Translations under genes and position numbers: made by a program
Notes under the pieces: generated by a model
What the model was told of the DNA's origin: nothing
Database searches by the model: none
The model's input: the letters and a program-made list of their open reading frames with translations, nothing else
Shown here: positions 1 through 64,000 of the stretch, piece by piece
How positions within the stretch are numbered: position 1 is the first letter of the stretch
Layout of the letters: each line of letters begins with the position of its first letter
Source: Ilumatobacter fluminis
GTDB lineage: Bacteria; Actinomycetota; Acidimicrobiia; Acidimicrobiales; Ilumatobacteraceae
NCBI RefSeq assembly: GCF_004364865.1
Contig: NZ_SOAU01000001.1
Coordinates: 4,186,001 to 4,250,000, forward strand
DNA: 64,000 bases
Direction of reading: 5' to 3'

Positions 1-2175
1 GTGACCGACCCCGGCCACGGAGCTGCACCCACGACCGTCGAGCTCACCCTGCCCCGGTTCGACCGGCACGCACCCGACCCGACCGCCGGCTCGCTCGCCG
101 CGGTGGAGCCCTCCGACCAGGTGGGCGCGCAAGCCGACATCCTCGAAGGGGTCGTCCGCCACGCCCCGCTCTCGGAGTCGCTCGAAGCGATCGTCGCCGC
201 CATCGAACGGCAACTTCCCGGCGCCATGTGCTCGATCCTGCTGTTGCACGAGGGTCGCTTCCTCCGTCATGGTGCCGGCGCGCGCCTGCCGCTCGCGTAC
301 CGCGAAGCGATCGACGGGGTGGCGATCGGCGTCGGGCAGGGGTCGTGCGGCACTGCTGCGTACACGGGCAAGCCCGTGATCGCCGCCGACGTGACAACCG
401 ACGAGAACTGGGACGACTTCCGACACATCGCACTCGCCCACGGGTTGCGCTCGTGCTGGTCGACACCGATCGTCGCCGCGGAGGGCGGCGACATCCTCGG
501 CACGTTCGCCGTGTACAAGCCGGCGCCCTGGCACCCGGACGAGTCGGCCATCCGACGCGTCAACCGGTTCACGTATCTCGCTGCCGTGGCGATCGACCAC
601 CACCGACTCTTCGCCGCGCTCGCCAAGAGCGAGGCGCGCTTCCGCAGCGCGTTCGAGGGAGCCGCCGCCGGCCTCGCGCTCACCGCACTCGACGGCACGA
701 TCTCCAAGTCGAACCCGGCGCTGTCGCGCGTCGTCGGACGATCGGTCGCCGAGCTGGCAGGCACCAACCTGCTCGACCTGGTCGACGCCGACCACCACGC
801 CGCCGTCCTCGAATCGTGGGCCGAACAACGCGACGCCCGAACGTCGACGCTGCGCACCGTCGACGTTCCGCTCGCCGACTCGAACGGCGACGCATGGCTC
901 TCGCTGCACTCCTCGCTCATTCCGGCCGAGTCGGGCCGTCAGCCCTACCTCTACGTCGAAGTACGCGACATCACCGCGTCGCGACGCCAGCTCGCCGACC
1001 TCCGCGCTCGCGAGGTCGCCGAGGCGGCGAACCAGGCGAAAACCGACTTCCTGGCACTCGCGAGCCACGAACTCCGCACCCCGCTCAACTCGATCCTCGG
1101 GTTCGCACAGGTGATGCAGATGGTCGACCTCGATGCCGGCCAGCGCGCCGACAGCGTCGAACAGATCGTGAGCGCCGGACGCCACCTCCGCGACCTGATC
1201 GACCAGCTGCTCGATCTCTCACGCATCGAGTCCGGCCAACTCTCGGTCGATGCCGTCCCGGTCGACGCCGCCGACGTGGTCGGCGAGGCGCTCGAGCTCG
1301 TTCGGCCGCTGGCGGCGGCGCGGGAGATCGAGATCGTGCGGCACGTCGACGACGCCACACCCTCGGCGCTCGCCGACCAGCGCTGCATGCGACAGGTCGT
1401 CATCAACCTCCTCGACAACGCCGTCAAGTACACGCCGACCGGGGGGAGGGTCGATGTCGACGTGAGCCGAGTCGACGGCGACACCGTCCGCGTGAGCGTC
1501 GCCGACACCGGCCCGGGTATCGCGCCCGAGTCACTCGACGACATCTTCCAGCCGTTCCTCCGGCTCGACGACGCCACCGTGTCCGGCAAGAAAGGGACCG
1601 GGCTCGGCCTCGCCGTGTGCGAGCGGCTGATGCGCGAGATGCACGGTTCAGTCGCCGTGGTGAGCACGCTGGGGGTCGGCAGTACCTTCCACGCGGACTT
1701 CCCGGTCGCGTCGGGGAACGCCGTGTCGGCACCGCACGACGAGCCCGATTCGGCGGCGACGACTCGGTCGCGGTCCGGTCACGGGACCGTGCTCTACATC
1801 GAGAACGATCCGGCGAGTGTCGAGGTGGTGCGTGCGGCTCTCCGGCTGCGCCCCGATCTGACGTTGCGATCGGCCGAGACCGCCGCCGCCGGCCTCGCGC
1901 TGCTCGACGACCACACGGTCGACGTGGTTCTGCTCGACATCGGGCTCCCCGACCGATCCGGCTGGGACGTGCTCCGCCGCATCCGAGTCGATCGCCCCGA
2001 GCTTCCGGTGATCGTCGTCACGGCCGGCGGGGACGACGGTCCCGACGATGCTCGACCGGACCGTCTGTTCGAGAAACCGCTCGACGTCCGCGCCGTGCTA
2101 GGCGCGATCGACGCCGCCCGAGTCGGCACGCCCGGCGACGACCACGCCGAGCCGATGCACGCGCTCGATCAGTGA
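1..2175 (+). CDS. Hybrid sensor histidine kinase (GAF-PAS-HisKA-HATPase-REC)
   Basis: A 724-residue protein that reads as a soluble hybrid kinase with no transmembrane segment. A GAF-like domain covers about residues 45-200 and a PAS domain about 205-330. The HisKA domain carries phospho-acceptor His356 in the motif SHELRTPLNS. The ATPase domain shows the N box (NLLDNAVKY), G1 (DTGPGIAP) and G2 (GTGLGLAV). A C-terminal receiver has phospho-acceptor Asp646 in LLDIGLPD and the conserved Lys in FEKPLD. The GAF/PAS pair suggests a cytoplasmic or redox signal, but the ligand cannot be read. The frame starts with GTG at the window edge, so the true start could lie upstream. The 3' end overlaps the convergent receiver gene by 78 bp. 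Confidence 0.9.
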   Translation: MTDPGHGAAPTTVELTLPRFDRHAPDPTAGSLAAVEPSDQVGAQADILEGVVRHAPLSESLEAIVAAIERQLPGAMCSILLLHEGRFLRHGAGARLPLAYREAIDGVAIGVGQGSCGTAAYTGKPVIAADVTTDENWDDFRHIALAHGLRSCWSTPIVAAEGGDILGTFAVYKPAPWHPDESAIRRVNRFTYLAAVAIDHHRLFAALAKSEARFRSAFEGAAAGLALTALDGTISKSNPALSRVVGRSVAELAGTNLLDLVDADHHAAVLESWAEQRDARTSTLRTVDVPLADSNGDAWLSLHSSLIPAESGRQPYLYVEVRDITASRRQLADLRAREVAEAANQAKTDFLALASHELRTPLNSILGFAQVMQMVDLDAGQRADSVEQIVSAGRHLRDLIDQLLDLSRIESGQLSVDAVPVDAADVVGEALELVRPLAAAREIEIVRHVDDATPSALADQRCMRQVVINLLDNAVKYTPTGGRVDVDVSRVDGDTVRVSVADTGPGIAPESLDDIFQPFLRLDDATVSGKKGTGLGLAVCERLMREMHGSVAVVSTLGVGSTFHADFPVASGNAVSAPHDEPDSAATTRSRSGHGTVLYIENDPASVEVVRAALRLRPDLTLRSAETAAAGLALLDDHTVDVVLLDIGLPDRSGWDVLRRIRVDRPELPVIVVTAGGDDGPDDARPDRLFEKPLDVRAVLGAIDAARVGTPGDDHAEPMHALDQ

Positions 2176-2514
2176 CGCGATGTCGACGGGCTTGGCGACG
2201 AACCCGTCGAAGCCTCGCTCCTCCGCGGCCCGCAGCACCTCCGGGTGATCGGCACCGCTGACCGCCAGCACGCCGACGTGCTCGGTCGCCGTGTCGGAGC
2301 GGAGTGCCCGGAGCAAGGCGAACCCGTCGGCACCGTCGGGAACCGACCGCGCGAGCGTCAGGTCGGAGAGCACCACGTCGGGCAGCATCGTCGCCGCTTC
2401 TCGGAGTGCGTCGTCGACGGTCGTCGCGGTACGAACCTCGTCGCCGGCCGCCTCGAACGCCAACCGCATGAACGACACCGTGGCCGTGTCGTCGTCGACG
2501 ATCAGCACTCGCAT
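2098..2514 (-). CDS. Single-domain CheY-like response regulator
   Basis: A 138-residue stand-alone receiver with no output domain. The acidic pocket is at residues 7-9 (VDDD), the phospho-acceptor is Asp51 (LSDLTL), and the conserved Lys is in FVAKPVD. It is convergent with the hybrid kinase, and their 3' ends overlap by 78 bp. The overlap covers only the low-conservation tails of both proteins. It may receive phosphate from that kinase or another, passing the signal by protein contact; this is inferred from proximity only. Confidence 0.85.
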   Translation of the reverse strand: MRVLIVDDDTATVSFMRLAFEAAGDEVRTATTVDDALREAATMLPDVVLSDLTLARSVPDGADGFALLRALRSDTATEHVGVLAVSGADHPEVLRAAEERGFDGFVAKPVDIASLIERVHRLGVVVAGRADSGGVDRA

Positions 2515-2626
2515 CGGGAACGCACGTCTCGGATCGGGGTCAGCACCACGTCCAACGTACCCATCGGCCCACCGGGCCGAACTGACGCGAATGCACCGTC
2601 AGGATGACGCAAGCGGCACTGCCGCC

Positions 2627-2665
2627 GATCGGTGATGCGTCGTACGTTCTCCGCCGTCACCGATC
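2627..2665. promoter_or_regulatory. Spaced inverted repeat upstream of the SDR gene
   Basis: Perfect 9-bp arms, GATCGGTGA (2627-2635) and TCACCGATC (2657-2665), are separated by 21 bp. They end 22 bp before the SDR start, inside the 173-bp divergent gap between the receiver gene and the SDR gene. It could be an operator or a leader hairpin. No matching regulator is identified. Confidence 0.3.
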
Positions 2666-2687
2666 ACTGAACACGAAGGGGAACATC

Positions 2688-3467
2688 ATGGGACGAGTAG
2701 ACGGCAAGATCGCGCTGATCACCGGAGGCGCACGAGGCCTCGGTGAGGCAACCGGTCGGCTGATGGCCAAGGAAGGTGCCACGGTCATCCTGACCGACAT
2801 CCTCGACGACGACGGCAAGGCGCTCGCCGCCTCGATCGAAGAAGAGGGCGGCAAGGCCGAGTACATCCACCAGGACGTCACCATCGAAGACGAGTGGGAC
2901 ACCCTCGTCGACGACATCGTCGCCCGCCACGGCCGCCTCGACATCGTCGTGAACAACGCCGGCATCGTGCTCGACGCGAACGTCGAGGACACGACGCTCG
3001 ACGGCTGGCGGCACGTGAACGCGATCAACAGCGAAGCCGTGTTTCTCGGCACCCGCGCCGCGATCAAGGCGATGAAGCAGAACGACGACCCGAAGGGTGG
3101 GTCGATCGTGAACATCTCCTCGGTCGCCGGCCTCGTCGGCATCGACAACCTCGCCGCCTACAACGCCTCGAAGGGTGCCGTTCGTCTGTTCAGCAAGTCG
3201 GCGGCGCTGCACGTCGCCCAGGCCGGCTACAACATCCGGGTCAACTCGGTGCACCCGAGCTACACGTGGACGCCGATGGTCCAGCACCTCGGTGACAACA
3301 CCGGCGACCGCGACGCGTTCTACGACGCGCTCGGCGAAGCACACCCGATCGGCCGACCGGGCGTGCCGATGGACATCGCGTACGGCGTGCTGTACCTGGC
3401 ATCGGACGAGTCGACCTGGGTGACGGGTTCGGAACTCGTCATCGACGGCGGTTTCACGGCCCGATGA
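2688..3467 (+). CDS. Short-chain dehydrogenase/reductase (SDR), classical type
   Basis: A 259-residue classical SDR. The cofactor motif TGGARGLG is near the N terminus, NNAG near residue 90, catalytic Ser in NISSV, the YNASK Tyr/Lys pair, and a C-terminal SELVIDGG motif. An Asp after the second strand (LTDILDD) favours NAD(H) over NADP(H). The family resembles cyclopentanol, 3-alpha(20-beta)-hydroxysteroid and other secondary alcohol dehydrogenases. I chose ATG 2688 because AAGGGG lies just upstream and the fold begins directly (GRVDGKIALITGG); an in-frame ATG at 2604 would add 28 unconserved residues. The CoA ligase lies 60 bp downstream on the same strand, so the pair may oxidise an alcohol and later activate the acid. 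Confidence 0.9.
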   Translation: MGRVDGKIALITGGARGLGEATGRLMAKEGATVILTDILDDDGKALAASIEEEGGKAEYIHQDVTIEDEWDTLVDDIVARHGRLDIVVNNAGIVLDANVEDTTLDGWRHVNAINSEAVFLGTRAAIKAMKQNDDPKGGSIVNISSVAGLVGIDNLAAYNASKGAVRLFSKSAALHVAQAGYNIRVNSVHPSYTWTPMVQHLGDNTGDRDAFYDALGEAHPIGRPGVPMDIAYGVLYLASDESTWVTGSELVIDGGFTAR

Positions 3468-3527
3468 GTCGACAGTGGGGTCCTGACGAGCCGTCGGGAC
3501 CCCACCGTCGCGTGCGAGGAGAGAACG

Positions 3528-5066
3528 ATGAACCTGGCGGCGTGGATCGAACGGAACGGCCTGAAGATGCCGGACGCTCCGGCGTTGGCGGCGGGCGAGC
3601 ACGTCCACGCGACGTGGACGCAGTTCGCCGATCGCGTCGCTCGAGCGGCCGGCGGCCTGACTGACCGGTTCGGTCTCACGACCGGCGACCGCGTCGCCAT
3701 CCTGATGACGAACCGACCCGAGTATCTCGAGGCCGTGTTCGCGATCTGGCACGCCGGTCTCGTCGCGCTTCCGATCAACGCTCGTCTCCATCGCGACGAG
3801 ATCGCCTACATCCTCGACACCACTCGCGCGGCCGTGCTCGTCAGCGACGACGACCACACCGCCGACGCCGTGGCGCTCAACGACTCGGTCGACACCCTGC
3901 AGTCGACCGTCTTCGCGCCCGGCCCCGAGTGGGACCGGCTCGTCGCCGCCTGCGAGCCGGTCCCGCTCACCTCCCGCCGCCCCGACGACGCCGCCTGGCT
4001 GTTCTTCACGAGCGGCACGACCGGTCGCCCGAAAGGGGCGACGCTCACCCACCGCAACCTGCTGATGATGTCGCTCAGCTACCTGGCGGACATCGATGCG
4101 ATCGCGCCGACCGATTCGGTCCTCCACGCAGCCCCGATCTCGCACGGCTCCGGCATGTACGGCCTCCCGCACATCGCCAAGGGGGCCGTCAGTGTGACCC
4201 CGGCGTCCGGCGGTGTCGATGCCGCCGAGATCGCTGGTCTGATCGATCGCTGGCCCGGCATGTCGTTCTTCGCGGCGCCGACGATGGTGCGGCGGCTGAC
4301 GACCGACCCGACGTTCGCCGAGGCCGACCTGTCGGGCCTCAAGACGATCATCTACGGCGGCGCGCCGATGTATCTCGCCGATCTCGAACTGGCACTCGAC
4401 GTGGTCGGACCGCGACTCGCCCAGATCTACGGTCAGGGCGAAGCGCCGATGACGATCACCGGCCTGTCGAAGGCCGACCACGCCGACCGTGATCACCCTC
4501 GCTGGCGCGACCGCATGCAGAGTGTCGGCTTCGCTCGCACCGACGTCGACGTCCGCGTCGTCGACGACAACGACGACGAGTTGCCCGTGGGCGAGATCGG
4601 CGAGGTCGTGGTGCGCGGCGACGTCGTGATGGCCGGCTACTGGGAGCAGCCCGAGGCGACGGCTGAGACGCTCCGCAACGGCTGGCTGCACACCGGCGAC
4701 GTCGGGAGCTTCGACGAAGACGGTTGCCTGACGCTCCGCGATCGGTCGAAGGATCTCATCATCAGTGGCGGCATGAACATCTATCCGCGCGAGGTCGAAG
4801 AGGCGCTGCTGCAGCACCCGGGGGTCGCCGGCGTCTCGGTCGTGGGGCGCCCCGACCCCGAGTGGGGCGAGGCCGTGGTGGCGTTCGTCGTCGTCGCCGA
4901 CGACACCGACGCTCCCTCGACCGCCGACCTCGATCAGACCTGTCTCGAACGGATCGCCCGCTACAAGCGGCCGAAGGAATACCGCTTCGTCGACGGCCTG
5001 CCGACCAACAACTACGGCAAGGTCGTCAAACGCGAGCTGCGCGACCAGCTCGCCGCCGAATCCTGA
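3528..5066 (+). CDS. AMP-forming acyl-CoA synthetase / CoA ligase
   Basis: A 512-residue ANL-superfamily enzyme that converts a carboxylate, ATP and CoA to acyl-CoA, AMP and PPi. The P-loop-like motif FTSGTTGRPKGAT lies near residues 160-175, the aryl/acyl pocket segment IIYGGAPM near 270, and the adenylate motif YGQGEAP near 305. The hinge motif TGDVGSFDEDGCLTLRDR is near 390-410, and the C-terminal catalytic Lys is in NNYGKVVKRELR. GAGGAGAG precedes the ATG. The substrate cannot be read from sequence. The upstream SDR on the same strand suggests a common catabolic unit. Confidence 0.92.
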   Translation: MNLAAWIERNGLKMPDAPALAAGEHVHATWTQFADRVARAAGGLTDRFGLTTGDRVAILMTNRPEYLEAVFAIWHAGLVALPINARLHRDEIAYILDTTRAAVLVSDDDHTADAVALNDSVDTLQSTVFAPGPEWDRLVAACEPVPLTSRRPDDAAWLFFTSGTTGRPKGATLTHRNLLMMSLSYLADIDAIAPTDSVLHAAPISHGSGMYGLPHIAKGAVSVTPASGGVDAAEIAGLIDRWPGMSFFAAPTMVRRLTTDPTFAEADLSGLKTIIYGGAPMYLADLELALDVVGPRLAQIYGQGEAPMTITGLSKADHADRDHPRWRDRMQSVGFARTDVDVRVVDDNDDELPVGEIGEVVVRGDVVMAGYWEQPEATAETLRNGWLHTGDVGSFDEDGCLTLRDRSKDLIISGGMNIYPREVEEALLQHPGVAGVSVVGRPDPEWGEAVVAFVVVADDTDAPSTADLDQTCLERIARYKRPKEYRFVDGLPTNNYGKVVKRELRDQLAAES

Positions 5067-5081
5067 TCGCGACCCGGTGGG

Positions 5082-5738
5082 CTACGGGATGTTGGGCGCC
5101 CAGGCTTCCAGGGCGTCGAGCATCGTTCTCGACATCGTGCGGTGTTCCTTGGCGATTGCCTTGCTGCCGTCATCGTCGAGTCGCCAGCCGATCGCGAGCG
5201 CGCCGAAGTAGTTGCCGCGGAAGTACGGCAGGATGTCGGCGGTCTTGAAGTACCCGGTCAGGGAGTCGGGGACGTCGACCGTCGGCTCCCACCTCGGCGC
5301 ATCGATCGCCGGCAGCCCGAGCGCTTCGACCGCTGCCAGCACGTCCTCGTCGTGGGTTCGGTCGGCGAAGTCGCGCCCGGTGTAGCGGTAGCGCTCGTGG
5401 CCGTCCGGGTCGATCACGAGCAGGGCGGGCAGCCCGATGCCGTTGCGTTCCTCGGGGTCGAACAGGTCGAGCGGACGCAGGAACCGCTCACCGCCCGGAT
5501 CGGCGACGAATCGGATCGACTCGAGACCCCACCGCTGCGTCATGCCGGCTTGCCGGACGTCGTCGTCGACGCTGATCGCGATGACCTCCGCACCGGCGCC
5601 GTGGATCCGGTCGTGTTGCGTTGCCAGTCGCACGGACTGGGCACAGCAGTACGGTCACCAGTCGCCGCGGAACGTGATGAGCAGCACGGCGCCTTCGCGC
5701 TGCCGCAACGTCAGGATCTCCTCGTGCACGGTGTTCAT
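5082..5738 (-). CDS. Peroxiredoxin-like selenoprotein with in-frame TGA at the catalytic Cys position
   Basis: Read from ATG 5738, this is a 218-residue AhpC/TSA (thioredoxin-fold) protein. Codon 28 (5657-5655) is TGA, giving ...TFRGDW-U-PYCC.... In this family the position is the peroxidatic Cys of a WCPYC-type site, and Cys31 keeps the CxxC partner. After the TGA the frame continues with normal redoxin features (VIAISVDDD, LPALLVIDPDG) to TAG at 5084-5082. The start is supported by GAGGAGGG just upstream and an ATGA overlap with the TetR stop. A SECIS-like hairpin starts 6 nt after the TGA. Without Sec decoding, translation would stop at 27 residues, or restart at GTG 5633 without the active site. 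Likely role: thiol/selenol-dependent peroxide or disulfide reduction in the cytoplasm. Alternative: a pseudogene with one nonsense mutation. The Sec machinery is outside the window. Confidence 0.82.
5617..5648 (-). promoter_or_regulatory. Bacterial SECIS-like hairpin 3' of the in-frame TGA
   Basis: On the minus strand, UGC (5648-5646) pairs with GCA (5619-5617). Two mismatches follow, then UGCC (5643-5640) pairs with GGCA (5625-5622). After one bulged C (5639), AGUC (5638-5635) pairs with GACU (5629-5626). The apical loop is CGUGC (5634-5630). The loop begins 21 nt after the UGA and has G as its second base. This agrees with published bacterial SECIS rules: a short apical loop about 16-37 nt from UGA, with a G in its first two bases. 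Confidence 0.72.
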
Positions 5739-6367
5739 GAACCCTCCTCGGTTCTGGTCGAGTGTGTCGTTGGTCGGTCTGCGCCCGTGTCGATCACGGA
5801 GGACACGACGGCATGGGCGCGGCGATGGAGTTCTTCGGATGGCATACCCGCCCGAGCGAGCGACATGAATCCCTGCATCGCCACGCTGAGCGTCGCCGTC
5901 GCGGCGTCGATGTCGACGCCCGGCCGCAGGCGTCCGGATGCGGCGGCGCGTTCGACTTCCCGACGGAGGCTGGTCTCGATCACCGCCACGCCGATGAGGA
6001 CGGCATCACGCATCGCGTCGTCGAGGTCGTCGGCCGATGTCGTCGTGAGCAGGCAGCCTCGCAGCGCCTCGGAGGTGTCGGGCTGCTGCACGGAGCGCTC
6101 GAAGAACACGGTGATGTTCGCGACCGGGTCTCCCTCGCCCGACAGGTACTTGTCGACGCGTCGACGGACGACACGATCGACGTAGTGCTCGATCACCGCG
6201 ACACCCACGCCGCCACGAGATCCGAACCGTCGGTAGATCGACGGCGCCTTCACGTCGAGTGCCTGTTCGAGGTCGCGGATCGAGGTCGACGACCAACCGC
6301 GACGCCACACCACGTCGACCGCTCGGTCGAGGAGATCGGTGTCGTCGTACTTGGGAGTTCTGGCCAT
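5735..6367 (-). CDS. TetR family regulator, coupled to the selenoprotein gene
   Basis: A 210-residue protein with an N-terminal TetR helix-turn-helix (STSIRDLEQALDVKAPSIYRRFGSR read in part, about residues 27-50) and a helical ligand domain. Its TGA overlaps the ATG of the peroxiredoxin-like selenoprotein (ATGA), so the two genes are co-transcribed and probably translationally coupled. It is divergent from the haloalkane dehalogenase; both promoters lie in an 88-bp AT-rich gap. It probably represses its own operon and perhaps the dehalogenase in response to an organic or oxidising ligand. The ligand is inferred only from neighbours. Confidence 0.9.
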   Translation of the reverse strand: MARTPKYDDTDLLDRAVDVVWRRGWSSTSIRDLEQALDVKAPSIYRRFGSRGGVGVAVIEHYVDRVVRRRVDKYLSGEGDPVANITVFFERSVQQPDTSEALRGCLLTTTSADDLDDAMRDAVLIGVAVIETSLRREVERAAASGRLRPGVDIDAATATLSVAMQGFMSLARAGMPSEELHRRAHAVVSSVIDTGADRPTTHSTRTEEGS

Positions 6368-6381
6368 GGGTGTCCTTCGGC

Positions 6382-6410
6382 TTGAAAAGATAGCACTTGT
6401 TACTTAATGT
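6382..6410 (+). promoter_or_regulatory. Promoter of the haloalkane dehalogenase gene
   Basis: A -35 TTGAAA (6382-6387) and a -10 TAATGT (6405-6410) are separated by exactly 17 bp, inside an AT-rich patch in otherwise GC-rich DNA. The opposite strand also shows an extended -10 (TGC then TATCTT) directed at the TetR gene. The TetR operator probably lies here, but I see no clean palindrome. Confidence 0.6.
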
Positions 6411-6455
6411 GTGGACGCGCCCGCCCGAACACCAGACCGCCCCCGGAGGCCCGAC

Positions 6456-7337
6456 ATGTCCGACTTCGACACGACCCCGCTCACCAAGCAGTACGCGACC
6501 GTCAACGGCAAGCAGATGGCCTACCACGAACGCGGCGAGGGCCGCTCGATCGTGTTCCTCCACGGCAATCCGACGTCGTCGTATCTGTGGCGCAACATCA
6601 TCCCCCACGTCGCCGGACAGGGCCGCTGCATCGCCCCCGACCTGATCGGCCAGGGCGACTCCGACAAGCTCGACGACACCTCACCCGACTCATACACGTT
6701 CGTCCAGCATCGCGAGTACCTCGACGGGCTCCTCGACCAGCTCGACCTCGGCGACGACGTCGTGCTCGTCATCCACGACTGGGGTTCGGCGCTCGGCTTC
6801 GACTGGGCGAACCGGCACCGCGACCGCGTGGCAGGGATCGTGTTCATGGAGGCGATCGTGCGGCCGATCGCCAGCTGGAGCGACTGGCCCGAAGCCGCCC
6901 GCGGGATCTTCCAGGGCTTCCGATCCGAGGCAGGCGAGGAGATGGTGATCGAGAAGAACATCTTCGTCGAGGCCGTCCTGCCCGGCTCGGTCCTCCGACC
7001 GATGACCGACGAGGAGATGAACGAGTACCGCCGCCCGTTCGTCGAGCCGCAGCATCGTCGCCCCACGCTCACGTGGCCGCGCCAGATCCCGATCGAGGGC
7101 GAGCCGGCCGACGTGGCCGAGATCGTCGGCGCCTACGCCGAGTGGCTGGAGCAGGCCGACGTGCCGAAGCTGTTCGTCGACGCCGATCCGGGCGCGATCC
7201 TCACCGGAGCCCAGCGCGACTGGGTGCGCACCTGGCCCAACCTCACCGAGGTCACCGTCGCCGGCAGCCACTTCATCCAGGAGGACAGCCCCCACGAGAT
7301 CGGCCAGGCCATCAGCGACTGGCTCCCGACCATCTGA
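6456..7337 (+). CDS. dhaA: Haloalkane dehalogenase (alpha/beta hydrolase)
   Basis: A 293-residue enzyme that hydrolyses haloalkanes to alcohol plus halide. Nucleophile Asp108 and halide-binding Trp109 sit in [10 protein letters not shown]. The second halide ligand Asn38 is in [13 protein letters not shown]. The catalytic acid Glu132 in MEAIVRP is at the position used by subfamily II (DhaA/LinB type), and the base is His272 in SHFIQED. There is no signal peptide. I chose ATG 6456 because CCGGAGG lies upstream; an in-frame GTG at 6411 would sit against the -10 box. The DUF1330 gene follows after 12 bp and is probably in the same mRNA. Confidence 0.93.
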
Positions 7338-7349
7338 ACGGAGATCCCG

Positions 7350-7757
7350 ATGCCCGCCTACCAGCCGACCGCCGATCAGTTCCGAGCGTTCCGCGACGAC
7401 CCGCACGACGGACCGATCGCCCAGGTGAACCTGCTCAAGTTCCGGGTGAAGGCCGAATACGCCGCCGAACATCCGCTGCACGGTGCCGACGAGCCGGGCA
7501 GCGCTGCGTACGCGCGCTACGTCGACGCATTCGGGGTCGCTGCGGCGGAGGTCGGCGGGACCTGCCTCCTCCACGGCACGACCGAGCGCTACTTCATCGG
7601 CCGAGGAGACTGGGACGCGGTGCTCGTGATGCACTTCCCGAACCGATCGGCGTTCATCGAGACCCTCAACCATCCCGACTACCAGGCGATGCATCAGCAC
7701 CGCGACGCCGGCCTGCTGTGTCAGGAACTGATCACCACCCGCCCGACGGACGGCTGA
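7350..7757 (+). CDS. DUF1330 family protein
   Basis: A 135-residue small protein with a ferredoxin-like alpha/beta-barrel (ABM-like) pattern: IAQVNLLKF near the N terminus and AVLVMHFPNRSAFIETLNHPDYQAMHQHR near the end (read in part). This matches DUF1330. GGAGATCCCG precedes the ATG, 12 bp after the dehalogenase stop. Biochemical function is unknown; such proteins often accompany catabolic enzymes. Confidence 0.8.
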   Translation: MPAYQPTADQFRAFRDDPHDGPIAQVNLLKFRVKAEYAAEHPLHGADEPGSAAYARYVDAFGVAAAEVGGTCLLHGTTERYFIGRGDWDAVLVMHFPNRSAFIETLNHPDYQAMHQHRDAGLLCQELITTRPTDG

Positions 7758-8777
7758 TCACGGCAGCGGATCGACAGGGACGTCCGGCGGCGTCCCGGCG
7801 TCGGTGAGGGCGAGGCCGCCTGCGGTGACGATGTCGGCGACGGTGGCGCGAAGTGCCTCGGCGTCGCTCGAGCCGAGCAGCGCAACGGCAGCGTCGACGG
7901 CGACTCGTGCCTCGCGCACCCCCGGCTCCGAGCGAGCGAACCGTGCGCCGACCTTCTGGAACAGCGCCTCCGACCCGTGGTTGTCGTTGACGTAGTAGCC
8001 GACCAACTCGGGGTAGCCGGCTTCCTCAGCGGCGACGCCGATCGCGCCCAGCAGCATCGTGGCGATGCCGCGACGTTGCCATCCCTCATCGGTGCCGAAG
8101 GCGACCTCGACCTCGTCGGGTCGCTCCCGCGGCTGCACGTACCGGATGATGCCAATGCCTTCGTCGTCGGTCGACAGGCAGATCCAGGCGAAGTGGTCGA
8201 CGTAGTCGATGTCGATCAGGTAGTCGAGGATCCGTCGACTCGGGCGGGCGCTCGTGAAGAAGCGGAACCGGAGCGTTTCGGCCGAGGCGCTCCACACCGC
8301 TTCATGGTGCCGTTCACGGTCGGTCGGGAGGAGCGGCCGCACCAGCACGGTGGTGCCGTCGCGGAGCTCGATCGGAACCGGACGAGCGTTCACGGCCAGG
8401 CGGCGGCTGACGATCAGCTGCAGCCGGGAGCGAACGGTGGGCACGGCCAGCAACGCTTCGAACGCATCGAGGTCGCCGACGAGCACGTCGAGGTCGGAGG
8501 TCGCGGCGACCGACGAGGTGCGCGTTCCATCGATGAGCAGGCCGAGTTCGCCGACGATGTCGCCGCGTCCGAGCCGTGCGAGTTCGACCGTGTCGCCGTC
8601 ACGGCTGGTGTGGACGACGGCCTCACCCGACTCGACGATCGCGAAGATCTCCGCGGCCGTGCCTTCCGCCATCAGCACCTCCCCGGCCTCGAGGCGTCGC
8701 GGTCGGAGGGCGTCGGCCAGGTCGGCGAGGTCGACGGCATCGACGCCGTCGAAGAGGGGGAGTTCGAGCAGGCTCAT
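7758..8777 (-). CDS. cNMP-binding domain fused to GNAT acetyltransferase (KATmt/PatA-like)
   Basis: A 339-residue fusion. Residues about 8-130 form a cyclic-nucleotide-binding domain with the phosphate-binding cassette GELGLLIDGTRTSS, including the Arg expected to contact the cyclic phosphate. Residues about 135-290 form a GNAT domain with the acetyl-CoA motif EGWQRRGIATMLL and the segment VDHFAWICLS. This architecture is that of the cAMP-dependent protein lysine acetyltransferases of mycobacteria (Rv0998/MSMEG_5458), which acetylate acyl-CoA synthetases. By analogy it could act on CoA ligases such as the one at 3528-5066. It is convergent with the DUF1330 gene and abuts it. Confidence 0.88.
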   Translation of the reverse strand: MSLLELPLFDGVDAVDLADLADALRPRRLEAGEVLMAEGTAAEIFAIVESGEAVVHTSRDGDTVELARLGRGDIVGELGLLIDGTRTSSVAATSDLDVLVGDLDAFEALLAVPTVRSRLQLIVSRRLAVNARPVPIELRDGTTVLVRPLLPTDRERHHEAVWSASAETLRFRFFTSARPSRRILDYLIDIDYVDHFAWICLSTDDEGIGIIRYVQPRERPDEVEVAFGTDEGWQRRGIATMLLGAIGVAAEEAGYPELVGYYVNDNHGSEALFQKVGARFARSEPGVREARVAVDAAVALLGSSDAEALRATVADIVTAGGLALTDAGTPPDVPVDPLP

Positions 8778-8833
8778 CGTCCGGTCACCGACGCCGAGCC
8801 TACGACGACCACCGACCCGGCCGCCCGGCGAAG

Positions 8834-8874
8834 GCGTGAACGAACTGCGGAACTATTCCGCAGTTTGTTCACGC
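8834..8874. terminator. Long near-perfect inverted repeat between MFS and acetyltransferase genes
   Basis: Arms 8834-8852 and 8856-8874 are 19 bp each with one mismatch (G/A) and a 3-base loop. The repeat covers the MFS stop codon and lies about 60 bp before the acetyltransferase start. There is no U tract. It probably acts as a transcription stop or mRNA 3'-end stabiliser for the MFS gene; an operator role is also possible. Confidence 0.55.
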
Positions 8875-10135
8875 ATTCGGCGGTTGGTTCGGTGGTGGGG
8901 GTGGGCGGCGGAGGATGACCACCGACGTCATTGCGGACGCGGCGCCGATCACCACACCCCACGCTCGCGTCCCGGTCAAGTCGGCGAGCACACCGGCGAC
9001 GGCCGGTCCGGCGGCGACCGCCAGACCCGACACCATGCTGACGGTGCCCATCGCCGCCCCGAGGCGCGAGCGGTCGAACAGCTCGTCGGCGTAGATGCCC
9101 CGCAACGGGGACCAGGCGCCGATTCCGAACCCGGCGACGAGCGCGAACAGCGCGGCGACCCACAGGTTGCCAGCGAAGCCGAGTAGGATCACACCGACTG
9201 CGACGGACGCGAACGCCAGGCGCGTGACCGTGCGGACGTCCCACCGGGCGAGCATCGACGTCATCGGGAGGCGCCCGACGATCTGGAGTGCGCCGCGGAC
9301 TCCGGCCACGGTGGCGGCGGTGGCGAGCGGGAGTCCGGCGCCGACCATGAGCGGCACCTGATACACCAGGACGATGCCGATCGCGATCCCGGCGAGCGCC
9401 GTCGCGACGAGGAACCGGACGACCTCCGGCCGTCGGAGCGAGATCGGCGCAGCAGACCGGCGAGGCGCAGCGCCCGGTTCGACCCGCTCGCGCACGAACA
9501 CCGCGGCGACGACGAGCACCACGCCGGCGCCGATCGCCATCGTGCGCAACGCCACACGCCAGCCGAAGGCGTCGACGAGCACCGCGGCGAGGGGGAGGTA
9601 GATCGCGCTCGAGAACGCACCGACGATCGTCAGCAGGGCGATCGCACGCGTGCCCTCGCGCGGTGCCGCACGAACCGCCACCGTCTGGGGTCACGTGGTA
9701 GAAGGCGAGCCCGGCGAGTGCGGCGCCGCCCGCCACGGCCGTGCCGACGAACACCAGCGGGCTGGTGGCGTACGACGCCGAGACGAGGAACACGGTCGAC
9801 ACCGCGGCGGCGAGCAAGAACACCCACCGCGCTCCGACGGCATCGAGCAGGCGCCCGGCCGGGAGCGCGATCAACCCGCCGAGCGCCGACGAGACGGCGA
9901 AGGCACCCGTGACGACCGATTCGGACCAGCCCGTGTCGTCGAGCAACGGATCGAGCAGCACGCCGAACGAGTACGCCCACGTGCCGTACGCCGCGAGCGT
10001 GACGACCCCGAGCAGCACGATGTCGGCGTACGGGAACGACGACGCCCGATCGCCACCGACCTCGGCGGCAACGCTGCGACCCGACTCCGCGTCCACGACG
10101 CCGATGGTACGGAGCCGGAGCTCGACGTCGATCAT
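8869..10135 (-). pseudogene. MFS transporter interrupted by a one-base frameshift
   Basis: Two reading frames together make one 12-helix major facilitator protein of about 421 residues. The N-terminal part runs from ATG 10135 to FYHVT near 9692. The C-terminal part continues from TVAVRAAPREG to TGA at 8869. They join smoothly (FYHVTQTVAVRAAPREG) if one base is removed from the four-base run at 9687-9690. This is either a real single-base insertion that inactivates the transporter or a sequence error. It is divergent from a TetR gene with a perfect operator between them, which is typical of an efflux pump under local repression. The start is uncertain because no clear SD is visible. Confidence 0.75.
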
Positions 10136-10167
10136 GCCGTCCAGGTGAGAGGAGGCGCCGGAAGCAT

Positions 10168-10197
10168 TCAGATACATACATTGATGTATGTATCTGA
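10168..10197. promoter_or_regulatory. Perfect 30-bp palindromic operator between MFS and TetR genes
   Basis: Arms of 14 bp (TCAGATACATACAT and its exact complement) flank a 2-bp centre TG at 10182-10183. The site is AT-rich and sits between the MFS start (10135) and the TetR start region. The half-site is similar to the TACATACAT element bound by AcrR-type TetR repressors. It is the likely autoregulatory operator that also controls the MFS gene and the TetR-molybdoenzyme operon. Confidence 0.8.
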
Positions 10198-10813
10198 TAC
10201 GGTCGATCGCGTGGACGACCGGAGGGGACCGACCCGAACCCAGCGAGAGCGCACGAACGCCACGCGGGCCGCGCTCGTCGACGCCACACTCGATCTGCTC
10301 GCCGAACGTGGATGGGCCGCCACGACGTCGGTCGCTGCGTGCGAACGTGCCGGGTTGACGCGAGGCGCGCTGGTGCACCACTTCGGGGACCTGCCGACCC
10401 TTCTCGCCGACGCTCTCGAGGCGCATTACGCACGGCTGTCGGCCGAGATCGCCGACGAAGCGGCTCCAACATCGCTCGCCGATCTCGTCGAGACGACGTG
10501 GACCGTGATCGAGCGGGGTCGTTTCAAGATCGTCATCGAGGCGTGGCTCGCCGCGGCCAACGATCCGGAGCTCGGACGCGCCATCGGCCCCGTCGTGACC
10601 CGGTTCGCCAAGCTCGTGGATCCGGCCGAACGCCGTGACCTCGCACCCGACGACGCAACGCGGGCGCTGTACCTCACCGCCCGCGAAGCGATGCTGGGGC
10701 TTGCGCTCGGGCGCGCCACCGCCCAGGGTCCGCTTCCCCACGAACGCATCGTCGTCGACCAACTGATCGAGCTCGCTCGCATCCATGACGAGCGCCGAGG
10801 AGGAACACCATGA
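10184..10813 (+). CDS. TetR family regulator of the MFS/molybdoenzyme region
   Basis: About 209 residues. The TetR helix-turn-helix (TTSVAACERAGLTRGALVHHF, about residues 44-65; 20 of these are TSVAACERAGLTRGALVHHF) is followed by a helical ligand domain. Start choice is uncertain: ATG 10184 lies inside the operator palindrome, while in-frame GTG 10211 would place the operator fully upstream. Neither has a good SD. Its TGA overlaps the ATG of the molybdoenzyme (ATGA), so they form one operon. Confidence 0.85.
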   Translation: MYVSDTVDRVDDRRGPTRTQRERTNATRAALVDATLDLLAERGWAATTSVAACERAGLTRGALVHHFGDLPTLLADALEAHYARLSAEIADEAAPTSLADLVETTWTVIERGRFKIVIEAWLAAANDPELGRAIGPVVTRFAKLVDPAERRDLAPDDATRALYLTAREAMLGLALGRATAQGPLPHERIVVDQLIELARIHDERRGGTP

Positions 10814-13044
10814 CCGTCACCGGCCCCGCTCCGGGCGACACGACCACCGATCGGCGAATCGGCTATTCGGTCTGCACCATCTGCGACATCGGATGCCAGC
10901 TCCGCTCCGTCGCCGAGGACGGCAAGATCGTCCAGATCCTGCCGCACGACTCGCCGGCCGTCGCCCGCAACATCTGCTACAAGGGCACCGCTGCGCCGCA
11001 CATCCACAATCATGCGGAGCGAATCCGGGTACCGCTCAAACGGGTCGGCGAACGGGGTGACGACCGGTGGGAGGAGATCTCCTACGAGCAGGCAATGGAC
11101 GAGATCGCCGGCAAGCTCCGCACGGTCGTCGACACGTACGGACCCGAGGCCCTCGCCGTGTCGACGTCGGGTTGGAACACCCAGACGACCCACGGGTTCG
11201 ACCGGCGGTTCATGAACCTGCTCGGTTCACCGAACTGGATCTCCGGGGTCGCACTCTGCGCGGGAAATACGGCCGCCGTCAACCGACTCACCTACGGATG
11301 GATGCCGTTCCCCGACATCTCGAACTCGAGCTGTGTCGTCCTGCTCGGCCACAACCCGCGCAAGCACTCGTGGACGCCGATCTACAACATGATCGAAGGT
11401 GCCCGCAAGCGGGGCGCAGCGACGATCGTCGTCGACCCTCGTATCTCCGACCAGGCGGAGAAGGCGACCATCCACCTTCAGATCGAGGCCGGAACCGACA
11501 GCGCGCTCCTGCTCGGCTGGCTCAAGGTCATCATCGACGAACACCTCTACGACGCATCGTTCGTCGACGACTGGTGTGTCGGCTTCGACGAACTGAAGGC
11601 CCGCGCCGACGAGTACCCGCTCGACCGCGTCGCCGGTATCTGCGGCGTGCCTGCCGACCGGATCGCCGAGGCGGCGCGCATCTACGCCCGCGCCGATGGC
11701 GCCTGCATCCCGTGGACGCCGATCACCGACCAGCAACTCGACTCGACCTCGGGCATCCGCCTCCAATCGATCCTTCGGGCGATCACCGGCAACCTCGACG
11801 TGGTCGGCGGCGAAACGCTCAACGCACTCAACCCGGGGTGGCTCACCGAGGCCGACCTCCAGCTCCACGACGAACTCGGCGCCGCGCAGCGGGCCAAACA
11901 GCTCGGCTACGACACCCACCCGGTGTTCACCTATCGAACCGCCGAGATGCTGCGGCCGCATCTGAAGCGGGTATGGGGTCGCGAGTGGGTCGACCAGGTG
12001 ATGGGCTGCCACATGGCCAATCCGACCGAAGTCTTCCGGGCGATGGCCGACGGCGATCCGTATCCGGTCAAGGCGTTCATCACCCTCGGCAACAACACGT
12101 TGCTGTCGTATCCGAACCAGCACCAGATCCACCGGGCGCTCCTCAACCAGGATCTGATCGTCGCCCACGAGATCTTCATGACGCCGACGGCGATGCTCGC
12201 CGACTACGTCCTGCCCGGCGACGTGTTCACCGAACGCAACCACATCGCCGACGCATGGGCATGGGGGAACCGGCTGACCGTGTCGGAACGAATCGTCGAC
12301 CCGCCCGGGGAGGCGAGCTCGACGTTCCGATTCTGGACCGATCTGGGCCGCCGATTCGGCTTCGAGCAGCAATTCCCCTGGGACACCCTCGAGCAGGTAC
12401 TCGACCATCGTCTCGAACCGTCCGGCCGGACGTGGACCGAGTTCCGCGACTCGGTCGTGATGGAGATGCCGCCACCTGCATACCGCAAGTACCGCAAGAC
12501 GGGCTTCGCGACGCCGTCGGGCAAGGTCGAGTTGTCGTCGTCGATCCTGGAAGCACTCGGCTTCGACCCACTCCCCTACTACCGCGCCAAGCCCAAACCG
12601 ACCGAGGAGTACCCCTACCTGGTGTTCTCGGGCGTCCGTGAGGATCCGTTCTTCCAGACCGGTCAACGGAACATCGGGGTGCTGCGCCGACGGGTGCCGG
12701 CACCCAGCTTCTTCGTCCACCCCGACGACGCTGCCCGCGACGGCCTCGTCGAGGGCGAGTGGGCACGGCTCGAGACCCCACACGGTCAGGTTCGAGCAAC
12801 GGTGAGCGTGCAGTCCGGCATGCGGCCGGGTCACCTGCGCGTGCCGCACGGCTGGTGGTATCCGGAAACACGCGGCGACGTCGAGTTGGCCGGAGCGTTC
12901 GTCTCGTCCGACGCAGTCCTCACGATCGACTCCGACGAGCTGGTCGACTACGAGCAGGGAGTGCCGCACTTCAAGGGGTACCCGGGACGGCTCGTGCCGT
13001 GCCTCCCGCCCGACGGCATGGGCCGCACGACCCTCGAGGGCTGA
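10810..13044 (+). CDS. Molybdopterin oxidoreductase with N-terminal [4Fe-4S] domain
   Basis: A 744-residue enzyme of the DMSO-reductase/CISM superfamily. The N-terminal iron-sulfur ligands are Cys22, Cys25, Cys29 and Cys56 (C-x2-C-x3-C-x26-C). Cys150 in SGVALCAGN is the expected molybdenum or tungsten ligand, so the metal is bound by Cys rather than Sec. The molybdopterin dinucleotide-binding domain forms the C-terminal 120 residues. There is no twin-Arg leader, so it is probably cytoplasmic, and no electron-transfer subunit gene is adjacent. The family includes formate dehydrogenase, thiosulfate reductase and acetylene hydratase types; the substrate cannot be named. AGGAGG precedes the ATG, which overlaps the TetR stop. 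Confidence 0.9.
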   Translation: MTVTGPAPGDTTTDRRIGYSVCTICDIGCQLRSVAEDGKIVQILPHDSPAVARNICYKGTAAPHIHNHAERIRVPLKRVGERGDDRWEEISYEQAMDEIAGKLRTVVDTYGPEALAVSTSGWNTQTTHGFDRRFMNLLGSPNWISGVALCAGNTAAVNRLTYGWMPFPDISNSSCVVLLGHNPRKHSWTPIYNMIEGARKRGAATIVVDPRISDQAEKATIHLQIEAGTDSALLLGWLKVIIDEHLYDASFVDDWCVGFDELKARADEYPLDRVAGICGVPADRIAEAARIYARADGACIPWTPITDQQLDSTSGIRLQSILRAITGNLDVVGGETLNALNPGWLTEADLQLHDELGAAQRAKQLGYDTHPVFTYRTAEMLRPHLKRVWGREWVDQVMGCHMANPTEVFRAMADGDPYPVKAFITLGNNTLLSYPNQHQIHRALLNQDLIVAHEIFMTPTAMLADYVLPGDVFTERNHIADAWAWGNRLTVSERIVDPPGEASSTFRFWTDLGRRFGFEQQFPWDTLEQVLDHRLEPSGRTWTEFRDSVVMEMPPPAYRKYRKTGFATPSGKVELSSSILEALGFDPLPYYRAKPKPTEEYPYLVFSGVREDPFFQTGQRNIGVLRRRVPAPSFFVHPDDAARDGLVEGEWARLETPHGQVRATVSVQSGMRPGHLRVPHGWWYPETRGDVELAGAFVSSDAVLTIDSDELVDYEQGVPHFKGYPGRLVPCLPPDGMGRTTLEG

Positions 13045-13056
13045 CGGGCGGACTCG

Positions 13057-13257
13057 ATGACCACACGGAGCAACCTCGACCACATGAGGAAGGAACTCGG
13101 CGCCAGCGTGTTCGGGTTCCTCGCGAACAAGGGACTGTCGCGCAAGACGAAGGGCGTGGACGGCCTCGCCAAGTCGATGATCGCACGGCAGGCCGGCGAG
13201 GTGGCGCACGACCCCGAACTCGACCACCCCGAGGAGTGGGACCGCCCCGTCGACTGA
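13057..13257 (+). CDS. Small hypothetical protein downstream of molybdoenzyme
   Basis: 66 residues, highly charged, starting 12 bp after the molybdoenzyme stop. A basic N-terminal half (GLSRKTKGVDGLAKSM) is followed by an acidic His/Asp/Glu/Pro tail. No transmembrane segment, Cys pair or known domain is visible. Position suggests it belongs to the TetR-molybdoenzyme operon. Function unknown. Confidence 0.5.
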   Translation: MTTRSNLDHMRKELGASVFGFLANKGLSRKTKGVDGLAKSMIARQAGEVAHDPELDHPEEWDRPVD

Positions 13258-13353
13258 CGGTTCGTGCGCTTCGATGACCGGGTCGATCACGCGGCGATCA
13301 CGCACGGTTCAACACGTGGTCAAGCCGACCACGGTGGGTGCCGATACACAAAC

Positions 13354-15696
13354 GTGCCCGCCCGAACCGAACGTGCGAACACCGGCGATGCCGGTGGCTT
13401 GACGCATCGTCTCGTCGCGCGCATCGCACCCGACCTGTCGTGGTGGGTGCTCGGGGCGTTCGGGCTGGTCATCGCACTCCACGCCACCGGCATCGTCGGC
13501 CCACTCGCGTATCCGTTCGTGATCCTCGGCGGCGTCGCATGCGGCATCGTCGGTCTGCGTCGCCACCGCCCGGAACCGGCCTGGCCGTGGTGGATCCTGA
13601 TCGGGATCGGCTTCCTGTGGACGATCGCCGGCGTGCTGCGCGAGGCGACCGGCGCCACCGGCGATCTCACCTCGAGCCGTTCGCTCCTCCCCGACCTGTT
13701 CGCGCTCCCGGGCTATCTGGCGTTCGGCGTCGCACTCGTCGGCCTGCTCCGCACCCGGACGGCCACGGCCGATCGCGACGTGATCCTCGACGGGCTGGTG
13801 CTCGCCGCCGGCGCGGCGCTCGGGGTCCACGAACTCCTGGTGATCCCGACGCTCGGCATCTCCGACGGCTGGGTGATGGCGCAGCTCGCCGTCGTCATCT
13901 ACCCCGTTGCCTCGATCTGCTTGCTGATCATCGCCGCCCGCCTCGCATTCAGCGGTGGGGAGCGGACACCGGCGTTCTTGCTGCTCCTCGCCGGCACCGC
14001 GGCCCTCGTCGTCGGCGACATCGTGTTCGCGCTCGGCGAGGTCGGGCACATGTCCGGTGCATCGCAGAACCTGCTCGAGGTGCCGTACCTCCTCGTACCC
14101 GCGTGCATCGGGTGTGCGCTCCTGCATCCGTCGTCGGCCCGGTTCACGACGGTGCGAGAGGAGTCGCCGAGCGATCTCTCGATGGCGCGTCGATGGGTCG
14201 TCGGTGTCTCGCTCGTCGCTCCGGTCGTCGTGTTGCTGAGTGAGGGCATCACGATCAGTCGCCTGATCTCGGCAGCGATCTGCGTCGCACTCGCCATCAC
14301 CGCGGTCGCTCGCATCGTCGGGCTGATGCGGAGCCAGGCCGAACACCAGGACGAGCTCACCCGACGCGCCACCCACGACGAACTGACCGGCCTCCCCTCG
14401 AGGCAGCTGCTGTCGCATCGTGCCGACGAGCTGATCAACACACCCGGCCGTCGGGCCGCGATGATGTTCATCGACCTCGACCGCTTCAAGCTCGTCAACG
14501 ACTCGATGGGCCATGCGGCCGGCGACGAGCTGCTCGTCCAGGCCGCGGAGCGACTCCGTCGTGTCGCACCACCGCCGATCATGGTCGGGCGTGTGTCGGG
14601 TGACGAGTTCCTCGTCCTCATCCCCGACTGCAACACCGCGGGCGCCCTCTCGGTCGCCGAACGGATCCGATCGACACTCGCCGAGCGGTATGTCCTCCCC
14701 GACGGCATCGCCGTGTTCACGTCGGCGTCGATCGGCATCGCCGTCTCCGGTTTCGACGGTACCTGCGACGCGAACACGATGATCCGCGAGGCCGATGCCG
14801 CGATGTACCGGTCGAAGGAGACCGGTCGCGACGCGATCACCGTGTTCGACACCTCGATGCGAGAGCGCATCGAGCGCCGCGTCGAGATCGAACGCACCCT
14901 GCGGACGGCGATCGAACGCGGCGAGATCGGCGTCGCCTATCAACCCGTCGTGTCGTGGCCCGACGGTCGCGTCCTGGGCGTCGAGGCCCTCGCGCGATGG
15001 ACGAAGGGCACCGAACGGGTCGCGCCGACGGAGTTCATCGACGTCGCCGAGGAGTCCGGACTCATCATCCCGCTCGGCGCGTTCGTGCTCGACGAGGCGC
15101 TCCGCCAAGTGGCGTGGATGCGGGCCAACATCCCGTCGGCCAAGGACATGTACGCGTCGGTCAACGTCTCTCCGCGCCAGCTCCAGTCGGACGACTTCGC
15201 CGACATCGTCGCCGAGACGCTCCATCGTCATCATCTGCCCGGCGGTGCGCTGTTCCTGGAGATCACCGAGAGCGTGATGATGGGCGACACCCTGGCGGCA
15301 GCGTCGGCGATGACCGCGCTCACCTCGCTCGACGTCCGTCTGTCGGTCGACGACTTCGGGACCGGCTTCTCCTCGCTGTCGTACCTCAAGCGGTTCCCGG
15401 TCGACGTCGTCAAGATCGACCGGTCGTTCGTGTCGGGCCTGGCCCACGACGAATCGGACGCGTCGCTCGTCGCAGCGATCATCAAGATGGCGAACGCGCT
15501 CGGCCTGGCCACGATCGCGGAAGGCGTCGAGACGCACGAGCAGGCTCGCCGCCTGATCGAGCTGGGTTGCACGAAGATGCAGGGCTACCTGTTCAGCGCC
15601 CCCGTGCCGATGGGCGAACTCGTGGAGACCGTGCAGGCGATCGGCGGGCGGACGACGTCGTTCGATCGACGCCGCCGTTGCGCACCCGTGCGCTGA
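13354..15696 (+). CDS. Membrane GGDEF-EAL protein (cyclic di-GMP turnover)
   Basis: About 780 residues from GTG 13354; an alternative GTG at 13264 would add 30 residues. An N-terminal block of about eight transmembrane helices forms a MASE-like sensor, followed by GGDEF and EAL domains. The GGDEF signature reads RVSGDEF (Ser for the first Gly), with the substrate segment FIDLDRFKLVNDSMGH. The EAL domain has the EAL metal ligand (GVEALARW), DDFGTG, the KIDRSF Lys and EGVET, all expected for active c-di-GMP phosphodiesterase. The EAL half looks catalytic, while the GGDEF half may be active or regulatory. It is convergent with the GNAT gene, with a 3-bp gap. Confidence 0.92.
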   Translation: MPARTERANTGDAGGLTHRLVARIAPDLSWWVLGAFGLVIALHATGIVGPLAYPFVILGGVACGIVGLRRHRPEPAWPWWILIGIGFLWTIAGVLREATGATGDLTSSRSLLPDLFALPGYLAFGVALVGLLRTRTATADRDVILDGLVLAAGAALGVHELLVIPTLGISDGWVMAQLAVVIYPVASICLLIIAARLAFSGGERTPAFLLLLAGTAALVVGDIVFALGEVGHMSGASQNLLEVPYLLVPACIGCALLHPSSARFTTVREESPSDLSMARRWVVGVSLVAPVVVLLSEGITISRLISAAICVALAITAVARIVGLMRSQAEHQDELTRRATHDELTGLPSRQLLSHRADELINTPGRRAAMMFIDLDRFKLVNDSMGHAAGDELLVQAAERLRRVAPPPIMVGRVSGDEFLVLIPDCNTAGALSVAERIRSTLAERYVLPDGIAVFTSASIGIAVSGFDGTCDANTMIREADAAMYRSKETGRDAITVFDTSMRERIERRVEIERTLRTAIERGEIGVAYQPVVSWPDGRVLGVEALARWTKGTERVAPTEFIDVAEESGLIIPLGAFVLDEALRQVAWMRANIPSAKDMYASVNVSPRQLQSDDFADIVAETLHRHHLPGGALFLEITESVMMGDTLAAASAMTALTSLDVRLSVDDFGTGFSSLSYLKRFPVDVVKIDRSFVSGLAHDESDASLVAAIIKMANALGLATIAEGVETHEQARRLIELGCTKMQGYLFSAPVPMGELVETVQAIGGRTTSFDRRRRCAPVR

Positions 15697-15699
15697 GTG

Positions 15700-16419
15700 T
15701 CAGCGCCGCGGGCTGCCGTCGGCGATCGGCTTCGGGAGTTCGGCGACGTACCAGGTCTGGCGGTCGACGACGTCGACCGACGCCTCGGGGAACTGGTCGG
15801 CGATGCGCTGGGTCAGCGAGTCGGTGTCGAACGCCATCCGGTTGAAGTCGCAGATGTCGAACGCGAGCACGCCGCCGGCACGTGCCGGTACCTGCCACAT
15901 CTCGGTGTAGAGCCGCGAGAACAGGGTGCGACCGCGGTGATCGGGCGACACCATCACGAGGATGCCGAAGTAGATCGCGTTGCGGTCGGCATGATCGGGG
16001 TACTTGGCGCGCAGGAACGCCGGCGAGATCTGGGGGACGTCCTCGAGCGAGTTCGTCACCATGCCCATCCCGACCGGGCGCCCGCCCTGACGGCCCACGA
16101 TCTTGAGGATGCGCGGGTTGGCGAGTTCGGCGAGCACCTCGTCGCGTGTATAGAGGTGCTGCAGGATCGCGAGCTCGGCCAGTGGATGGAAGTTGGCGTG
16201 GTACGCCTCCCACAGCAGTTCGGCGTCGTGCCCCTCGATCACCTCCTCGTGGGTGATGACGACGGGCTCGCGCTCACCGGCACCCGGCATCCGTCGTTCG
16301 GGAGGTGGCTGCGGCGTCTCGGTCGGCGCCGGCGGGGCGAACACCCCGGGGCGCATCGTGGTCGAGGGGCCGGAGCGTTGCCCGGCCCGGGTCGTCGTCG
16401 GCAACTGCTCGTCCCTCAT
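15700..16419 (-). CDS. Putative GNAT-like N-acetyltransferase
   Basis: 239 residues. About 45 Pro-rich, low-complexity residues precede a domain resembling GNAT: IYFGILVMVSPDHRGRTLFSRL matches the strand beta4 and acetyl-CoA loop (22 residues; core VSPDHRGRTLFSRL). The segment GGVLAFDICDFNRMAF follows. The substrate is unknown and the assignment rests on fold-level motifs. I chose ATG 16419; the gene lies about 45 bp downstream of the acyltransferase gene on the same strand and may share its mRNA. Confidence 0.6.
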   Translation of the reverse strand: MRDEQLPTTTRAGQRSGPSTTMRPGVFAPPAPTETPQPPPERRMPGAGEREPVVITHEEVIEGHDAELLWEAYHANFHPLAELAILQHLYTRDEVLAELANPRILKIVGRQGGRPVGMGMVTNSLEDVPQISPAFLRAKYPDHADRNAIYFGILVMVSPDHRGRTLFSRLYTEMWQVPARAGGVLAFDICDFNRMAFDTDSLTQRIADQFPEASVDVVDRQTWYVAELPKPIADGSPRR

Positions 16420-16463
16420 GGCGCACGAGCGTAGTTTCGGGGCCACGCCAGGTGGTCGATACC

Positions 16464-17516
16464 TCACGCGTCGGGGTCGGGTGGAGCGGTGCGCCCGTCG
16501 TCGATCCACCGATCGATCAGCTCCCAGGCCGCCCACATCAACTCGACCTGATCGGCGTCGTCGATGGGGAACTGGTCGCGCGTCACCGCGACGAAGACCA
16601 TGTCGAGCACCTTGTGGTCGGGGATCGCCCGCCACAGATCGCGTGGCCCGGCGATCTCGTCGAGGCCGGTGTGGGCCACGAACACCGGCGACGCCGAGGG
16701 GCAGCCGTCGAGCGCGGCGAGCGCACCGTTCGTTCGCGGCGGCAGCACGTGCTGCAGACCGCGTGCACGTTCCGCCTCGGCCGTTCGGCCCTGCCGTTCG
16801 AAGTACTCGATCGCCCGCTCCCGGCGACGCGGCGTGAAGTTGCCACCCTCGGGAAAGATCACGAACGCGTCGCCGGGCTGCATGTCGGACGACAGGTCGC
16901 GGAGCAGACCGAGGACCTCGTCGCGATCGGCGCCGTGGCGGACGAAGTGGGTCGGCAGACGGTTGAGCAGGATGTCGAACGCCGGATCCCACTGCAGCGA
17001 CTCCTTGAGCACGATCCGGGGCCGACGCTCGAACTGGACCATCAGTTCGTACATCAGCAGGATCGAGTCGGCCGGACCCGCATGACGGCTCATGACGACC
17101 AGCGGGTGCTCGATCGGCCCGGGCGGATCGACGGGATGCCGACCGTCGGCATCGCGGATGAAGCCGCGCACGGCGATGTCGAGACTGAACAGGCGACGCC
17201 CTCCACCGACGAGCGTTCGCAGCGCCCAGTTCAAGACCCGGTAGTGCGCCTGCACCGACCACCTCGATCGGAGCCGCAGACCGAACCCGGTGGCGACCCA
17301 GAGCCCGAACGACGCGAGGATGATCGCGACCTCGACGAAGACGTACACGGTGGCGAGTCCGAGCGACCTCACGGCCCGGAGCGACCCGGGCAACCGGTAC
17401 GAGACGACGAACGCGACGATCAGCAGCACCGGCACCGACGCCACGTAGAACCAGACGAGGATCAGCGGGAGTGGCCACAGCACGAACCGGCGGACCCAAC
17501 GCGGTGGCAGCGTCAC
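16464..17516 (-). CDS. PlsC-like 1-acylglycerol-phosphate acyltransferase family protein
   Basis: 350 residues. Two N-terminal hydrophobic helices (about residues 8-32 and 48-75) anchor an acyltransferase domain. It shows the catalytic HX4D motif (SRHAGPADS) and the EGG motif (IFPEGGNFT), the glycerol-phosphate-binding block that usually reads EGT. It should transfer acyl groups to a lysophospholipid or another polar acceptor at the membrane. The start is GTG 17516, overlapping the TGA of the patatin gene (GTGA), which implies coupling. The pairing with a lipase suggests lipid remodelling. Confidence 0.85.
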   Translation of the reverse strand: MTLPPRWVRRFVLWPLPLILVWFYVASVPVLLIVAFVVSYRLPGSLRAVRSLGLATVYVFVEVAIILASFGLWVATGFGLRLRSRWSVQAHYRVLNWALRTLVGGGRRLFSLDIAVRGFIRDADGRHPVDPPGPIEHPLVVMSRHAGPADSILLMYELMVQFERRPRIVLKESLQWDPAFDILLNRLPTHFVRHGADRDEVLGLLRDLSSDMQPGDAFVIFPEGGNFTPRRRERAIEYFERQGRTAEAERARGLQHVLPPRTNGALAALDGCPSASPVFVAHTGLDEIAGPRDLWRAIPDHKVLDMVFVAVTRDQFPIDDADQVELMWAAWELIDRWIDDGRTAPPDPDA

Positions 17517-18373
17517 GGGACGAGTCCGTGCTCGCGGAGGTACGTCTCGGTCGCCGCGTGCGAGTCGGCGATCAGGCGGCCGGTGTCGCCCAGGTCGCGG
17601 TACTGGCGCAGGTCGTCGAAGTCCTTCGGGTCGCCGGTGGGCAACACGTCGATCCGGACGTGTTCGGGTGCCGCGGCGAGCGCCTCCAGAAAGCGATGAC
17701 GGCGCGAGATCTCGAACGCCACCAGCGCGACCTCCCACGGTTGGCTCGGAGCGCGCAGCGGCTGCTCGACACGGCCGACCTGCAGCACGAAGATCTGCTC
17801 GGCGCCGCGTGCGATCGCCCGGTCGAGCGGGATCGACGCGACGAGTCCGCCGTCGAGATAGTGGTCGCCGTCGATCTCGACCGGCGGGAGCAGCCCGGGC
17901 ACGGCCGACGAGGCGAGCACGGCGTCGATGATCGGACCGCGATCGAAGTAGCGCGCCCGCGCGTATTCGATCGACGCGGCGACGCACTCGAACGACACCG
18001 CCAGGTCTTCGATCAGGGTGACCGGTAAGGCCTCGTCGAGCAGCGACCGGAGGCGTTCGTTGCCGTAGACGTGGGTGCGTGACTTCGCCAGTGTCTTGAG
18101 GCCGCTGAAGATCGAGCCGCCGAACACATCGGCGCGGCTGAGCGACGACCACAGGTCGCGCATCCGCTCGACCTGATCGAGGGTCGGATCGGCAGCGACG
18201 AGCGCACCGTTGACGGCACCGATCGACGTACCGACCACCATGTCGGGCCGCACCCCCGCCTCCAGCAACGCCTGCAGCATCCCGACCTCGTGGGCACCGA
18301 GGAGCCCACCGCCACCCAGCACGAACGCCACCTTGCCCGACACGGTCTCAGTGTCGCGCGACCCGGTCGTCAC
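17513..18373 (-). CDS. Patatin-like phospholipase / acyl hydrolase
   Basis: 286 residues in the cytoplasmic RssA/YjjU-like patatin group. The oxyanion loop GGGGLLGAHEVG is near residues 20-31, the nucleophile elbow GTSIG near residue 50, and the catalytic Asp is in LDGGLVASIPLDRA. The Ser-Asp dyad is complete, so lipase or lysophospholipase activity is expected. There is no signal peptide. GTG 18373 overlaps the GH32 stop (GTGA), and its own stop overlaps the acyltransferase start, making a three-gene coupled unit. Confidence 0.9.
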   Translation of the reverse strand: MTTGSRDTETVSGKVAFVLGGGGLLGAHEVGMLQALLEAGVRPDMVVGTSIGAVNGALVAADPTLDQVERMRDLWSSLSRADVFGGSIFSGLKTLAKSRTHVYGNERLRSLLDEALPVTLIEDLAVSFECVAASIEYARARYFDRGPIIDAVLASSAVPGLLPPVEIDGDHYLDGGLVASIPLDRAIARGAEQIFVLQVGRVEQPLRAPSQPWEVALVAFEISRRHRFLEALAAAPEHVRIDVLPTGDPKDFDDLRQYRDLGDTGRLIADSHAATETYLREHGLVP

Positions 18374-19830
18374 ACCAAGGAGTCGAGCCGGATCGAACCG
18401 GGATCGGCGCCGGTGATCGTGACGGTTCGCCGACCGGCCGGTGGGAAGATCAACTCGGTGAACACCACGGCGCCCTGATCGGCGAACACCTCGACGGACG
18501 ACCGGTCGACGACGACATCGAGATCGAGCGGTCCGTCGGTCGGCACCGGCGCCGAGTGGATGCCGGAGAACCGTTCGTTCGGGTACTCCCCCGACGCCGA
18601 CCGGTCGACCGTCAGTGTCTGTGCTCCGCGGTCGAACGACACCGTCACCGCAGTGTCACCACCGAACCCGAGCCGGATCGTCACACCCGCCCCGCCGACC
18701 AACAGACGCAACCGATACGCGTCCGCCACCTCGACGACGGAAGGCGTCGGATCGGCTGCGTCGCCCCACCACCTCGCTGTACCTCGACCGGACGACGCAA
18801 CGGATCCGACACTTTCCGTCGCTGTGCCGCTCGGGTGATCGAGCGCGTCGACCGGCCGCTGGACGAGCACGTGTTCGCCCGCGCGTTCGACCAGTGCGAT
18901 GCGCCGGGGCAACGACATCGCGCCGCGCCACGGTGAGGTCGGCGTGTCGTGTGCGTAGTCCCAGTTGCTCATCCACGCGATCCAGGTCCGCTCGTTCGTC
19001 GGGGGCTCACCGGCGAACGGCAGCGCGCCGTAGAAGTCGGCACCCCAGTCGACCCAGCGCGGCTCGGTCGTCGGGTGGTCCGGCACGAACGTGAACCCGT
19101 CGAAGTCGCCGACGAAGTACTGGCCGCCGGAGCCGCCCGACACGTGCCCGGGGTTGTGGTCGATCTTCAGCACCCAGCGCGTCGCGGTGAAGCGTCGCTC
19201 ACGATCGAGCGCCGGCAACTCGAACAGGGCCGGACACTCCCAAATCCCGATCGTCGCTCCGGCCGGCCCGAAGCGCGAGCACTCGCCCCACGTCACCAGG
19301 TCGGTCGAACCGAACACGATCACCTGGCGACGATCGGGCAACGAGACGACCATGACCCAGCGTTCGGTCGGTGCGTGCCAGAACACGTTCGGGTCGCGGA
19401 AGTCGACGAGGTCGAGGTCGATCACCGGATCGGCACCGAACGGTTCGAACGTGGCGCCCCCGTCCCGGCTGACGGCGATCCGCTGATCCTGACGGACCCG
19501 GAGCGGGTCGTCGGCGTGTCGGTGCCCGGTGTAGAACGCGGCGATGGACCCGTCGGGCAGCGCCGCGGCGCTGCCCGAGAAGATCATGTGATCGTCGGCG
19601 ACCGGGATCGCCACGGGCAACTCCTGCCAGGTCACCAGGTCGTCGGACACGGCGTGCCCCCACGAGATGTCGCCCCACTCGAGCCCGTTCGGGTTGTGCT
19701 GGAAGAAGAGATGCCGACGATTGCCGTGGACGATCGGACCGTTCGGGTCGTTGATCCAGTGACGCCGCGCCGTGAAGTGCACGAGCGGGCGGTGGGCATC
19801 GCCGGCGTCGTTCGGGACGGAATCCACCAT
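18370..19830 (-). CDS. GH32 beta-fructosidase (sucrose/fructan hydrolase)
   Basis: 486 residues with a five-bladed propeller and C-terminal beta-sandwich. The nucleophile motif HWINDPNG is near residue 25, the transition-state motif FRDPNVFW near 145, and the acid/base motif WECPALFEL near 195. The C-terminal lectin-like part ends with VEVFADQGAVVFTELIF. There is no signal peptide, so it acts inside the cell on sucrose, sucrose-6-phosphate or short fructans. It is divergent from galK with a 40-bp gap, and a possible -10 (TAGGTT, minus strand, 19845-19840) lies 9 nt before the ATG. Confidence 0.92.
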   Translation of the reverse strand: MVDSVPNDAGDAHRPLVHFTARRHWINDPNGPIVHGNRRHLFFQHNPNGLEWGDISWGHAVSDDLVTWQELPVAIPVADDHMIFSGSAAALPDGSIAAFYTGHRHADDPLRVRQDQRIAVSRDGGATFEPFGADPVIDLDLVDFRDPNVFWHAPTERWVMVVSLPDRRQVIVFGSTDLVTWGECSRFGPAGATIGIWECPALFELPALDRERRFTATRWVLKIDHNPGHVSGGSGGQYFVGDFDGFTFVPDHPTTEPRWVDWGADFYGALPFAGEPPTNERTWIAWMSNWDYAHDTPTSPWRGAMSLPRRIALVERAGEHVLVQRPVDALDHPSGTATESVGSVASSGRGTARWWGDAADPTPSVVEVADAYRLRLLVGGAGVTIRLGFGGDTAVTVSFDRGAQTLTVDRSASGEYPNERFSGIHSAPVPTDGPLDLDVVVDRSSVEVFADQGAVVFTELIFPPAGRRTVTITGADPGSIRLDSLV

Positions 19831-19870
19831 CGGCGGACAAACCTACTGCGGCCTCCCTAGCCTGCTGATC

Positions 19871-25936
<6,066 letters not shown>

Positions 25937-25955
25937 GAGACGTACCTTTCGAGAA

Positions 25956-27158
25956 CTACTTCAGACCGCTCGACGCCGAGTTCTCGACGAAGTAGCGCTG
26001 GGCGAACAGGAACACGAGGATCGGTGGGGCCATGGCGATGATCGCCCCGGCGAACACCAGGTTGATGTCGGTCGACGAGCGACCTCCCAACATGGCGAGC
26101 GCGAGCGACAGCACCCGACTGTCGGTGTTGCCCGAGTTGATGATGACGAGCGGCCAGAAGAACGAGTTCCACGCGTAGAGGAACCCGAAGGTGGCGAGGG
26201 TGGCGATCGCCGGACGGGCGAGCGGCACCATCACCTTCCAGAGGATGCGCCAACGAGAGGCGCCGTCGATCAGCGCCGCCTCCTCGATCTCCAGCGGAAT
26301 CCCGACGAAGAACTGCCGCATGAGGAAGGTGCCGTAGACGGTGAACGTGAACGGGATGATGAGCGCCGCGAGGCTGTCGAGCCAGCCGGCCTGCAGCATG
26401 ATCTGGAACAGCGGGATGATGAGCACGACGAACGGCACCATCACCGACCCGAGGTACAGCAAGAAGAGCTTGTCTCGTCCCACGAACCGGATCCGGGCGA
26501 AGGCGTAACCACCGAGGATGGACGTGAGCAACTGGCCGACGACGACCAGGATCGTGACGAGCACGGTGTTGGTCAGCGCCCGGCCGAGCGCCTTGTCCTC
26601 GATGACCTCCGTGAAGTTCTCGAGACGAGGACCGAACTGCTTGACGGGTTCGGCGAGGTTGATCAGCTCGACACGCTCGTCGCCGTCCGCGCTGACGAAC
26701 AACCCACCCGAGGTGATGCGCGACCGATAGGCCTCGATCTCGTCACCGTCGACGGTGACGAGGTAGACGGTCTCCTCGTCGTCGTCGATCACGACCACCT
26801 GATCGGTCTCGACCGCGAGGCCTGCCTCCTGTCGGATCAGCGCGTCGGGGTCGTCGAGCGAGTCGAGCGGGGTGTACTCGGCGATGCCGATGTTGTTCTC
26901 GGCGAGTGCGTACGAGGTGCCGTCGAAGTCGTAGATCGGTACCGGATCTCCCTCGAGGCCGAAGTCCTCCGCAGCAGCGGTGGCGGCCTCCTGCGGGACG
27001 AGCGTCGGCGGATAGGAGAAGATGTCCTGGCTGTTCTTGGTCGACGTCGACAGGGCGACGATGAACGGGAACGCCACGATCACGGCGACGGCGACCAACA
27101 TCACGTAGGTCGCGACGCGCACCAGGGTGGCGCGAGGTCCCTTGCGCCTGACGCTCAT
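25956..27158 (-). CDS. Sugar ABC permease, MalG type, with large extracytoplasmic insertion
   Basis: 400 residues, whereas MalG/ThuG-type permeases are usually about 270-300. TM1 (about residues 15-38) is followed by STSTKNSQDIF, as in normal homologues. About 110-120 acidic, beta-rich residues come next (about 52-170, including VVVIDDDEETVYLVTVDGDE), before the normal sequence resumes at LENFTEVI...ALTNTVLV. The EAA loop (EEAALIDGASRWRILWKV) that contacts the ATPase is intact. The insertion is predicted to be outside the membrane, where it could touch the binding protein. The start overlaps the stop of the partner permease (ATGA). Confidence 0.9.
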   Translation of the reverse strand: MSVRRKGPRATLVRVATYVMLVAVAVIVAFPFIVALSTSTKNSQDIFSYPPTLVPQEAATAAAEDFGLEGDPVPIYDFDGTSYALAENNIGIAEYTPLDSLDDPDALIRQEAGLAVETDQVVVIDDDEETVYLVTVDGDEIEAYRSRITSGGLFVSADGDERVELINLAEPVKQFGPRLENFTEVIEDKALGRALTNTVLVTILVVVGQLLTSILGGYAFARIRFVGRDKLFLLYLGSVMVPFVVLIIPLFQIMLQAGWLDSLAALIIPFTFTVYGTFLMRQFFVGIPLEIEEAALIDGASRWRILWKVMVPLARPAIATLATFGFLYAWNSFFWPLVIINSGNTDSRVLSLALAMLGGRSSTDINLVFAGAIIAMAPPILVFLFAQRYFVENSASSGLK

Positions 27159-28903
27159 GACACACCTCCACTGGTCTCGTCACGTTGCATTCGGAACTGT
27201 GCGGCGGTGAAGCCGAAGATGACGAGGAACAGCACCCACGCCAGGGCCGAGGCGTAGCCCTGACGGTTGTTCGCGAACGCCTCCTGGTACAGGGTGAGCA
27301 CCGGCGTCTGGGTCGCGTAGTTCGGTCCGCCGGGGACGGGCCGGGAGAGGATCCACACGATCTCGAACAGCTGCAGGGCCAGGATCGATGTCGTGATCAG
27401 GACGTAGAACGTCGTGTTCCTGAGTTGCGGCACCGTGATGCGACGGAAGATCTGCCACGTGCTGGCGCCGTCGATCTCGGCCGCCTCGTACAGCTCTTTC
27501 GGGATCGCCTGATGGCCGGCGAGGTAGAGCACGGTGTTGAAGCCGAAGCTCATCCAGGCGAACACGACCACCATCGACAGCAACGCCGTACTTCGTTGCG
27601 TCAGCCAGCCGTGACCCGCGCCGGGCTCGGAGAGGCCGACGAGGTCGAGCAGGTAGTTGATCCAGCCGATGGTCGCGTCGAACATCTGCCCCCAGACGAT
27701 GGACACGCCGATCACGCCGGCGACCGACGGGATGAAGTAGATCGCTCGGAAGATCTTCATGCCCGGCAACTTGGAGGCGAGCACGCTCGAGAGCACCAGC
27801 GCCGGGAGCACCGACAGTGGTACGGCGAGGACGAGGAACACGAAGATGTTCCGCATCGACAGCCAGAACTCGACGTCGCGCGCGCCGACGACCCAGTGCT
27901 GTCCGAACCAGTCGGCGTTCATCAACACCTGGTAGCCGTCGGACAACACCTCGGTGCCGGCGTTCGGGGCCGACGCGCTCGCGAAGTCGAGCGACAGCGC
28001 TCGTGTGTAGTTGCCCAACCCGATGAACTCGCGCCCGGTGTTGGTGGTCTCCCAATCGAAGAACGAGACGTACAGCGAGAACAGCAGGGGGAAGGCGAAG
28101 AAGATCAGGAACCCGAGCAGGTTCGGCGACAAGAACGCGAGCCCGCTGAGGGCTTCCTCGACGGTGCGTGAGGTGTGGAAGTGGTTCGCTGCACGACGCG
28201 ACCACATCATGCGGGTCGCGAGTGCGGCGGCGATGGTCAGCGCCAGTGCTCCGATCGTGATCGGGCGGCTGATGGCGTCGATCGCGTACTCGATCGCGCC
28301 CATCGGGTCGGCGGCGATCACGAACCAGACGCCGGCCACGCCGGCGACGACCCAGCCGGCCCGGCGAAGCAGTTCGGCGAGTCGGTTGGTGGGTTCCTTG
28401 GCGAGCAACTGCTTTGCGACGAGCACCCAGATCAGACCGACGCACACCACGAGGAACGGGAGGAACGCCTTGTACAGCCCCTCTCCCAGGTAGCCGATCG
28501 ACCGATACACGTTGAAGAGGTGCAAGGTGATCGCGCCGGCGATCACCGCGGTGAGGTAGCTGACGGCCAACGACACCGGGCGCGCCCATCGGGTCCGGGC
28601 GCTGACGCCGTAGGCGGCAGCCATGTTGGCGACGAACGCCGCGCCGAAGAAGCCCTGCAGCGCGTAGCGCGGCATCCACGGCAGTTCGTCGGCTCCGCCA
28701 CGCCGGGCGAGCATGAACACCGCAGCGCTCGCGAGCACGCCGACGAGGTGCCAGACGACGACCATGCGAACGGCGAAGCCGGTCAGCCCGCGGTCGTCGA
28801 TGTGGCGCTGCCCGGTCGGGCTCTCGGCCAGTGCCCCACCGAGGCCGGTGGGATGGTGGTCGGCGCTCGACGCGTCGGGCGTCGGCGCGGAGGTTTCGCT
28901 CAC
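27155..28903 (-). CDS. Sugar ABC permease, MalF type, with extra N-terminal membrane domain
   Basis: 582 residues. The last 320 or so are a normal MalF/UgpA-like permease: LSPNLLGFLIFFAFPLLFSLY, then the EAA loop ELYEAAEIDGASTWQIFRRI. Before it are about 240 residues with six or seven predicted hydrophobic helices (for example MVVVWHLVGVLASAAVFML), which is not usual in the family. GTG 28903 is preceded by GAGGGGAAC. The extra domain lacks obvious catalytic motifs and may be a fused membrane protein of unknown role. Confidence 0.88.
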   Translation of the reverse strand: MSETSAPTPDASSADHHPTGLGGALAESPTGQRHIDDRGLTGFAVRMVVVWHLVGVLASAAVFMLARRGGADELPWMPRYALQGFFGAAFVANMAAAYGVSARTRWARPVSLAVSYLTAVIAGAITLHLFNVYRSIGYLGEGLYKAFLPFLVVCVGLIWVLVAKQLLAKEPTNRLAELLRRAGWVVAGVAGVWFVIAADPMGAIEYAIDAISRPITIGALALTIAAALATRMMWSRRAANHFHTSRTVEEALSGLAFLSPNLLGFLIFFAFPLLFSLYVSFFDWETTNTGREFIGLGNYTRALSLDFASASAPNAGTEVLSDGYQVLMNADWFGQHWVVGARDVEFWLSMRNIFVFLVLAVPLSVLPALVLSSVLASKLPGMKIFRAIYFIPSVAGVIGVSIVWGQMFDATIGWINYLLDLVGLSEPGAGHGWLTQRSTALLSMVVVFAWMSFGFNTVLYLAGHQAIPKELYEAAEIDGASTWQIFRRITVPQLRNTTFYVLITTSILALQLFEIVWILSRPVPGGPNYATQTPVLTLYQEAFANNRQGYASALAWVLFLVIFGFTAAQFRMQRDETSGGVS

Positions 28904-28956
28904 GTCAGTTCCCCTCGAATGCTCCGTCGCAGGCGCGGTGGAGCAGGTCGTCCGGC

Positions 28957-28997
28957 CGTGTCGGGTCAGGGCGGGGGGGGTGCCCCGACCCGACACG
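28957..28997 (-). terminator. Strong hairpin between binding-protein and permease genes
   Basis: Perfect 11-bp arms (CGTGTCGGGTC at 28957-28967 and its complement at 28987-28997) continue inward with GGGC/GCCC. The loop contains a run of eight G. It lies 17 nt past the binding-protein stop and about 54 nt before the MalF start. Such intercistronic hairpins usually cut permease expression relative to the binding protein or protect the upstream mRNA 3' end. Confidence 0.65.
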
Positions 28998-29013
28998 AAC
29001 CGGTCCGGTCGGA

Positions 29014-30414
29014 TCAGCCTTCGAAGGCGACCGCAGTCTCGGCGCAGATGTTCGCCTGGAAGTCGTCGATGGTCCGCTCACCGTTGAGGACAGCGGTGAT
29101 CGCGCTGTCCATCACGGCGCCGTACTCGGGCCAGCTGCCGGTCCACAGCGGACCTTCGGCCGTCGGCGAGTCGGCGAGTCCGTCGATGAACGCCTGGTTG
29201 TTCTCCGGCGGCGTGAATCCGAGGAAGGCCTCGATGGCGGCGTCGGACTGACGGCTCGGGATGTTCGCACCCAGCTCGCTGACCGTCGCCATGGTCTCGG
29301 CGGTCGTCAGCTGCTGGACCAGGTCCCACGCCTCTTCCGGATGCTCCGTGTTGGCGTTCACCACGTAGGCGCCCCAGAACAGCCAGTTGCCCTGCGTGCC
29401 GCCGGGTCCGACCGGCAGCTGCACGACGTCCCAGTTGAACCCGGCGTCGGCACGGGCACCGGGCGTCGCCCAGCGGCCGTTCATGTACATGCCGACGGTG
29501 CCGGCCTTCCACGGCGCCTCGCCACCTTCGCCGTACGGCACGGTGGCGCCACTGGCGAACAACGCTTCCATCGCGGTCAGACCCTCGATCGCCTCGGGCG
29601 TGTCGAGCGCACAGGCCGTGCGGTCCTCGTTGAAGAAGCTGCCTCCGGCGGCGTTGATGAAGGTGCCGTACGGGCCCCACCAGGCGTCCATCGCGAAGCC
29701 CTTGTTCTCGCCGCCGAGTTCGGCGACCTGCTGGCTGACCTCGGTGAACGTCTCCCAGTTCCACTCACCGGCTGCTGCGAGCGCACGAGGATCGTCGGCT
29801 CCCGCCTCGGCGATGAGGTCGTTGTTGACGTACAGCGCCATCGTCGACACGTCGCGGGGCAGACCCCACAACTTGTCGCCGGGGCCACCGGTCTCGGTGT
29901 CGTAGGTCAGGTGGTACATCGGTTCGGGGTAGAACTCGCTGGTGTCGAAGCCGTCCTCGGCTGCCAACGGGGCGAGGTCGTAGATCAGGCCCTCGGTCTG
30001 GAAGCGGGCGATGTCGGTGCCGGGGATCCAGAACACGTCGGGCGCGGTGCCGTTCGCGATCTCGGTCACGAGCTGGTCCTGATAGCTGCCGGTGTCGGTG
30101 GTACCGGGCTCGTAGTTCAGGCTGTACGCATCACCGTTCGCTTCGTCGATGCTGTCGCTGATGTCGCCGTAGACCTCGGCCTCGGCGTCGTTGTCGGGAC
30201 GGGTGCGCCACCGGATGGTGACGTCACCGTCGGCCGGCTCGTCGGCCGGCTCGTCGGCGGCCGGCTCCTCGGCAGGTTCGTCGGCCGGTTCCTCGGCGGG
30301 TTCTTCGGTCGAACCCTCGTCGGCCGGCTCGGCTGCGTCGTCGTCGTCGCCACCGCACGCCGAGACGATCAGAGCGATCGACACTGCGGCGGCAGCCCAC
30401 TTGGTTTTCTGCAC
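29014..30414 (-). CDS. Sugar ABC transporter substrate-binding lipoprotein
   Basis: 466 residues. A lipoprotein signal peptide ends at lipobox VSAC with lipidated Cys20. An acidic Glu/Pro/Ala/Asp repeat linker (about residues 24-62, EEPADEP units) follows, then a family 1 extracellular solute-binding fold (TAPDVFWIPGTDIARF; LWGLPRDVSTMALYVNND, read in part). It captures the sugar outside the membrane; the galT-lacZ genes downstream indicate a galactoside. AAGGAG precedes ATG 30414. A DeoR regulator lies 109 bp upstream on the same strand. Confidence 0.93.
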   Translation of the reverse strand: MQKTKWAAAAVSIALIVSACGGDDDDAAEPADEGSTEEPAEEPADEPAEEPAADEPADEPADGDVTIRWRTRPDNDAEAEVYGDISDSIDEANGDAYSLNYEPGTTDTGSYQDQLVTEIANGTAPDVFWIPGTDIARFQTEGLIYDLAPLAAEDGFDTSEFYPEPMYHLTYDTETGGPGDKLWGLPRDVSTMALYVNNDLIAEAGADDPRALAAAGEWNWETFTEVSQQVAELGGENKGFAMDAWWGPYGTFINAAGGSFFNEDRTACALDTPEAIEGLTAMEALFASGATVPYGEGGEAPWKAGTVGMYMNGRWATPGARADAGFNWDVVQLPVGPGGTQGNWLFWGAYVVNANTEHPEEAWDLVQQLTTAETMATVSELGANIPSRQSDAAIEAFLGFTPPENNQAFIDGLADSPTAEGPLWTGSWPEYGAVMDSAITAVLNGERTIDDFQANICAETAVAFEG

Positions 30415-30523
30415 GTTCGTGCTCCTTGTGTTTCGGGGGCTGCGGCGGGAACCGCACCCTCTCTCCCCCTCCCCACTGATGTGGGACGGTGTCGCCGGCG
30501 CTCGGGGCCCCGGGCGAATCTGG

Positions 30524-31336
30524 TCAGGTCGTCGTTCGGTCGGCGACGATCACGTCGACTCCCTGTGACCTGACGGCGTCGAGCACCGTCGAGCTGGCGC
30601 CCGAATCGGTGATCAACACGTCGACGTCGTCGATCGGGCAGACCGTGGCCAGTGCACGGCTCCCGATCTTGCTGCTGTCGGCCACGACGACGCAGCGGGC
30701 TGCGGCGCCGATCATGCTGCGCTTGACCGCGGCCTCGGGCAGGTTGATGTTGGTGACGCCCGCGACCGGGTCGACGCCGTTGCATCCGAGGAAGACGGTG
30801 TCGACGCGCAGGCTGTCGAGCATGGGGGCGGCGAGCGGTTCGACCAGGCTGTGCTGCTTGGGTCGGAGGGTGCCGCCGGTGACCACGATCGTGAAGCGCG
30901 GGTGCGCGGCTTCGAGACCGAGTGCGATCTTGAGCCCGTTGGTGAACACCATGAGCTCGGTGAGGTCGGTGCGGGCGACCAGTTCGTCGGCCAGTGCCGC
31001 CGTGCTGGTGCCGACGTCGAGGAGGATCGACTCGCCGCTCGACACCAGCCCGGCGGCGACCCGGGCGATGGCCGACTTCTGTTCGGCCTGCTCGGTCATG
31101 ACCTCTTCGAAGGTGCGCTCGATTCGGGAACCGGCGAGCGGCATCGCTCCGCCGTGGACGCGCTTGGCGAGCTGGCGCTCCTCGAGCTGCTGGAGGTCGT
31201 GTCGGATCGTGACGGCGCTGACGCCGAACCGATCGGACAGGTCGCGGACCCGGACGAAACCGGTTCGGACGAGCAGTTCGTGCTCGGCGCGCTGGCGCAG
31301 CTCGGCCGGCAACGGATCACCGGATTCGGCCGTCAT
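30524..31336 (-). CDS. DeoR family transcriptional regulator of the galactoside operon
   Basis: 270 residues. The N-terminal winged HTH includes VRVRDLSDRFGVSAVTIRHD (about residues 25-44). A sugar-phosphate-sensing domain follows, with LLDVGTSTAALADEL, TGGTLRPKQHS and FLGCNGVDP. DeoR proteins usually respond to sugar phosphates; galactose-1-phosphate or a related sugar phosphate would fit this locus. I chose ATG 31336 because the HTH then begins about 11 residues in, as is normal. An in-frame GTG at 31372 lies almost on the predicted transcription start. Confidence 0.9.
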   Translation of the reverse strand: MTAESGDPLPAELRQRAEHELLVRTGFVRVRDLSDRFGVSAVTIRHDLQQLEERQLAKRVHGGAMPLAGSRIERTFEEVMTEQAEQKSAIARVAAGLVSSGESILLDVGTSTAALADELVARTDLTELMVFTNGLKIALGLEAAHPRFTIVVTGGTLRPKQHSLVEPLAAPMLDSLRVDTVFLGCNGVDPVAGVTNINLPEAAVKRSMIGAAARCVVVADSSKIGSRALATVCPIDDVDVLITDSGASSTVLDAVRSQGVDVIVADRTTT

Positions 31337-31362
31337 CGTGCGGCCACCACGTTCCCCCTCGG

Positions 31363-31376
31363 TTTCATTCACTTTC
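31363..31376. promoter_or_regulatory. Candidate DeoR operator: TTTC direct repeat
   Basis: TTTC at 31363-31366 and again at 31373-31376, one helical turn apart, are followed by similar T/C-rich sequence at 31381-31385. DeoR-family proteins often bind short direct repeats of this kind. The element overlaps the predicted transcription start of the DeoR gene, consistent with autorepression. Confidence 0.4.
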
Positions 31377-31380
31377 GTTA

Positions 31381-31409
31381 TTCTTAACTTTGCTGTCGTT
31401 TGGTGTCAA
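31381..31409 (-). promoter_or_regulatory. Promoter of the DeoR gene
   Basis: On the minus strand a consensus -35 TTGACA (31409-31404) is followed after exactly 17 bp by TAAGAA (31386-31381). The predicted start is near 31374, giving a leader of about 38 nt to ATG 31336. It is the closest match to the sigma-70 consensus that I see in the window. Confidence 0.65.
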
Positions 31410-31511
31410 TATCCGCGACGGTGTTTTTCTGGACATCGTGTCAGCAAGGGCGCTAGAACTGCCTGCGGCCCGCTCGGGCCCCCACTACCCACCGATCGAA
31501 AGCGAGCCCTC

Positions 31512-32468
31512 GTGGAGTACCGCCGTCTCGGCCGCAGCGCCGTTCGTGTCAGCCCGATCGCCCTCGGCACGATGAACTTCGGGCCCCAGACGCCGGCCGA
31601 CGACGCCCACCGCATCCTCGACCGCGCCGTCGACGCCGGCATCAACCTGATCGACACCGCCGACCAGTACGGCGGCGACCTCGGCGTCGGCACGACCGAG
31701 ACCATCCTCGGCGACTGGCTCGCCGGACGCTCCGACCGCGACTCGCTCGTGCTGGCGACGAAGGTGCACGAGCCGATGGGCGACGGCCCGAACGACCGCG
31801 GCCTGTCGGCGTACCACATCCGCCGAGCGTGCGAGGCCAGCCTGCGACGGCTCCGGGTCGATCACATCGATCTGTACCAACTGCACCATCTCGACCGCGC
31901 CGCGGCGTGGGACGAGGTGCTGATGGCGACCGAACGCCTCGTCGCCGACGGCAAGATCACCTATCTCGGCACCAGCAACTTCCCGGGCTGGTCGATCGCG
32001 TCGGGCATGGAGCGGGCGGCCGCCCGCAACGCCCTCGGCCCCGTCTCCGAGCAGAGCCTGTACCACCTCGCGAACCGCACGATCGAGATGGAAGTCGTGC
32101 CGGCAGCGCAGCACTACGGCATCGGCATCCTGCCGTGGAGCCCGCTCGGCGGCGGCCTGCTCGCCGGGTCACCGAGCGACGACTCGAAGCGACGACGTGC
32201 CGCCCACGCGGGCACCGAGGCGATGCGCGACCGTCTCGATCGGTGGGAGCAGCTGTGCGCCGACCTGGGGCAGCCTCCCGCGGTCGTCGCCACGGCGTGG
32301 CTCCGCGACCGTCCCGGCGTCGTCGCTCCGATCGTCGGCGCACGCACCGAGGCCCAGCTCGACGACGCCCTCCGCTCGCTCGACGTCACGCTCGACGACG
32401 AGACGAACGCACGGCTCGACGAGATCTTCCCGGGGCCGGGCCCGGCTCCCGAGGCCTACGCCTGGTAG
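31512..32468 (+). CDS. Aldo/keto reductase
   Basis: 318 residues, (beta/alpha)8 NADPH-dependent reductase. Catalytic Asp and Tyr are in NLIDTADQYG, Lys in LVLATKVH, and His in LYQLHHLD. The cofactor phosphate-binding region resembles IVGARTEAQLDDAL at the C terminus. It is closest in pattern to the YajO/MocA-type subfamily. The GTG start at 31512 has a weak SD. It is divergent from the DeoR gene with a shared promoter gap, so it may be part of the same sugar response. Confidence 0.9.
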   Translation: MEYRRLGRSAVRVSPIALGTMNFGPQTPADDAHRILDRAVDAGINLIDTADQYGGDLGVGTTETILGDWLAGRSDRDSLVLATKVHEPMGDGPNDRGLSAYHIRRACEASLRRLRVDHIDLYQLHHLDRAAAWDEVLMATERLVADGKITYLGTSNFPGWSIASGMERAAARNALGPVSEQSLYHLANRTIEMEVVPAAQHYGIGILPWSPLGGGLLAGSPSDDSKRRRAAHAGTEAMRDRLDRWEQLCADLGQPPAVVATAWLRDRPGVVAPIVGARTEAQLDDALRSLDVTLDDETNARLDEIFPGPGPAPEAYAW

Positions 32469-32469
32469 G

Positions 32470-32502
32470 CGCACACGCTCCCGCGTCGGGAGCCGGCGTG
32501 CG
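32470..32502. terminator. Bidirectional hairpin between convergent genes
   Basis: An inner stem GCTCCC/GGGAGC with a 5-base loop and an outer stem CGCAC/GTGCG lie exactly between the aldo/keto reductase stop and the stop of the convergent hydrolase gene. There is no T tract, as is common in GC-rich actinobacterial terminators. Confidence 0.6.
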
Positions 32503-33288
32503 TCAGCGCAGGAAGCCGGCGACGGCGTCGACATAGGCGTCGAGCCGTTCGCGCCGGATGTTGTGCCCGGCACCCTCGATCGTCACCACGCCGACGTCGC
32601 CGTGCAGGTTCGAGACGGCGTGGGCGACCTCGGGTGACGCGATCGCACCGAGTTCGACCTCGCCGAGCACCAGCAGGGCCGGCGCCTCGATCGCCGGGAC
32701 GACAGATCGCCAGTCGATCGGGACGAGGTGCTCCACCGAGCGCGGGCCGAGGCCCAGCTTGGCCGGCGCCCACGAGTCGAACTCCTCGTCGGGCCAGTTC
32801 GGGTGCTGTCGACGCCCCATCTCGCGGAGCTCGTCGACCGACCGACCGTCGAGGGATGCGACCCACGCCGTGACACCGGCCAGTTCGTCGGCACCGAGCG
32901 GCGCCTGCTCGAGCCGCCACGGTGGATCCTCCAGGACGACCCTGCCGACGAGGTCGGGCCGACGCGCCGCGACCAGCGCCACGGTCGTCGCACCGAGCGA
33001 GTGGCCGAGCAGGGTCGGACGCTCGAGCGCGAGCGCGTCGACCACCCCGGCGAGGTCGGCGGCGAGCCCCTCCCAGTCGGCCGCGCCACGGTCGGAACGG
33101 CCGTGGTTGCGGGCGTCGACGGCGATCACCTCGTAGCGGTCGCCGATCCGGTCGGCGAGGCGCGACCAGCAGTTGCCGTCGTCGCTGAACCCGTGGGCGC
33201 AGACGACCGTCGGTCCGTCGGGGTTGCCGCCCCGACGGACGTGGAGCGACACGCCGTCGACGACGACGTCGGACTCGGTCCAGTTCAC
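32503..33288 (-). CDS. Alpha/beta hydrolase
   Basis: 261 residues with a complete catalytic set: oxyanion segment CAHGFSDDGNCW, nucleophile elbow GHSLG (Ser near residue 97), and base His in IEGAGHNIRRE. The segment AVDARNHGRSD is typical of epoxide hydrolase/esterase-like members. There is no signal peptide. The start is GTG 33288, 13 bp after the dioxygenase-like gene stop, so the two are probably co-transcribed. Substrate unknown. Confidence 0.88.
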   Translation of the reverse strand: MNWTESDVVVDGVSLHVRRGGNPDGPTVVCAHGFSDDGNCWSRLADRIGDRYEVIAVDARNHGRSDRGAADWEGLAADLAGVVDALALERPTLLGHSLGATTVALVAARRPDLVGRVVLEDPPWRLEQAPLGADELAGVTAWVASLDGRSVDELREMGRRQHPNWPDEEFDSWAPAKLGLGPRSVEHLVPIDWRSVVPAIEAPALLVLGEVELGAIASPEVAHAVSNLHGDVGVVTIEGAGHNIRRERLDAYVDAVAGFLR

Positions 33289-33301
33289 GCGACCGACCGG
33301 G

Positions 33302-34288
33302 TCACTTCGGCCGGAACGGCATCAGCGGCTTGAACGAGTACCCCGACGGGAGCTCCTCGGACGAATCCTGGACGACGTAGCGCGTGATGTGCTTGGCACG
33401 GTCGGACAGCGTGCTCCAGTCCTCGTACGAGATGCCGGGGATCGTCGGCTCACGGAACCACGGCGCGTAGATCTCGAGGTTCGGAATCGCGCGGACGTCG
33501 TCGGACAGGTTGGGCGTGCCACCGTGCCAGGCCCGGACGTCGCGGATCTGGATCGAGCCCGCCGGTGCCGGGCACACGGTGCTCAGGCGCATCCACTCCG
33601 GCTCCTCCTCGAGCGTGGGTGGCTTGACGCGTGCGTGCTGGGTGCCGGGGATCTGACGGGTCGGGCCGTTGAGCACCGTCTGGTCGAACGGCAGGAAGTT
33701 CACACACACGTACGGCGACGGCAGGTCGCGGGTGGTCAGGTATCCACGACGGTCGTGGAACGAGCTGATCGGGGTGCGATCGGGGCTGATGAAGTCGCCC
33801 ATGTCGGAGTGCAGCGGCTGATAGCCGACGGCGCCCGGCAGACAGAAGTCGCCGCTCGCGGCCCGGATCATGTAGTCGTTCGAACCGAAGATCGCCTCGA
33901 GGATCGGGTTGACCGTCGGCAGGTCGAGCAGCATGCGCCACTCCGGTCGGTGCAACATGCTGCGGGTCACGCTCGTGCCGCCGAACGAGTAGCGGTGCGA
34001 GCCACGGTTGCCGTCGCGCACGTCGTCGAGCGAGACGATCTCCTCGACCACCTCGAGCACGCCGTTGGCGAGGAACTCGGTCTGCTCGGGCGTGAGTGCG
34101 TCGCGGATCACGACGAAGCCGTCGCGGTCGAAGATCTGGACGGCCCGCTCGATCTCGTGCGGTTCGAGCACGTCGAGCCCCTTGATGCCGTTGTTCGCCT
34201 CGAGGTGCTCGCGCAGCGCGACGACCTCCGGGTCGTCGGGTTGCGGGCCGGCCCAGCCGCGGATCCGGGGAGAGGTGGTGTCGCTCAT
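33302..34288 (-). CDS. Phytanoyl-CoA dioxygenase (PhyH) family oxygenase
   Basis: 328 residues. A double-stranded beta-helix Fe(II)/2-oxoglutarate oxygenase fold with the metal triad visible: His and Asp in QPLHSDMGDF and the distal His in RAWHGGTPN. An Arg for 2-oxoglutarate is expected a few residues later (DDVRAIPNLEIYAPW). It probably hydroxylates a small molecule or acyl-CoA; the family is broad. I chose ATG 34288 (MSDTTSP) over an upstream in-frame codon that adds 13 residues. A TetR gene lies upstream on the same strand. Confidence 0.88.
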   Translation of the reverse strand: MSDTTSPRIRGWAGPQPDDPEVVALREHLEANNGIKGLDVLEPHEIERAVQIFDRDGFVVIRDALTPEQTEFLANGVLEVVEEIVSLDDVRDGNRGSHRYSFGGTSVTRSMLHRPEWRMLLDLPTVNPILEAIFGSNDYMIRAASGDFCLPGAVGYQPLHSDMGDFISPDRTPISSFHDRRGYLTTRDLPSPYVCVNFLPFDQTVLNGPTRQIPGTQHARVKPPTLEEEPEWMRLSTVCPAPAGSIQIRDVRAWHGGTPNLSDDVRAIPNLEIYAPWFREPTIPGISYEDWSTLSDRAKHITRYVVQDSSEELPSGYSFKPLMPFRPK

Positions 34289-34444
34289 GAGAGGTCCTTC
34301 GAATTCGAAAGTAGCCAGCCGCCGCACTGCGAAGAACTGACAGGAAGTACAACAGTGCGGAAGATACCCCTCCGGGCGGTCACCGGCAAGGTCGGAGCGC
34401 GCGAACGATGATGCGTGCCGCGATGCGGCGACGGCCTGCGACGG

Positions 34445-35086
34445 TCAGGCCGGCGTGACGCCGGCGCTGTCGAGGAGGTGATGGAGCGACGCCAGACCGC
34501 TGGAGAGGAAGACCTCTTCGATGACGCCGCGTCGGGCGTCGCCACGGGCGATCAGCCCCCACATCTGCTCGGTGGCGCCGTTGAACAGGCTCGAGTAGAC
34601 GAGGGCGCGTTCGGGGTCGAGCCCCATCTCCACGAGCAGGTCGGCCCACCACTGGACGTTCGCCTGCTGGATCGACCGGCGATGATGTTCGACCGACTCG
34701 ACGAGCTGCGGCTCCGACATCAAGCGGTAGTACAGCAATCCGCCCTGCTCGATCTGATCGAAGTACCAGCGGGTGTTGTCGATGAAGCGGCGTTCGAACA
34801 GTTCTCGCGGCGTGACGTCGCGCAGCATCTCCGACACCGGCGGCATCGGGTCGACGTTCCACAACGACTCGACCTCGGCCCACAGCGACTCGACGAGCCC
34901 GGCTCGGTTGCCGAAGTAGTTGTAGACGAGCGCCCGCGAGACGCCCGCTTCTTCGGCGACGCCCTCCATCGACAGCGCGGCAGCCCCCTGGCGTTCGACG
35001 ATCGAGCGGGCCACGTCGACCAGATGGCGACGCCGCTCCTCGGGCGACAGGCGCGTCCGGGGTGCAGCAGTGGTCGAGTCGGTCAC
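34445..35086 (-). CDS. TetR family regulator
   Basis: 213 residues. The HTH (SMEGVAEEAGVSRALVYNYF, about residues 40-59) is followed by a helical sensor domain. The start is GTG 35086, with GGAG just upstream. It lies between the PhyH-hydrolase pair and the DUF2264 gene, all on the minus strand. It could regulate either side, and no clear operator was found in the 156-bp gap at 34289-34444. Confidence 0.88.
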   Translation of the reverse strand: MTDSTTAAPRTRLSPEERRRHLVDVARSIVERQGAAALSMEGVAEEAGVSRALVYNYFGNRAGLVESLWAEVESLWNVDPMPPVSEMLRDVTPRELFERRFIDNTRWYFDQIEQGGLLYYRLMSEPQLVESVEHHRRSIQQANVQWWADLLVEMGLDPERALVYSSLFNGATEQMWGLIARGDARRGVIEEVFLSSGLASLHHLLDSAGVTPA

Positions 35087-35132
35087 CGCTCCAGTGTGCC
35101 CCGTTCGGCGACCACCACCGACACGCCGCCGC

Positions 35133-37010
35133 TCAGTCGAACAGCGCGAGCACGGCGGCGGACGGCTCGGGCGGGTCGGCGGCGGGTACGTCGTCGCCGG
35201 CGGCGATCGCCGCGGCGAGGAGGTGCGTCCCCGCTGCGAGATCGGCGGCCAGGCCGGGCACGATCGTGTTCGGGTACAGCAACCCGGCGTCGACGCCCGG
35301 CGCGTGCACGGTGGCGGAACGGCTGCCCGAGAGGTCGGCGATCCGGGAGTCGCCGTCCCACGTGCGGACCGCCGCGATCCCGTCGGCGGCCGGGAGTTGC
35401 GCACGGTCGGGCACGGCCGGAGCGTCGCAGCCGAGCGCGAACCCGGTGTCGAGGGTCGAGACGGGCCGGTCGGTGCGGATGCGGTGCGCACGCAGGTGCC
35501 ACGGCGACCCGTCGACGAACCAGCACGCCGTCCGGACGACGACGTCGGGACACGGGCTCCAGACCGACCACGCCACTGCCTGCTCCGACCCGTCGTCGAG
35601 CGTGACGACACGGATCTCTGCCTGGTCGACGCCGAGGCGGACGTGTCGGACGCCGTTGCGATCGACGATCGCGAGCGTCGAGTCGGTGACGATGCGGCCG
35701 AGGAAGTCGGGGACGTCGCCGACGAGTCCGAAACGAGACGAGTAGGCGAGCTTGCGGTACTTGGCCGACGCCTGCTCGGGCAGCGCCAAGGCCGCGGCGG
35801 GTCGAGCGAGGAGGGCGATCGTCTGCTGATCATCGGTTCGAGCCAACCAGCCCGCATCGTGGAGCACACGTTCGCCGTTCACCGGATGGTCGGCCTCGTC
35901 GGCCGACCAGATCGGATGGGACTCGGACGCCCCCAGGGCGGTGAACGCCTTCATGCACCAGTACGGCGATCCGGCCGAGTTGTACGACTCGCGCAGCGTG
36001 CGGTTGTCGTACGCGTAACCGACCGAGAGCACCCCGTCACGGTCACTGATCGCCTTGTCGGTCCACCACCGGAGGTGACGGAGCAGCATGCCCTTGACCG
36101 CACCCCACCCCATCGCCGGCTCGACGTCCGCCCAGGCGAGTGCGCCCCAGAACGAACCGAGCGCGAACCGGTAGGTGAGGCTGCGACCCATCGCGACGGC
36201 TGCGCCGTCGGGTCCGAACCAGGCGGCGAAGTCGGCCGCGAACGCTCGGGCTCGCTCTCGGTAGCGCGCGGCGCGGTCGTCGTCGCCGAGACCCAGGTCG
36301 TTCGCTGCGGCGTAGATCAGGCCGTAGGTGTGGAACGCCATCGGCACGTAGTAGTCGACGTTCTGCAAGCCACCGTCGACGTACCAGTGCTCACCGAGCC
36401 GGTATCCCTCCAGGAGCTCGAGCGACCGCTCGACCGCGTCGGCATCGAGCGGTCGCCCGACGCGTTCGAGCCCGAGCGCCACCAGCACTCGGAAGAACTG
36501 CCAGTTGTTCGGTGCCGGTTCGAACTCGGCGATGCCGCCGAGCCAGTCGACGAGTCGGTCGCGTTGCTCGTCGGTCAGGGGCTCCCAGACCTCGTCAGGG
36601 CAGAACGCGAGCGCGATCCCGATCGCCGCCTGCTCGACCATCCGCTGGTCGATGTCGCGGGCCACAGCGCCCCAGTAGCCGGGGTGGTCGGGATCGGTCC
36701 CGGCGATGAGTCCGGCGCGGACGCGGTCCCAGTGTTCGAACCTGCCGCCGCCGGCGACGAGCGGCACGATGCCGTAGAGCGGACGGGCGAAGCCCTCGAG
36801 TTCGCCACTCGCCCGCTCGAACGCGGCCCCGAACGAACCGAGCCTGATTCGTGCGTCGTCGACGACGAAGGGCAGCAGTGGTTCGTACAGATCGACGACC
36901 GCCCGCTCCATGTCGGCACGGCTCGCGAACGGATTCGTCGCGATCGGGTTGGCCCACGGACCGCGGGGTTCGCCGGTGATCGGCCGGGCGTCGGCCGTGT
37001 CGCCGCTCAT
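35133..37010 (-). CDS. DUF2264 family protein
   Basis: 625 residues. The N-terminal two thirds match DUF2264, an alpha/alpha-toroid-like fold: FARPLYGIVPLV, NNWQFFRVLVALGLERVG, GGLQNVDYYVPMAFHTYGL (19 residues). The C-terminal part is beta-rich. These folds are shared with polysaccharide lyases and glycoside-processing proteins, so a role on uronate- or sugar-containing substrates is possible but unproven. There is no signal peptide. ATG 37010 overlaps the stop of the flavoprotein gene (ATGA). Confidence 0.82.
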   Translation of the reverse strand: MSGDTADARPITGEPRGPWANPIATNPFASRADMERAVVDLYEPLLPFVVDDARIRLGSFGAAFERASGELEGFARPLYGIVPLVAGGGRFEHWDRVRAGLIAGTDPDHPGYWGAVARDIDQRMVEQAAIGIALAFCPDEVWEPLTDEQRDRLVDWLGGIAEFEPAPNNWQFFRVLVALGLERVGRPLDADAVERSLELLEGYRLGEHWYVDGGLQNVDYYVPMAFHTYGLIYAAANDLGLGDDDRAARYRERARAFAADFAAWFGPDGAAVAMGRSLTYRFALGSFWGALAWADVEPAMGWGAVKGMLLRHLRWWTDKAISDRDGVLSVGYAYDNRTLRESYNSAGSPYWCMKAFTALGASESHPIWSADEADHPVNGERVLHDAGWLARTDDQQTIALLARPAAALALPEQASAKYRKLAYSSRFGLVGDVPDFLGRIVTDSTLAIVDRNGVRHVRLGVDQAEIRVVTLDDGSEQAVAWSVWSPCPDVVVRTACWFVDGSPWHLRAHRIRTDRPVSTLDTGFALGCDAPAVPDRAQLPAADGIAAVRTWDGDSRIADLSGSRSATVHAPGVDAGLLYPNTIVPGLAADLAAGTHLLAAAIAAGDDVPAADPPEPSAAVLALFD

Positions 37011-38416
37011 CGCTGCTGCTCCCTCAGGCGGCGCTTGATCGCCGCGAGTTCGATCCGTTCGGGCATCTCGTTGTAGAAGTCGTCGAGCGGATAGCACCCC
37101 GACACGAGGCCACCCCGGGGTGCGGTCGTGCAGTCGGAGAAGGTCCGGCAGATCGCTCGGCGACGCATCGGCCGACCCTGGAGGACGTCGGCCGCGAGGT
37201 CGGGATAGCTCAGGATCATCCGGCCGAGCCCGATCAGGTCGGTGCCGCCGACGGTTGCGACGGCGTCGGCGACGTGGGGGAGGAAGTCCTGGAGATACGA
37301 GTAGCCGGAACCCACGAAGGTCAGGTTCGGGTGTGCCGCCCGGAGCTCGGCCGTGGCTGCGATCTGGCGGGCGACGCCGACCAGCGGATCCTCCGGCGGC
37401 TGGTATCCGTCGGACGGCGGGAAGTACGCCGGCCGTTGGATGTGCGGGTTGGTGTACGGGCTACCGGCGGTGGTGGACACCAGTCCGATGCCGAGCTCGC
37501 CGACGAGGTCGAGGAAGCGGTTCGGTTCGTCGAGGTCGATCGATGTCCCGTCGGACGTGCCGCCGAACGGCACGGGTGCGCCGGCGGACGGCTCGGGTTC
37601 GCCGACGCCGTCGGCACCCCGACGGAACGGAACGAAGTCGAACGCCGAGAGGCGCACGGCCACGGCGAGGTGTGGCCGCTCGGCGCGGATGCGCTCGACG
37701 ACGGTCCGGAAGAATCGGGTCCGCCCCTCGAAGTCGCCGCCAAATCGGCCGGAGCGGTCGCGAGCGCCGAGCAACTCGTGGAGCAGGTAGCCGTGACAGC
37801 ACTTCACGTCGACGAAGTCGAACCCGGCGTCGGCCACGCGGATTGCGGCTGCGACGTACGCCTCGATGAGTTCGTCGAGTTCGCCGTCGCTCATCACCTC
37901 GTCGCCGCGCAGGTGCTGCCTCGCGTCGAGAACGGGATGCGGCTGCGCCGGCCGCGGCACCGGATCGGCGACCGGGCGGCACCAGCGTCCCGAGTGGGTG
38001 AGTTGCAGCCCGGAGACCTGGGCGGGATCGAGCAGTGAGCGGAGGCCGGCGATCGCCTCGGCGTTGCGCTCGTCGAGCACGAGCTGGTTCGGGTTGGCTC
38101 GCCCTGTCGGGTGAACCGCGGTGGCTTCCCCCCACACGAGGCCACAGCCGCTCGACCCGAAGCGCGACCAGCGGCGACGCACGAGATCGGTCGGCGCACC
38201 GTCGGTCGTCCCGTCCCATCCCTCCATCGGGAGCACGGCGAACCGGTTCGGAATGGTGAACTCGCCGGCGCTCCCGTCGGTGAACGTGACGGAGTCGGCG
38301 AGCACCCCGCTCGGGTCGACGCGGTCGCTGACGGGTAGTCCGATGCCGATCCGATCGAGGTGGTCGCGCAGGGCCTCGGGACCGTCGAGTTTCTTGATCT
38401 GTGTGTAGCGGGTCAT
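37007..38416 (-). CDS. NADH:flavin oxidoreductase (Old Yellow Enzyme family)
   Basis: 469 residues. A TIM-barrel FMN enzyme with the segments LQLTHSGRW, FVDVKCCHGYLLHELLGA, and GLGRMILSYPDLA. The C-terminal Cys-rich stretch CRTFSDCTTAPRGGLVSGCY resembles the metal- or cluster-binding tail of the larger members. It probably reduces an activated C=C bond or acts on a keto sugar-derived substrate. ATG 38416 overlaps the aldolase stop (ATGA), and its stop overlaps the DUF2264 start, forming a three-gene coupled unit. Confidence 0.85.
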   Translation of the reverse strand: MTRYTQIKKLDGPEALRDHLDRIGIGLPVSDRVDPSGVLADSVTFTDGSAGEFTIPNRFAVLPMEGWDGTTDGAPTDLVRRRWSRFGSSGCGLVWGEATAVHPTGRANPNQLVLDERNAEAIAGLRSLLDPAQVSGLQLTHSGRWCRPVADPVPRPAQPHPVLDARQHLRGDEVMSDGELDELIEAYVAAAIRVADAGFDFVDVKCCHGYLLHELLGARDRSGRFGGDFEGRTRFFRTVVERIRAERPHLAVAVRLSAFDFVPFRRGADGVGEPEPSAGAPVPFGGTSDGTSIDLDEPNRFLDLVGELGIGLVSTTAGSPYTNPHIQRPAYFPPSDGYQPPEDPLVGVARQIAATAELRAAHPNLTFVGSGYSYLQDFLPHVADAVATVGGTDLIGLGRMILSYPDLAADVLQGRPMRRRAICRTFSDCTTAPRGGLVSGCYPLDDFYNEMPERIELAAIKRRLREQQR

Positions 38417-39354
38417 GCCAGCGCGTCCATCAGTGCGTCGACGCGTTCGGCGATGTCGGACAACACCGCACGATCGCTGTCGGGGCGCCGGGGGGCACCG
38501 TCCGGCACAGCCGAGCTCGCCGCCCACCCGCGCAGCTCGAGGAACATCGCAGCGTCGTGCCGATACGCCGGCACCGGGGCACGGAAGGCGAACATCCCCA
38601 GGTACTGCAGCAGATCGTTGACCTCCCAGAAGCGGGCGTCGTCATCGCGCCAGAGTCGGTCACGAACGCCGAACAGGTCGGGGGCGAACGTCGACAGACC
38701 GAGCAGGTAGTCGGAGCCGTAGACGACCATGTCGATGGCCAAGTCGTTGCCGGTGAAGACGGCGAAATCGGGGCGTCGACGGTCGCGGAGCGCCAGCCGA
38801 TCCCATTCGGCCTGCCGCGACAGCGACGAGTGCTTGGCACCGATGCAGGCGTCGACGCCGAGCAGACCGTCGTAGGCATCGAGCCCGCGGATGCGACCGT
38901 ACGGGACGAACATCGATCCGAGTTCGAAGCCGATGAACCGGTCGCAGCTCGAACCGAGCTCGGCCATGGCGGCGACCCACGCGTCGTCGTCGAGGGCATT
39001 GAGCCCCCACGACGGGAACACCACCGGCGTCCCTCCGGCCTCGGCGACCTCGGCGCACGATCTGGCCATGGCCCCCGGGTCGTAGGCGGATCCGTCGTCG
39101 TCGGCGACGAACGCCCCGGCGACGAACCGGTCGACCGTGCGGCGGGCGAGATCGAGGACGTGTCGTCGCGTGCCGGGTTCGAGCAGCTGGACGAAGCCGG
39201 TGTCCATGTTGACGGCGGGGGTGAGGCCGGCGGCGGCGGTTCGGGCGAGGTGCGCCTCGAACGACGACCAGTCGATCGAGCCGTCCACGTGATGGGTGAG
39301 CAGCACGGCGGACATTCCGTCGATCGTCCGGCCGTGCTGCTGGAGCGGAGTCAT
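38413..39354 (-). CDS. DapA-like aldolase/lyase (DHDPS family, DUF993-like)
   Basis: About 313 residues from ATG 39354; an in-frame TTG at 39396 would add 14. The fold reads as a DapA-type TIM barrel: TPLQQHGRTIDG, SAVLLTHHVDGSIDW, LTPAVNMDTGF, RFIGFELGSMFVPYG, and a Lys in IGAKHSSLS that is a candidate Schiff-base residue. Such enzymes cleave 2-keto-3-deoxy sugar acids. It is first in the minus-strand arm, directly behind the palindromic LacI-type operator. Confidence 0.75.
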   Translation of the reverse strand: MTPLQQHGRTIDGMSAVLLTHHVDGSIDWSSFEAHLARTAAAGLTPAVNMDTGFVQLLEPGTRRHVLDLARRTVDRFVAGAFVADDDGSAYDPGAMARSCAEVAEAGGTPVVFPSWGLNALDDDAWVAAMAELGSSCDRFIGFELGSMFVPYGRIRGLDAYDGLLGVDACIGAKHSSLSRQAEWDRLALRDRRRPDFAVFTGNDLAIDMVVYGSDYLLGLSTFAPDLFGVRDRLWRDDDARFWEVNDLLQYLGMFAFRAPVPAYRHDAAMFLELRGWAASSAVPDGAPRRPDSDRAVLSDIAERVDALMDALA

Positions 39355-39390
39355 CGGCACGAGTGCCAGGTTCGCGCGTCGCTGCTCGGT

Positions 39391-39406
39391 TTGCAAGCGC
39401 TTGCAA
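39391..39406. promoter_or_regulatory. Perfect 16-bp LacI-type operator
   Basis: TTGCAAGCGCTTGCAA is a perfect palindrome with the central CG typical of LacI/GalR operators. It lies between the divergent DapA-like and LacI genes. Its right half forms the -35 box of the lacI promoter, so bound repressor would block that promoter and probably both arms of the cluster. Confidence 0.88.
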
Positions 39407-39429
39407 GATCCTCACCACTTCCGTACCAT
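39401..39429 (+). promoter_or_regulatory. Promoter of the LacI-family gene (leaderless)
   Basis: The -35 TTGCAA (39401-39406) and -10 TACCAT (39424-39429) have a 17-bp spacer. The GTG start at 39437 falls 7 nt past the -10, where transcription should begin, so the mRNA is probably leaderless. Confidence 0.65.
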
Positions 39430-39436
39430 CGGTTCG

Positions 39437-40396
39437 GTGAGCACGTCCGCCGTCACCCTCGCCGAGGTCGCCGCCGCGGCCGGCGTGCACCCCTCGACGG
39501 TGTCGCGGGTGATCAGCCGCCCCGATCTCGTGAAGAGCAGCACGGTCGAACGCGTCACCGCGTCGATCGAACGGCTCGGCTACGAACCCAACCGGGCGGC
39601 CCGTCAACTCGCCGGCGGGCGCACCGGCCGGATCGGGGTGCTGGTCCCCGACCTGACGAATCCGTTCTTCGCCGAGATCGTGTCGCGCATCGAGACCGAG
39701 GCGGGCGACCGCGGCGATCTCGTGCTCGTCGCCGGCACCGGAGCGAGGTCGGATGTCGAGCTCAAGACCCTCCGCTCGGTGGCGGGCAGCGTCGACGGCG
39801 TCGTGGTCTGCTCCCCCGTCGCGAACACCGCCGAGGTGCGGACGGCCGTCGGCAGCCTGCCGCTGGTGTACGTGAACCGCCGCGCCACCGGCGTGCACTC
39901 CGTCGTCGTCGACCAGGCTGCCGTGATCGAGCTCGGGTTGGCCCACCTCCGCCGACTCGGCCACGAACGGATCGCCGTTGCGCTCGGACCGAGCCCGTAC
40001 TGGTCGACCGAGCAGCGGCGACGGGCAGCCCGCCGTGCCGGGATCGTCACGATCGCACCGATCGACGCCGACCATCCCGACCAGGCACTCGACGAGGTTC
40101 GCTCGAACCGCTGCACGGCCGTCATGACCTTCAACGACCTCGGGGCGTTCGCACTCGTCCACGCCGCGCACGATGCGGGCGTCCGGGTACCCGACGACCT
40201 GAGCGTGGTCGGCTCCGACGACGTGCCGTTCGCCGCCCACCACCTGCCACCGCTCACCACGGTCGACGGCGACGCTCACGCCGTCGGCGACGCCGCCTTC
40301 GCAGCGCTCGCACGACTCGTCGCCGGTGACGATCCGCCGAACGTCGTCATCGCCCCGCGGCTGATCACCCGCTCGTCCACCGGGCCCGCTCGATGA
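39437..40396 (+). CDS. LacI family transcriptional regulator
   Basis: 319 residues. The N-terminal HTH and hinge show VTLAEVAAAAGVHPSTVSRV (residues 6-25) and RAARQLAGGRTGRIGVLVPD (read in part). A periplasmic-binding-like sugar domain follows (LTNPFFAEIVSRIE; LSVVGSDDVPFAAHHLPPLT). The effector is probably a sugar or sugar acid of the pathway. GTG 39437 is leaderless by position. Its TGA overlaps the ATG of the isomerase gene. Confidence 0.93.
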   Translation: MSTSAVTLAEVAAAAGVHPSTVSRVISRPDLVKSSTVERVTASIERLGYEPNRAARQLAGGRTGRIGVLVPDLTNPFFAEIVSRIETEAGDRGDLVLVAGTGARSDVELKTLRSVAGSVDGVVVCSPVANTAEVRTAVGSLPLVYVNRRATGVHSVVVDQAAVIELGLAHLRRLGHERIAVALGPSPYWSTEQRRRAARRAGIVTIAPIDADHPDQALDEVRSNRCTAVMTFNDLGAFALVHAAHDAGVRVPDDLSVVGSDDVPFAAHHLPPLTTVDGDAHAVGDAAFAALARLVAGDDPPNVVIAPRLITRSSTGPAR

Positions 40397-41193
40397 GCCG
40401 GATTCCGCTCCCGTCCGATCTCGACGGCCAACTCCTGCTCGGCACGGTCGCGATCGAGCCGAACCGTTGGGGCACGATCCGCCCCGACCGATCACCCGAG
40501 ACCAAGGTCACCGAGTGGGCGGACCGCATCCGAGCGTTGCCGCTCGACGGACTCGAACTGTGGGAAGGTCACCTGCTCGCCGACGGCACGTCGCCGATCG
40601 GCGGCGTACCCGTGCGGGTCCTCAACTCGTACGTCGGGTTCGACGACGATGACGACGCCGATCGAATCGGGATCGCCCGACGAGCCCGAACGTGCGGTGC
40701 CCGAGCGGTGAAGTTCAACGTCGGCAACGACCTCGCCGCTGCGGACGCCTACGGCGAACGCCTCGGGCGCTGGGTCGACCAGCTCGGCGACGACGTCGTG
40801 CCGGTGTGCGAGTGCCACGAGGGCATCTCGATCGCGGAGAATCCCGCCGTCGCCCGACGCGTCTTCGACCTGGCCGGTGACCGGGTCCGGGCACTGGTGC
40901 ACACCCACGAGTCGTCCGACGTCACCGCCGCGAAGTTCGAGGCCTTCGGTGAACGCATCGCGCACGTCCACGTCAACCACCTCGACACCGCCACCTTCTC
41001 CCACCCGACGCTGGCCGAGGTCGAGGACGTCTTGGCTGCGAAGATCGACCAACTCCGGTCGTTCGGGTTCCGCGGGTCGTGGACGCTCGAGTTCGTGGCC
41101 GGTCTCCTCACCACCGACGACCACCCGGGGGCGCTGCTCGAGCAGGTCGACACCGATCTCGCCGTGCTCCGCCCGCTGCTGAAAGGCTCGTGA
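40393..41193 (+). CDS. Sugar phosphate isomerase/epimerase family TIM-barrel protein
   Basis: 266 residues. It resembles the xylose-isomerase-like (AP endonuclease 2) superfamily: GLELWEGHLLA, ARAVKFNVGN, VPVCECHEG, RIAHVHVNHLDTATF and a C-terminal SWTLEFVAG, with acidic and His residues spaced as metal ligands. It probably isomerises or epimerises a sugar or sugar acid. It is coupled to lacI upstream (ATGA) and to the dehydrogenase downstream (TGATG). Confidence 0.75.
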   Translation: MSRIPLPSDLDGQLLLGTVAIEPNRWGTIRPDRSPETKVTEWADRIRALPLDGLELWEGHLLADGTSPIGGVPVRVLNSYVGFDDDDDADRIGIARRARTCGARAVKFNVGNDLAAADAYGERLGRWVDQLGDDVVPVCECHEGISIAENPAVARRVFDLAGDRVRALVHTHESSDVTAAKFEAFGERIAHVHVNHLDTATFSHPTLAEVEDVLAAKIDQLRSFGFRGSWTLEFVAGLLTTDDHPGALLEQVDTDLAVLRPLLKGS

Positions 41194-42167
41194 TGCGACC
41201 GACGATCATGCTCGCCCACTATCCGGATCTGCCCGTGTTCGACGACGCCGATCTCGATCGATTGGCGTCGGTCGGCCACCTGCTCGACCGTGATCCCGTC
41301 CACGAGTGGGACGAACCACGTGCACGCGAACTCCTCGCCGAGGCACAGGTGATCGTTGCGCATTGGGGCTGCCGGCCGATCGATGTCGGCCTGCTCGATC
41401 ACGCACCGAAGCTCGGCTTGATCGCCTACGCCGCCGGCACCGTGAAGGGCGTCGTCGAACCCGAGGTGCTCGATCGCGTCCGCGTCACGTCCGGCGCCGA
41501 CGCCAACGCCGAACCGGTTGCCGAGTACACGCTCGCCATGATCCTGCTCGCGAACAAGGGTGTGCTCCGCCCCGACGTCACGCCGTGGAACACCGGGCAG
41601 GGCGCCTCGCGGATCGGCAACTGGGACAAGACGGTCGGGATCATCGGAGCGTCGCTCATCGGCCGCCGGGTGCTCGACCTGCTCCGACCGTTCGCCGGCC
41701 TGCACCCGGTCGTGTACGACCCGTTTCTGTCCGCCGACGACGCCGCTGCGTTGGGTGCCGAGCTCGTCGGTCTCGACGAGCTGTGTGAACGCAGCGACGT
41801 GGTCTCGTTGCACGCGCCGAACCTGCCGTCGACCCGGCACATGATCGCCGAGCCGCAGTTCGCACGGATGCGCACCGGCACGACGTTCATCAACACGGCA
41901 CGTGGCGCGCTCGTCGACCATGACGCCCTCGTCGACCATCTCGACCGCCTGCACGCCGTCCTCGACGTGACCGATCCCGAGCCGCTCCCCGAGGACCACC
42001 CGTTGCGAACGTCGCCGAACGTCAGACTCACGCCACACATCGCCGGCTCCCTGGGCACCGAACTCCACCGACTCGTCGACTACGCCGTCGACGAGATCCG
42101 CCGCTGGTCGGCCGGCGAACCCGGCCGCAACACGATCACGCGCGACGCGCTCCCCCGCCTCGCCTGA
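41193..42167 (+). CDS. D-2-hydroxyacid dehydrogenase family protein
   Basis: 324 residues. The Rossmann motif reads VGIIGASLIGRRVLDLL, a variant in which the first Gly is followed by ASLIG rather than GxxG. Catalytic residues are expected at Arg in INTARGALVD, Glu in DVTDPEPLPEDHPL, and His in LTPHIAGS. It interconverts a 2-keto acid and a D-2-hydroxy acid with NAD(P)H. The start overlaps the isomerase stop. The alpha-galactosidase follows after 40 bp. Confidence 0.88.
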   Translation: MRPTIMLAHYPDLPVFDDADLDRLASVGHLLDRDPVHEWDEPRARELLAEAQVIVAHWGCRPIDVGLLDHAPKLGLIAYAAGTVKGVVEPEVLDRVRVTSGADANAEPVAEYTLAMILLANKGVLRPDVTPWNTGQGASRIGNWDKTVGIIGASLIGRRVLDLLRPFAGLHPVVYDPFLSADDAAALGAELVGLDELCERSDVVSLHAPNLPSTRHMIAEPQFARMRTGTTFINTARGALVDHDALVDHLDRLHAVLDVTDPEPLPEDHPLRTSPNVRLTPHIAGSLGTELHRLVDYAVDEIRRWSAGEPGRNTITRDALPRLA

Positions 42168-42207
42168 GCACCCGTCCACGCCGACCCCGTCTGACACACT
42201 GTCGGCC

Positions 42208-44298
42208 GTGATCCACCTGCGCGGCACGGCGTTCGACGTCGTGGTCGACCTCTCCCACGGCGTCCCGGCGATCGTTTACTGGGGCGCACCGATCGACGGT
42301 CCGGCGACCGCGACCTCGGCGCTCGACCGACCGTTGGTGTTCGGACTGCCCGACCAGATCGCGCCGGTGTCGGTCGTGCCCGAACACGCCGCCGGATTCA
42401 CCGGACGACCGGGACTGCTCGGCCATCGCCGTCGAGGCACCCACTGGGCGCCGCGCTTCGAGCCGCTCGACCACCACCTGGACGGCAACCGCCTGGTCGC
42501 CGTCGCCCACGACCCGCTTGCCGCGCTCCGGCTCACCACGACGATCGACGTCGCCGACTGCCTCGTGGTGTCGACCGAGCTCACGAACGCCCACGAGAGC
42601 GATCGGTACCTGCTCGACGGGTTGACGGTCACGTTGCCGGTCGCCGAACACCTCGACGAACTGCTGACATTCAGCGGTCGTTGGACGCGAGAACTCCAGC
42701 CGGAGCGGACGTCGTGGGCCCACGGCGCGATGACGGCGGAGAATCGTCGGGGTCGGACGTCGCACGAGACGCCGTCGCTGCTGTTCGCCGGAACGACCGG
42801 TTTCGGCGAGTGGGGCGGCGAAGTCGTCGGCGCCCACCTCGCCTGGAGCGGGAACCACACGTGGCTGGCCGACCGTCTGGGCGACGGCCGCCGCTACCTC
42901 CAACTCGGCGAGCTGCTCCACCCGGGCGAGTGCTCGCTCGAGCCGGGAGAGTCGTACCGGACGCCCGACGTCGTCGCGGTGTGGTCGGGCGACGGTCTCA
43001 CGTCGGCGACGCAACGGTTCCATCGCCGGCTGCGCGCCCGTCCGGAGCACCCGGAACGTCCGCGTCCCGTGCTCGTCAACACCTGGGAGGCGGTCTACTT
43101 CGACCACGACCTCGACACCCTGCGCGACCTGGCCGACCGCGCCGCCCGTGTCGGCGCCGAACGGTTCGTCCTCGACGACGGCTGGTTCGGGTCTCGCCGC
43201 GACGACACGTCCGGCCTCGGCGACTGGGTGGTCTCCCCCGAGGCCCATCCGCAGGGTCTGGCTCCGCTGATCGAGCACGTCACCGGGCTCGGGATGGAGT
43301 TCGGGATCTGGGTCGAACCGGAGATGGTCAACCCCGACAGCGACCTGTACCGGGCACACCCCGAGTGGGCGCTCGTGACCGACGGCTACGAACCGCCGCT
43401 CGGCCGCAACCAGCTCGTGCTCGATCTGGCCCGCCCCGAAGCGTTCGAACACGTGCTCGGCCAGCTCGACGAGCTGCTCGGCGCTCACGACATCTCGTTC
43501 GTGAAGTGGGACATGAACCGAGACCACATCGCCGGCAGCGGCTCCGACGGTGCCGCCGGCACGCACGACCAGACACTCGCGCTGTACCGGCTGCTCGACG
43601 AGCTGCGGCGACGGCACCCCGGGGTCGAGATCGAGTCGTGCAGCTCGGGCGGGGCACGCATCGATCACGAGATCCTGCGGCGCACCGATCGGGTGTGGAC
43701 CAGCGACTGCAACGACGCCCTCGAGCGGCAGACGATCCAGCGCGGCGCGTCCATGCTGGTGCCGCCGGAGTTGATGGGCGCCCACATCGGTCCGCCGCGA
43801 GCGCACACGACCGGACGCCGCCACGGGCTCGCGTTCCGCGGTGCGACGGCGCTGTTCGGACATCTCGGGATCGAGTGGGATCTCCGGTCACTCGGCGACG
43901 ACGACCTCGACGCCGTCGCCGAGGTGGTCGCACTCCACAAGCGGCTCCGACCGCTCCTCCATCACGGGGACGTCGTGCGGTTCGACACCGACGACGCCTT
44001 CGTCGCCCACGGCGTGTACGCGCCAAACCGGACCGAGGGAGTCGTGTCGTTCACCCGGATGGCGACCACGGCCAGTCTGACGCCGCCACCCCTCCGGCTC
44101 CCCGGGCTCGACCAGGAGCGCACCTATCGGGTCGAACACGTCGCGCTCCCGCACGAGCGACCGGGCCCCGGCCGCACCCGACCGAACTGGTGGGAGACCG
44201 GCCTGGTGGCCACCGGCCGCGACCTCGAACGGGTGGGCCTCCAACTCCCCGCGCTCCACACCGAGACGGCCGTCCTGCTGCACCTCACCGCGACCTGA
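42208..44298 (+). CDS. Alpha-galactosidase (GH36)
   Basis: 696 residues, normal for bacterial GH36. An N-terminal beta-supersandwich precedes the TIM barrel. The nucleophile Asp is in SFVKWDMNRDH and the acid/base Asp in RVWTSDCNDALER. Substrate-binding segments are VLDDGWFGSR and IESCSSGGARIDHE. There is no signal peptide, so it acts on imported raffinose-type or melibiose-like galactosides. The GTG start at 42208 has no clear SD. It may be read with the LacI arm or from its own start, and it fits functionally with galK and galT at 20-25 kb. Confidence 0.93.
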   Translation: MIHLRGTAFDVVVDLSHGVPAIVYWGAPIDGPATATSALDRPLVFGLPDQIAPVSVVPEHAAGFTGRPGLLGHRRRGTHWAPRFEPLDHHLDGNRLVAVAHDPLAALRLTTTIDVADCLVVSTELTNAHESDRYLLDGLTVTLPVAEHLDELLTFSGRWTRELQPERTSWAHGAMTAENRRGRTSHETPSLLFAGTTGFGEWGGEVVGAHLAWSGNHTWLADRLGDGRRYLQLGELLHPGECSLEPGESYRTPDVVAVWSGDGLTSATQRFHRRLRARPEHPERPRPVLVNTWEAVYFDHDLDTLRDLADRAARVGAERFVLDDGWFGSRRDDTSGLGDWVVSPEAHPQGLAPLIEHVTGLGMEFGIWVEPEMVNPDSDLYRAHPEWALVTDGYEPPLGRNQLVLDLARPEAFEHVLGQLDELLGAHDISFVKWDMNRDHIAGSGSDGAAGTHDQTLALYRLLDELRRRHPGVEIESCSSGGARIDHEILRRTDRVWTSDCNDALERQTIQRGASMLVPPELMGAHIGPPRAHTTGRRHGLAFRGATALFGHLGIEWDLRSLGDDDLDAVAEVVALHKRLRPLLHHGDVVRFDTDDAFVAHGVYAPNRTEGVVSFTRMATTASLTPPPLRLPGLDQERTYRVEHVALPHERPGPGRTRPNWWETGLVATGRDLERVGLQLPALHTETAVLLHLTAT

Positions 44299-44319
44299 CG
44301 GGTACCGGCCGGAGCTCGC

Positions 44320-45186
44320 TCACCCGAGATAGCTGCTCGCGATGCCGGCGATGTCCAGGTCGCCGAGGTCGTCGTCCCGAGCTCGCTCGAACGCCGCTCG
44401 AGCCGCCTCGACCATCGGCACGGCTGCGCCGAGATCACCCGACGCATCGACGAGGTAGCCGAGGTCCTTGGCGACGAGACGGATGGGGAAGTTCGGGTCG
44501 AACTCGCGCTCCGCGATCAGCCCCAGGATCCGTTGGAGACCCGGCGAGGTGATCGGCAGAGACGACAGGGTGGCGATCACCGAGTCGACGTCGAGGCTGC
44601 TCCGCTCGAGCACGCCGACGACTTCGGCGTAGGCCGCGACCTGGGCGGCGAAGAGGCCGTTGACGGCGAGCTTCATGATCGCTGCGTCGCCGCACTCCCC
44701 GACCCGGATCGCCGATCCGGCGTTGATCTCGATCACCGGCATCACGGCGTCGATCGCGTCCTGGTCGCCGCCGAGCAGGTAGCCGAGCGAGCCGGCGTCG
44801 GCCTGGGGCCTCGATCCGACCACGGGCGCCTCGACGAACCGCACGCCACGCGCTACCGCAGCAGCGGCGAGCCGTCGAACCGTCGCCGGGGTGAGCGTCG
44901 ACGACTCGACGGCGATCGCATCGTGCCGCATCGCAGCGAGCGCTCCGTCGTCACCCAGCCACACAGCGACGGCAGCGTCGTCGTCGCTCACCATCGAGAC
45001 CACGACATCCGCGCCGACGGCGGCCTGCGAAGGCGACGGGGCCGACGTAACGGCACGGGCGTCGGCCAGTGCGTCGACGATCGCTGCGGTTCGATTCCAG
45101 ACCGTTACGTCGTGGCCGGCGTTCGAATAGTTGGCCGCCATGCGGGAGCCCATGGCTCCGAGGCCGAGGACGGTGATGCGGCTCAT
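44320..45186 (-). CDS. NAD-binding beta-hydroxyacid dehydrogenase (HIBADH family)
   Basis: 288 residues. The N-terminal Rossmann motif VLGLGAMGSRMA, the segment ESSTLTPATVRRLA, the substrate motif FVEAPVVGSRPQADAGSL and the catalytic Lys in AIMKLAVNGL define the 3-hydroxyisobutyrate/tartronate semialdehyde reductase superfamily. The exact substrate is unknown. ATG 45186 overlaps the YceI stop (ATGA). Confidence 0.9.
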   Translation of the reverse strand: MSRITVLGLGAMGSRMAANYSNAGHDVTVWNRTAAIVDALADARAVTSAPSPSQAAVGADVVVSMVSDDDAAVAVWLGDDGALAAMRHDAIAVESSTLTPATVRRLAAAAVARGVRFVEAPVVGSRPQADAGSLGYLLGGDQDAIDAVMPVIEINAGSAIRVGECGDAAIMKLAVNGLFAAQVAAYAEVVGVLERSSLDVDSVIATLSSLPITSPGLQRILGLIAEREFDPNFPIRLVAKDLGYLVDASGDLGAAVPMVEAARAAFERARDDDLGDLDIAGIASSYLG

Positions 45187-45758
45187 CGATCGGTGCCGCC
45201 CTGGGGCGCGACCAGCTGGATGTCAAGTTCGATGCCGATCCGGTCGGAGATGACGAACCCTCCGGCCGCGAGCGGCACGTTGAAGTCGATGCCGTAGTCG
45301 GTTCGGTTGATCGTCGCCGTGGCCTCGAAGCCGGCGTGGTGGCTCCCGTCACCCGGGAACGTCTCGGTCCCGTGGAACACGACGTCGAGCCGCTCGCGGC
45401 GGGTCACCCCGTTGATCGTCATGTCGCCGATGACGCCGTAGGTCGTGTCGCCGGTCGAGACGATCGACGTGGACCGGAACGTCATCTCGGGGTGCCGGTC
45501 GACGTGGAAGAAGTCCGAGTTCCTGAGGTGGGCGTCCCGGTCGGGGTTGTCGGTGTCGACGCTCGACATGTCGACCCGCGCCGTCAGCGAGCTGGCTTCC
45601 AGCGTCTCACCGACGACGACCGTCGCGTCGAACTCGTGGAACCGCCCGCGAACCTTCGAGATCGCCATGTGTCGGGCGGCGAACTCGACCGTGCAGTGCA
45701 GCGGATCGAGGATCCACGTTCCGTGCTGCAGCGGGAGGGGTTGGGTGGTGATGCTCAT
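45183..45758 (-). CDS. YceI family lipocalin-like protein
   Basis: 191 residues from ATG 45758, where GGAG lies 6 nt upstream; an ATG at 45770 would add four residues. The beta-barrel pattern is typical: HGTWILDPLHCTVEFAARHM, KVRGRFHEFDA, LRNSDFFHVDRHPEMTF and DRIGIELDIQL. YceI proteins bind polyisoprenoid or other apolar ligands. There is no signal peptide, which is common for actinobacterial members. It is divergent from a TetR gene. Confidence 0.92.
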   Translation of the reverse strand: MSITTQPLPLQHGTWILDPLHCTVEFAARHMAISKVRGRFHEFDATVVVGETLEASSLTARVDMSSVDTDNPDRDAHLRNSDFFHVDRHPEMTFRSTSIVSTGDTTYGVIGDMTINGVTRRERLDVVFHGTETFPGDGSHHAGFEATATINRTDYGIDFNVPLAAGGFVISDRIGIELDIQLVAPQGGTDR

Positions 45759-45795
45759 TCGTGTCTCCATCGTTCGTCTGCGTTCTGACGAATAG

Positions 45796-45812
45796 CGAGA
45801 CTACGGGTCTCG
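45796..45812. promoter_or_regulatory. Palindrome in the YceI-TetR divergent promoter region
   Basis: CGAGAC-N5-GTCTCG is a perfect 6-bp inverted repeat. A second GGTCT lies at 45834-45838, followed by a similar AAGAAA/AGAAAA stretch. The gap is AT-rich compared with its surroundings. It is a candidate TetR operator for autoregulation and for yceI. Confidence 0.45.
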
Positions 45813-45860
45813 TTTTAGAAAAGCAATACCGGCGGTCTAAGAAATGGGTACGCTCCTACC

Positions 45861-46439
45861 ATGGCCCGAGGACGCACACGCGACGAGGACGCCGAGCGAC
45901 GAGTACTCGAGGCGGCCTTCGAGCTGGTCGGCTCGCGACCACCCGGCGAGGTCGGCATCAACGACATCGCTGCGGCCGCCAACGTCGCCAAACAGACGAT
46001 CTACCGCTGGTGGCCGTCACGCACCGCCGTCATCCTCGACGCACTCGTCGTCGGCACGATGAGGGCGACGCCGTTCCGTGAAACGGACGACATCCGTGCC
46101 GACTTCGAAGCACACCTTCGCACCGTGATCAAGCTGTTCAACTCGCCGACCGGCCGGATCGTGCGCGAGATGCTCGCCGAGGCCCACACCGACCCGACGA
46201 TCGCCGACGAGTTCCGCCAACGCTTCTGGCAGCCGAGGCGCGACCTCAGCCAGGCACGCCTGCGGCGCGGCATCGAGCTCGGCCAGATCCGCGACGACCT
46301 CGACCACGAGATCGTCCTCGACGCCATCTACGGCCCGCTGTGGACCCGACTGATGATCGGGCATCTGCCACTCCGCGCCGCCGACGCAGCGCGTGTCACC
46401 GACGCCATCTGGCCCGGTATCGCCGCAGCCCGGGCCTGA
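45861..46439 (+). CDS. TetR family regulator (YceI-divergent)
   Basis: 192 residues. The HTH (GINDIAAAANVAKQTIYRWW, residues about 32-51) is of the AcrR/TetR_C type that carries the WWPS pattern. A helical sensor domain follows. ATG 45861 lies 6 nt after TACGCT (45849-45854) with no SD, suggesting a leaderless mRNA. It is divergent from yceI and the dehydrogenase and probably represses them. Confidence 0.9.
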   Translation: MARGRTRDEDAERRVLEAAFELVGSRPPGEVGINDIAAAANVAKQTIYRWWPSRTAVILDALVVGTMRATPFRETDDIRADFEAHLRTVIKLFNSPTGRIVREMLAEAHTDPTIADEFRQRFWQPRRDLSQARLRRGIELGQIRDDLDHEIVLDAIYGPLWTRLMIGHLPLRAADAARVTDAIWPGIAAARA

Positions 46440-46447
46440 GCCCGGGC
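46428..46447. terminator. Bidirectional GC hairpin between TetR and acylase genes
   Basis: Two copies of the self-complementary GCCCGGGC (46428-46435, 46440-46447) surround a 4-base loop. The hairpin spans the TetR stop and lies 14 bp from the stop of the convergent acylase gene. No T tract is present. Confidence 0.6.
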
Positions 46448-46461
46448 CACGTCGCGGCGGG

Positions 46462-49116
46462 TCAGCTGTTGGCGAACTCGATGACCTGCTGGAAGGTGGG
46501 ACGGTTCGTGGCTCGGAAGTCGTCGGGGATGAGGCCCGGCGTGAAGGTCGAACGCCGACCCTCGACCAGCCAGTCACTGGTGTCGTCGCCGTACTCGGCA
46601 GCCAGCTCGTCGGCGACCGCCGCGACCGCACCCCACAGGGCGTCGCGGCAGGCATCGAGGTCGCCGGCACCGCAGTACTGCACGGCGAACGGGCCCTCCA
46701 CGTCGTCGCCGAGCAGGGTGCGCAGATCCTTGTCGAGGATGCTGGCGCCGCCGATACCACGGAAGCGGACGTCGTCGGCGATCACCTGGCCGAGCACCGG
46801 CTGGAGGGCTGCGTCGTACAGCGGGTCGAGCAACGCGGGGAAGATGGTCGCACCCGGCTGGTCGTAGTCGCCGTTGTCGTCGGCGTCGAGCAGCGGCGCA
46901 TCGTCGGCGACCCACTCGTCGAGGATCTCCTTCACCTCACCGGCCAGCTCGGTCGGCGCTTCGCCGCCGTCGAGCACGCGGCTGACGACCGGCCACAGGG
47001 TGGAGTCTTCGTCCTCGGTGGCGGAGCGGTTCATCACGCTGACGACACCCGCGAGATCGACCTCGTCGGGCCACTGGTCGAACGCCTCGACGCGGTGCAC
47101 CGAGCCGTACAGGTTGTTGTCGCCGTGCATGAAGCCGGGGGCCGACTGGTTGTTCCAGTTGAGGAGTCGCGACGACGGATGGCTGATCGCGTGCGGGTGC
47201 TCCTCGAGCGCGAGGAAGTCCTGCCATTCGTAGTTGCCGGTGCCGAGCGTCGGCAGACGACGGTCGAGGCCGTCGGCCCGCACGGGCAGGTAGCCGGATG
47301 CGAAGTAGGCGTTGGTCTCGCGGTTGGCGTAACCCCAGTTGAAGGTGAAGCCGAACCGGTTGGCGACCTCGAAGAACTCCTCGGGCGTCGCGGCGTCGCC
47401 CTCGGTCATGCCCTTGAGCGCCGCGAGGTTCAGACCGTCGCGTCCGAACGTCGAGCGCTTGCTGGTGAGGGCCACGGGCAGCCCGTCGACCGTCGCGGTG
47501 CCGATCACCGGACCGTGCACCGACGTCGGGTAGACGAGCGGTGTGTCGCCGAGCATGCCTGCGTCGAAGATCTCGAACGGGATGCAGTCACCTTCGAACT
47601 CGTAGTGACCCGACGTGCGCGTCGGTGCCGAGCCGTCGGGCTCGCACAGCACCTCGACGTAGACGTCCCGGACGTCCTGTCCGGCAGAGGTGAGGCTCCA
47701 CGCGTAGTCGGCGGTGCGACCGATGAGCATGTACATCGAGAGGCCGGGCACGCCGGCGCCCTGCGCCTCGAAGTCGGGCCCGATCAGGTGGAGCTGCTGC
47801 ACGATCTCGGGGTAGTAGTAGCCGAGCTGCGGCCCCATCACCGCGAGCGTGGTGTCGTTGGTCGAGGCGTCGGGCGCAACGGTGAGCCAGTTGGAGGCGC
47901 GGCGGGTCGGCGGACCGTCGGTCGCCGGGTACACCAGCGACACCCCCTGCACGACCGGTGCCGAGCCCTCGGCCGGTTCGCGCGGATCGGTCGAGATCAA
48001 CGAGCCCTCGTCGATCACGACCGAACCCGTCACGTCGCCGCCGGTGAACGTGCCGTATTCGAATCGCTCCTCGAGCGTCGTGGGCGCCTCGGGGTCGTCG
48101 GTCTGGAGGAGGTCGTTCCAGACCGCCTCGCCCTGCTCGTCGCCGAGCCGGCTCTGGAGTGCGGCGAGGAACTCGGCGTTGGCCGCCTCACCGCCGCCAC
48201 CCGCGCCGAAGATCGAGCCGATGAACGCGGTGACCGCGATCACGTCGTTCACCGTCGCCGGCTCACGCTCGATGCCGTTCGCTTCCCAATAGGCGTTCAT
48301 GCCGTCGGCGTAGGCCTGGGCATCGGCGATGACTTCTTCGCCGAGTTCGCCGTAGGTGTCGATGATGAGCTGCACCTGGTCGGTGACCAGCTGTTCGGCG
48401 GCCTCGCTCGGCACGAACGTCTGGCCGCTCGTGACCAGCGAGAAGGCGTCGACACCGGGCACGTCGGCGACGGCCACCCGGGCCGCGCCGCGGCCGAGAT
48501 CGATCAGGAGGGCACGGTCGCGAGCGGCGACCCAGCCGGCACCGAACGACACGTCGTCACGGGTCTCACCGGTGATGTGCGGGATGCCGAACTCGTCGTA
48601 CTCGATCGTGAGCCCGTCTCGACCGGTCTCCTCGATCGTCGTCTCGCCGATCGGCGCGAAGTCCTGCGGCAGGAACAACGCCTCGATGTCGGCGTCGGTC
48701 ACGTCGCCGCGCAGCGGGGTGAGCGCGTCGTAGAGCGGGAGCTGGTCGAGCGAGTCGTCGTTGGTCGGCAGCCCGCCGTAGTTGCCCGGCGGGAGGATGT
48801 AGTACGAGCGGTCCTCGGTCACGACCACGGCCGGTTCGTCGGGCGCCTCCGTCGTCGCCGGGGTCGTCTCCGCCGGTGCGTCGGTGGTGGCCGGCGCCTC
48901 GGTCGTGTCCGACGCCGCCTCGGTGGTGGCCGTCGCCTGGTCGTCGGTGTCGGTCGTGTCGTCGGTGTCGGTCGTGTCGGTGACGGTCGTGTCCGCCTCG
49001 GTCGTGTCGGACGACTCGTCGTCGTCACCCGAGCAGGCGGCGGCCACCAGGGCTACGGCGGTGAGCGAGGCGATCCAGCGGCGCCGCGACGGCGCCCGCT
49101 TCGAAGCGTGATGCAT
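46462..49116 (-). CDS. Penicillin acylase family (Ntn hydrolase) lipoprotein
   Basis: 884 residues. A lipoprotein signal ends at VAAAC with lipidated Cys28. A Thr/Asp/Glu-rich linker of about 70 residues tethers the enzyme to the membrane surface. The precursor layout is alpha chain, spacer, then beta chain beginning at nucleophile Ser408 in RRASNWLTVAP, which is released by self-cleavage. Other family features are EYDEFGIPHI, GWVAARDRALLIDLGRG and NWNNQSAPGF. Substrates of this family are amides such as beta-lactams, acyl-homoserine lactones, or lipopeptides. It is divergent from the MaoC gene. Confidence 0.9.
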   Translation of the reverse strand: MHHASKRAPSRRRWIASLTAVALVAAACSGDDDESSDTTEADTTVTDTTDTDDTTDTDDQATATTEAASDTTEAPATTDAPAETTPATTEAPDEPAVVVTEDRSYYILPPGNYGGLPTNDDSLDQLPLYDALTPLRGDVTDADIEALFLPQDFAPIGETTIEETGRDGLTIEYDEFGIPHITGETRDDVSFGAGWVAARDRALLIDLGRGAARVAVADVPGVDAFSLVTSGQTFVPSEAAEQLVTDQVQLIIDTYGELGEEVIADAQAYADGMNAYWEANGIEREPATVNDVIAVTAFIGSIFGAGGGGEAANAEFLAALQSRLGDEQGEAVWNDLLQTDDPEAPTTLEERFEYGTFTGGDVTGSVVIDEGSLISTDPREPAEGSAPVVQGVSLVYPATDGPPTRRASNWLTVAPDASTNDTTLAVMGPQLGYYYPEIVQQLHLIGPDFEAQGAGVPGLSMYMLIGRTADYAWSLTSAGQDVRDVYVEVLCEPDGSAPTRTSGHYEFEGDCIPFEIFDAGMLGDTPLVYPTSVHGPVIGTATVDGLPVALTSKRSTFGRDGLNLAALKGMTEGDAATPEEFFEVANRFGFTFNWGYANRETNAYFASGYLPVRADGLDRRLPTLGTGNYEWQDFLALEEHPHAISHPSSRLLNWNNQSAPGFMHGDNNLYGSVHRVEAFDQWPDEVDLAGVVSVMNRSATEDEDSTLWPVVSRVLDGGEAPTELAGEVKEILDEWVADDAPLLDADDNGDYDQPGATIFPALLDPLYDAALQPVLGQVIADDVRFRGIGGASILDKDLRTLLGDDVEGPFAVQYCGAGDLDACRDALWGAVAAVADELAAEYGDDTSDWLVEGRRSTFTPGLIPDDFRATNRPTFQQVIEFANS

Positions 49117-49204
49117 CAGATTCCTTTCGGGCCGACCCCCTCGCCGGCATCGGGGCCGAACCTAGATGGCGCGCCCGTGTCCGCTCCATTCCGGCCCGCA
49201 CTCG

Positions 49205-49222
49205 ACCGAGCGCTTGCTCGCT
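49205..49222. promoter_or_regulatory. TetR-type operator copy A, upstream of the MaoC gene
   Basis: ACCGAGC-GCTT-GCTCGCT: arms of seven with one mismatch. The 17-base string GACCnAGCGCTTGCTCG is shared with the site before the KstR2-like TetR gene. It lies in the -35 area of the MaoC promoter (-10 TACGAT at 49226-49231). Confidence 0.62.
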
Positions 49223-49237
49223 GGATACGATTCGAAC

Positions 49238-49696
49238 GTGACTCGCGTTCTCGACGGTATCGACGGCCTCCGCGCGGCGGAAGGCACCCACCTCGGCTAC
49301 AGCGACTGGATGGAGGTGACGCAGGAACGCATCGACCAGTTCGCCGAGGCGACCGGCGACCACCAGTGGATCCACGTCGATCCGGCGCGTGCCGCCGAGC
49401 ACAGCCCATTCGGGGGCACGATCGCGCACGGCTACCTCACCCTGTCGCTGATCCCGTCGCTGCTCCCCCAGGTCGTCGAGATGACCGGTTTCTCGATGGG
49501 CGTGAACTACGGCTGCAACCGGGTGCGCTTCATGTCACCCGTTCCCTCGGGCGCGAAGCTGCGGCTCGGCGTCGAGCTCAAGTCGGTCGACGAGATCGCG
49601 GGTGGCGCCCAGGTCACCCACGAGATCACGTTCGAGGTCGAGGGGGTCGACAAGCCGGCGTGCGTCGCCGAGGTCGTCTTCCGCAGCTACGTCTGA
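49238..49696 (+). CDS. MaoC-like (R)-enoyl-CoA hydratase
   Basis: 152 residues, single hot-dog fold. The hydratase motif FAEATGDHQWIHVDPARA contains the catalytic Asp and His, followed by GGTIAHGYLTLSLI. It hydrates trans-2-enoyl-CoA to (R)-3-hydroxyacyl-CoA. I chose GTG 49238 because TACGAT lies 6 nt upstream (leaderless), and an upstream in-frame codon adds 24 unconserved residues that cover the operator. It converges on the aldolase gene with a 10-bp overlap. Confidence 0.9.
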   Translation: MTRVLDGIDGLRAAEGTHLGYSDWMEVTQERIDQFAEATGDHQWIHVDPARAAEHSPFGGTIAHGYLTLSLIPSLLPQVVEMTGFSMGVNYGCNRVRFMSPVPSGAKLRLGVELKSVDEIAGGAQVTHEITFEVEGVDKPACVAEVVFRSYV

Positions 49697-50442
49697 GCAT
49701 CACCGGCGAGACGCGGCTCGGCCCGCAGCTCGCGGGCGATCGCCATCTCCCACAAGGGGGCTCGCCGACCGGCGGCCACCTCCGATCGCACCAGTTCGAC
49801 GACGTGGTCGGCCAGCGGTGTCGCAGCCGGATCGAGCGTCAGCACCCGCCACGCCTGCCGGGCACGCCACTCGAGCGTCACGGCGCGCAGGTGCGCCTCC
49901 TGGATCGCCGGCGCAGCGACGAGCACACCGTGGTTCGCCAGCAGGATCGTCGAGTGCGCTCCCAGCGCATCGACGGCGGCGTTCGAGTTGGCGGCCTCGA
50001 CGACGGACCCGTCGTACTCGGCGAGCAGCGCCACGTCGTCACCGGCGACCGCGCCGGTCTGATCGAAGATCGGCGGAATCCGTCCGACGTCGGCCCAGAC
50101 CGTCGCCCAGCGCGGATGGTTGTGGATCACGACGCCGACGTCGTCGCGTGCGGCGTACACGTCGAGATGGAGTCGGATCGCCGGCGTGACCGTCCATCGG
50201 CCGTCGACGATGGTGCCGTCGAGGGCGATGCGCATCACGTCGGCGGGGAGGAGCTCGTCCCAGCCGACCTCGAGGGGGTTGACGAGGAGCGTGCCGTCGG
50301 GCTGACGGACGCTGATGTGACCGAGCCCTTCGTCGTCGTAGCCGGCCCGGTGGAGTGCGCGGGCGAGGGCGGCGACGTCGCCGGACGGCCCGAGCGTCGT
50401 CCGGCGACGGATGCCGAGTGCCGGATCGGCGATCACCGGCAC
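49687..50442 (-). CDS. Class II aldolase/adducin family protein
   Basis: About 251 residues. The zinc site of class II aldolases is visible: HNHP near the middle and the second His in ILLANHGVLVAA; GHISVRQPDGTLLVNP is the N-terminal family block. It may be an aldolase, epimerase or decarboxylase acting on a CoA- or phospho-intermediate. Start is GTG 50442 or GTG 50436; the latter overlaps the amidohydrolase stop (GTGA). The pairing with an amidohydrolase suggests consecutive steps. Confidence 0.85.
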   Translation of the reverse strand: MPVIADPALGIRRRTTLGPSGDVAALARALHRAGYDDEGLGHISVRQPDGTLLVNPLEVGWDELLPADVMRIALDGTIVDGRWTVTPAIRLHLDVYAARDDVGVVIHNHPRWATVWADVGRIPPIFDQTGAVAGDDVALLAEYDGSVVEAANSNAAVDALGAHSTILLANHGVLVAAPAIQEAHLRAVTLEWRARQAWRVLTLDPAATPLADHVVELVRSEVAAGRRAPLWEMAIARELRAEPRLAGDAQT

Positions 50443-51677
50443 GGTTGCGGGTCGCAGCGGTACACGTGGGCAGCGGTGCGGTGGGTGACGTTCTCGACCG
50501 TCTCGTCCGGCAACCCGTCGAGCTGATCCGACACCGTCTGCTGGACGTGCGGCCACGACGAGTCGGGGTGTGGGTAGTCGACCTCGATCATCACCCGGTC
50601 GGCACCGATGCGGTCGATCACCGCGAAGGTCGCCGGGTCCCAGATACTCGTGTACCAGAACGTCCGGCGGAGCTCGTCGCTCGGTGAGCCGTTGGCGAAG
50701 TCCCAGTCGTCGCGGAGCGTGATCGAGTCGCGGTAGCGGTCGACCCAGTCGAGGCGATCGATCAGGCCGGGGACCCAGCCGATTCCGCTTTCCGACAACA
50801 CGATCCGGAGATCGGGATGGCGGATCGTCGCCTGCGAGAACAACCAGTCGGTCGTGGCCAACATCGAGTTCATCCCGAAGAGCGCGTTGGCGACGCTGTG
50901 GGGCGAGTCGGACGAGGGTTGAGCGATCTCCGACGACGAGCCGACGTGGAGGTTGATGACCGTGCCCGTCTCGGCGCACGCGGCGAAGAACGGCTCCCAG
51001 TAGCCGGAGTGGATCGAGGGAAGGCCGAGCTTCTCCGGGTTCTCGCTGAACGCCACACAGGTGGACCCGCGCTCGGCGTTGCGACGGATCTCGGCGGCGG
51101 CGATGTCGACATCGGTCAACCACGGGAGCTGGCAGGCGATGAAGCGGCCGGGGTGGGCACCGCACCAGTCGTCGATCATCCAGTCGTTGTAGGCGCGCAG
51201 GCACGCCAGCCCGAGTTCGGGGTCGGGCATCGCGGAGAAGACCCGGCCGGCGAATCCCCAGAGCGCGGACGGGAAGTTGAGCGACATCGAGATGCCGGCC
51301 AGGTCCATGTCGGCGACCCTCGCGTCGACGTCGTACGCACCGCGCCGGAGTTCGTCGTAGCGCGCCGGCTCACCACCCCAGTCCGACGTCGCCCGCCCCG
51401 ACGCGACGTTCCAGTCGCGAATCGGGTTCGGTTGGCCGTCGATGATCCAGTACTCGCCGCCGTCGGCACCTTCGACCACGTGCGGCGCCGCGTCGGCGAG
51501 CTTGCTCGGGAGGCGGGACGTGAACAGGTCGGGCGGTTCGAGCACGTGGTCGTCGGCCGACACGATCGTCAGACCGAGCGATGTCACGTCCGGCTCGGGC
51601 AGGAACGTGCGGACCCGGTTCGGGTCGCGGCTGCCGTCGGCATGGACGTGTTCGAGTGCCGCCGATGCGGTGCTCAT
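50433..51677 (-). CDS. Amidohydrolase family 2 (metal-dependent TIM-barrel hydrolase)
   Basis: 414 residues. The N-terminal strand carries SADDHVLEPPDLF, where the usual HxH is replaced by DDH. Further features are INLHVGSSS, the segment VLSESGIGWVPGLIDRLDW and the late acidic ligand IEVDYPHPDSSWPH. This matches the ACMSD-like branch, which performs decarboxylation or hydrolysis with a divalent metal. AAGGGG precedes ATG 51677. A palindromic TetR operator lies 17-34 bp upstream of the start. Confidence 0.88.
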   Translation of the reverse strand: MSTASAALEHVHADGSRDPNRVRTFLPEPDVTSLGLTIVSADDHVLEPPDLFTSRLPSKLADAAPHVVEGADGGEYWIIDGQPNPIRDWNVASGRATSDWGGEPARYDELRRGAYDVDARVADMDLAGISMSLNFPSALWGFAGRVFSAMPDPELGLACLRAYNDWMIDDWCGAHPGRFIACQLPWLTDVDIAAAEIRRNAERGSTCVAFSENPEKLGLPSIHSGYWEPFFAACAETGTVINLHVGSSSEIAQPSSDSPHSVANALFGMNSMLATTDWLFSQATIRHPDLRIVLSESGIGWVPGLIDRLDWVDRYRDSITLRDDWDFANGSPSDELRRTFWYTSIWDPATFAVIDRIGADRVMIEVDYPHPDSSWPHVQQTVSDQLDGLPDETVENVTHRTAAHVYRCDPQPCR

Positions 51678-51693
51678 GGAGATCCCCTTCCCA

Positions 51694-51711
51694 ACCAAGC
51701 AATTGCTCGGT
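51694..51711. promoter_or_regulatory. TetR-type operator copy B, upstream of the amidohydrolase-aldolase unit
   Basis: ACCAAGC-AATT-GCTCGGT, extended by one more pair on each side (51693-51712), is a 20-bp palindrome with a single mismatched pair. It shares the ACCnAGC-nnTT-GCTCG pattern with copies A and C. Confidence 0.65.
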
Positions 51712-51762
51712 TCCCGAGGACAAGCTAGCGAGCCGTGTCGCGAGGCGCAAGCTCGGGGAGCG

Positions 51763-52659
51763 TCAGCGGACGGCGGTGGCGACCGAGGAGCGCGGCGGGC
51801 GACCGAGCTGGTCGCTGATCCACCAGGCGGTGTCGACCAGGGCGTCGAGATCGATCCCGGGATCGCGGCCGGAACCCTGCAGCGCGTACACGAGATCTTC
51901 GGTGGCGAGATTGCCCTTGGCCTTCGGGCCGGCGTATGGGCAGCCACCGAGACCACCGACCGAGGCGTCGATCGTGGGCACGCCGGCGTCGAGCGCAGCG
52001 AGCGAGTTCGCGAGACCCATGCCGTAGGTGTCGTGCCCGTGGAACGCCATCGTGTCGACGTCGGCGATCTCGGACAGTTCGTCGAACAGGGCGGCGACCC
52101 GATGGGGCTGCCCGACGCCGATCGTGTCAGCGACACTGACCTCGTGGCAGCCCATCTCGTAGAACGCGGCGACGAGCCGCTTCACGTCTGCGAACGGGAC
52201 GTCACCCTGGTACGGGCAGCCCATCACCGTCGAGACGTAGCCACGGACGCGCAACCCCAGCTGCACCGCTTCGCGGGCGACCTCACCGAACATCTCGACG
52301 CTCTCGTCGACCGTTCGGTTGATGTTGCGCTTGCTGAACTCTTCGCTCGCGGCGCCGAACACGGCGACCTCGCCGACGCCGGCGGCCGCCGCTGCCTCGA
52401 GCCCCTTGCGGTTCGGAGCGAGCGCGATCGAACGGAGTCCGGGCAGGTCGACCACCTGCTCGGCGACGGCCGGGCCGTCGGCGAGTTGAGGAATCCGGTC
52501 GGCACGGACGAACGACGTCACTTCCATCCGTTTGAGGCCGGCGGCGTGCAGGCGTCGGATCAACTCGACCTTTCGGTCGGTGGCGATCGGCGTCGACTCG
52601 CTCTGCAGGCCGTCGCGCGGACCGACCTCGACGATCGTGACGGGCTTGGCAGCGGTCAT
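51763..52659 (-). CDS. Hydroxymethylglutaryl-CoA lyase
   Basis: 298 residues, DRE-TIM metallolyase. VEVGPRDGLQSE opens the barrel with the catalytic Arg and metal-ligand Asp, HGHDTYGMGLAN carries the His metal ligands, and the signature GGLGGCPYAGPKAKGNL includes the catalytic Cys. It cleaves HMG-CoA to acetyl-CoA and acetoacetate, as in leucine or isoprenoid catabolism. It lies 6 bp after the TetR stop and is clearly co-transcribed with it. Confidence 0.95.
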   Translation of the reverse strand: MTAAKPVTIVEVGPRDGLQSESTPIATDRKVELIRRLHAAGLKRMEVTSFVRADRIPQLADGPAVAEQVVDLPGLRSIALAPNRKGLEAAAAAGVGEVAVFGAASEEFSKRNINRTVDESVEMFGEVAREAVQLGLRVRGYVSTVMGCPYQGDVPFADVKRLVAAFYEMGCHEVSVADTIGVGQPHRVAALFDELSEIADVDTMAFHGHDTYGMGLANSLAALDAGVPTIDASVGGLGGCPYAGPKAKGNLATEDLVYALQGSGRDPGIDLDALVDTAWWISDQLGRPPRSSVATAVR

Positions 52660-52665
52660 CGGTCG

Positions 52666-53283
52666 TCAGCCCGCTCGGAGGCCGTCGATGAAGAAGCGTG
52701 CGGCACGCCGACCGAGTTCGGCAGCCGAGACAGGACCGGCCGGGTCGACCCAACGGACGGCTGCGACGAGCGACCCCATCATGATCCGGTACGCGAACTG
52801 CTGGTCGAGGTCGGAGCGGAAGCTGCCGTCGTCGACGCCGCGCTGGAGCGCCTCGAGCCAGGTCGACTCGATACACGCGTTGCGATCGCGCACGAAGGCG
52901 AACCGATCGATGTGGGCGATGTAGGCGAGATCGTTGTTCAACACGTTGATGGCGTCGGTCAGCCGATCGAGGTAGTCGTAGCCACAGGCCATCAGCTCGA
53001 CGACGGTCTCGTCGCCGGGCAACCCGCGATCGACGACCTCCCGATAGCCGGCCTCCATCTCGTCGTAGAGGTTCTTCAGGAGGTCTTCGAGGATCGCGTC
53101 CTTCGACTCGAAGTGGTGGTACAGGCTGCCCGACAGGATGCCGGCCTCCTCACCGATGTCGCGGACCGTCGCGTTCGCGAATCCCTTCCGGGCGAACACG
53201 CTCGCGGCGACCTGCAACAGCTCGTTGCGGCGCCCACCTGACTTGCCACCGCCGTTGCGCTTCGAGGTCGTGGCCTGACTCAT
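52666..53283 (-). CDS. KstR2-like TetR regulator
   Basis: 205 residues. The HTH block TVRDIGEEAGILSGSLYHHF (about residues 39-58) and the following ESKDAILEDLLKN closely follow KstR2, the TetR repressor of the cholesterol ring C/D genes in mycobacteria and rhodococci, as I recall that sequence. The known KstR2 ligand is a CoA thioester. A palindrome of the same type (copy C) lies upstream of its start, and copies A and B lie before the MaoC and amidohydrolase genes, so it probably represses all three units and itself. Confidence 0.88.
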   Translation of the reverse strand: MSQATTSKRNGGGKSGGRRNELLQVAASVFARKGFANATVRDIGEEAGILSGSLYHHFESKDAILEDLLKNLYDEMEAGYREVVDRGLPGDETVVELMACGYDYLDRLTDAINVLNNDLAYIAHIDRFAFVRDRNACIESTWLEALQRGVDDGSFRSDLDQQFAYRIMMGSLVAAVRWVDPAGPVSAAELGRRAARFFIDGLRAG

Positions 53284-53337
53284 TGATTCCTCCAGTTCGG
53301 GTGCGGCACTCGTCCCGCCCGCACCGTTGTGTCAGTG

Positions 53338-53355
53338 TACGAGCAAGCGCTAGGT
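53338..53355. promoter_or_regulatory. TetR-type operator copy C, upstream of the KstR2-like gene
   Basis: On the minus strand it reads ACCTAGC-GCTT-GCTCGTA. Sixteen of 18 bases of the 18-mer ending in GCTCG are identical to copy A. It also agrees with the published KstR2 pattern AnCAAGnnCTTGnT at all but one defined base (AGCAAGCGCTAGGT, plus strand 53342-53355). It overlaps the stop codon of the acyl-CoA dehydrogenase gene. Confidence 0.65.
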
Positions 53356-54579
53356 CCTGGATGCAACCGGTTCGCGAGGCAGCCCGAGCACCCGCTCGCC
53401 GATGCCGTTCTTCAGCACCTCGTCGGTGCCGCCGCCGATCCGCAACCCGGGCGCACCGAGGACGAACTCGGCCCACACATACGTACCCGGTCGTCCGGCG
53501 TCGGCGACGAGTTCCGGGCCCAACACCAGCGCGGCCAGGGCACCCATCCGAGCGACCACGTCGGTCAAGGCGAGCTTGGTCAACGCGAGCTCCGGTCCGG
53601 GGGTGTCACCCGGCCCGTACCCTTCGCCGAGTCGGCGCTCGAGCCAGCGAGCGACCTGGAGCCTGCCGGCGACGTCGGCCGCCTCGAGACGAGCGACGCG
53701 GTCGCCGCCCGCACGGACGTGGTCGAGGAGGCGATCCATGACGGCGGCCTCCGGGAGGAGTTCGTTGCCGATCGACGAGCGCTCGTTCATGAGTGCGTCG
53801 ATGACGATGTGCCACCCGGCACCCGGCTCGCCGACCACGCCATCGTCCGGCACGAACGTCTCGGTCAGGAACACCTCGCAGAACTCGGCGCCGCCCGTCA
53901 TCTGCTCGATACGCCGGATCTCGACGCCCGGCGCCGACATGTCGACGAAGAACGCGGTGAGGCCCTTGTGTCGGCTGCTGCCCGGCTCGGTGCGGGCGAT
54001 GCAGACGCCGGAGTCGGCGTGCAGTGCGCCCGACGACCACACCTTCTGTCCGTCGAGCTTCCATCCGCCCTCGACCCGTTCGGCGCGTGTCTGGATGTTG
54101 GCGAGATCGGAGCCGGCGTTCGGCTCGGAGAACAGCTGGCAGACCAGCTCGTCGCCACGATGGATCTTCGGCAGGTGTTCGGTGCGGATGCGATCGCTGC
54201 CGAACGCCAGCATCGACGGGCCGAGCACCTGGGTGCCGGTTCGGACGAGGGTGTCGTCCGGGCACGCGTACTCGGCGGTGACCTCGCGCAACGTCGCGAC
54301 ATGGGTGGCGGTCAGACCGGCACCGCCCAACTCGGTCGGCCCGGCGACCCAGCCGTAGCCGGCGTCGAACAGGTCGCGCTGCCACTGCCGCGATGCCTCG
54401 ACGGCTGCGGCCTCGACCGCAGGATCGACGGCGCCGGCGACGATCGGCAACGCCACCGGGGCGTCGGGATCGGTGTCGACCACGTCGGAGCGTCGCGGGT
54501 AGCGGGCTGCGACGAACTCGGTCACGACCGCTCGGAAGCGGTCGAGATCGGTCGGCACGAGCTGTTCGTCGACGGTCAT
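53350..54579 (-). CDS. Acyl-CoA dehydrogenase
   Basis: 409 residues. FAD-binding motifs LFSEPNAGSDLANIQTRAER and GQKVWSSGA are present, with the C-terminal block APGLRIGGGTDEVLKNGIGERVLGL (read in part). It resembles the FadE-type dehydrogenases used for cyclic or branched CoA esters. I chose ATG 54579, which overlaps the thiolase stop (ATGA). There is a 66-bp gap to the TetR gene downstream. Confidence 0.92.
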   Translation of the reverse strand: MTVDEQLVPTDLDRFRAVVTEFVAARYPRRSDVVDTDPDAPVALPIVAGAVDPAVEAAAVEASRQWQRDLFDAGYGWVAGPTELGGAGLTATHVATLREVTAEYACPDDTLVRTGTQVLGPSMLAFGSDRIRTEHLPKIHRGDELVCQLFSEPNAGSDLANIQTRAERVEGGWKLDGQKVWSSGALHADSGVCIARTEPGSSRHKGLTAFFVDMSAPGVEIRRIEQMTGGAEFCEVFLTETFVPDDGVVGEPGAGWHIVIDALMNERSSIGNELLPEAAVMDRLLDHVRAGGDRVARLEAADVAGRLQVARWLERRLGEGYGPGDTPGPELALTKLALTDVVARMGALAALVLGPELVADAGRPGTYVWAEFVLGAPGLRIGGGTDEVLKNGIGERVLGLPREPVASRT

Positions 54580-55754
54580 TCGGGCTCGGACCCCACGATC
54601 GACACGAAGCTCACGCACTCGCCCGGCTGACCACCGAGGTTGTGGGTGAGGCCGACCTTCGGGTCGGCGATCTGGCGTTCACCGGCCTCGCCGCGGAACT
54701 GCAGCCACATCTCGAACAGCATCCGGAGTCCGGATGCGCCGATGGGGTGGCCGAAGCTCTTCAGCCCGCCGTCGGGGTTGATCGGCAGGTCCCCGTCGAG
54801 GTCGTACCGGCCGGCCAGCACGTCCTCGACCGCCTTGCCGCGTTCGGAGAACCCGAGGTCTTCCATCAGGACGAGTTCGGTCGGGGTGAAGCAGTCGTGC
54901 ACCTCTGCCATCGACACCTGGGTCGCCGGATCGTCGATGCCGGCCTGCCGGTACGCCGACTCGCCGGCGGCGACGACCTCGGGGAACGTCGTGTAGTCGT
55001 ACTCGGTGTCGAACGCTCCGGTGCCCGAACCGACCGACAACGCCAGCGCACGGACGTACATCGGGTTGTCGGTGTACTTGTGCACGTCCTCGATGCGACA
55101 GATCACCGCCGCTGCGGCACCGTCGGAGATGCCGGAACAGTCGAACACGTTCAGCTCACCGGCAATCGTCGGGGCGGCGCTGATCGCGCTGGCGGCCACC
55201 GCCCGCTGGAAGTGAGCGCGTGGGTTGATCGCACCGTTGGCATGGTTCTTCGCCGCGATGTGACTGAGCGCCTCGCGCATCGTCTCGAGCGACACGCCGT
55301 ACTTCTCGGCATAGGCGGGGACCAGGAACGAGAACATCGCCGGGGCGGTGAGGTCGACCTCGGAGCCGTCGGTCGGTGACGATGGGATGACCAGGCCGGT
55401 CATGTTCGAGTCCTTCAGCTTCTCGACACCGACCGCCATGACCGCGTCGTAGGCTCCGGACGCGACGGCGTAGCAGGCGTTGCGGACGGCCTCCGACCCC
55501 GTGGCACACATGTTCTCGACCCGGGTCACCGGCTTGTTGGCGATCTTCAACGGCTTGCTCAACACCAGACCCGACTGGCCGGTGACGGCCGTGCCGAGCC
55601 AGAACGCCTCGATGTCGGACATGTCGGCACCGGACGACTCGAGGGCGTCGTCGACCGCGTCGATCAGGAGATCGTCGGCGCTTCGATCCCAGTGGTCGCC
55701 GAACCGGGTGCATCCCATGCCGACGATGGCGACGCCGAGTGGACGTGAGCTCAT
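54576..55754 (-). CDS. Thiolase-like protein (SCP2-thiolase/Ltp type)
   Basis: 392 residues. The nucleophile Cys is in VENMCATGSEA; HDCFTPTEL carries the second active-site His, and GGLKSFGHPIGASGLRM is the C-terminal loop. This pattern belongs to lipid-transfer-type thiolases, which act as thiolases or as retro-aldolases (Ltp2) with a DUF35 partner. The neighbouring protein carries a DUF35-like domain, so a complex is likely. ATG 55754 overlaps that gene's stop (ATGA). Confidence 0.92.
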   Translation of the reverse strand: MSSRPLGVAIVGMGCTRFGDHWDRSADDLLIDAVDDALESSGADMSDIEAFWLGTAVTGQSGLVLSKPLKIANKPVTRVENMCATGSEAVRNACYAVASGAYDAVMAVGVEKLKDSNMTGLVIPSSPTDGSEVDLTAPAMFSFLVPAYAEKYGVSLETMREALSHIAAKNHANGAINPRAHFQRAVAASAISAAPTIAGELNVFDCSGISDGAAAAVICRIEDVHKYTDNPMYVRALALSVGSGTGAFDTEYDYTTFPEVVAAGESAYRQAGIDDPATQVSMAEVHDCFTPTELVLMEDLGFSERGKAVEDVLAGRYDLDGDLPINPDGGLKSFGHPIGASGLRMLFEMWLQFRGEAGERQIADPKVGLTHNLGGQPGECVSFVSIVGSEPE

Positions 55755-57142
55755 GACTGTTCCTCCAGACGAGGGCGGGCTTTCCAGAAGTAGTTCTTGA
55801 CGCCGTTCGGAGCGATGGAGACCAGGCGGTAGACCATCTCGACCCGGTCGCCGACCCGCACGTCGTCGGCGACGACGTCGGTCAGTTGGCAGCGGTAGCG
55901 GCCGCCACCGTCGAAGTCGACGACACCGACGACCACGGGCGGGTTGAGCGACTGGGCGATCCGGTCGATCGTGAACGTGCGCACGGTGGCGGCGACATCT
56001 CGCATCGCGACCTTGCTCATCTGGTCGGTCGCACCACAACGCAGACAGACCCGCTGGGGCGGCAGGTGGCGGGTGCCACAGCTCTCGCACTGCGACCCGG
56101 TGAACGCGAACTTCCAGTCCTCGTTCCGGGCGACGGCCGGCGCAGCCGGCGGCTCGACCGGTGGTCGACGAACCGCCGCCCGCTCGACGAGGCCGCGCCA
56201 CAGCAGGTAGGTCGACGCCGGCACGGCGGTGCCTTCGTCGACAGTCGGGTTGCGATCGAGGTCGGCGATCCGGTCGGTGGCACGCAGCACCATCGCGTCG
56301 GCACCGTCGGCGCCGGTCACCACGAGGACGCGCTCACCCGGCGCGAGCCGATCGAGCGCGGCGATCGTGCGCAACCCCACGTCGGCGGTGCCGGCATAAC
56401 CGATCGCGCCGCGCGTGTCGGTCTCGACGACGGTGCCACCGAGCGCCTTGACGACCTGCTGTTCGACACGGGCCGACGGGCACGACACGACGAGGGCAGC
56501 CAGGTCGGACTCGGTCACGCCGGCCGACTTGAGTGCGTCGGTCGCCGCCTGGACCATCAACGGCACCTGGTGCTCGGCGGTCCAGCGGTCGTCCCAGGTG
56601 GACGATCCGACGTCGCCCTCGGCGCGCCAGCGGTCCATCACCGGCGACGACAGCGACGCCTGCGAGAGCACCTCCACCGCGGGGTCGGGGCCGAACACGA
56701 ACGCAGCAGCGGCGTCGCCGCCGTTGGCCTCGTCGTCGGAACCCGGCTTGCCGTAGCGGACGTCGGCCAGCACCGCGACGGCGGCGCCGGCCTGCGACGA
56801 CGCCGCTCGCAACGTTGCGACGCCCGAACGGATCGAGCCGCCGGTGTCGTACGAGCCGACCGTGTCGGGCAGATCGGTCGCCGCCGTGATCGACGGAGCG
56901 TTGCCGCGGTCGAGCATCGGTGCGTGGCTGGTGGCGAACCAGCACGAGTCGACGGCGTCGAGTGAGTCGAGCCCGGCGACGGCGAGCCGGGCAGCCTCGA
57001 CGCCCATCGTCAGGGCGTCCTCGTCGGGGCCGGCAACCGAGCGCTTGCCTCCGGGCGCGGACACGCCGAACATCCCGGCGAGCTCGCGTCGATCGAGTCG
57101 ACCACGCGGCACGTAGGTGCCCCAGGCGACGATTCCGTTCAT
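55751..57142 (-). CDS. HMG-CoA-synthase-like domain fused to DUF35 Zn-ribbon/OB-fold
   Basis: 463 residues. Residues 1-320 follow archaeal-type HMG-CoA synthase: IVAWGTYVPRGRLDR, the condensing-core region near residue 95, ANGGDAAAAFVFG, and RVLVVTGADG. The position of the catalytic Cys reads SYDTGGSIRSG, without Cys. Residues about 345-463 are a DUF35 module: rubredoxin-like knuckles CESCG and CLRCG, then an OB fold (VVVGVVDFDGGGRYRCQLTD). Separate archaeal DUF35 proteins bridge thiolase and HMG-CoA synthase; here the two are one chain. AGGAGG precedes ATG 57142. Confidence 0.85.
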   Translation of the reverse strand: MNGIVAWGTYVPRGRLDRRELAGMFGVSAPGGKRSVAGPDEDALTMGVEAARLAVAGLDSLDAVDSCWFATSHAPMLDRGNAPSITAATDLPDTVGSYDTGGSIRSGVATLRAASSQAGAAVAVLADVRYGKPGSDDEANGGDAAAAFVFGPDPAVEVLSQASLSSPVMDRWRAEGDVGSSTWDDRWTAEHQVPLMVQAATDALKSAGVTESDLAALVVSCPSARVEQQVVKALGGTVVETDTRGAIGYAGTADVGLRTIAALDRLAPGERVLVVTGADGADAMVLRATDRIADLDRNPTVDEGTAVPASTYLLWRGLVERAAVRRPPVEPPAAPAVARNEDWKFAFTGSQCESCGTRHLPPQRVCLRCGATDQMSKVAMRDVAATVRTFTIDRIAQSLNPPVVVGVVDFDGGGRYRCQLTDVVADDVRVGDRVEMVYRLVSIAPNGVKNYFWKARPRLEEQS

Positions 57143-57170
57143 GTCAGATCCTCCTGTGTCATCGTGCCGC

Positions 57171-58064
57171 TCAGGCGCCGACGCCGACGATCTCGGCGTA
57201 GCGGCGGGCCTTGGCCTCGTACCCGTCGACCGAGAAGCGCGGCGAGACGACGACCTCGTGGAGGCCGAGCGGTTCGCACTGTTCGATGTAGCGGGCGTCG
57301 TCTTCCCAGTCGCGTTCCTCGGTGCCCTTGGCACGCCGGCCGACGCGGAGTTCGATCTCGTCGATCGATCGTCCCGCGGCGGTGAGTGCCGTGTCGAGCT
57401 GATCGATGAAGCGACCGATCTCGTCGACCTCGAGGTTGTACCCGGCCCACCCCTGGCCGTGTTCGACGATCCGTCGGACCGTCGCAGCCGAGTTGCCACC
57501 GACGACGATCGGCGGGTGGGGTCGTTGCACCGGCTTCGGGAACGCGAGGAGTGGCGCGAACTCGACGAACTCGCCGTCGAACCCGGTCACCTCTTCGTCA
57601 CTCCACAACACCTTCATGGCGGCGAGGTACTCGTCGGTGCGGGCACCACGGCGAGCGAACGGAACGCCGAGTGCGGTGTACTCCTCCTCCGACCAGCCGA
57701 CGCCGATGCCGAAGTCGAAGCGACCGCCCGACAGCACGTCGACGGCGGCGACATGACGGGCGAGCATGATCGGGTTCCGCTGGGCGACGACGCACACGTA
57801 CGTGCCGAGGCGGATCGTCGACGTCACCGCGGCGATCGCGGCGAGGCCGACGAACGGGTCGTACACACCACGGAGCGCACGGACCTCGTTGCCGCCGAGG
57901 GTGCCGTACGGGTACGACGAGTCGTAGCTCGGGAAGAACACCACGTGCTCCGGATACCAGATCGCGTGAAAGCCGAGCTCTTCGAGCAGCACGGCGGTCT
58001 CGCGGACGAACGCTCCGTCGCGCCCGTCCTCCCCGGTGAACAGTTCGCTGATTCCGATCCTCAT
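57171..58064 (-). CDS. LLM class F420-dependent oxidoreductase
   Basis: 297 residues, luciferase-like TIM barrel. ELGFHAIWYPEHVVFF, RLGTYVCVVAQRNPIMLARH (read in part) and the long loop GGRFDFGIGVGWSEEEYTALGV are typical of F420-dependent TIGR03619-type enzymes. It would transfer hydride between F420 and an alcohol, ketone or enoyl substrate. ATG 58064 overlaps the amidohydrolase stop (ATGA). The next gene starts 28 bp downstream. Confidence 0.92.
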   Translation of the reverse strand: MRIGISELFTGEDGRDGAFVRETAVLLEELGFHAIWYPEHVVFFPSYDSSYPYGTLGGNEVRALRGVYDPFVGLAAIAAVTSTIRLGTYVCVVAQRNPIMLARHVAAVDVLSGGRFDFGIGVGWSEEEYTALGVPFARRGARTDEYLAAMKVLWSDEEVTGFDGEFVEFAPLLAFPKPVQRPHPPIVVGGNSAATVRRIVEHGQGWAGYNLEVDEIGRFIDQLDTALTAAGRSIDEIELRVGRRAKGTEERDWEDDARYIEQCEPLGLHEVVVSPRFSVDGYEAKARRYAEIVGVGA

Positions 58065-59053
58065 GTGGCAACCCCCCGTGTGCCGATCGTGGCTCGAACC
58101 TCGTCGAGCCGGTACAGGTCGACGGCGGCGTGCGCCATCGCCAGTTCGAGTTCTTCCTGTGCGAGCACCGCCGGCGATCCCTCGTACGGCTCGGCCAAGG
58201 CGGTGAACTGATCGATCCAGCGCTCGAGCTGGGCGCCGTCGGCGTCGTCACCCGGTCCGCGGATGATGTCGGAGCCGAACAGGAGACGATGCGCCCCGAC
58301 GCGCTGCTTCGCGAGCAGGATCCGGCGACGGAACTCGCCGTAGTCGAAGTCGGCGCTGCGCTGCCAGAGCGACAGGTCGAGGTAGCAGCGCTGCCACCCG
58401 AACGCCATGTCGACCGCTTCCATCCACCAGGCCTCGAACCCGGCGTGCCCGAACACCCAGGCGATCGTCGGGTAACGCTGCATGACGGGGGCGATGGCTG
58501 CAGGTCGGGAGTTCGGGGTCACGAGCGGGTCGCCGCCGAGCGGCGCCGTGTGGATCACGATGGGGCGGTCGTGTTCGGCGGCGAACCGGAACACCCAGTC
58601 GTACTGCGGGTCGTCGATCAACCAGCCGGCGGCCGGGTAGAGCTTGAAGCCGACGCACGCGGGCCGTTCGAGCGAACGCTCGGCGATCTCGCGGGCGTTC
58701 GGCTGCCGCGGGTCGAGTCCGGCACAGAAGGCGAGTCGGCCATCGGTCGTCTCGGCGAGGCGATCGTGGTGATCGTGGAGCCCTTCGATGGTCAGTTCGT
58801 CCGGTCCGGCGTTGCCGACCACGGTCCAGTCGACGACGGGGATCAGACCGGCGTCGACACCGAGGCGGTCGAACGCCGCGATCGTGAGCGCCCCGGTCGG
58901 GTCGCTCTGGCGCTGCATCACGCGCGCTTCCATGGCGGCGGGATCGCGGAGCTCGGTCCGGCGACCGGACGCCTGACGCGCCCAGGCCATGCGGACCTCG
59001 CGCGGGATCCACTCGCGGTCGAGGACGTGCAGGTGTGCGTCGACGATGCGCAT
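58061..59053 (-). CDS. Amidohydrolase family 2 protein
   Basis: 330 residues. An intact N-terminal HxH (IVDAHLHVLDRE), the metal Lys/His region FKLYPAAGW and VIHTAPLGGDP, a His in VFGHAGFEAWW and the late Asp in LLFGSDIIRGPG are consistent with a mononuclear metal hydrolase or decarboxylase. It differs from the DDH variant at 50433-51677. Start and stop both overlap neighbours. Confidence 0.88.
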   Translation of the reverse strand: MRIVDAHLHVLDREWIPREVRMAWARQASGRRTELRDPAAMEARVMQRQSDPTGALTIAAFDRLGVDAGLIPVVDWTVVGNAGPDELTIEGLHDHHDRLAETTDGRLAFCAGLDPRQPNAREIAERSLERPACVGFKLYPAAGWLIDDPQYDWVFRFAAEHDRPIVIHTAPLGGDPLVTPNSRPAAIAPVMQRYPTIAWVFGHAGFEAWWMEAVDMAFGWQRCYLDLSLWQRSADFDYGEFRRRILLAKQRVGAHRLLFGSDIIRGPGDDADGAQLERWIDQFTALAEPYEGSPAVLAQEELELAMAHAAVDLYRLDEVRATIGTRGVAT

Positions 59054-60225
59054 CAGGAGACGCGCTCCAGCACATGAGCCGTCGACACGGCGGTGTGCCA
59101 GTCGATCACTCCGCCACCGACCTGTGCCAGCGCGATGCGGGCGTCGGGGGTCTGGCGTTCGCCGGCCGTACCGAGCAGTTGCGACCGCAGCTCGTGCACC
59201 TGTGCGATACCACTCGCCGCGAGCGCATGGCCGCGGGCGATCAGCCCGCCCGACGGGTTGATCGGCAGCGGGCCGCCGAGTGCGGTGTGTCGCTCGATCG
59301 CCCACCGCTCCTCGTCGCCGGGAGCGCACAGACCGGTCTCGGTCCAGGCCATGGCTTCGTAGGCGACGCTCGCGTCGTGGACCTCGGCGACGTCGATGTC
59401 GTCGGGACCGATACCGGCGATCTCGTACGCACGCGATGTGGCGGCGTGGGCGGCCGACGGCCCGTCGACACCCTTGGGTGGGCGACTCGCCAGCACCGAC
59501 GCGCCGATCTTCACCCGCGGTCCGGAGCCGGGCTTGCTGCTGACCACGGCAGCCGCCGCACCGTCGCTCACCGGAGAACTCATCAGCGAGGTGATCGGAT
59601 CGACCACGGTACGGGCGCCGAGCACACCATCGGCATCGACGTCGATGTGGCGGTGTGCCAGGGGGTTGAGACGCCCGTACTCGTAGGCCTTCGCGGCGAT
59701 CTCGGCGAGCCCGCGCCGGGTCATGCCGGCGTTGTCGAACAACGCCTGAGCCAGACGCGCCTGACGATCGACCAGCGGTGTTCGATCGGTGCCGGCTCCT
59801 TCACCGACCTCGAACATGTCCTCCACGTCGGTGCCGGCCTTGTACGCCGCGAAGGTGCGGGCCCGGTCTTCGTGGTTGGCCTTCTCGACGCCGACCGCCA
59901 ACACGGTGTCGTACATGCCCGAGGCGACCGCCATGTGGGCGAGGTGGAGGGCGTTGCCGCCCGACGCGCACGCGTTCTCGACGTTGTGGATCGGGATGGT
60001 TCCGAACCCGAGCGGGTACAGCACGACCTCGCCGCGGATGCATTCCTGTCCCGTGATCAAGCCGGCGAGGGAGTTCGCGAAGTAGACCGCTTGCACGTCG
60101 CCCGGCTCGAGTCCGGCGTCGGCCAACGCCTGCTCGACGGCTTCGGCACCGAGGTCTTTCATCGATCGGTCGAGGTGCTTGCCGAACCGCGTCATGGCGG
60201 TGGCGGTGACGAAGGCGTCGGTCAT
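59053..60225 (-). CDS. Thiolase-like protein, second copy
   Basis: 390 residues. The nucleophile Cys is in VENACASGGNALH; the HD motif reads VAEVHDASVAYEA, and the C-terminal loop is GGLIARGHALAASGIAQVHE. It is only distantly similar to the thiolase at 54576-55754, particularly around HDAS versus HDCF, so it probably has a different substrate. No DUF35 partner is adjacent. It is coupled on both sides (ATGA with the SDR gene, TGATG with the amidohydrolase gene). Confidence 0.9.
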   Translation of the reverse strand: MTDAFVTATAMTRFGKHLDRSMKDLGAEAVEQALADAGLEPGDVQAVYFANSLAGLITGQECIRGEVVLYPLGFGTIPIHNVENACASGGNALHLAHMAVASGMYDTVLAVGVEKANHEDRARTFAAYKAGTDVEDMFEVGEGAGTDRTPLVDRQARLAQALFDNAGMTRRGLAEIAAKAYEYGRLNPLAHRHIDVDADGVLGARTVVDPITSLMSSPVSDGAAAAVVSSKPGSGPRVKIGASVLASRPPKGVDGPSAAHAATSRAYEIAGIGPDDIDVAEVHDASVAYEAMAWTETGLCAPGDEERWAIERHTALGGPLPINPSGGLIARGHALAASGIAQVHELRSQLLGTAGERQTPDARIALAQVGGGVIDWHTAVSTAHVLERVS

Positions 60226-61058
60226 GGTGACTCCGGGGTGGGGATGACGGGTGGGGGCGACGGCCAGGCCGCCATCACGCCGCCGTCGACGATCAGGCTG
60301 TGGCCGTTCACGTACGAGGCGTCGTCGCTCGCGAGGAACGCCGCCGCTGCGGCGGCCTCGTGGGGGGTGCCCTGGCGGCGCATCGGGCACACCGAGTCAC
60401 GCGCCCGCGCTGCGGCCGGGTCGGCGGTGAACTCGCGGCGCACCATCGGCGAGTCGATGACGCCGAGCACGACCGCGTTCGACCGGATGCCGCCGCGTGC
60501 GTAGCGGACGGCGATGTGGCGCATCACGGCGAGCTGCGCGGCCTTGGTCGCCTCGTACGACAACGATCGTCCGCTGCTGCGGACCGACGCCGTCGACCCG
60601 ACGAAGACGAACGAGCCGCTCGATCGTTCGAGCATCGACGGCAGGAGCGCCTGGACGACGAGCCAGTGACCGGTCACGTTGACCGAGGTACTCAGATCCC
60701 ATTCCTCGATCGTCTGGGTGCGGAGCCCGTCGTGACCGGAGATCGCCGCGTTCGCGACCACCGCGTCGACGGCGCCACGGTCGGCGAGGATTCGTTCGGC
60801 GGCGGTTCGACACGACTCGGGGTCGGCGAGGTCGAGTTCGACCGCCGATGCCTCCCCCTCGCAGGCATCGACGGTCGCCTGGGCCGACGCGAGATCGCGG
60901 TCGGCCACGACGACGTGGGCCCCTTCGGACGCCAGGCGGAGCGCGATCGCCCGACCGTTCCCGATGGCGATGTCGTCGCCGTCGGCGGCGGGTCCGTCGC
61001 TGCCGCCGCCGAGCACGAGCGCGACGCGGCCGTCGAAGCGGCGGCAGCCGTGGTCCAT
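60222..61058 (-). CDS. SDR family oxidoreductase with extended glycine loop
   Basis: 278 residues. The cofactor loop is longer than normal: GGGSDGPAADGDDIAIGNGR, where classical SDRs have TGxxxGxG. VANAAIS, the catalytic Ser in FVGSTAS, YEATK and VNGHSLIVDGG complete the family set. Asp in VVADRD favours NAD(H). SDRs with a GPGxGNG-type loop are known among CoA-ester and steroid enzymes. It is coupled to neighbours on both sides. Confidence 0.88.
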   Translation of the reverse strand: MDHGCRRFDGRVALVLGGGSDGPAADGDDIAIGNGRAIALRLASEGAHVVVADRDLASAQATVDACEGEASAVELDLADPESCRTAAERILADRGAVDAVVANAAISGHDGLRTQTIEEWDLSTSVNVTGHWLVVQALLPSMLERSSGSFVFVGSTASVRSSGRSLSYEATKAAQLAVMRHIAVRYARGGIRSNAVVLGVIDSPMVRREFTADPAAARARDSVCPMRRQGTPHEAAAAAAFLASDDASYVNGHSLIVDGGVMAAWPSPPPVIPTPESP

Positions 61059-62221
61059 CAGTAGCTCCGCGGGAGGCCGAGCACGTTCTGGGCCAGGTAG
61101 TTGAGCGTCATCTCCTGGCTGACCGGGGCGATCCGCATGAGGCGGGCCTCGCGCCAGTAGCGCTCGACGTGGTACTCCGAGGCGTACCCGACGCCCCCGT
61201 GGGTCTGCATGGCACGGTCGGCGGCCATGAACCCGGCCTCGGCGGCGAGGTACTTGGCGGTGTTGGCCGCCTCACCACAGCTGAGGCCGTTGTCGTAGCG
61301 CCAGCCGGCGAGCAGCACCATCTGCCACGCCGCCTGCAGGCGGGCGTAGGCGTCGGCGAGCGGATGGCTGAGTGCCTGGTTGGCGCCGATCGGGCGGCCG
61401 AACACCTCGCGTTCGCCGGCGTAGTCGACCGCTCGTCGAAGTGCCGCTTCGCCGATGCCGATCGCCTCTGCGGCGATCAGGATGCGCTCGGGGTTGATGC
61501 CGGAGAGGATGTGGTGGAAGCCGCGCCCTTCCTCACCGACCATGCGCCAGTCCTCGACCGGCAGATCGTCGTAGAAGGTCTCGCCGGTGGTGACGGCGTT
61601 GCGGCCGAGCTTCTTCGTCGGGCGGATCTCGACGTGGTCGGGATCCATGTCGGCAAGGAAGAGCGTGAGGCCGCCGAACCGATCGTCGGGATCGGTGCCG
61701 GTGCGGACGAGGATCAGGATGACCTCCGACTCGAGGGCCTTCGTCGTCCAGATCTTCTGTCCGGAGATCCGCCACGATCCGTCGTCCTGCCGGGTCGCAC
61801 GTGTCGAGATCTGTGATGTGTCGGTGCCGGCGTTCGGCTCGGTGACGCCGAAGGCCACGTGCAGGTCGCCCGCCGCCGCACGCGGCAGATAGGTCTCCTT
61901 CAGGCGCTCGTTGCCGAACTTCACGACGGGCTGCAGGCCGAACACCGTGAGGTGCATGGCGCTGCAACCGTTCATCGCCGCGCCGGACTTGGCGACCTCG
62001 CGCATGAGGATCGCCGCCTCGGTGATGCCTCGACCGCCGCCGCCGTACTCCTCGGGGAGCGCCATGCCGAGCCAGCCGTCCTCGGCCATCGCGCCGTAGA
62101 ACTCCCACGGGAAGCGGTGCTCTTCGTCGCACGACGCCCAGTACTCGTCGCCGAAGTCGGCGCACCGTTTGGCGACCGCGTCGGCGATCAGTTCATGATC
62201 GTCGTTCGGGGTGAAGTCCAT
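61058..62221 (-). CDS. Acyl-CoA dehydrogenase, second copy
   Basis: 387 residues. GVTEPNAGTDTSQISTRATR (FAD loop), GQKIWTTKALES, ERILIAAEAIGIGEAALRRA and MQTHGGVGYASEYHVERYWR are standard acyl-CoA dehydrogenase blocks. The usual catalytic Glu region near residue 365 (YHVERYWREARL) is present. The N-terminal LPEEYGGGGRGITEAA matches the alpha-helical domain. It is coupled upstream to the hydrolase gene (TGATG) and downstream to the SDR gene. Confidence 0.93.
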   Translation of the reverse strand: MDFTPNDDHELIADAVAKRCADFGDEYWASCDEEHRFPWEFYGAMAEDGWLGMALPEEYGGGGRGITEAAILMREVAKSGAAMNGCSAMHLTVFGLQPVVKFGNERLKETYLPRAAAGDLHVAFGVTEPNAGTDTSQISTRATRQDDGSWRISGQKIWTTKALESEVILILVRTGTDPDDRFGGLTLFLADMDPDHVEIRPTKKLGRNAVTTGETFYDDLPVEDWRMVGEEGRGFHHILSGINPERILIAAEAIGIGEAALRRAVDYAGEREVFGRPIGANQALSHPLADAYARLQAAWQMVLLAGWRYDNGLSCGEAANTAKYLAAEAGFMAADRAMQTHGGVGYASEYHVERYWREARLMRIAPVSQEMTLNYLAQNVLGLPRSY

Positions 62222-63030
62222 CAGCTCGCTGCGACCTTGGTGCGGACGACGTCGAGCAGTTGGGCGCCGAAGTCGGCGTCTTCGTACGGGAGCATGTGTG
62301 CCATGCCGTCGACAGTACGGACATCGGCGTGGGGCAGCGAGGCGGACCACGCGCTCGCGAGCGACGGCGGCACGACGCCGTCGGCGCTGCCGAACCAGAC
62401 GGTCGTCGGGATGTCGGCGAGGCGGTAGGCACGGCCGACCACGTTCGTGTCGGGGATCGGGAACAGGTAGCGGCTGGTCGAGCCGAGCACCTCGACACGT
62501 CGGATGGCGGCGAGGCCGCGGTCGTGAGCGTCGACGGGCGGCGGGAAGTGCTCGAGCACCAGATCGCTCGCCGGATCGGCGTAGAGGTGCGGGTTCAAAT
62601 CGCGCGGCATCAGGGCGAAGAAGTCGACGCCGGGGTCGTCGGTGTCGAACATGCCGAACGGCGTGGCGAGCGCGAGGCCGGCGACCGATGACGCCTGCTG
62701 GATCGCCATCTCGACGGCGAGGGTGGCGCCGAGGCCGTGCCCGGCGAGCACGGGCTGGTCGACGTCGAGCTGATCGAGCGCCCACCACACCGCCGTCGCG
62801 AGATCGCCGATCGAATCGAAGCGGTCACCGCCGGGCGAGACGCAGAAGCCGGGCAGGTGCACCTCGATCACGTCGAGGTGCTCGGCGAGGGCGTCACGGC
62901 CGGGGACGCCGGACAGCGCCCCGTACTCACCGTGCAACCAGACGAGGGTCTGGGCCGACGGGTCGCCGCTGCGGTCGACGGCGATGGACGTGCCGGGGAT
63001 CGGGATGTCGAGTTCGATGCGTTCGCTCAT
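62221..63030 (-). CDS. Alpha/beta hydrolase lacking the nucleophile Ser
   Basis: 269 residues with a normal alpha/beta-hydrolase outline: oxyanion segment WLHGEYGALSG, acid Asp in FGSADGVVPP and base His in DGMAHMLPYE. The nucleophile elbow reads GHGLG at residues 97-101, so Gly99 replaces the Ser of GxSxG. It may be a binding protein, use a water-only mechanism, or be non-catalytic. ATG 63030 overlaps the LLM gene stop (ATGA). Confidence 0.85.
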   Translation of the reverse strand: MSERIELDIPIPGTSIAVDRSGDPSAQTLVWLHGEYGALSGVPGRDALAEHLDVIEVHLPGFCVSPGGDRFDSIGDLATAVWWALDQLDVDQPVLAGHGLGATLAVEMAIQQASSVAGLALATPFGMFDTDDPGVDFFALMPRDLNPHLYADPASDLVLEHFPPPVDAHDRGLAAIRRVEVLGSTSRYLFPIPDTNVVGRAYRLADIPTTVWFGSADGVVPPSLASAWSASLPHADVRTVDGMAHMLPYEDADFGAQLLDVVRTKVAAS

Positions 63031-64000
63031 CGGGCAACCTCTCGGGCGACGGGGTCGACGTGGGTGGGTTGGAAGCCGTCGATGGGTCGCGGCCACCAGT
63101 TGTGTTCGTGCTCGTCCGCGAACATCGTCTGCAGACCGGGCATCACCTTCTCGGAGAAGAGATCGATGTTGTGCTTGGCGAGGTCCTTCGGCATCGAACC
63201 GATGTGCATGAGGAGCACCCAGTTGCCGATCGACGACTGCTTGGCCGCCGCCTCGAGACGCTCGCGCACCGTGTCGGGGCCACCGCCGATGACGATGCCC
63301 TTCTCGATGAAGTCGTCCCAGCCGTACGACTGGGCCGCGGCGAAGGAGTCCGGTCGGCTCGCCTTTTCGGCGCCTTTGGCAGGGAGCACCTCTTCGAGCG
63401 ACCGGACGGTCTTGTAGCCCGGCGCCTCGGTGAAGCCCGGGTAGATGTGGGTGCACTTCTGGTAGAAGTACTGGACGTGCGGCTCGTACAGGCGACGGGC
63501 CTCCTCGTCGGTGTCGGCCACCATGACGAGCTGCACGATGCCCGAGCGGTACGGGTTGCGCTCTCGGCCGGCGAGCTCGACTCGCGACCAGTACTTCTCG
63601 AACATCTGCGATGCGAAGTCGGCACCGAAGTACGAGAGCAGGAAGAACGGTGCATCGAGTTCGACGGCGAAGTCCATCGTCTCGACCGAACCGCTGCCCG
63701 GGATCCAGATCGGGGGGTGCGGGTTCTGGAGCGGCTTGGGCCACGGGTTGACGTAGCGGAGCTTGCTGAAGCGGCCGTTGTGGGAGAAGACCTCACGTGA
63801 GGTCCAGGCCTTCCGGATCAGTTCGAAGCCTTCGCGGTGCTGCTCACGCATGGTGGCGGGCTTCACGCCGTAGGCGAAGTTCGAGTCCTGGCTGCTGCCG
63901 AGCGGGAATCCGGTGATCAGACGACCGCCGCTCATCACGTCGAGCATCGCCAGTTCCTCGGCGATACGGATCGGGGGGTCGTAGAGCGGCACGGCGTCGC
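63027..64000 (-). CDS. LLM class flavin/F420-dependent oxidoreductase (partial)
   Basis: About 324 residues are visible and the N terminus is cut by the window edge. The frame continues past the internal GTG at 63992 (DAVPLYDPPIRIAEELAMLD, 20 residues), a typical mid-protein block of bacterial luciferase-like monooxygenases. Later blocks are SGGRLITGFPLGSSQD, PWPKPLQNPHPPIWIPGSG and VMVADTDEEARR. It differs from the F420 reductase-like gene at 57171-58064 and is closer to the alkanal monooxygenase-like group. Confidence 0.88.
   Translation of the reverse strand, partial: DAVPLYDPPIRIAEELAMLDVMSGGRLITGFPLGSSQDSNFAYGVKPATMREQHREGFELIRKAWTSREVFSHNGRFSKLRYVNPWPKPLQNPHPPIWIPGSGSVETMDFAVELDAPFFLLSYFGADFASQMFEKYWSRVELAGRERNPYRSGIVQLVMVADTDEEARRLYEPHVQYFYQKCTHIYPGFTEAPGYKTVRSLEEVLPAKGAEKASRPDSFAAAQSYGWDDFIEKGIVIGGGPDTVRERLEAAAKQSSIGNWVLLMHIGSMPKDLAKHNIDLFSEKVMPGLQTMFADEHEHNWWPRPIDGFQPTHVDPVAREVAR

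Follow-up and report, generated by a model that had tools for sequence, protein, structure and literature searches.

Peroxiredoxin-like (Prx-like) selenoproteins with a thioredoxin-type UxxC motif, as described in PMC1088965, have a history that goes back to the 2000s (PMC1088965, PMC13188914). Among the entries of a 2026 table is also a selenoprotein named 'Redoxin family protein', which falls into PF08534 and bears UxxC (HEU0032618.1; PMC13188914). The window considered here, a stretch of 64,000 nucleotides from Ilumatobacter fluminis (contig NZ_SOAU01000001.1, positions 4,186,001 to 4,250,000), holds on its minus strand a gene for which these are among the nearest known counterparts. Judging from the sequence comparisons presented below, it encodes with a probability of roughly 95% a selenocysteine-containing redoxin in which SelB and a hairpin recode UGA at codon 28.

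With the Prx-like thiol:disulfide oxidoreductase selenoproteins (PF00578), the window protein has in common the Pfam family, UxxC in place of TxxU, an alternation of Sec with Cys, and the redoxin fold. It differs from them, published members being compared by description, in its RGDW-U-PYC[C/N] motif and a C-terminal two-helix segment; unlike them, the window subfamily has Sec in most of the members found in its phylum. HEU0032618.1, likewise compared by description, has the same Pfam family and UxxC motif and could be a member of the window subfamily. Canonical peroxiredoxins (AhpC, Bcp/PrxQ and Sec-Prx with TxxU) have the same fold and can be aligned through the active site, whereas the window protein places Sec at the Thr position and Cys31 at the peroxidatic position and is devoid of PxxxTxxC. 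The TlpA/ResA-type thioredoxin-fold oxidoreductases likewise have their CxxC or UxxC after the first strand, but the window protein has no signal peptide (by reading) and carries extra C-terminal helices. The best NCBIfam match is the SelL-related redox protein (NF040769), which is also matched weakly by 56 of 61 relatives; for the window protein the match covers residues 13-82 only and scores 26.6 bits where the cut-off is 120, and no NCBIfam model exceeds its cut-off. Literature searched for selenoproteins of Ilumatobacter, Acidimicrobi-, Thermoleophil- and Rubrobacter gave no report of this redoxin family.

With published members compared by description, the gene belongs to a branch of the known Prx-like UxxC selenoproteins that is uncurated and uses mainly Sec. 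A bolder view, which we hold tentatively and with some doubt, is that it represents a distinct uncurated redoxin subfamily of the actinobacterial phylum in which Sec is usual and perhaps ancestral and Cys came later, possibly with a chemistry between those of thioredoxin and peroxiredoxin. Its distinguishing marks would be Sec at the peroxiredoxin Thr beside Cys at the peroxidatic position, together with the C-terminal helical segment.

The reading frame and the selenocysteine machinery

Read with TGA as U, the frame 5738..5082 yields 218 residues, MNTVHEEILTLRQREGAVLLITFRGDW-U-PYCCAQSVRLATQ..., with a single TGA in the motif FRGDW-U-PYCC and 190 open codons behind it before a TAG stop at 5084-5082 (Table 1). 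An open frame alone is little evidence in this GC-rich DNA, where the ORF list includes dozens of long spurious ORFs. Two Pfam models span the TGA, namely AhpC-TSA (PF00578; residues 5-114, 3.8e-12, 46.7 bits, cut-off 26) and Redoxin (PF08534; residues 10-124, 4.9e-12, 46.3 bits, cut-off 26.6). At the level of sequence, the non-chance support for the full frame is this homology across the TGA together with 11 same-family orthologues that have TGA in the same column.

The ATG at 5738 overlaps the TGA stop of the TetR-like ORF as ATGA, and the two genes probably share a transcript. Since the TetR-like gene is absent beside the relatives and occurs at the window locus only, it is not part of a conserved system. 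No conserved gene neighbourhood was found in the relatives, with recurrent neighbours only among close relatives, and no conserved neighbour gene gives a clue to the substrate. The mechanical ORF list contains only 5082..5633, a 183-residue ORF starting with GTG, and taking it as the gene call would lose the active site. The sequence-only reading had described a single TGA at codon 28 followed by 190 open redoxin-like codons, a strong Shine-Dalgarno sequence with an ATGA overlap, and an annotation trimmed to 183 residues from GTG 5633; direct reading, the Pfam matches and the ORF list bear it out on each count.

Table 1. Coordinates of the redoxin gene and associated features in the window.
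Feature	Position	Strand	Basis
Putative Sec-containing redoxin gene, 218 aa with U28	5082..5738	-	reading, Pfam, orthologues, AlphaFold2 model
In-frame TGA probably read as selenocysteine, codon 28	5655..5657	-	58 TGA and 6 TGC in 64 relatives
Cys31, partner of Sec28 in UxxC	5646..5648	-	invariant in relatives; PDB profile alignment
SECIS-like hairpin CCAGTC-CGTGC-GACTGG, starting 14 nt after TGA	5624..5640	-	synonymous-codon null, pair counts
Shine-Dalgarno AGGAGG, 4 nt before ATG 5738	5743..5748	-	direct reading
Upstream TetR-like regulator ORF	5735..6367	-	ORF list; TetR assignment by reading

The genome is a single contig of 4,775,416 bases (4.78 Mb) and is 99.97% complete. A tRNA-Sec lies at C1:850365-850456 (66.6 bits against a cut-off of 47) and is called by ARAGORN as tRNA-SeC with anticodon TCA. 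The selB gene (765588-766661; 271.9 bits, cut-off 242) includes a SelB-wing_3 domain and is directly adjoined by selA (405.6 bits), while selD (324.5 bits) has an active-site region, TSCGGCAAK, with Cys and not Sec. All four components that the sequence-only reading had proposed to look for are present in this complete genome.

Among 36 genomes of relatives tested, selA was found in 31 and a tRNA-Sec over the cut-off in 29. About 28 TGA-bearing genomes were checked, and only G697 and G778, both incomplete (82 and 88%), show neither selA nor a tRNA-Sec over the cut-off. A genome of the same family with a TGA gene (G036, 89% complete) has selA and no tRNA-Sec over the cut-off. Cys-bearing genomes have mostly kept the machinery as well. 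Because most of the family has tRNA-Sec, its presence or absence within the family is a weak test.

Other candidate codons and genes were also encountered. Elsewhere in the same genome, a gene on the plus strand (L131; G000:C1:3131964-3132359, TGA near 3132168) encodes a lipoprotein-like TlpA/thioredoxin with the motif WFWAPW-U-STC. The Pfam models AhpC-TSA, Redoxin and Thioredoxin match it through the TGA, and no clear hairpin was seen after that codon; this TlpA-like WUSTC protein is likely a second selenoprotein of the genome. A different redoxin in a genome of the same genus (L047 in G054, reverse strand, ~1501-1929) has an in-frame TGA in SAVW-U-PPCRTQLVEL and is a candidate for another UxxC selenoprotein. 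Within the window, a TGA at 39414 on the minus strand (WUGSC) was rejected because it precedes the start of an ordinary gene (38413..39396) and has a divergent regulator beside it. The window also holds a molybdopterin-oxidoreductase-like ORF of 744 residues (10810..13044, plus strand, by reading) with Cys (CTICDIGC) and no in-frame TGA.

Active site and fold

When profiles are aligned with solved peroxiredoxins, DWUPYC falls opposite DFTPVC, and U28 matches the motif Thr and C31 the peroxidatic Cys. Sec would therefore come first in a thioredoxin-type UxxC motif (U28-P-Y-C31) that stands in place of TxxU/TxxC. The PxxxTxxC(P) motif of peroxiredoxins is absent, its Thr being replaced by Sec in RGDW-U-PYC. 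The sequence-only reading had put Sec at the position of the peroxidatic Cys, which is off by three residues, C31 being the residue that aligns there.

The AlphaFold2 model (mean pLDDT 95.1, pTM 0.90) combines a thioredoxin/peroxiredoxin core (residues ~1-140) with a C-terminal pair of long helices (166-186 and 190-216). Residues invariant in 61 relatives include R24, G25, D26, W27, the Sec/Cys column, C31, Q34, P104 and R127, among others. Of these, P104 stands just before strand 105-109 and may be placed like the cis-Pro of the thioredoxin/peroxiredoxin fold.

One alternative concerns function only. The alignment of C31 with the peroxidatic Cys, and the fact that the best solved-structure matches are peroxiredoxins, may suggest a true selenoperoxidase in which Cys31 is peroxidatic and Sec28 has a helper or resolving role, as opposed to a UxxC thiol-disulfide oxidoreductase. 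Such an enzyme is rather unlikely, given that Sec replaces the Thr of the peroxiredoxin motif, that the UxxC/CxxC pair is the thioredoxin arrangement, and that ResA-type oxidoreductases match too.

The TGA column and the downstream hairpin

The 121 genomes searched in the same family hold 11 further genes with exactly one TGA, in the same column and within GDW-TGA-P[YF]CC, and these are 39-63% identical to the window protein by alignment; no Cys orthologue was seen in these genomes. The set was enlarged by profile searches that covered 345 genomes at the level of the class and 396 at that of the phylum. Inspection of the DNA of 64 relatives shows TGA at this codon in 58, TGC (Cys) in six and no other, which for these genes answers in the affirmative the question raised by the sequence-only reading of whether this column is always Cys or TGA. 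A scan of genome contigs returned as its sole match one distant Cys homologue (Azospirillum, TGT), and a scan of plasmids for homologues returned none.

A divergent member (L125) has TGA in GDF-U-TYC, and the residues after the motif define two subclades, UPYCC (that of the window) versus UPYCN. In the tree, the window gene falls within an all-TGA clade of 14 (support 100/96), while the six Cys genes are nested among the TGA genes of one bacterial family, forcing at least two label changes. One TGA orthologue (L043 in G016) has its C-terminal half cut by an early stop or frameshift, leaving 118 codons after the TGA versus ~190; the shortening reflects either decay or an assembly error.

In the mRNA the hairpin reads CCAGUC-CGUGC-GACUGG, with an apical-loop G-U at 5633-5632, and the spurious start GTG 5633 falls inside this loop. 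Across 15 UPYCC-clade genes, 97% of hairpin cells are paired and three of the seven pairs have changed on both sides (G-C/A-U, C-G/U-A, G-C/C-G), the compensatory changes being mostly synonymous. The covariation score in these genes is 0.332, as against 0.052 or less with the strands slid. Under a synonymous-codon null, the 30 nt after the TGA have a mean z of -0.84 in the 15 UPYCC-clade genes and -0.92 in 43 other TGA genes. The rest of the gene gives a mean z of ~0, and for the six TGC genes the value is +0.06; as the genes are related, these means are not independent tests. By itself the window hairpin is not unusually stable (z of -0.67 and -0.95), and an Rfam scan gave no SECIS family there even at E=10.

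The apical-loop G-U is lost in five of the six TGC genes. Most UPYCN genes have the loop GGUC, as does the fdhF SECIS of E. coli. The loop U is missing from six TGA genes: L104 and five others (L090, L094, L095, L096 and L099) in which QLAS replaces QLVS and the loop would be GGCC instead of GGUC, possibly a variant SECIS. A conserved G in the apical loop is a mark of bacterial SECIS elements (PMC1794560). Since its signal appears only right after the TGA and is absent from the TGC genes, the hairpin behaves like a bacterial SECIS, and on comparative grounds it is a candidate for one. Together, the sel machinery, the TGA/Cys column and the covarying hairpin strongly support the selenoprotein that the sequence-only reading had proposed.

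Three other accounts of the TGA may be considered. Were it a true stop, there would be a 27-codon leader followed by a separate 183-residue protein from GTG 5633, exactly the ORF in the mechanical list, and a GTG close behind a UGA stop can permit re-initiation. This arrangement is nevertheless highly improbable, because the shorter protein would be deprived of both strand one and the UxxC active site that belong to its fold, the coding sequence 5' of the TGA shows conservation of a redoxin strand and of RGDW, the loop of the conserved hairpin contains the GTG, and in the Cys relatives the frame runs on without a break. No more credible is decoding as Trp or Cys by a suppressor tRNA or readthrough, for which there is room in that residue 28 is known from sequence alone; the column alternates with Cys and never Trp, the SECIS-type hairpin is specific to TGA genes, the Sec system is complete and selA or tRNA-Sec occurs in most of the TGA-bearing relatives checked, and the adjoining TetR-like ORF, an ordinary gene, terminates with TGA. 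Decay of a Cys redoxin into a pseudogene through a nonsense mutation has in its favour that TGA (Sec) is one base from the TGC (Cys) of six relatives, but it can be regarded as refuted in practice by a TGA kept in 58 genes over several families of the phylum, and it also conflicts with the open frame and third-position-biased divergence after the TGA and with the sel machinery in the genome.

Proposed mechanism and significance

For the selenoprotein, the following scheme may be envisaged. SelA, SelD and tRNA-Sec would produce Sec-tRNA, and SelB, guided by the downstream hairpin, would bring it to UGA codon 28. The product, of ~24 kDa, would combine a UPYC active site and a thioredoxin/peroxiredoxin fold with the C-terminal two-helix segment. 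The selenolate of Sec28 may attack a peroxide or disulfide substrate and then form a selenenylsulfide with Cys31, Cys32 being a possible second partner in the UPYCC clade, and re-reduction could be carried out by thioredoxin or a small-thiol-type reductant. The recoding machinery, the hairpin, the predicted fold and the conserved TGA/Cys column are evident from sequence, and the chemical steps are inferred; the activity would be thiol-disulfide or peroxide reduction.

The gene adds a well-supported selenoprotein to a bacterial group, and the literature searched holds no report of it there. Because no NCBIfam model names the protein over its cut-off, simple gene-calling would trim it to 183 residues without the active site, and would do likewise to dozens of relatives. 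The TGA/TGC pairs, with the SECIS kept or lost, are naturally suited to a comparison that asks what a redoxin gains from selenium.

Follow-up and report, generated by a model that had tools for sequence, protein, structure and literature searches.

A partly conserved, probable SECIS hairpin behind the in-frame UGA of a probable UxxC peroxiredoxin-like selenoprotein gene in Ilumatobacter fluminis

In the bacterial SECIS (bSECIS) model, 16-37 nt separate the UGA codon from the apical loop, and a G lies within the first two loop positions (PMC13188914). Peroxiredoxin-like (Prx-like) selenoproteins of PF00578/PF08534 that carry a UxxC motif are listed in three earlier studies (PMC1088965, PMC2398784, PMC13188914), namely as a Prx-like protein (PMC1088965), as Prx-like 1 and 3 (PMC2398784), and as a Prx-like thiol:disulfide oxidoreductase (PF00578) and a redoxin family protein (PF08534) (PMC13188914). 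We analyzed a 64,000-nt stretch of the I. fluminis genome, hereafter referred to as the window, in which an initial annotation had proposed a bacterial SECIS element. The kind of system found here is already known, i.e., a UxxC Prx-like selenoprotein with a bSECIS element, and the gene and its hairpin are a new example of it; our literature search found no paper linking Ilumatobacter or Rubrobacter with the selenoprotein of 5082-5738. The features of the locus are as follows.

5735..6367, minus strand: TetR-family regulator gene (Pfam TetR_N and TetR_C_13), directly upstream of the selenoprotein gene
5082..5738, minus strand: AhpC/TSA (peroxiredoxin-like) selenoprotein gene, 218 aa, with its start ATG at 5738 and its TGA stop at 5084-5082
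5655..5657, minus strand: in-frame TGA, very probably read as Sec, codon 28, in the context RGDW-U-PYC
5617..5648, minus strand: lower stem of the hairpin (UGC/GCA and UG/CA; 5648-5643 with 5623-5617), formed in the window and unconserved
5624..5640, minus strand: SECIS core, a 6-bp upper stem CCAGUC/GACUGG with the loop CGUGC, supported by 102/102 pairs and compensatory changes
5630..5634, minus strand: apical loop CGUGC, second base G, starting 21 nt after the UGA

Reading through the in-frame TGA of 5738-5082 yields a product of 218 residues (...LLITFRGDW-U-PYCCAQSVRLATQ...), which matched both PF00578 (3.8e-12) and PF08534 (4.9e-12) above the Pfam cut-offs. The protein thus combines an AhpC/TSA or redoxin domain with a UxxC motif, and it resembles the listed Prx-like UxxC selenoproteins in fold family, in the motif and in having a UGA followed by a hairpin, a resemblance judged from their published descriptions. 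It differs from them in that Sec far outnumbers Cys at this position (78 to 9 in the sampled set). The best NCBIfam match was NF040769 (SelL-related redox protein), also a thioredoxin-fold redox protein; membership was rejected because the match scored 26.6 bits where 120 are required and covered residues 13-82 only. Peroxiredoxin selenoproteins of the TxxU type share the AhpC/TSA superfamily and carry Sec at the peroxidatic position, whereas here Sec occupies the Thr position and Cys the peroxidatic one; the motif U-P-Y-C is UxxC, and this assignment was therefore also rejected. Ordinary peroxiredoxins recovered in the same searches (L028, L030, L031 and L034) had TxxC motifs, such as TPVC and TVVC, and a PDB sequence search with the protein returned only weak matches to ResA-type thioredoxins. 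Upstream, the TGA stop of the TetR gene shares 4 nt (ATGA) with the ATG of the selenoprotein gene, and the two genes are probably cotranscribed, in this genome only. A conserved operon with the TetR gene was rejected, since no TetR relative was found beside the selenoprotein homologues in the homologous loci tested.

A search of relatives recovered orthologues 55-65% identical, each containing a single TGA, and the protein is conserved on both flanks of the UGA (55-66% identity). One TGA, at this codon, was present in 14 of 14 matches of a family-wide search. About 80 further matches came from class- and phylum-wide searches; the majority contained one TGA and a smaller number none, and at the class level nearly all had UGA at this codon. 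After removal of duplicates, the UGA codon corresponded to TGA in 78, Cys in nine and Ser or Asp in three of 90 distinct homologues. All 17 distinct orthologous sequences of the window's clade had TGA at the same codon, and a quick tree placed them in one group. The Cys, Ser and Asp forms all belonged to a single family surrounded by TGA forms, which suggests that Sec was lost within that family, on a midpoint-rooted tree with many unresolved forks. Cys was also present in L017 from Azospirillum (RGDW-C-PYCC), the one distant relative given by a search of genome contigs. No relative of the selenoprotein was found in a search of viral contigs, and a plasmid search gave one distant match, in a haloarchaeal record. 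Three homologues of one family (L119, L122 and L124) carry Asp (GAC) or Ser (TCC) at the redox position, a substitution that suggests loss of the original activity. Separately, three remoter AhpC/TSA relatives from the same order (L024, L027 and L032) have their own in-frame TGA (ADW-U-PYC, GFF-U-PNC and GFL-U-PFC, respectively) and probably represent further selenoprotein sub-families.

These comparisons bear on whether the UGA could be a true stop, owing to a pseudogene, a sequencing error or a downstream GTG start giving a 183-aa protein. The frame past the UGA is indeed open from GTG 5633, and this shorter form is what an automatic pipeline would annotate. However, the UGA recurs in dozens of species between a conserved upstream RGDW and a downstream PYC, a downstream start would drop half of the redox motif, and a Shine-Dalgarno-like ribosome-binding sequence (GAGGAGGG) precedes the upstream ATG at 5738. 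We consider a true stop highly unlikely.

We further searched the host genome (complete, 4.78 Mb, one contig) for the Sec machinery, and found selA, selB, selD and tRNA-Sec. The selB product scored 271.9 bits, over the cut-off, and has a C-terminal SelB-wing_3 (winged-helix) domain; selA adjoins selB (405.6 bits), selD scored 324.5 bits, and the tRNA-Sec has the anticodon UCA. As to gene order, selA and selB are adjacent, with tRNA-Sec about 83 kb away (C1:765588-767898 and C1:850365-850456) and selD far off; the family of G788 differs in that tRNA-Sec often lies beside selB. Both selB and tRNA-Sec were present in 16 of the 17 genomes with the window-type gene, the exception being an 89% complete draft. 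Since the machinery is widespread in the clade, its co-occurrence with the selenoprotein gene says little. At least one more gene is likely served by the Sec system, namely a formate dehydrogenase alpha-like gene (L159; C1:1377583-1379454, minus strand) with one in-frame TGA (NRT-U-H) and a stable hairpin whose loop, GGUCU, lies 18 nt after the UGA; L159 is a probable second selenoprotein gene of this genome. The window itself contains a formate dehydrogenase-related molybdopterin oxidoreductase gene (10810-13044, plus strand) without an in-frame TGA, which matched TIGR01591 at 272 bits, below the cut-off. A recoded genetic code, in which UGA would specify tryptophan or be passed by unspecific readthrough, would fit the frame, which is open whatever residue the UGA encodes. 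Against it, UGA ends the selenoprotein gene, the TetR gene and selB in the same genome, the homologues that lose the UGA mostly have Cys and none has Trp, and the tRNA-Sec anticodon is UCA; such recoding is extremely improbable. The homologues that retain the UGA, and the full set of Sec genes, weigh more as evidence than the single fold.

The hairpin itself is present to the base on the minus strand as the initial annotation had drawn it, with 11 bp, a bulged C, a two-base mismatch and the loop CGUGC. After the UGA (5657-5655), the sequence reads CCGUAC-UGC-UG-UG-C-CCAGUC-[CGUGC]-GACUGG-CA-AC-GCA, so that the full structure comprises 3 + 2 + 6 = 11 bp, interrupted by the bulged C and a two-by-two mismatch and capped by a 5-nt loop. 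The proposed geometry was likewise borne out, as the stem begins 6 nt after the UGA, the loop begins at nt 21 (20 nt between) and a G lies within the first two loop bases. Compared with the bSECIS model (PMC13188914, Fig. 2A), we found no essential difference: the hairpin sits in coding sequence just after the UGA, at a spacing of 20 nt within the 16-37 nt range, with a 6-bp upper stem, a 5-nt loop in which the second base is G and the next U, and a minimum free energy under -7.5 kcal/mol. Its energy is about -12 to -13 kcal/mol, and RNAfold returned essentially the drawn fold at -12.2. No Rfam family reached its gathering score for the hairpin.

None of this, however, sets the single fold above chance. 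In dinucleotide shuffles, the hairpin energy was not beyond chance (z = -0.70; 41 of 200 equally stable), and recoding the hairpin with synonymous codons gave P of about 0.34, with no excess stability over the controls. The hairpin satisfies a scripted version of the constraints quoted in PMC13188914 (a spacing of 16-37 nt; a loop of 3-9 nt with G as its first or second base; an energy no higher than -7.5 kcal/mol). The same constraints are satisfied by 67% of 1500 random coding positions from this window, and an equal or better energy occurs at 26% of the 1500. A stricter shape, with six uninterrupted pairs and a loop of 3-6 in which G precedes G or U, is found at 6.6% of the coding positions in the window. 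Accordingly, the published criteria that had been cited for the element do hold and are unspecific, and the fold does not on its own provide evidence separate from the protein alignment, as had been claimed, its energy being indistinguishable from codon-shuffled controls. Energy was rejected as SECIS support, because shuffles, recoding and random coding positions all show it to be ordinary. Support for a SECIS element therefore comes only via the comparison of homologues, and only for the upper six base pairs and the loop.

We examined covariation in the 17 distinct orthologous sequences of the window's clade, all with UGA, with the U of this codon counted as position 0. The six upper pairs were formed in 102 of 102 cells. 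When synonymous codons for the same residue were permuted within columns, the mean was 98.5 pairs and 102 was reached in three of 5000 permutations. Pair 20-30 was G-C in 11 sequences, A-U in four and G-U in two (n = 17); Gln CAG occurred with either Leu codon, CUG or UUG, and Gln CAA exclusively with UUG. Pair 21-29 was C-G in 16 sequences and U-A in the window, which alone has Ser UCC in place of Leu together with Arg CGA in place of CGG. The covariation score was 0.321 versus 0.231 in shuffled sets (1/500) and 0.020-0.064 with the arms slid, and the loop G (5633) and U (5632) were invariant in the orthologous clade. Double-sided changes are few: the Gln codon changed three times independently on the tree, and only two of these changes map to branches with good support, a number too small to carry a tree-based sign test. 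In nearly all pairings, the Leu codon follows the Gln-codon change. The compensatory changes predicted for orthologues that keep the TGA were thus recovered (CAG/CUG versus CAA/UUG), in the upper stem only. The lower stem was paired in 45 of 85 cells versus a synonymous-permutation mean of 45.3, with no excess; its pairs singly formed in 10, 8, 4, 9 and 14 of 17 sequences, failing in up to 13 of 17, and it was rejected as a conserved part on these counts. Since the upper pairs are always formed and the lower ones occur at chance, conservation is confined to the upper stem plus loop, 5640-5624, and the 11-bp stem originally taken as the element stands only in these upper 6 bp and loop.

Synonymous sites provided a second line of comparison. 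Synonymous codon identity was higher in the hairpin than elsewhere both in the window's clade (0.71 vs 0.53, P = 0.012) and in the other Sec clade (0.68 vs 0.46, P = 0.023); the 12 non-Sec homologues showed no such excess (0.54 vs 0.63, P = 0.75). In the family that mixes Sec and non-Sec genes, where the core consists of four pairs around the loop GGUC or AGUU, the core stem was intact in 17/17 Sec versus 3/12 non-Sec genes (Fisher P = 2e-5, ancestry ignored), and the loop G-U was kept in 17/17 versus 1/12 (ancestry ignored). Structure is therefore relaxed where Sec is replaced, as judged from 12 sequences that belong to one family and represent few independent losses. Changes of amino acid (Val to Ala and Ser to Ala) contribute to these counts. 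The expectation that homologues replacing Sec would lose the stem held for most of them, with three of the 12 still intact.

It could be argued that the UGA encodes Sec and that the drawn hairpin is incidental, a by-product of protein constraint on G-Q-L-V-R/K-L and of high G+C, with SelB using another structure. The ordinary energy of the single sequence, the frequency with which the published constraints are satisfied at random coding positions, and the permutation mean, by which amino-acid conservation alone yields nearly all of the pairs, agree with this. Yet synonymous codons covary across the stem to a degree that few permutations equaled, the hairpin shows fixed synonymous sites solely in genes that retain Sec, and most genes without Sec have also lost the core stem. 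An incidental hairpin is accordingly unlikely. The proposal of a bacterial SECIS element serving a Sec UGA is instead supported by covariation and by stem loss with Sec, and from these comparisons of sequences the hairpin is very probably a functional SECIS element, with its UGA read as Sec in a UxxC peroxiredoxin-like selenoprotein.

Under the SECIS reading, when the UGA at 5657-5655 reaches the ribosome, the CCAGUC/GACUGG stem and CGUGC loop would be engaged. SelB loaded with Sec-tRNA(UCA) would bind the loop and upper stem through its winged-helix domain, and Sec would be inserted at residue 28. Sec would then occupy the Thr position of T-x-x-C, with the invariant Cys31, three residues on, at the position of the peroxidatic Cys. 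The product probably works as a thiol peroxidase or a thiol:disulfide oxidoreductase in which Sec is the nucleophile. On a more tentative note, these proteins could form an undescribed, mainly Sec-bearing Prx-like sub-family confined to one bacterial phylum. Sec would then be the older state, replaced by Cys, Ser or Asp within a single family, and the SECIS loops would be CGUGC in the window's clade and GGUC in the others, at an equal distance from the UGA; we hold this to be possible, a little short of probable.

These findings correct the gene model, which ordinary annotation would cut at the UGA or start too late, and add a well-supported SECIS element with a defined minimal form of 6 bp plus loop. 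They also indicate that a SECIS call cannot rest on folding energy alone in high-G+C genomes, where two-thirds of random coding positions satisfy the published rules, and that synonymous covariation across the stem can support one. A family with many Sec and few Cys, Ser or Asp members is well suited to the study of the joint loss of Sec and its hairpin.

Follow-up and report, generated by a model that had tools for sequence, protein, structure and literature searches.

A thiolase and an adjoining HMG-CoA-synthase-like/DUF35 fusion lacking the synthase catalytic residues: a candidate two-chain degradative thiolase in Ilumatobacter fluminis and related loci

The gene pair described here probably encodes one obligate complex that would work as a degradative SCP2-type thiolase, with a catalytically dead HMG-CoA-synthase-like (HMGS-like) domain, fused to DUF35, as its partner; judged from the sequences, we put the probability of this reading at roughly 60%. 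The pair lies in the window, i.e., the whole stretch of 64,000 nucleotides of Ilumatobacter fluminis DNA that was analysed.

Gene pair and domain architecture

The fusion (463 aa) is encoded on the minus strand at 55751..57142, with its ATG at 57142 and a TGA stop at 55753-55751, and is followed on the same strand by the thiolase (54576..55754, 392 aa; ATG at 55754, stop at 54578-54576), which scores above the cut-off of PRK06157/NF004810. Stop and start share an ATGA (55751..55754, minus strand), making translational coupling of the two genes likely, and another ATGA overlap joins the thiolase to the next gene, an acyl-CoA dehydrogenase (53353..54579, minus strand, ATG at 54579). The coordinates, strand and frames that an earlier, sequence-only reading had given for the pair are correct, as is the HMG-CoA lyase that it had placed about 2 kb away: an HMG-CoA lyase family protein (51763..52659, minus strand) 1.9 kb from the thiolase matches NF004283 with 362.7 bits (cut-off, 246). 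The upstream neighbour of the fusion is an F420-type LLM oxidoreductase (57171..58064, minus strand; TIGR03619 above cut-off), and the cluster holds a second SCP2-type thiolase (59053..60225, minus strand) that has no fusion partner adjoining it.

The fusion begins with the inactive HMGS-like domain (residues about 1 to 320), which is connected by a short, proline/arginine-rich linker to a DUF35 module consisting of a zinc ribbon (residues 347 to 373; Cys352, Cys355, Cys366 and Cys369) and an OB fold (residues 384 to 439). In profile searches, residues ~1 to 301 matched the archaeal HMG-CoA synthase model NF003274 with an E value of 8.5e-32, and the score of 110.5 bits, below the cut-off of 244, marks the protein as a relative and not a member of that family. 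Residues 347 to 439 matched zf-ChsH2 (PF12172) and OB_ChsH2_C (PF01796), both above cut-off; the module thus has the Cys4 zinc ribbon and the OB fold of DUF35/ChsH2-type proteins. The predicted structure of the fusion (pLDDT 89.2, pTM 0.91) agrees with this assignment: its best fold match is 6ESQ_I (Z 42.9, 1.8 A over 320 residues), followed by the PhlA chains and 9VBO_A, and together with the NF003274 E value this identifies the HMG-CoA-synthase fold of the thiolase superfamily.

By sequence profile, the solved structures closest to the fusion are chains I (E 1.7e-41) and E (E 2.5e-13) of 6ESQ, and the one closest to the thiolase is chain A (E 9.7e-73). The best solved match of each module is therefore the corresponding chain of the archaeal acetoacetyl-CoA thiolase/DUF35/HMG-CoA synthase complex of Methanothermococcus (6ESQ, 6ET9), which bears out the proposal that the pair recreates the three modules of that complex in two chains. 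In the archaeal complex, synthase and DUF35 are separate chains, whereas in the window both are part of one. The window thus encodes together all three homologous modules of the multicomponent family of AACT-HMGCS, PhlABC and MucABC, but, unlike that family, not as three separate subunits.

The synthase active site

Unlike the synthase of the archaeal complex, the synthase-like domain of the window lacks the catalytic Cys and Glu and also a His. Ile104 (codon 104 at 56831..56833, minus strand, computed from the start at 57142) aligns with Cys114, the catalytic residue of the HMG-CoA synthase of Methanothermococcus, Ser72 with Glu82, and Ser220 with an archaeal His, number 238 in the archaeal fragment used for the alignment. 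The loss of the Cys had been claimed beforehand and extends well beyond the window: the three residues are missing at their positions from all 121 homologues aligned (96/96 in a smaller alignment), and the Cys114 column across the 121 rows contains V, A, L, P, I, S, T, Q, G or a gap. The sequence-only reading had also called for an alignment that might reveal a Cys elsewhere in the protein; none of the Cys columns in the synthase-like part is conserved, the best holding Cys in 17 of 96 sequences. Deeper branches were checked for a fused ancestor that is still active, and the lower-scoring fusions of other families all lack the Cys, two of them (L157 and L158) being very divergent rows on long branches with unsure alignment. 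A true HMG-CoA synthase was also looked for elsewhere in the genome, where NF003274 gave no hit above cut-off and PF01154 no match.

With the nucleophile gone from every homologue examined, the suggestion that this part may be a scaffold is consistent with the alignments. Might the domain have gained a new catalytic activity instead, so that the pair performs two steps with channelling? In favour of this, the pocket region (a near-invariant stretch around positions 74 to 91, and Asp99, Arg105 and Ser106) has stayed strongly conserved despite the loss of the Cys; dimer and interface packing explain this conservation equally well, however, and none of the 121 rows points to a conserved nucleophile in place of the Cys. 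We regard such an activity as improbable.

The thiolase and the direction of the reaction

The thiolase itself has a complete active site, with Cys83 as the nucleophile, the HDCF motif (His286-Asp-Cys288-Phe) and the His of the GHP motif (His336), which are the residues that define an SCP2-type thiolase. Cys83, HDCF and His336 are invariant in 41/41 aligned partner thiolases. In a wider set of 97 partners, 91 show HDCF and the remaining 6 gave no match to the pattern; at least six partners are incomplete, with fewer than 290 aa.

In the complex that we propose, DUF35 would connect the thiolase with the dead synthase, in the manner of the archaeal AACT/HMGCS complex and of PhlABC, and the dead synthase would form a wall or lid of a shared CoA/acyl tunnel, holding the complex together and doing no chemistry of its own. 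The thiolase would cleave a 3-oxoacyl-CoA using CoA. Archaeal acetoacetyl-CoA synthesis relies on the exergonic pull of HMG-CoA synthesis; with that step lost, the direction of cleavage is to be expected. The substrates are likely to be 3-oxoacyl-CoAs that are bulky, branched or derived from rings and come from the surrounding catabolic operons. The substrate of the benzoylsuccinyl-CoA thiolase BbsAB is a bulky 3-oxoacyl-CoA. BbsAB (7PXP) has DUF35 and an SCP2-type thiolase in common with the pair of the window but, unlike it, no HMGS-like domain, and its thiolase is more distant from that of the window (E 6e-43) than the archaeal one is.

The same loss of the pull speaks against a biosynthetic acetoacetyl-CoA thiolase that provides C4 units in the archaeal direction, since the synthesis is endergonic. 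Such a function would fit the archaeal acetoacetyl-CoA thiolase being the closest solved thiolase and the location of the pair of marine Acidimicrobiia, on the chromosome amid housekeeping genes; in the window, however, there is the overlap of the pair with the gene of an acyl-CoA dehydrogenase, and we consider this function hardly probable.

PhlABC also contains a dead synthase. According to PMC6392133, its HMGS-like subunit PhlA lacks the catalytic Cys as well as the Glu, and a live thiolase-fold subunit is bridged to it by DUF35; the enzyme is an acyltransferase and not a degradative thiolase. The lost-Cys state of PhlA matches that of the fusion, and the PhlA chains and 9VBO_A are its next fold matches after 6ESQ_I, so that the pair could be a C-acyltransferase of the PhlABC/MucABC kind that transfers acyl groups from one carbon acceptor to another with no net thiolysis, the fusion being PhlA plus PhlB. 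The Friedel-Crafts acyltransferase PhlABC (5M3K, 5MG5) and MucABC (9VBO) consist of three separate chains and serve biosynthetic acyl transfer. We consider such a function of the pair unlikely: its thiolase is more distant from PhlC (E 2e-34) than from the archaeal AACT (E 9.7e-73). Furthermore, the partner has HDCF, while PhlC has an active-site Tyr298 that, going by the residue numbering, probably occupies the place of the H, and the neighbours of the pair are β-oxidation genes and not polyketide genes.

The combination of DUF35 with a thiolase fold is also the aldolase architecture (6OK1), found in the steroid aldolases Ltp2-ChsH2 and Sal-Shy, and the sequence-only reading had suggested that the synthase-like part may, for example, help a retro-aldolase of the steroid type. 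A role of the pair as, or together with, such an enzyme is not supported. Steroid aldolases carry YDHF or YDCY (YDxF/Y), and Gly replaces the nucleophilic Cys in Sal, as described in PMC12329534, whereas the partner keeps Cys83, HDCF and GHP, with no Tyr-Asp motif in place of HDCF. Novosphingobium sp. ES2-1 does have a homologous pair in a steroid cluster, the one for estradiol (plasmid locus; fusion at 17992-19395 of L162), but apart from the pair this cluster encodes a lipid-transfer protein (Ltp) with YDAF beside an OB-fold gene of its own, which suits the aldolase role. A retro-aldolase of the Ltp2/Sal kind is thus very improbable.

Homologous loci and implications

Of 98 loci with the fusion, 97 have a PRK06157-type thiolase downstream on the same strand, and in 87 the two genes are no more than 150 bp apart. 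A survey of 296 genomes from the phylum found the fusion in 43, the over-cut-off thiolase in 44 and both in 43, and an over-cut-off thiolase follows immediately downstream of 51 of the 53 full-length fusions; in the genus of the window, the fusion is present in only 2 of 10 genomes, and the pair has a relative with 70% identity there. Homologous pairs come from Actinomycetota, Rokubacteria, Methylomirabilota, Chloroflexi and Proteobacteria, which rules out chance or artefact as its origin. At least 529 related loci were found. The loss of the Cys and the fusion to DUF35 define a large family and not a local oddity. In part of the fusion family the zinc site of DUF35 is lost, and this loss is all-or-none. 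A literature search of open-licence papers recognised none that characterises the fusion.

The neighbourhoods of the homologues vary; clusters were named after one representative each, their counts are lower bounds because flank lengths differ, and the crude gene caller used for clustering failed to call the window's HMG-CoA lyase and TetR genes. Catabolic settings that favour the degradative reading are, besides the ES2-1 estradiol cluster, Rieske-oxygenase clusters on plasmids of Rhodococcus and Mycobacterium avium and an HMG-CoA-lyase/MaoC/CaiB cluster of Rhodococcus DK180. In Rokubacteria and marine Acidimicrobiia (in the latter on the chromosome), the neighbours are housekeeping or unrelated, non-catabolic genes (NifU, DXS), and therefore ring- or steroid-type substrates cannot apply to the family as a whole. 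In several clusters the pair is accompanied by a canonical thiolase, which could cover ordinary thiolysis and leave another reaction to the pair.

The edc estradiol cluster of Caenibius (Novosphingobium) tardaugens contains an "HMG-CoA synthase" (EGO55_13555) and a thiolase (EGO55_13550), in a gene order matching that of the ES2-1 locus. In the accessible part of their report, the discoverers gave EGO55_13555 no role and described no DUF35 fusion; the homologous pair of ES2-1 probably accounts for this "HMG-CoA synthase" that they could not place.

In sum, we tentatively propose an undescribed family of two-chain thiolases in which the synthase died, was fused to DUF35 and may have become the obligate, non-catalytic half of a CoA tunnel, with branches possibly recruited for bulky 3-oxoacyl-CoAs, including estradiol ring intermediates, as would explain the "HMG-CoA synthase" of the edc cluster. 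Genes annotated as "hydroxymethylglutaryl-CoA synthase" or "OB-fold domain-containing protein" would thereby become recognisable as one part of a machine whose partner is defined and which can be tested, and a mevalonate step should not be inferred from them where they encode HMGS-like/DUF35 fusions. An orphan gene of estradiol degradation gains a concrete candidate function, and because some members have lost the zinc site in all-or-none fashion, the requirement for zinc becomes testable. The fusion would be a clean example of an enzyme that is retained as a fused scaffold once catalysis is lost.

The fused protein and its lost synthase active site

The fusion gene (57142-55751, minus strand) encodes 463 aa, an HMG-CoA-synthase-like domain followed by the zinc ribbon and OB domain of DUF35/ChsH2. 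It shares an ATGA overlap with the gene of its partner, a 392-aa SCP2-type thiolase (55754-54576, minus strand; above the NF004810 cut-off), which likewise overlaps by ATGA with an acyl-CoA dehydrogenase gene (start 54579). In family-profile comparisons with 6ESQ, the archaeal acetoacetyl-CoA thiolase/DUF35/HMG-CoA synthase complex, the match of the synthase-like part reaches residue 347 of chain I (synthase) and that of the DUF35 part begins at residue 5 of chain E (DUF35). The profile positions matched are 3-328 and 346-466, with a linker of ~17 positions between them, and therefore, the fusion corresponds to two archaeal chains joined nearly end to end. Its structure was predicted with confidence (pLDDT 89.2, pTM 0.91); among structural matches to the model, 6ESQ_I ranks first (Z 42.9; 320 residues at 1.8 Å), ahead of PhlA chains and of 9VBO_A, which belongs to the MucABC acyltransferase complex. 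These matches are a likeness in fold and no proof of function.

The sequence-only reading had held that the synthase-like part lacks the catalytic Cys and had suggested an alignment with archaeal HMG-CoA synthase. This alignment bears the claim out: archaeal Cys114 falls on Ile104 of the fusion, Glu82 on Ser72, and the archaeal His at residue 238 of the aligned fragment, which we take to be the catalytic His, on Ser220. The active-site loss is, as judged from the alignment, a family trait: none of 121 homologues carries Cys, Glu, or His in the three aligned columns. These homologues comprise 96 distinct sequences (98 loci), 6 plasmid-borne ones, and 19 taken from genomes that are more divergent; the Cys column is a gap in one row, and L157 and L158 are very divergent. 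Cys114 and Glu82 are named as the key residues of the archaeal enzyme in PMC6392133, which also describes PhlA as lacking both equivalents. In the fused DUF35, the zinc-ribbon cysteines (codons at 56036-56089, minus strand) occur together or not at all: 76 of the 121 homologues have all four and 45 have none, with no intermediates and 3 changes of this label on the homologue tree; zinc seems to be dispensable in part of the family.

Three-component thiolase/HMGS-like/DUF35 complexes are already known, and a 2010 paper on the structure of DUF35 noted both the inactive PhlA and fusions with members of the thiolase superfamily (PMC2954200). A fused, consistently inactive family with a thiolase partner was not found described in the open-licence papers searched.

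A thiolase-type partner across genomes

At least 597 stretches were matched in GTDB genomes, and at least 529 encode relatives. The 80 taken for analysis come from Actinomycetota, Rokubacteria, Methylomirabilota, Chloroflexi, and one MAG labelled Deltaproteobacteria; plasmid matches (26 of 72,556 records at E 1e-20) added Rhodococcus, Mycobacterium avium, Streptomyces, and several Proteobacteria as hosts. A related thiolase lies downstream of the fusion on the same strand in 97 of 98 loci, within 150 bp in 87; the sole exception (L074) has ~2 kb of downstream contig without a thiolase. A separate sample of 296 genomes from the window's phylum contained the fusion in 43, an over-cut-off thiolase in 44, and both in 43. 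Such a thiolase is next downstream of 51 of the 53 full-length fusions, and of the remaining two, one is followed by a below-cut-off thiolase and the other stops 149 bases short of the end of its contig. The fusion is upstream of 52 of the 54 over-cut-off thiolases; the one in G166 has a divergent fusion-like protein upstream (E 2.4e-28), and no fusion was found upstream of that on contig G213:C6. Within the window's own genus, the fusion occurs in only 2/10 genomes and is thus patchy. One genome of the same order has three paralogous pairs (L045, L046, and L047). The window's genome has two further thiolase-DUF35 gene pairs (contig G000:C1, ~590725-592025 and 1099887-1101441), and the HMG-CoA-synthase-like part is absent from the DUF35 open frames found there.

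Cys83, His286-Asp287-Cys288-Phe289, and His336 of the partner are invariant in 41/41 aligned partners. HDCF is present in 91 of 97, and the other 6 gave no match to the search pattern; the list of 97 includes at least six incomplete partners (<290 aa). By profile, the archaeal acetoacetyl-CoA thiolase ranks first among solved structures (9.7e-73), followed by SCP2 thiolases (3.8e-49), benzoylsuccinyl-CoA thiolase (6e-43), and PhlC (2e-34), with the Ltp2 entry 6OK1 (5e-29) behind PhlC. As given in PMC12329534, HDCF belongs to SCP-2 thiolases, YDHF to Ltp2, and YDCY to Sal, in which the nucleophilic Cys is replaced by Gly. With Cys83 and HDCF, unlike the YDHF and YDCY of these retro-aldolases, the partner is therefore, by its motifs, of the live thiolase type, and help to a steroid-type retro-aldolase, as suggested earlier, is disfavoured.

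Gene neighbourhoods and the estradiol cluster

The window operon comprises two LLM oxidoreductases, two amidohydrolases, two acyl-CoA dehydrogenases, an SDR, a hydrolase, an HMG-CoA-lyase-family gene (51763-52659), and a second SCP2-type thiolase (59053-60225). The latter has the Cys motif, HDAS for HDCF, and GHA for GHP, and its chemistry may differ. The nearest relative (L043; 70% identical, same genus) keeps most of this gene order, the lyase included. In Mycobacterium and Nocardia loci (L065, L099, and L103), the pair again has genes of the lyase cluster (cluster 43) nearby, and in Rhodococcus sp. DK180, it is accompanied by a gene with the annotation hydroxymethylglutaryl-CoA lyase (L165, 2132-3124). 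This recurrence in separate lineages suggests that the proximity may be functional. Lyase-family genes recur here although no other, true HMG-CoA synthase was found over the cut-off in the window's genome. On Rhodococcus and M. avium plasmids, the pair is in clusters with aromatic-ring-hydroxylating dioxygenases; in Rokubacteria, it lies among unrelated genes. In many Acidimicrobiia loci, it is preceded by a NifU-like gene (cluster in 29 of 98 loci, directly upstream in 26); L064, L112, and similar loci have this gene upstream and, in some, DXS downstream on the other strand.

Novosphingobium sp. ES2-1, an estradiol degrader according to a review (PMC12507874), has the pair on plasmid p3 between SDR/acyl-CoA dehydrogenase and enoyl-CoA hydratase genes, with a lipid-transfer protein, an OB-fold protein, and a cytochrome P450 farther along; VOC and indolepyruvate-ferredoxin-oxidoreductase genes adjoin the locus. 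This order agrees with operon OpA of the edc (estradiol) cluster of N. tardaugens. For that cluster, PMC7793797 reports that its 17 edc genes are upregulated on estradiol and describes the adjoining genes EGO55_13550 (thiolase) and EGO55_13555 ("HMG-CoA synthase"); to the authors, an HMG-CoA synthase reaction seemed to make no sense at this point, and they left the gene unassigned. We infer from the gene order that EGO55_13555 is probably a fusion of the ES2-1 type. ES2-1 thus has distinct aldolase-like and thiolase-like proteins: the thiolase of the pair shows the Cys motif, HDCF, and GHP, whereas the lipid-transfer protein shows YDAF and gave no match to the Cys motif. With only 30% identity between the ES2-1 and window fusions, a common substrate of the two pairs does not follow.

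A possible role in 3-oxoacyl-CoA cleavage

In sum, the sequences show that a dead synthase fold is fused to DUF35 and consistently paired with a thiolase whose motifs are intact. In the archaeal complex, HMG-CoA formation provides the thermodynamic pull. This step cannot occur without the synthase Cys, which is the basis of our argument for the cleavage direction. In our model, DUF35 would bridge the thiolase and the dead synthase, as in 6ESQ and the PhlABC complex, the dead synthase would be part of the CoA/acyl cavity, and the thiolase would cleave 3-oxoacyl-CoA in a CoA-dependent reaction.
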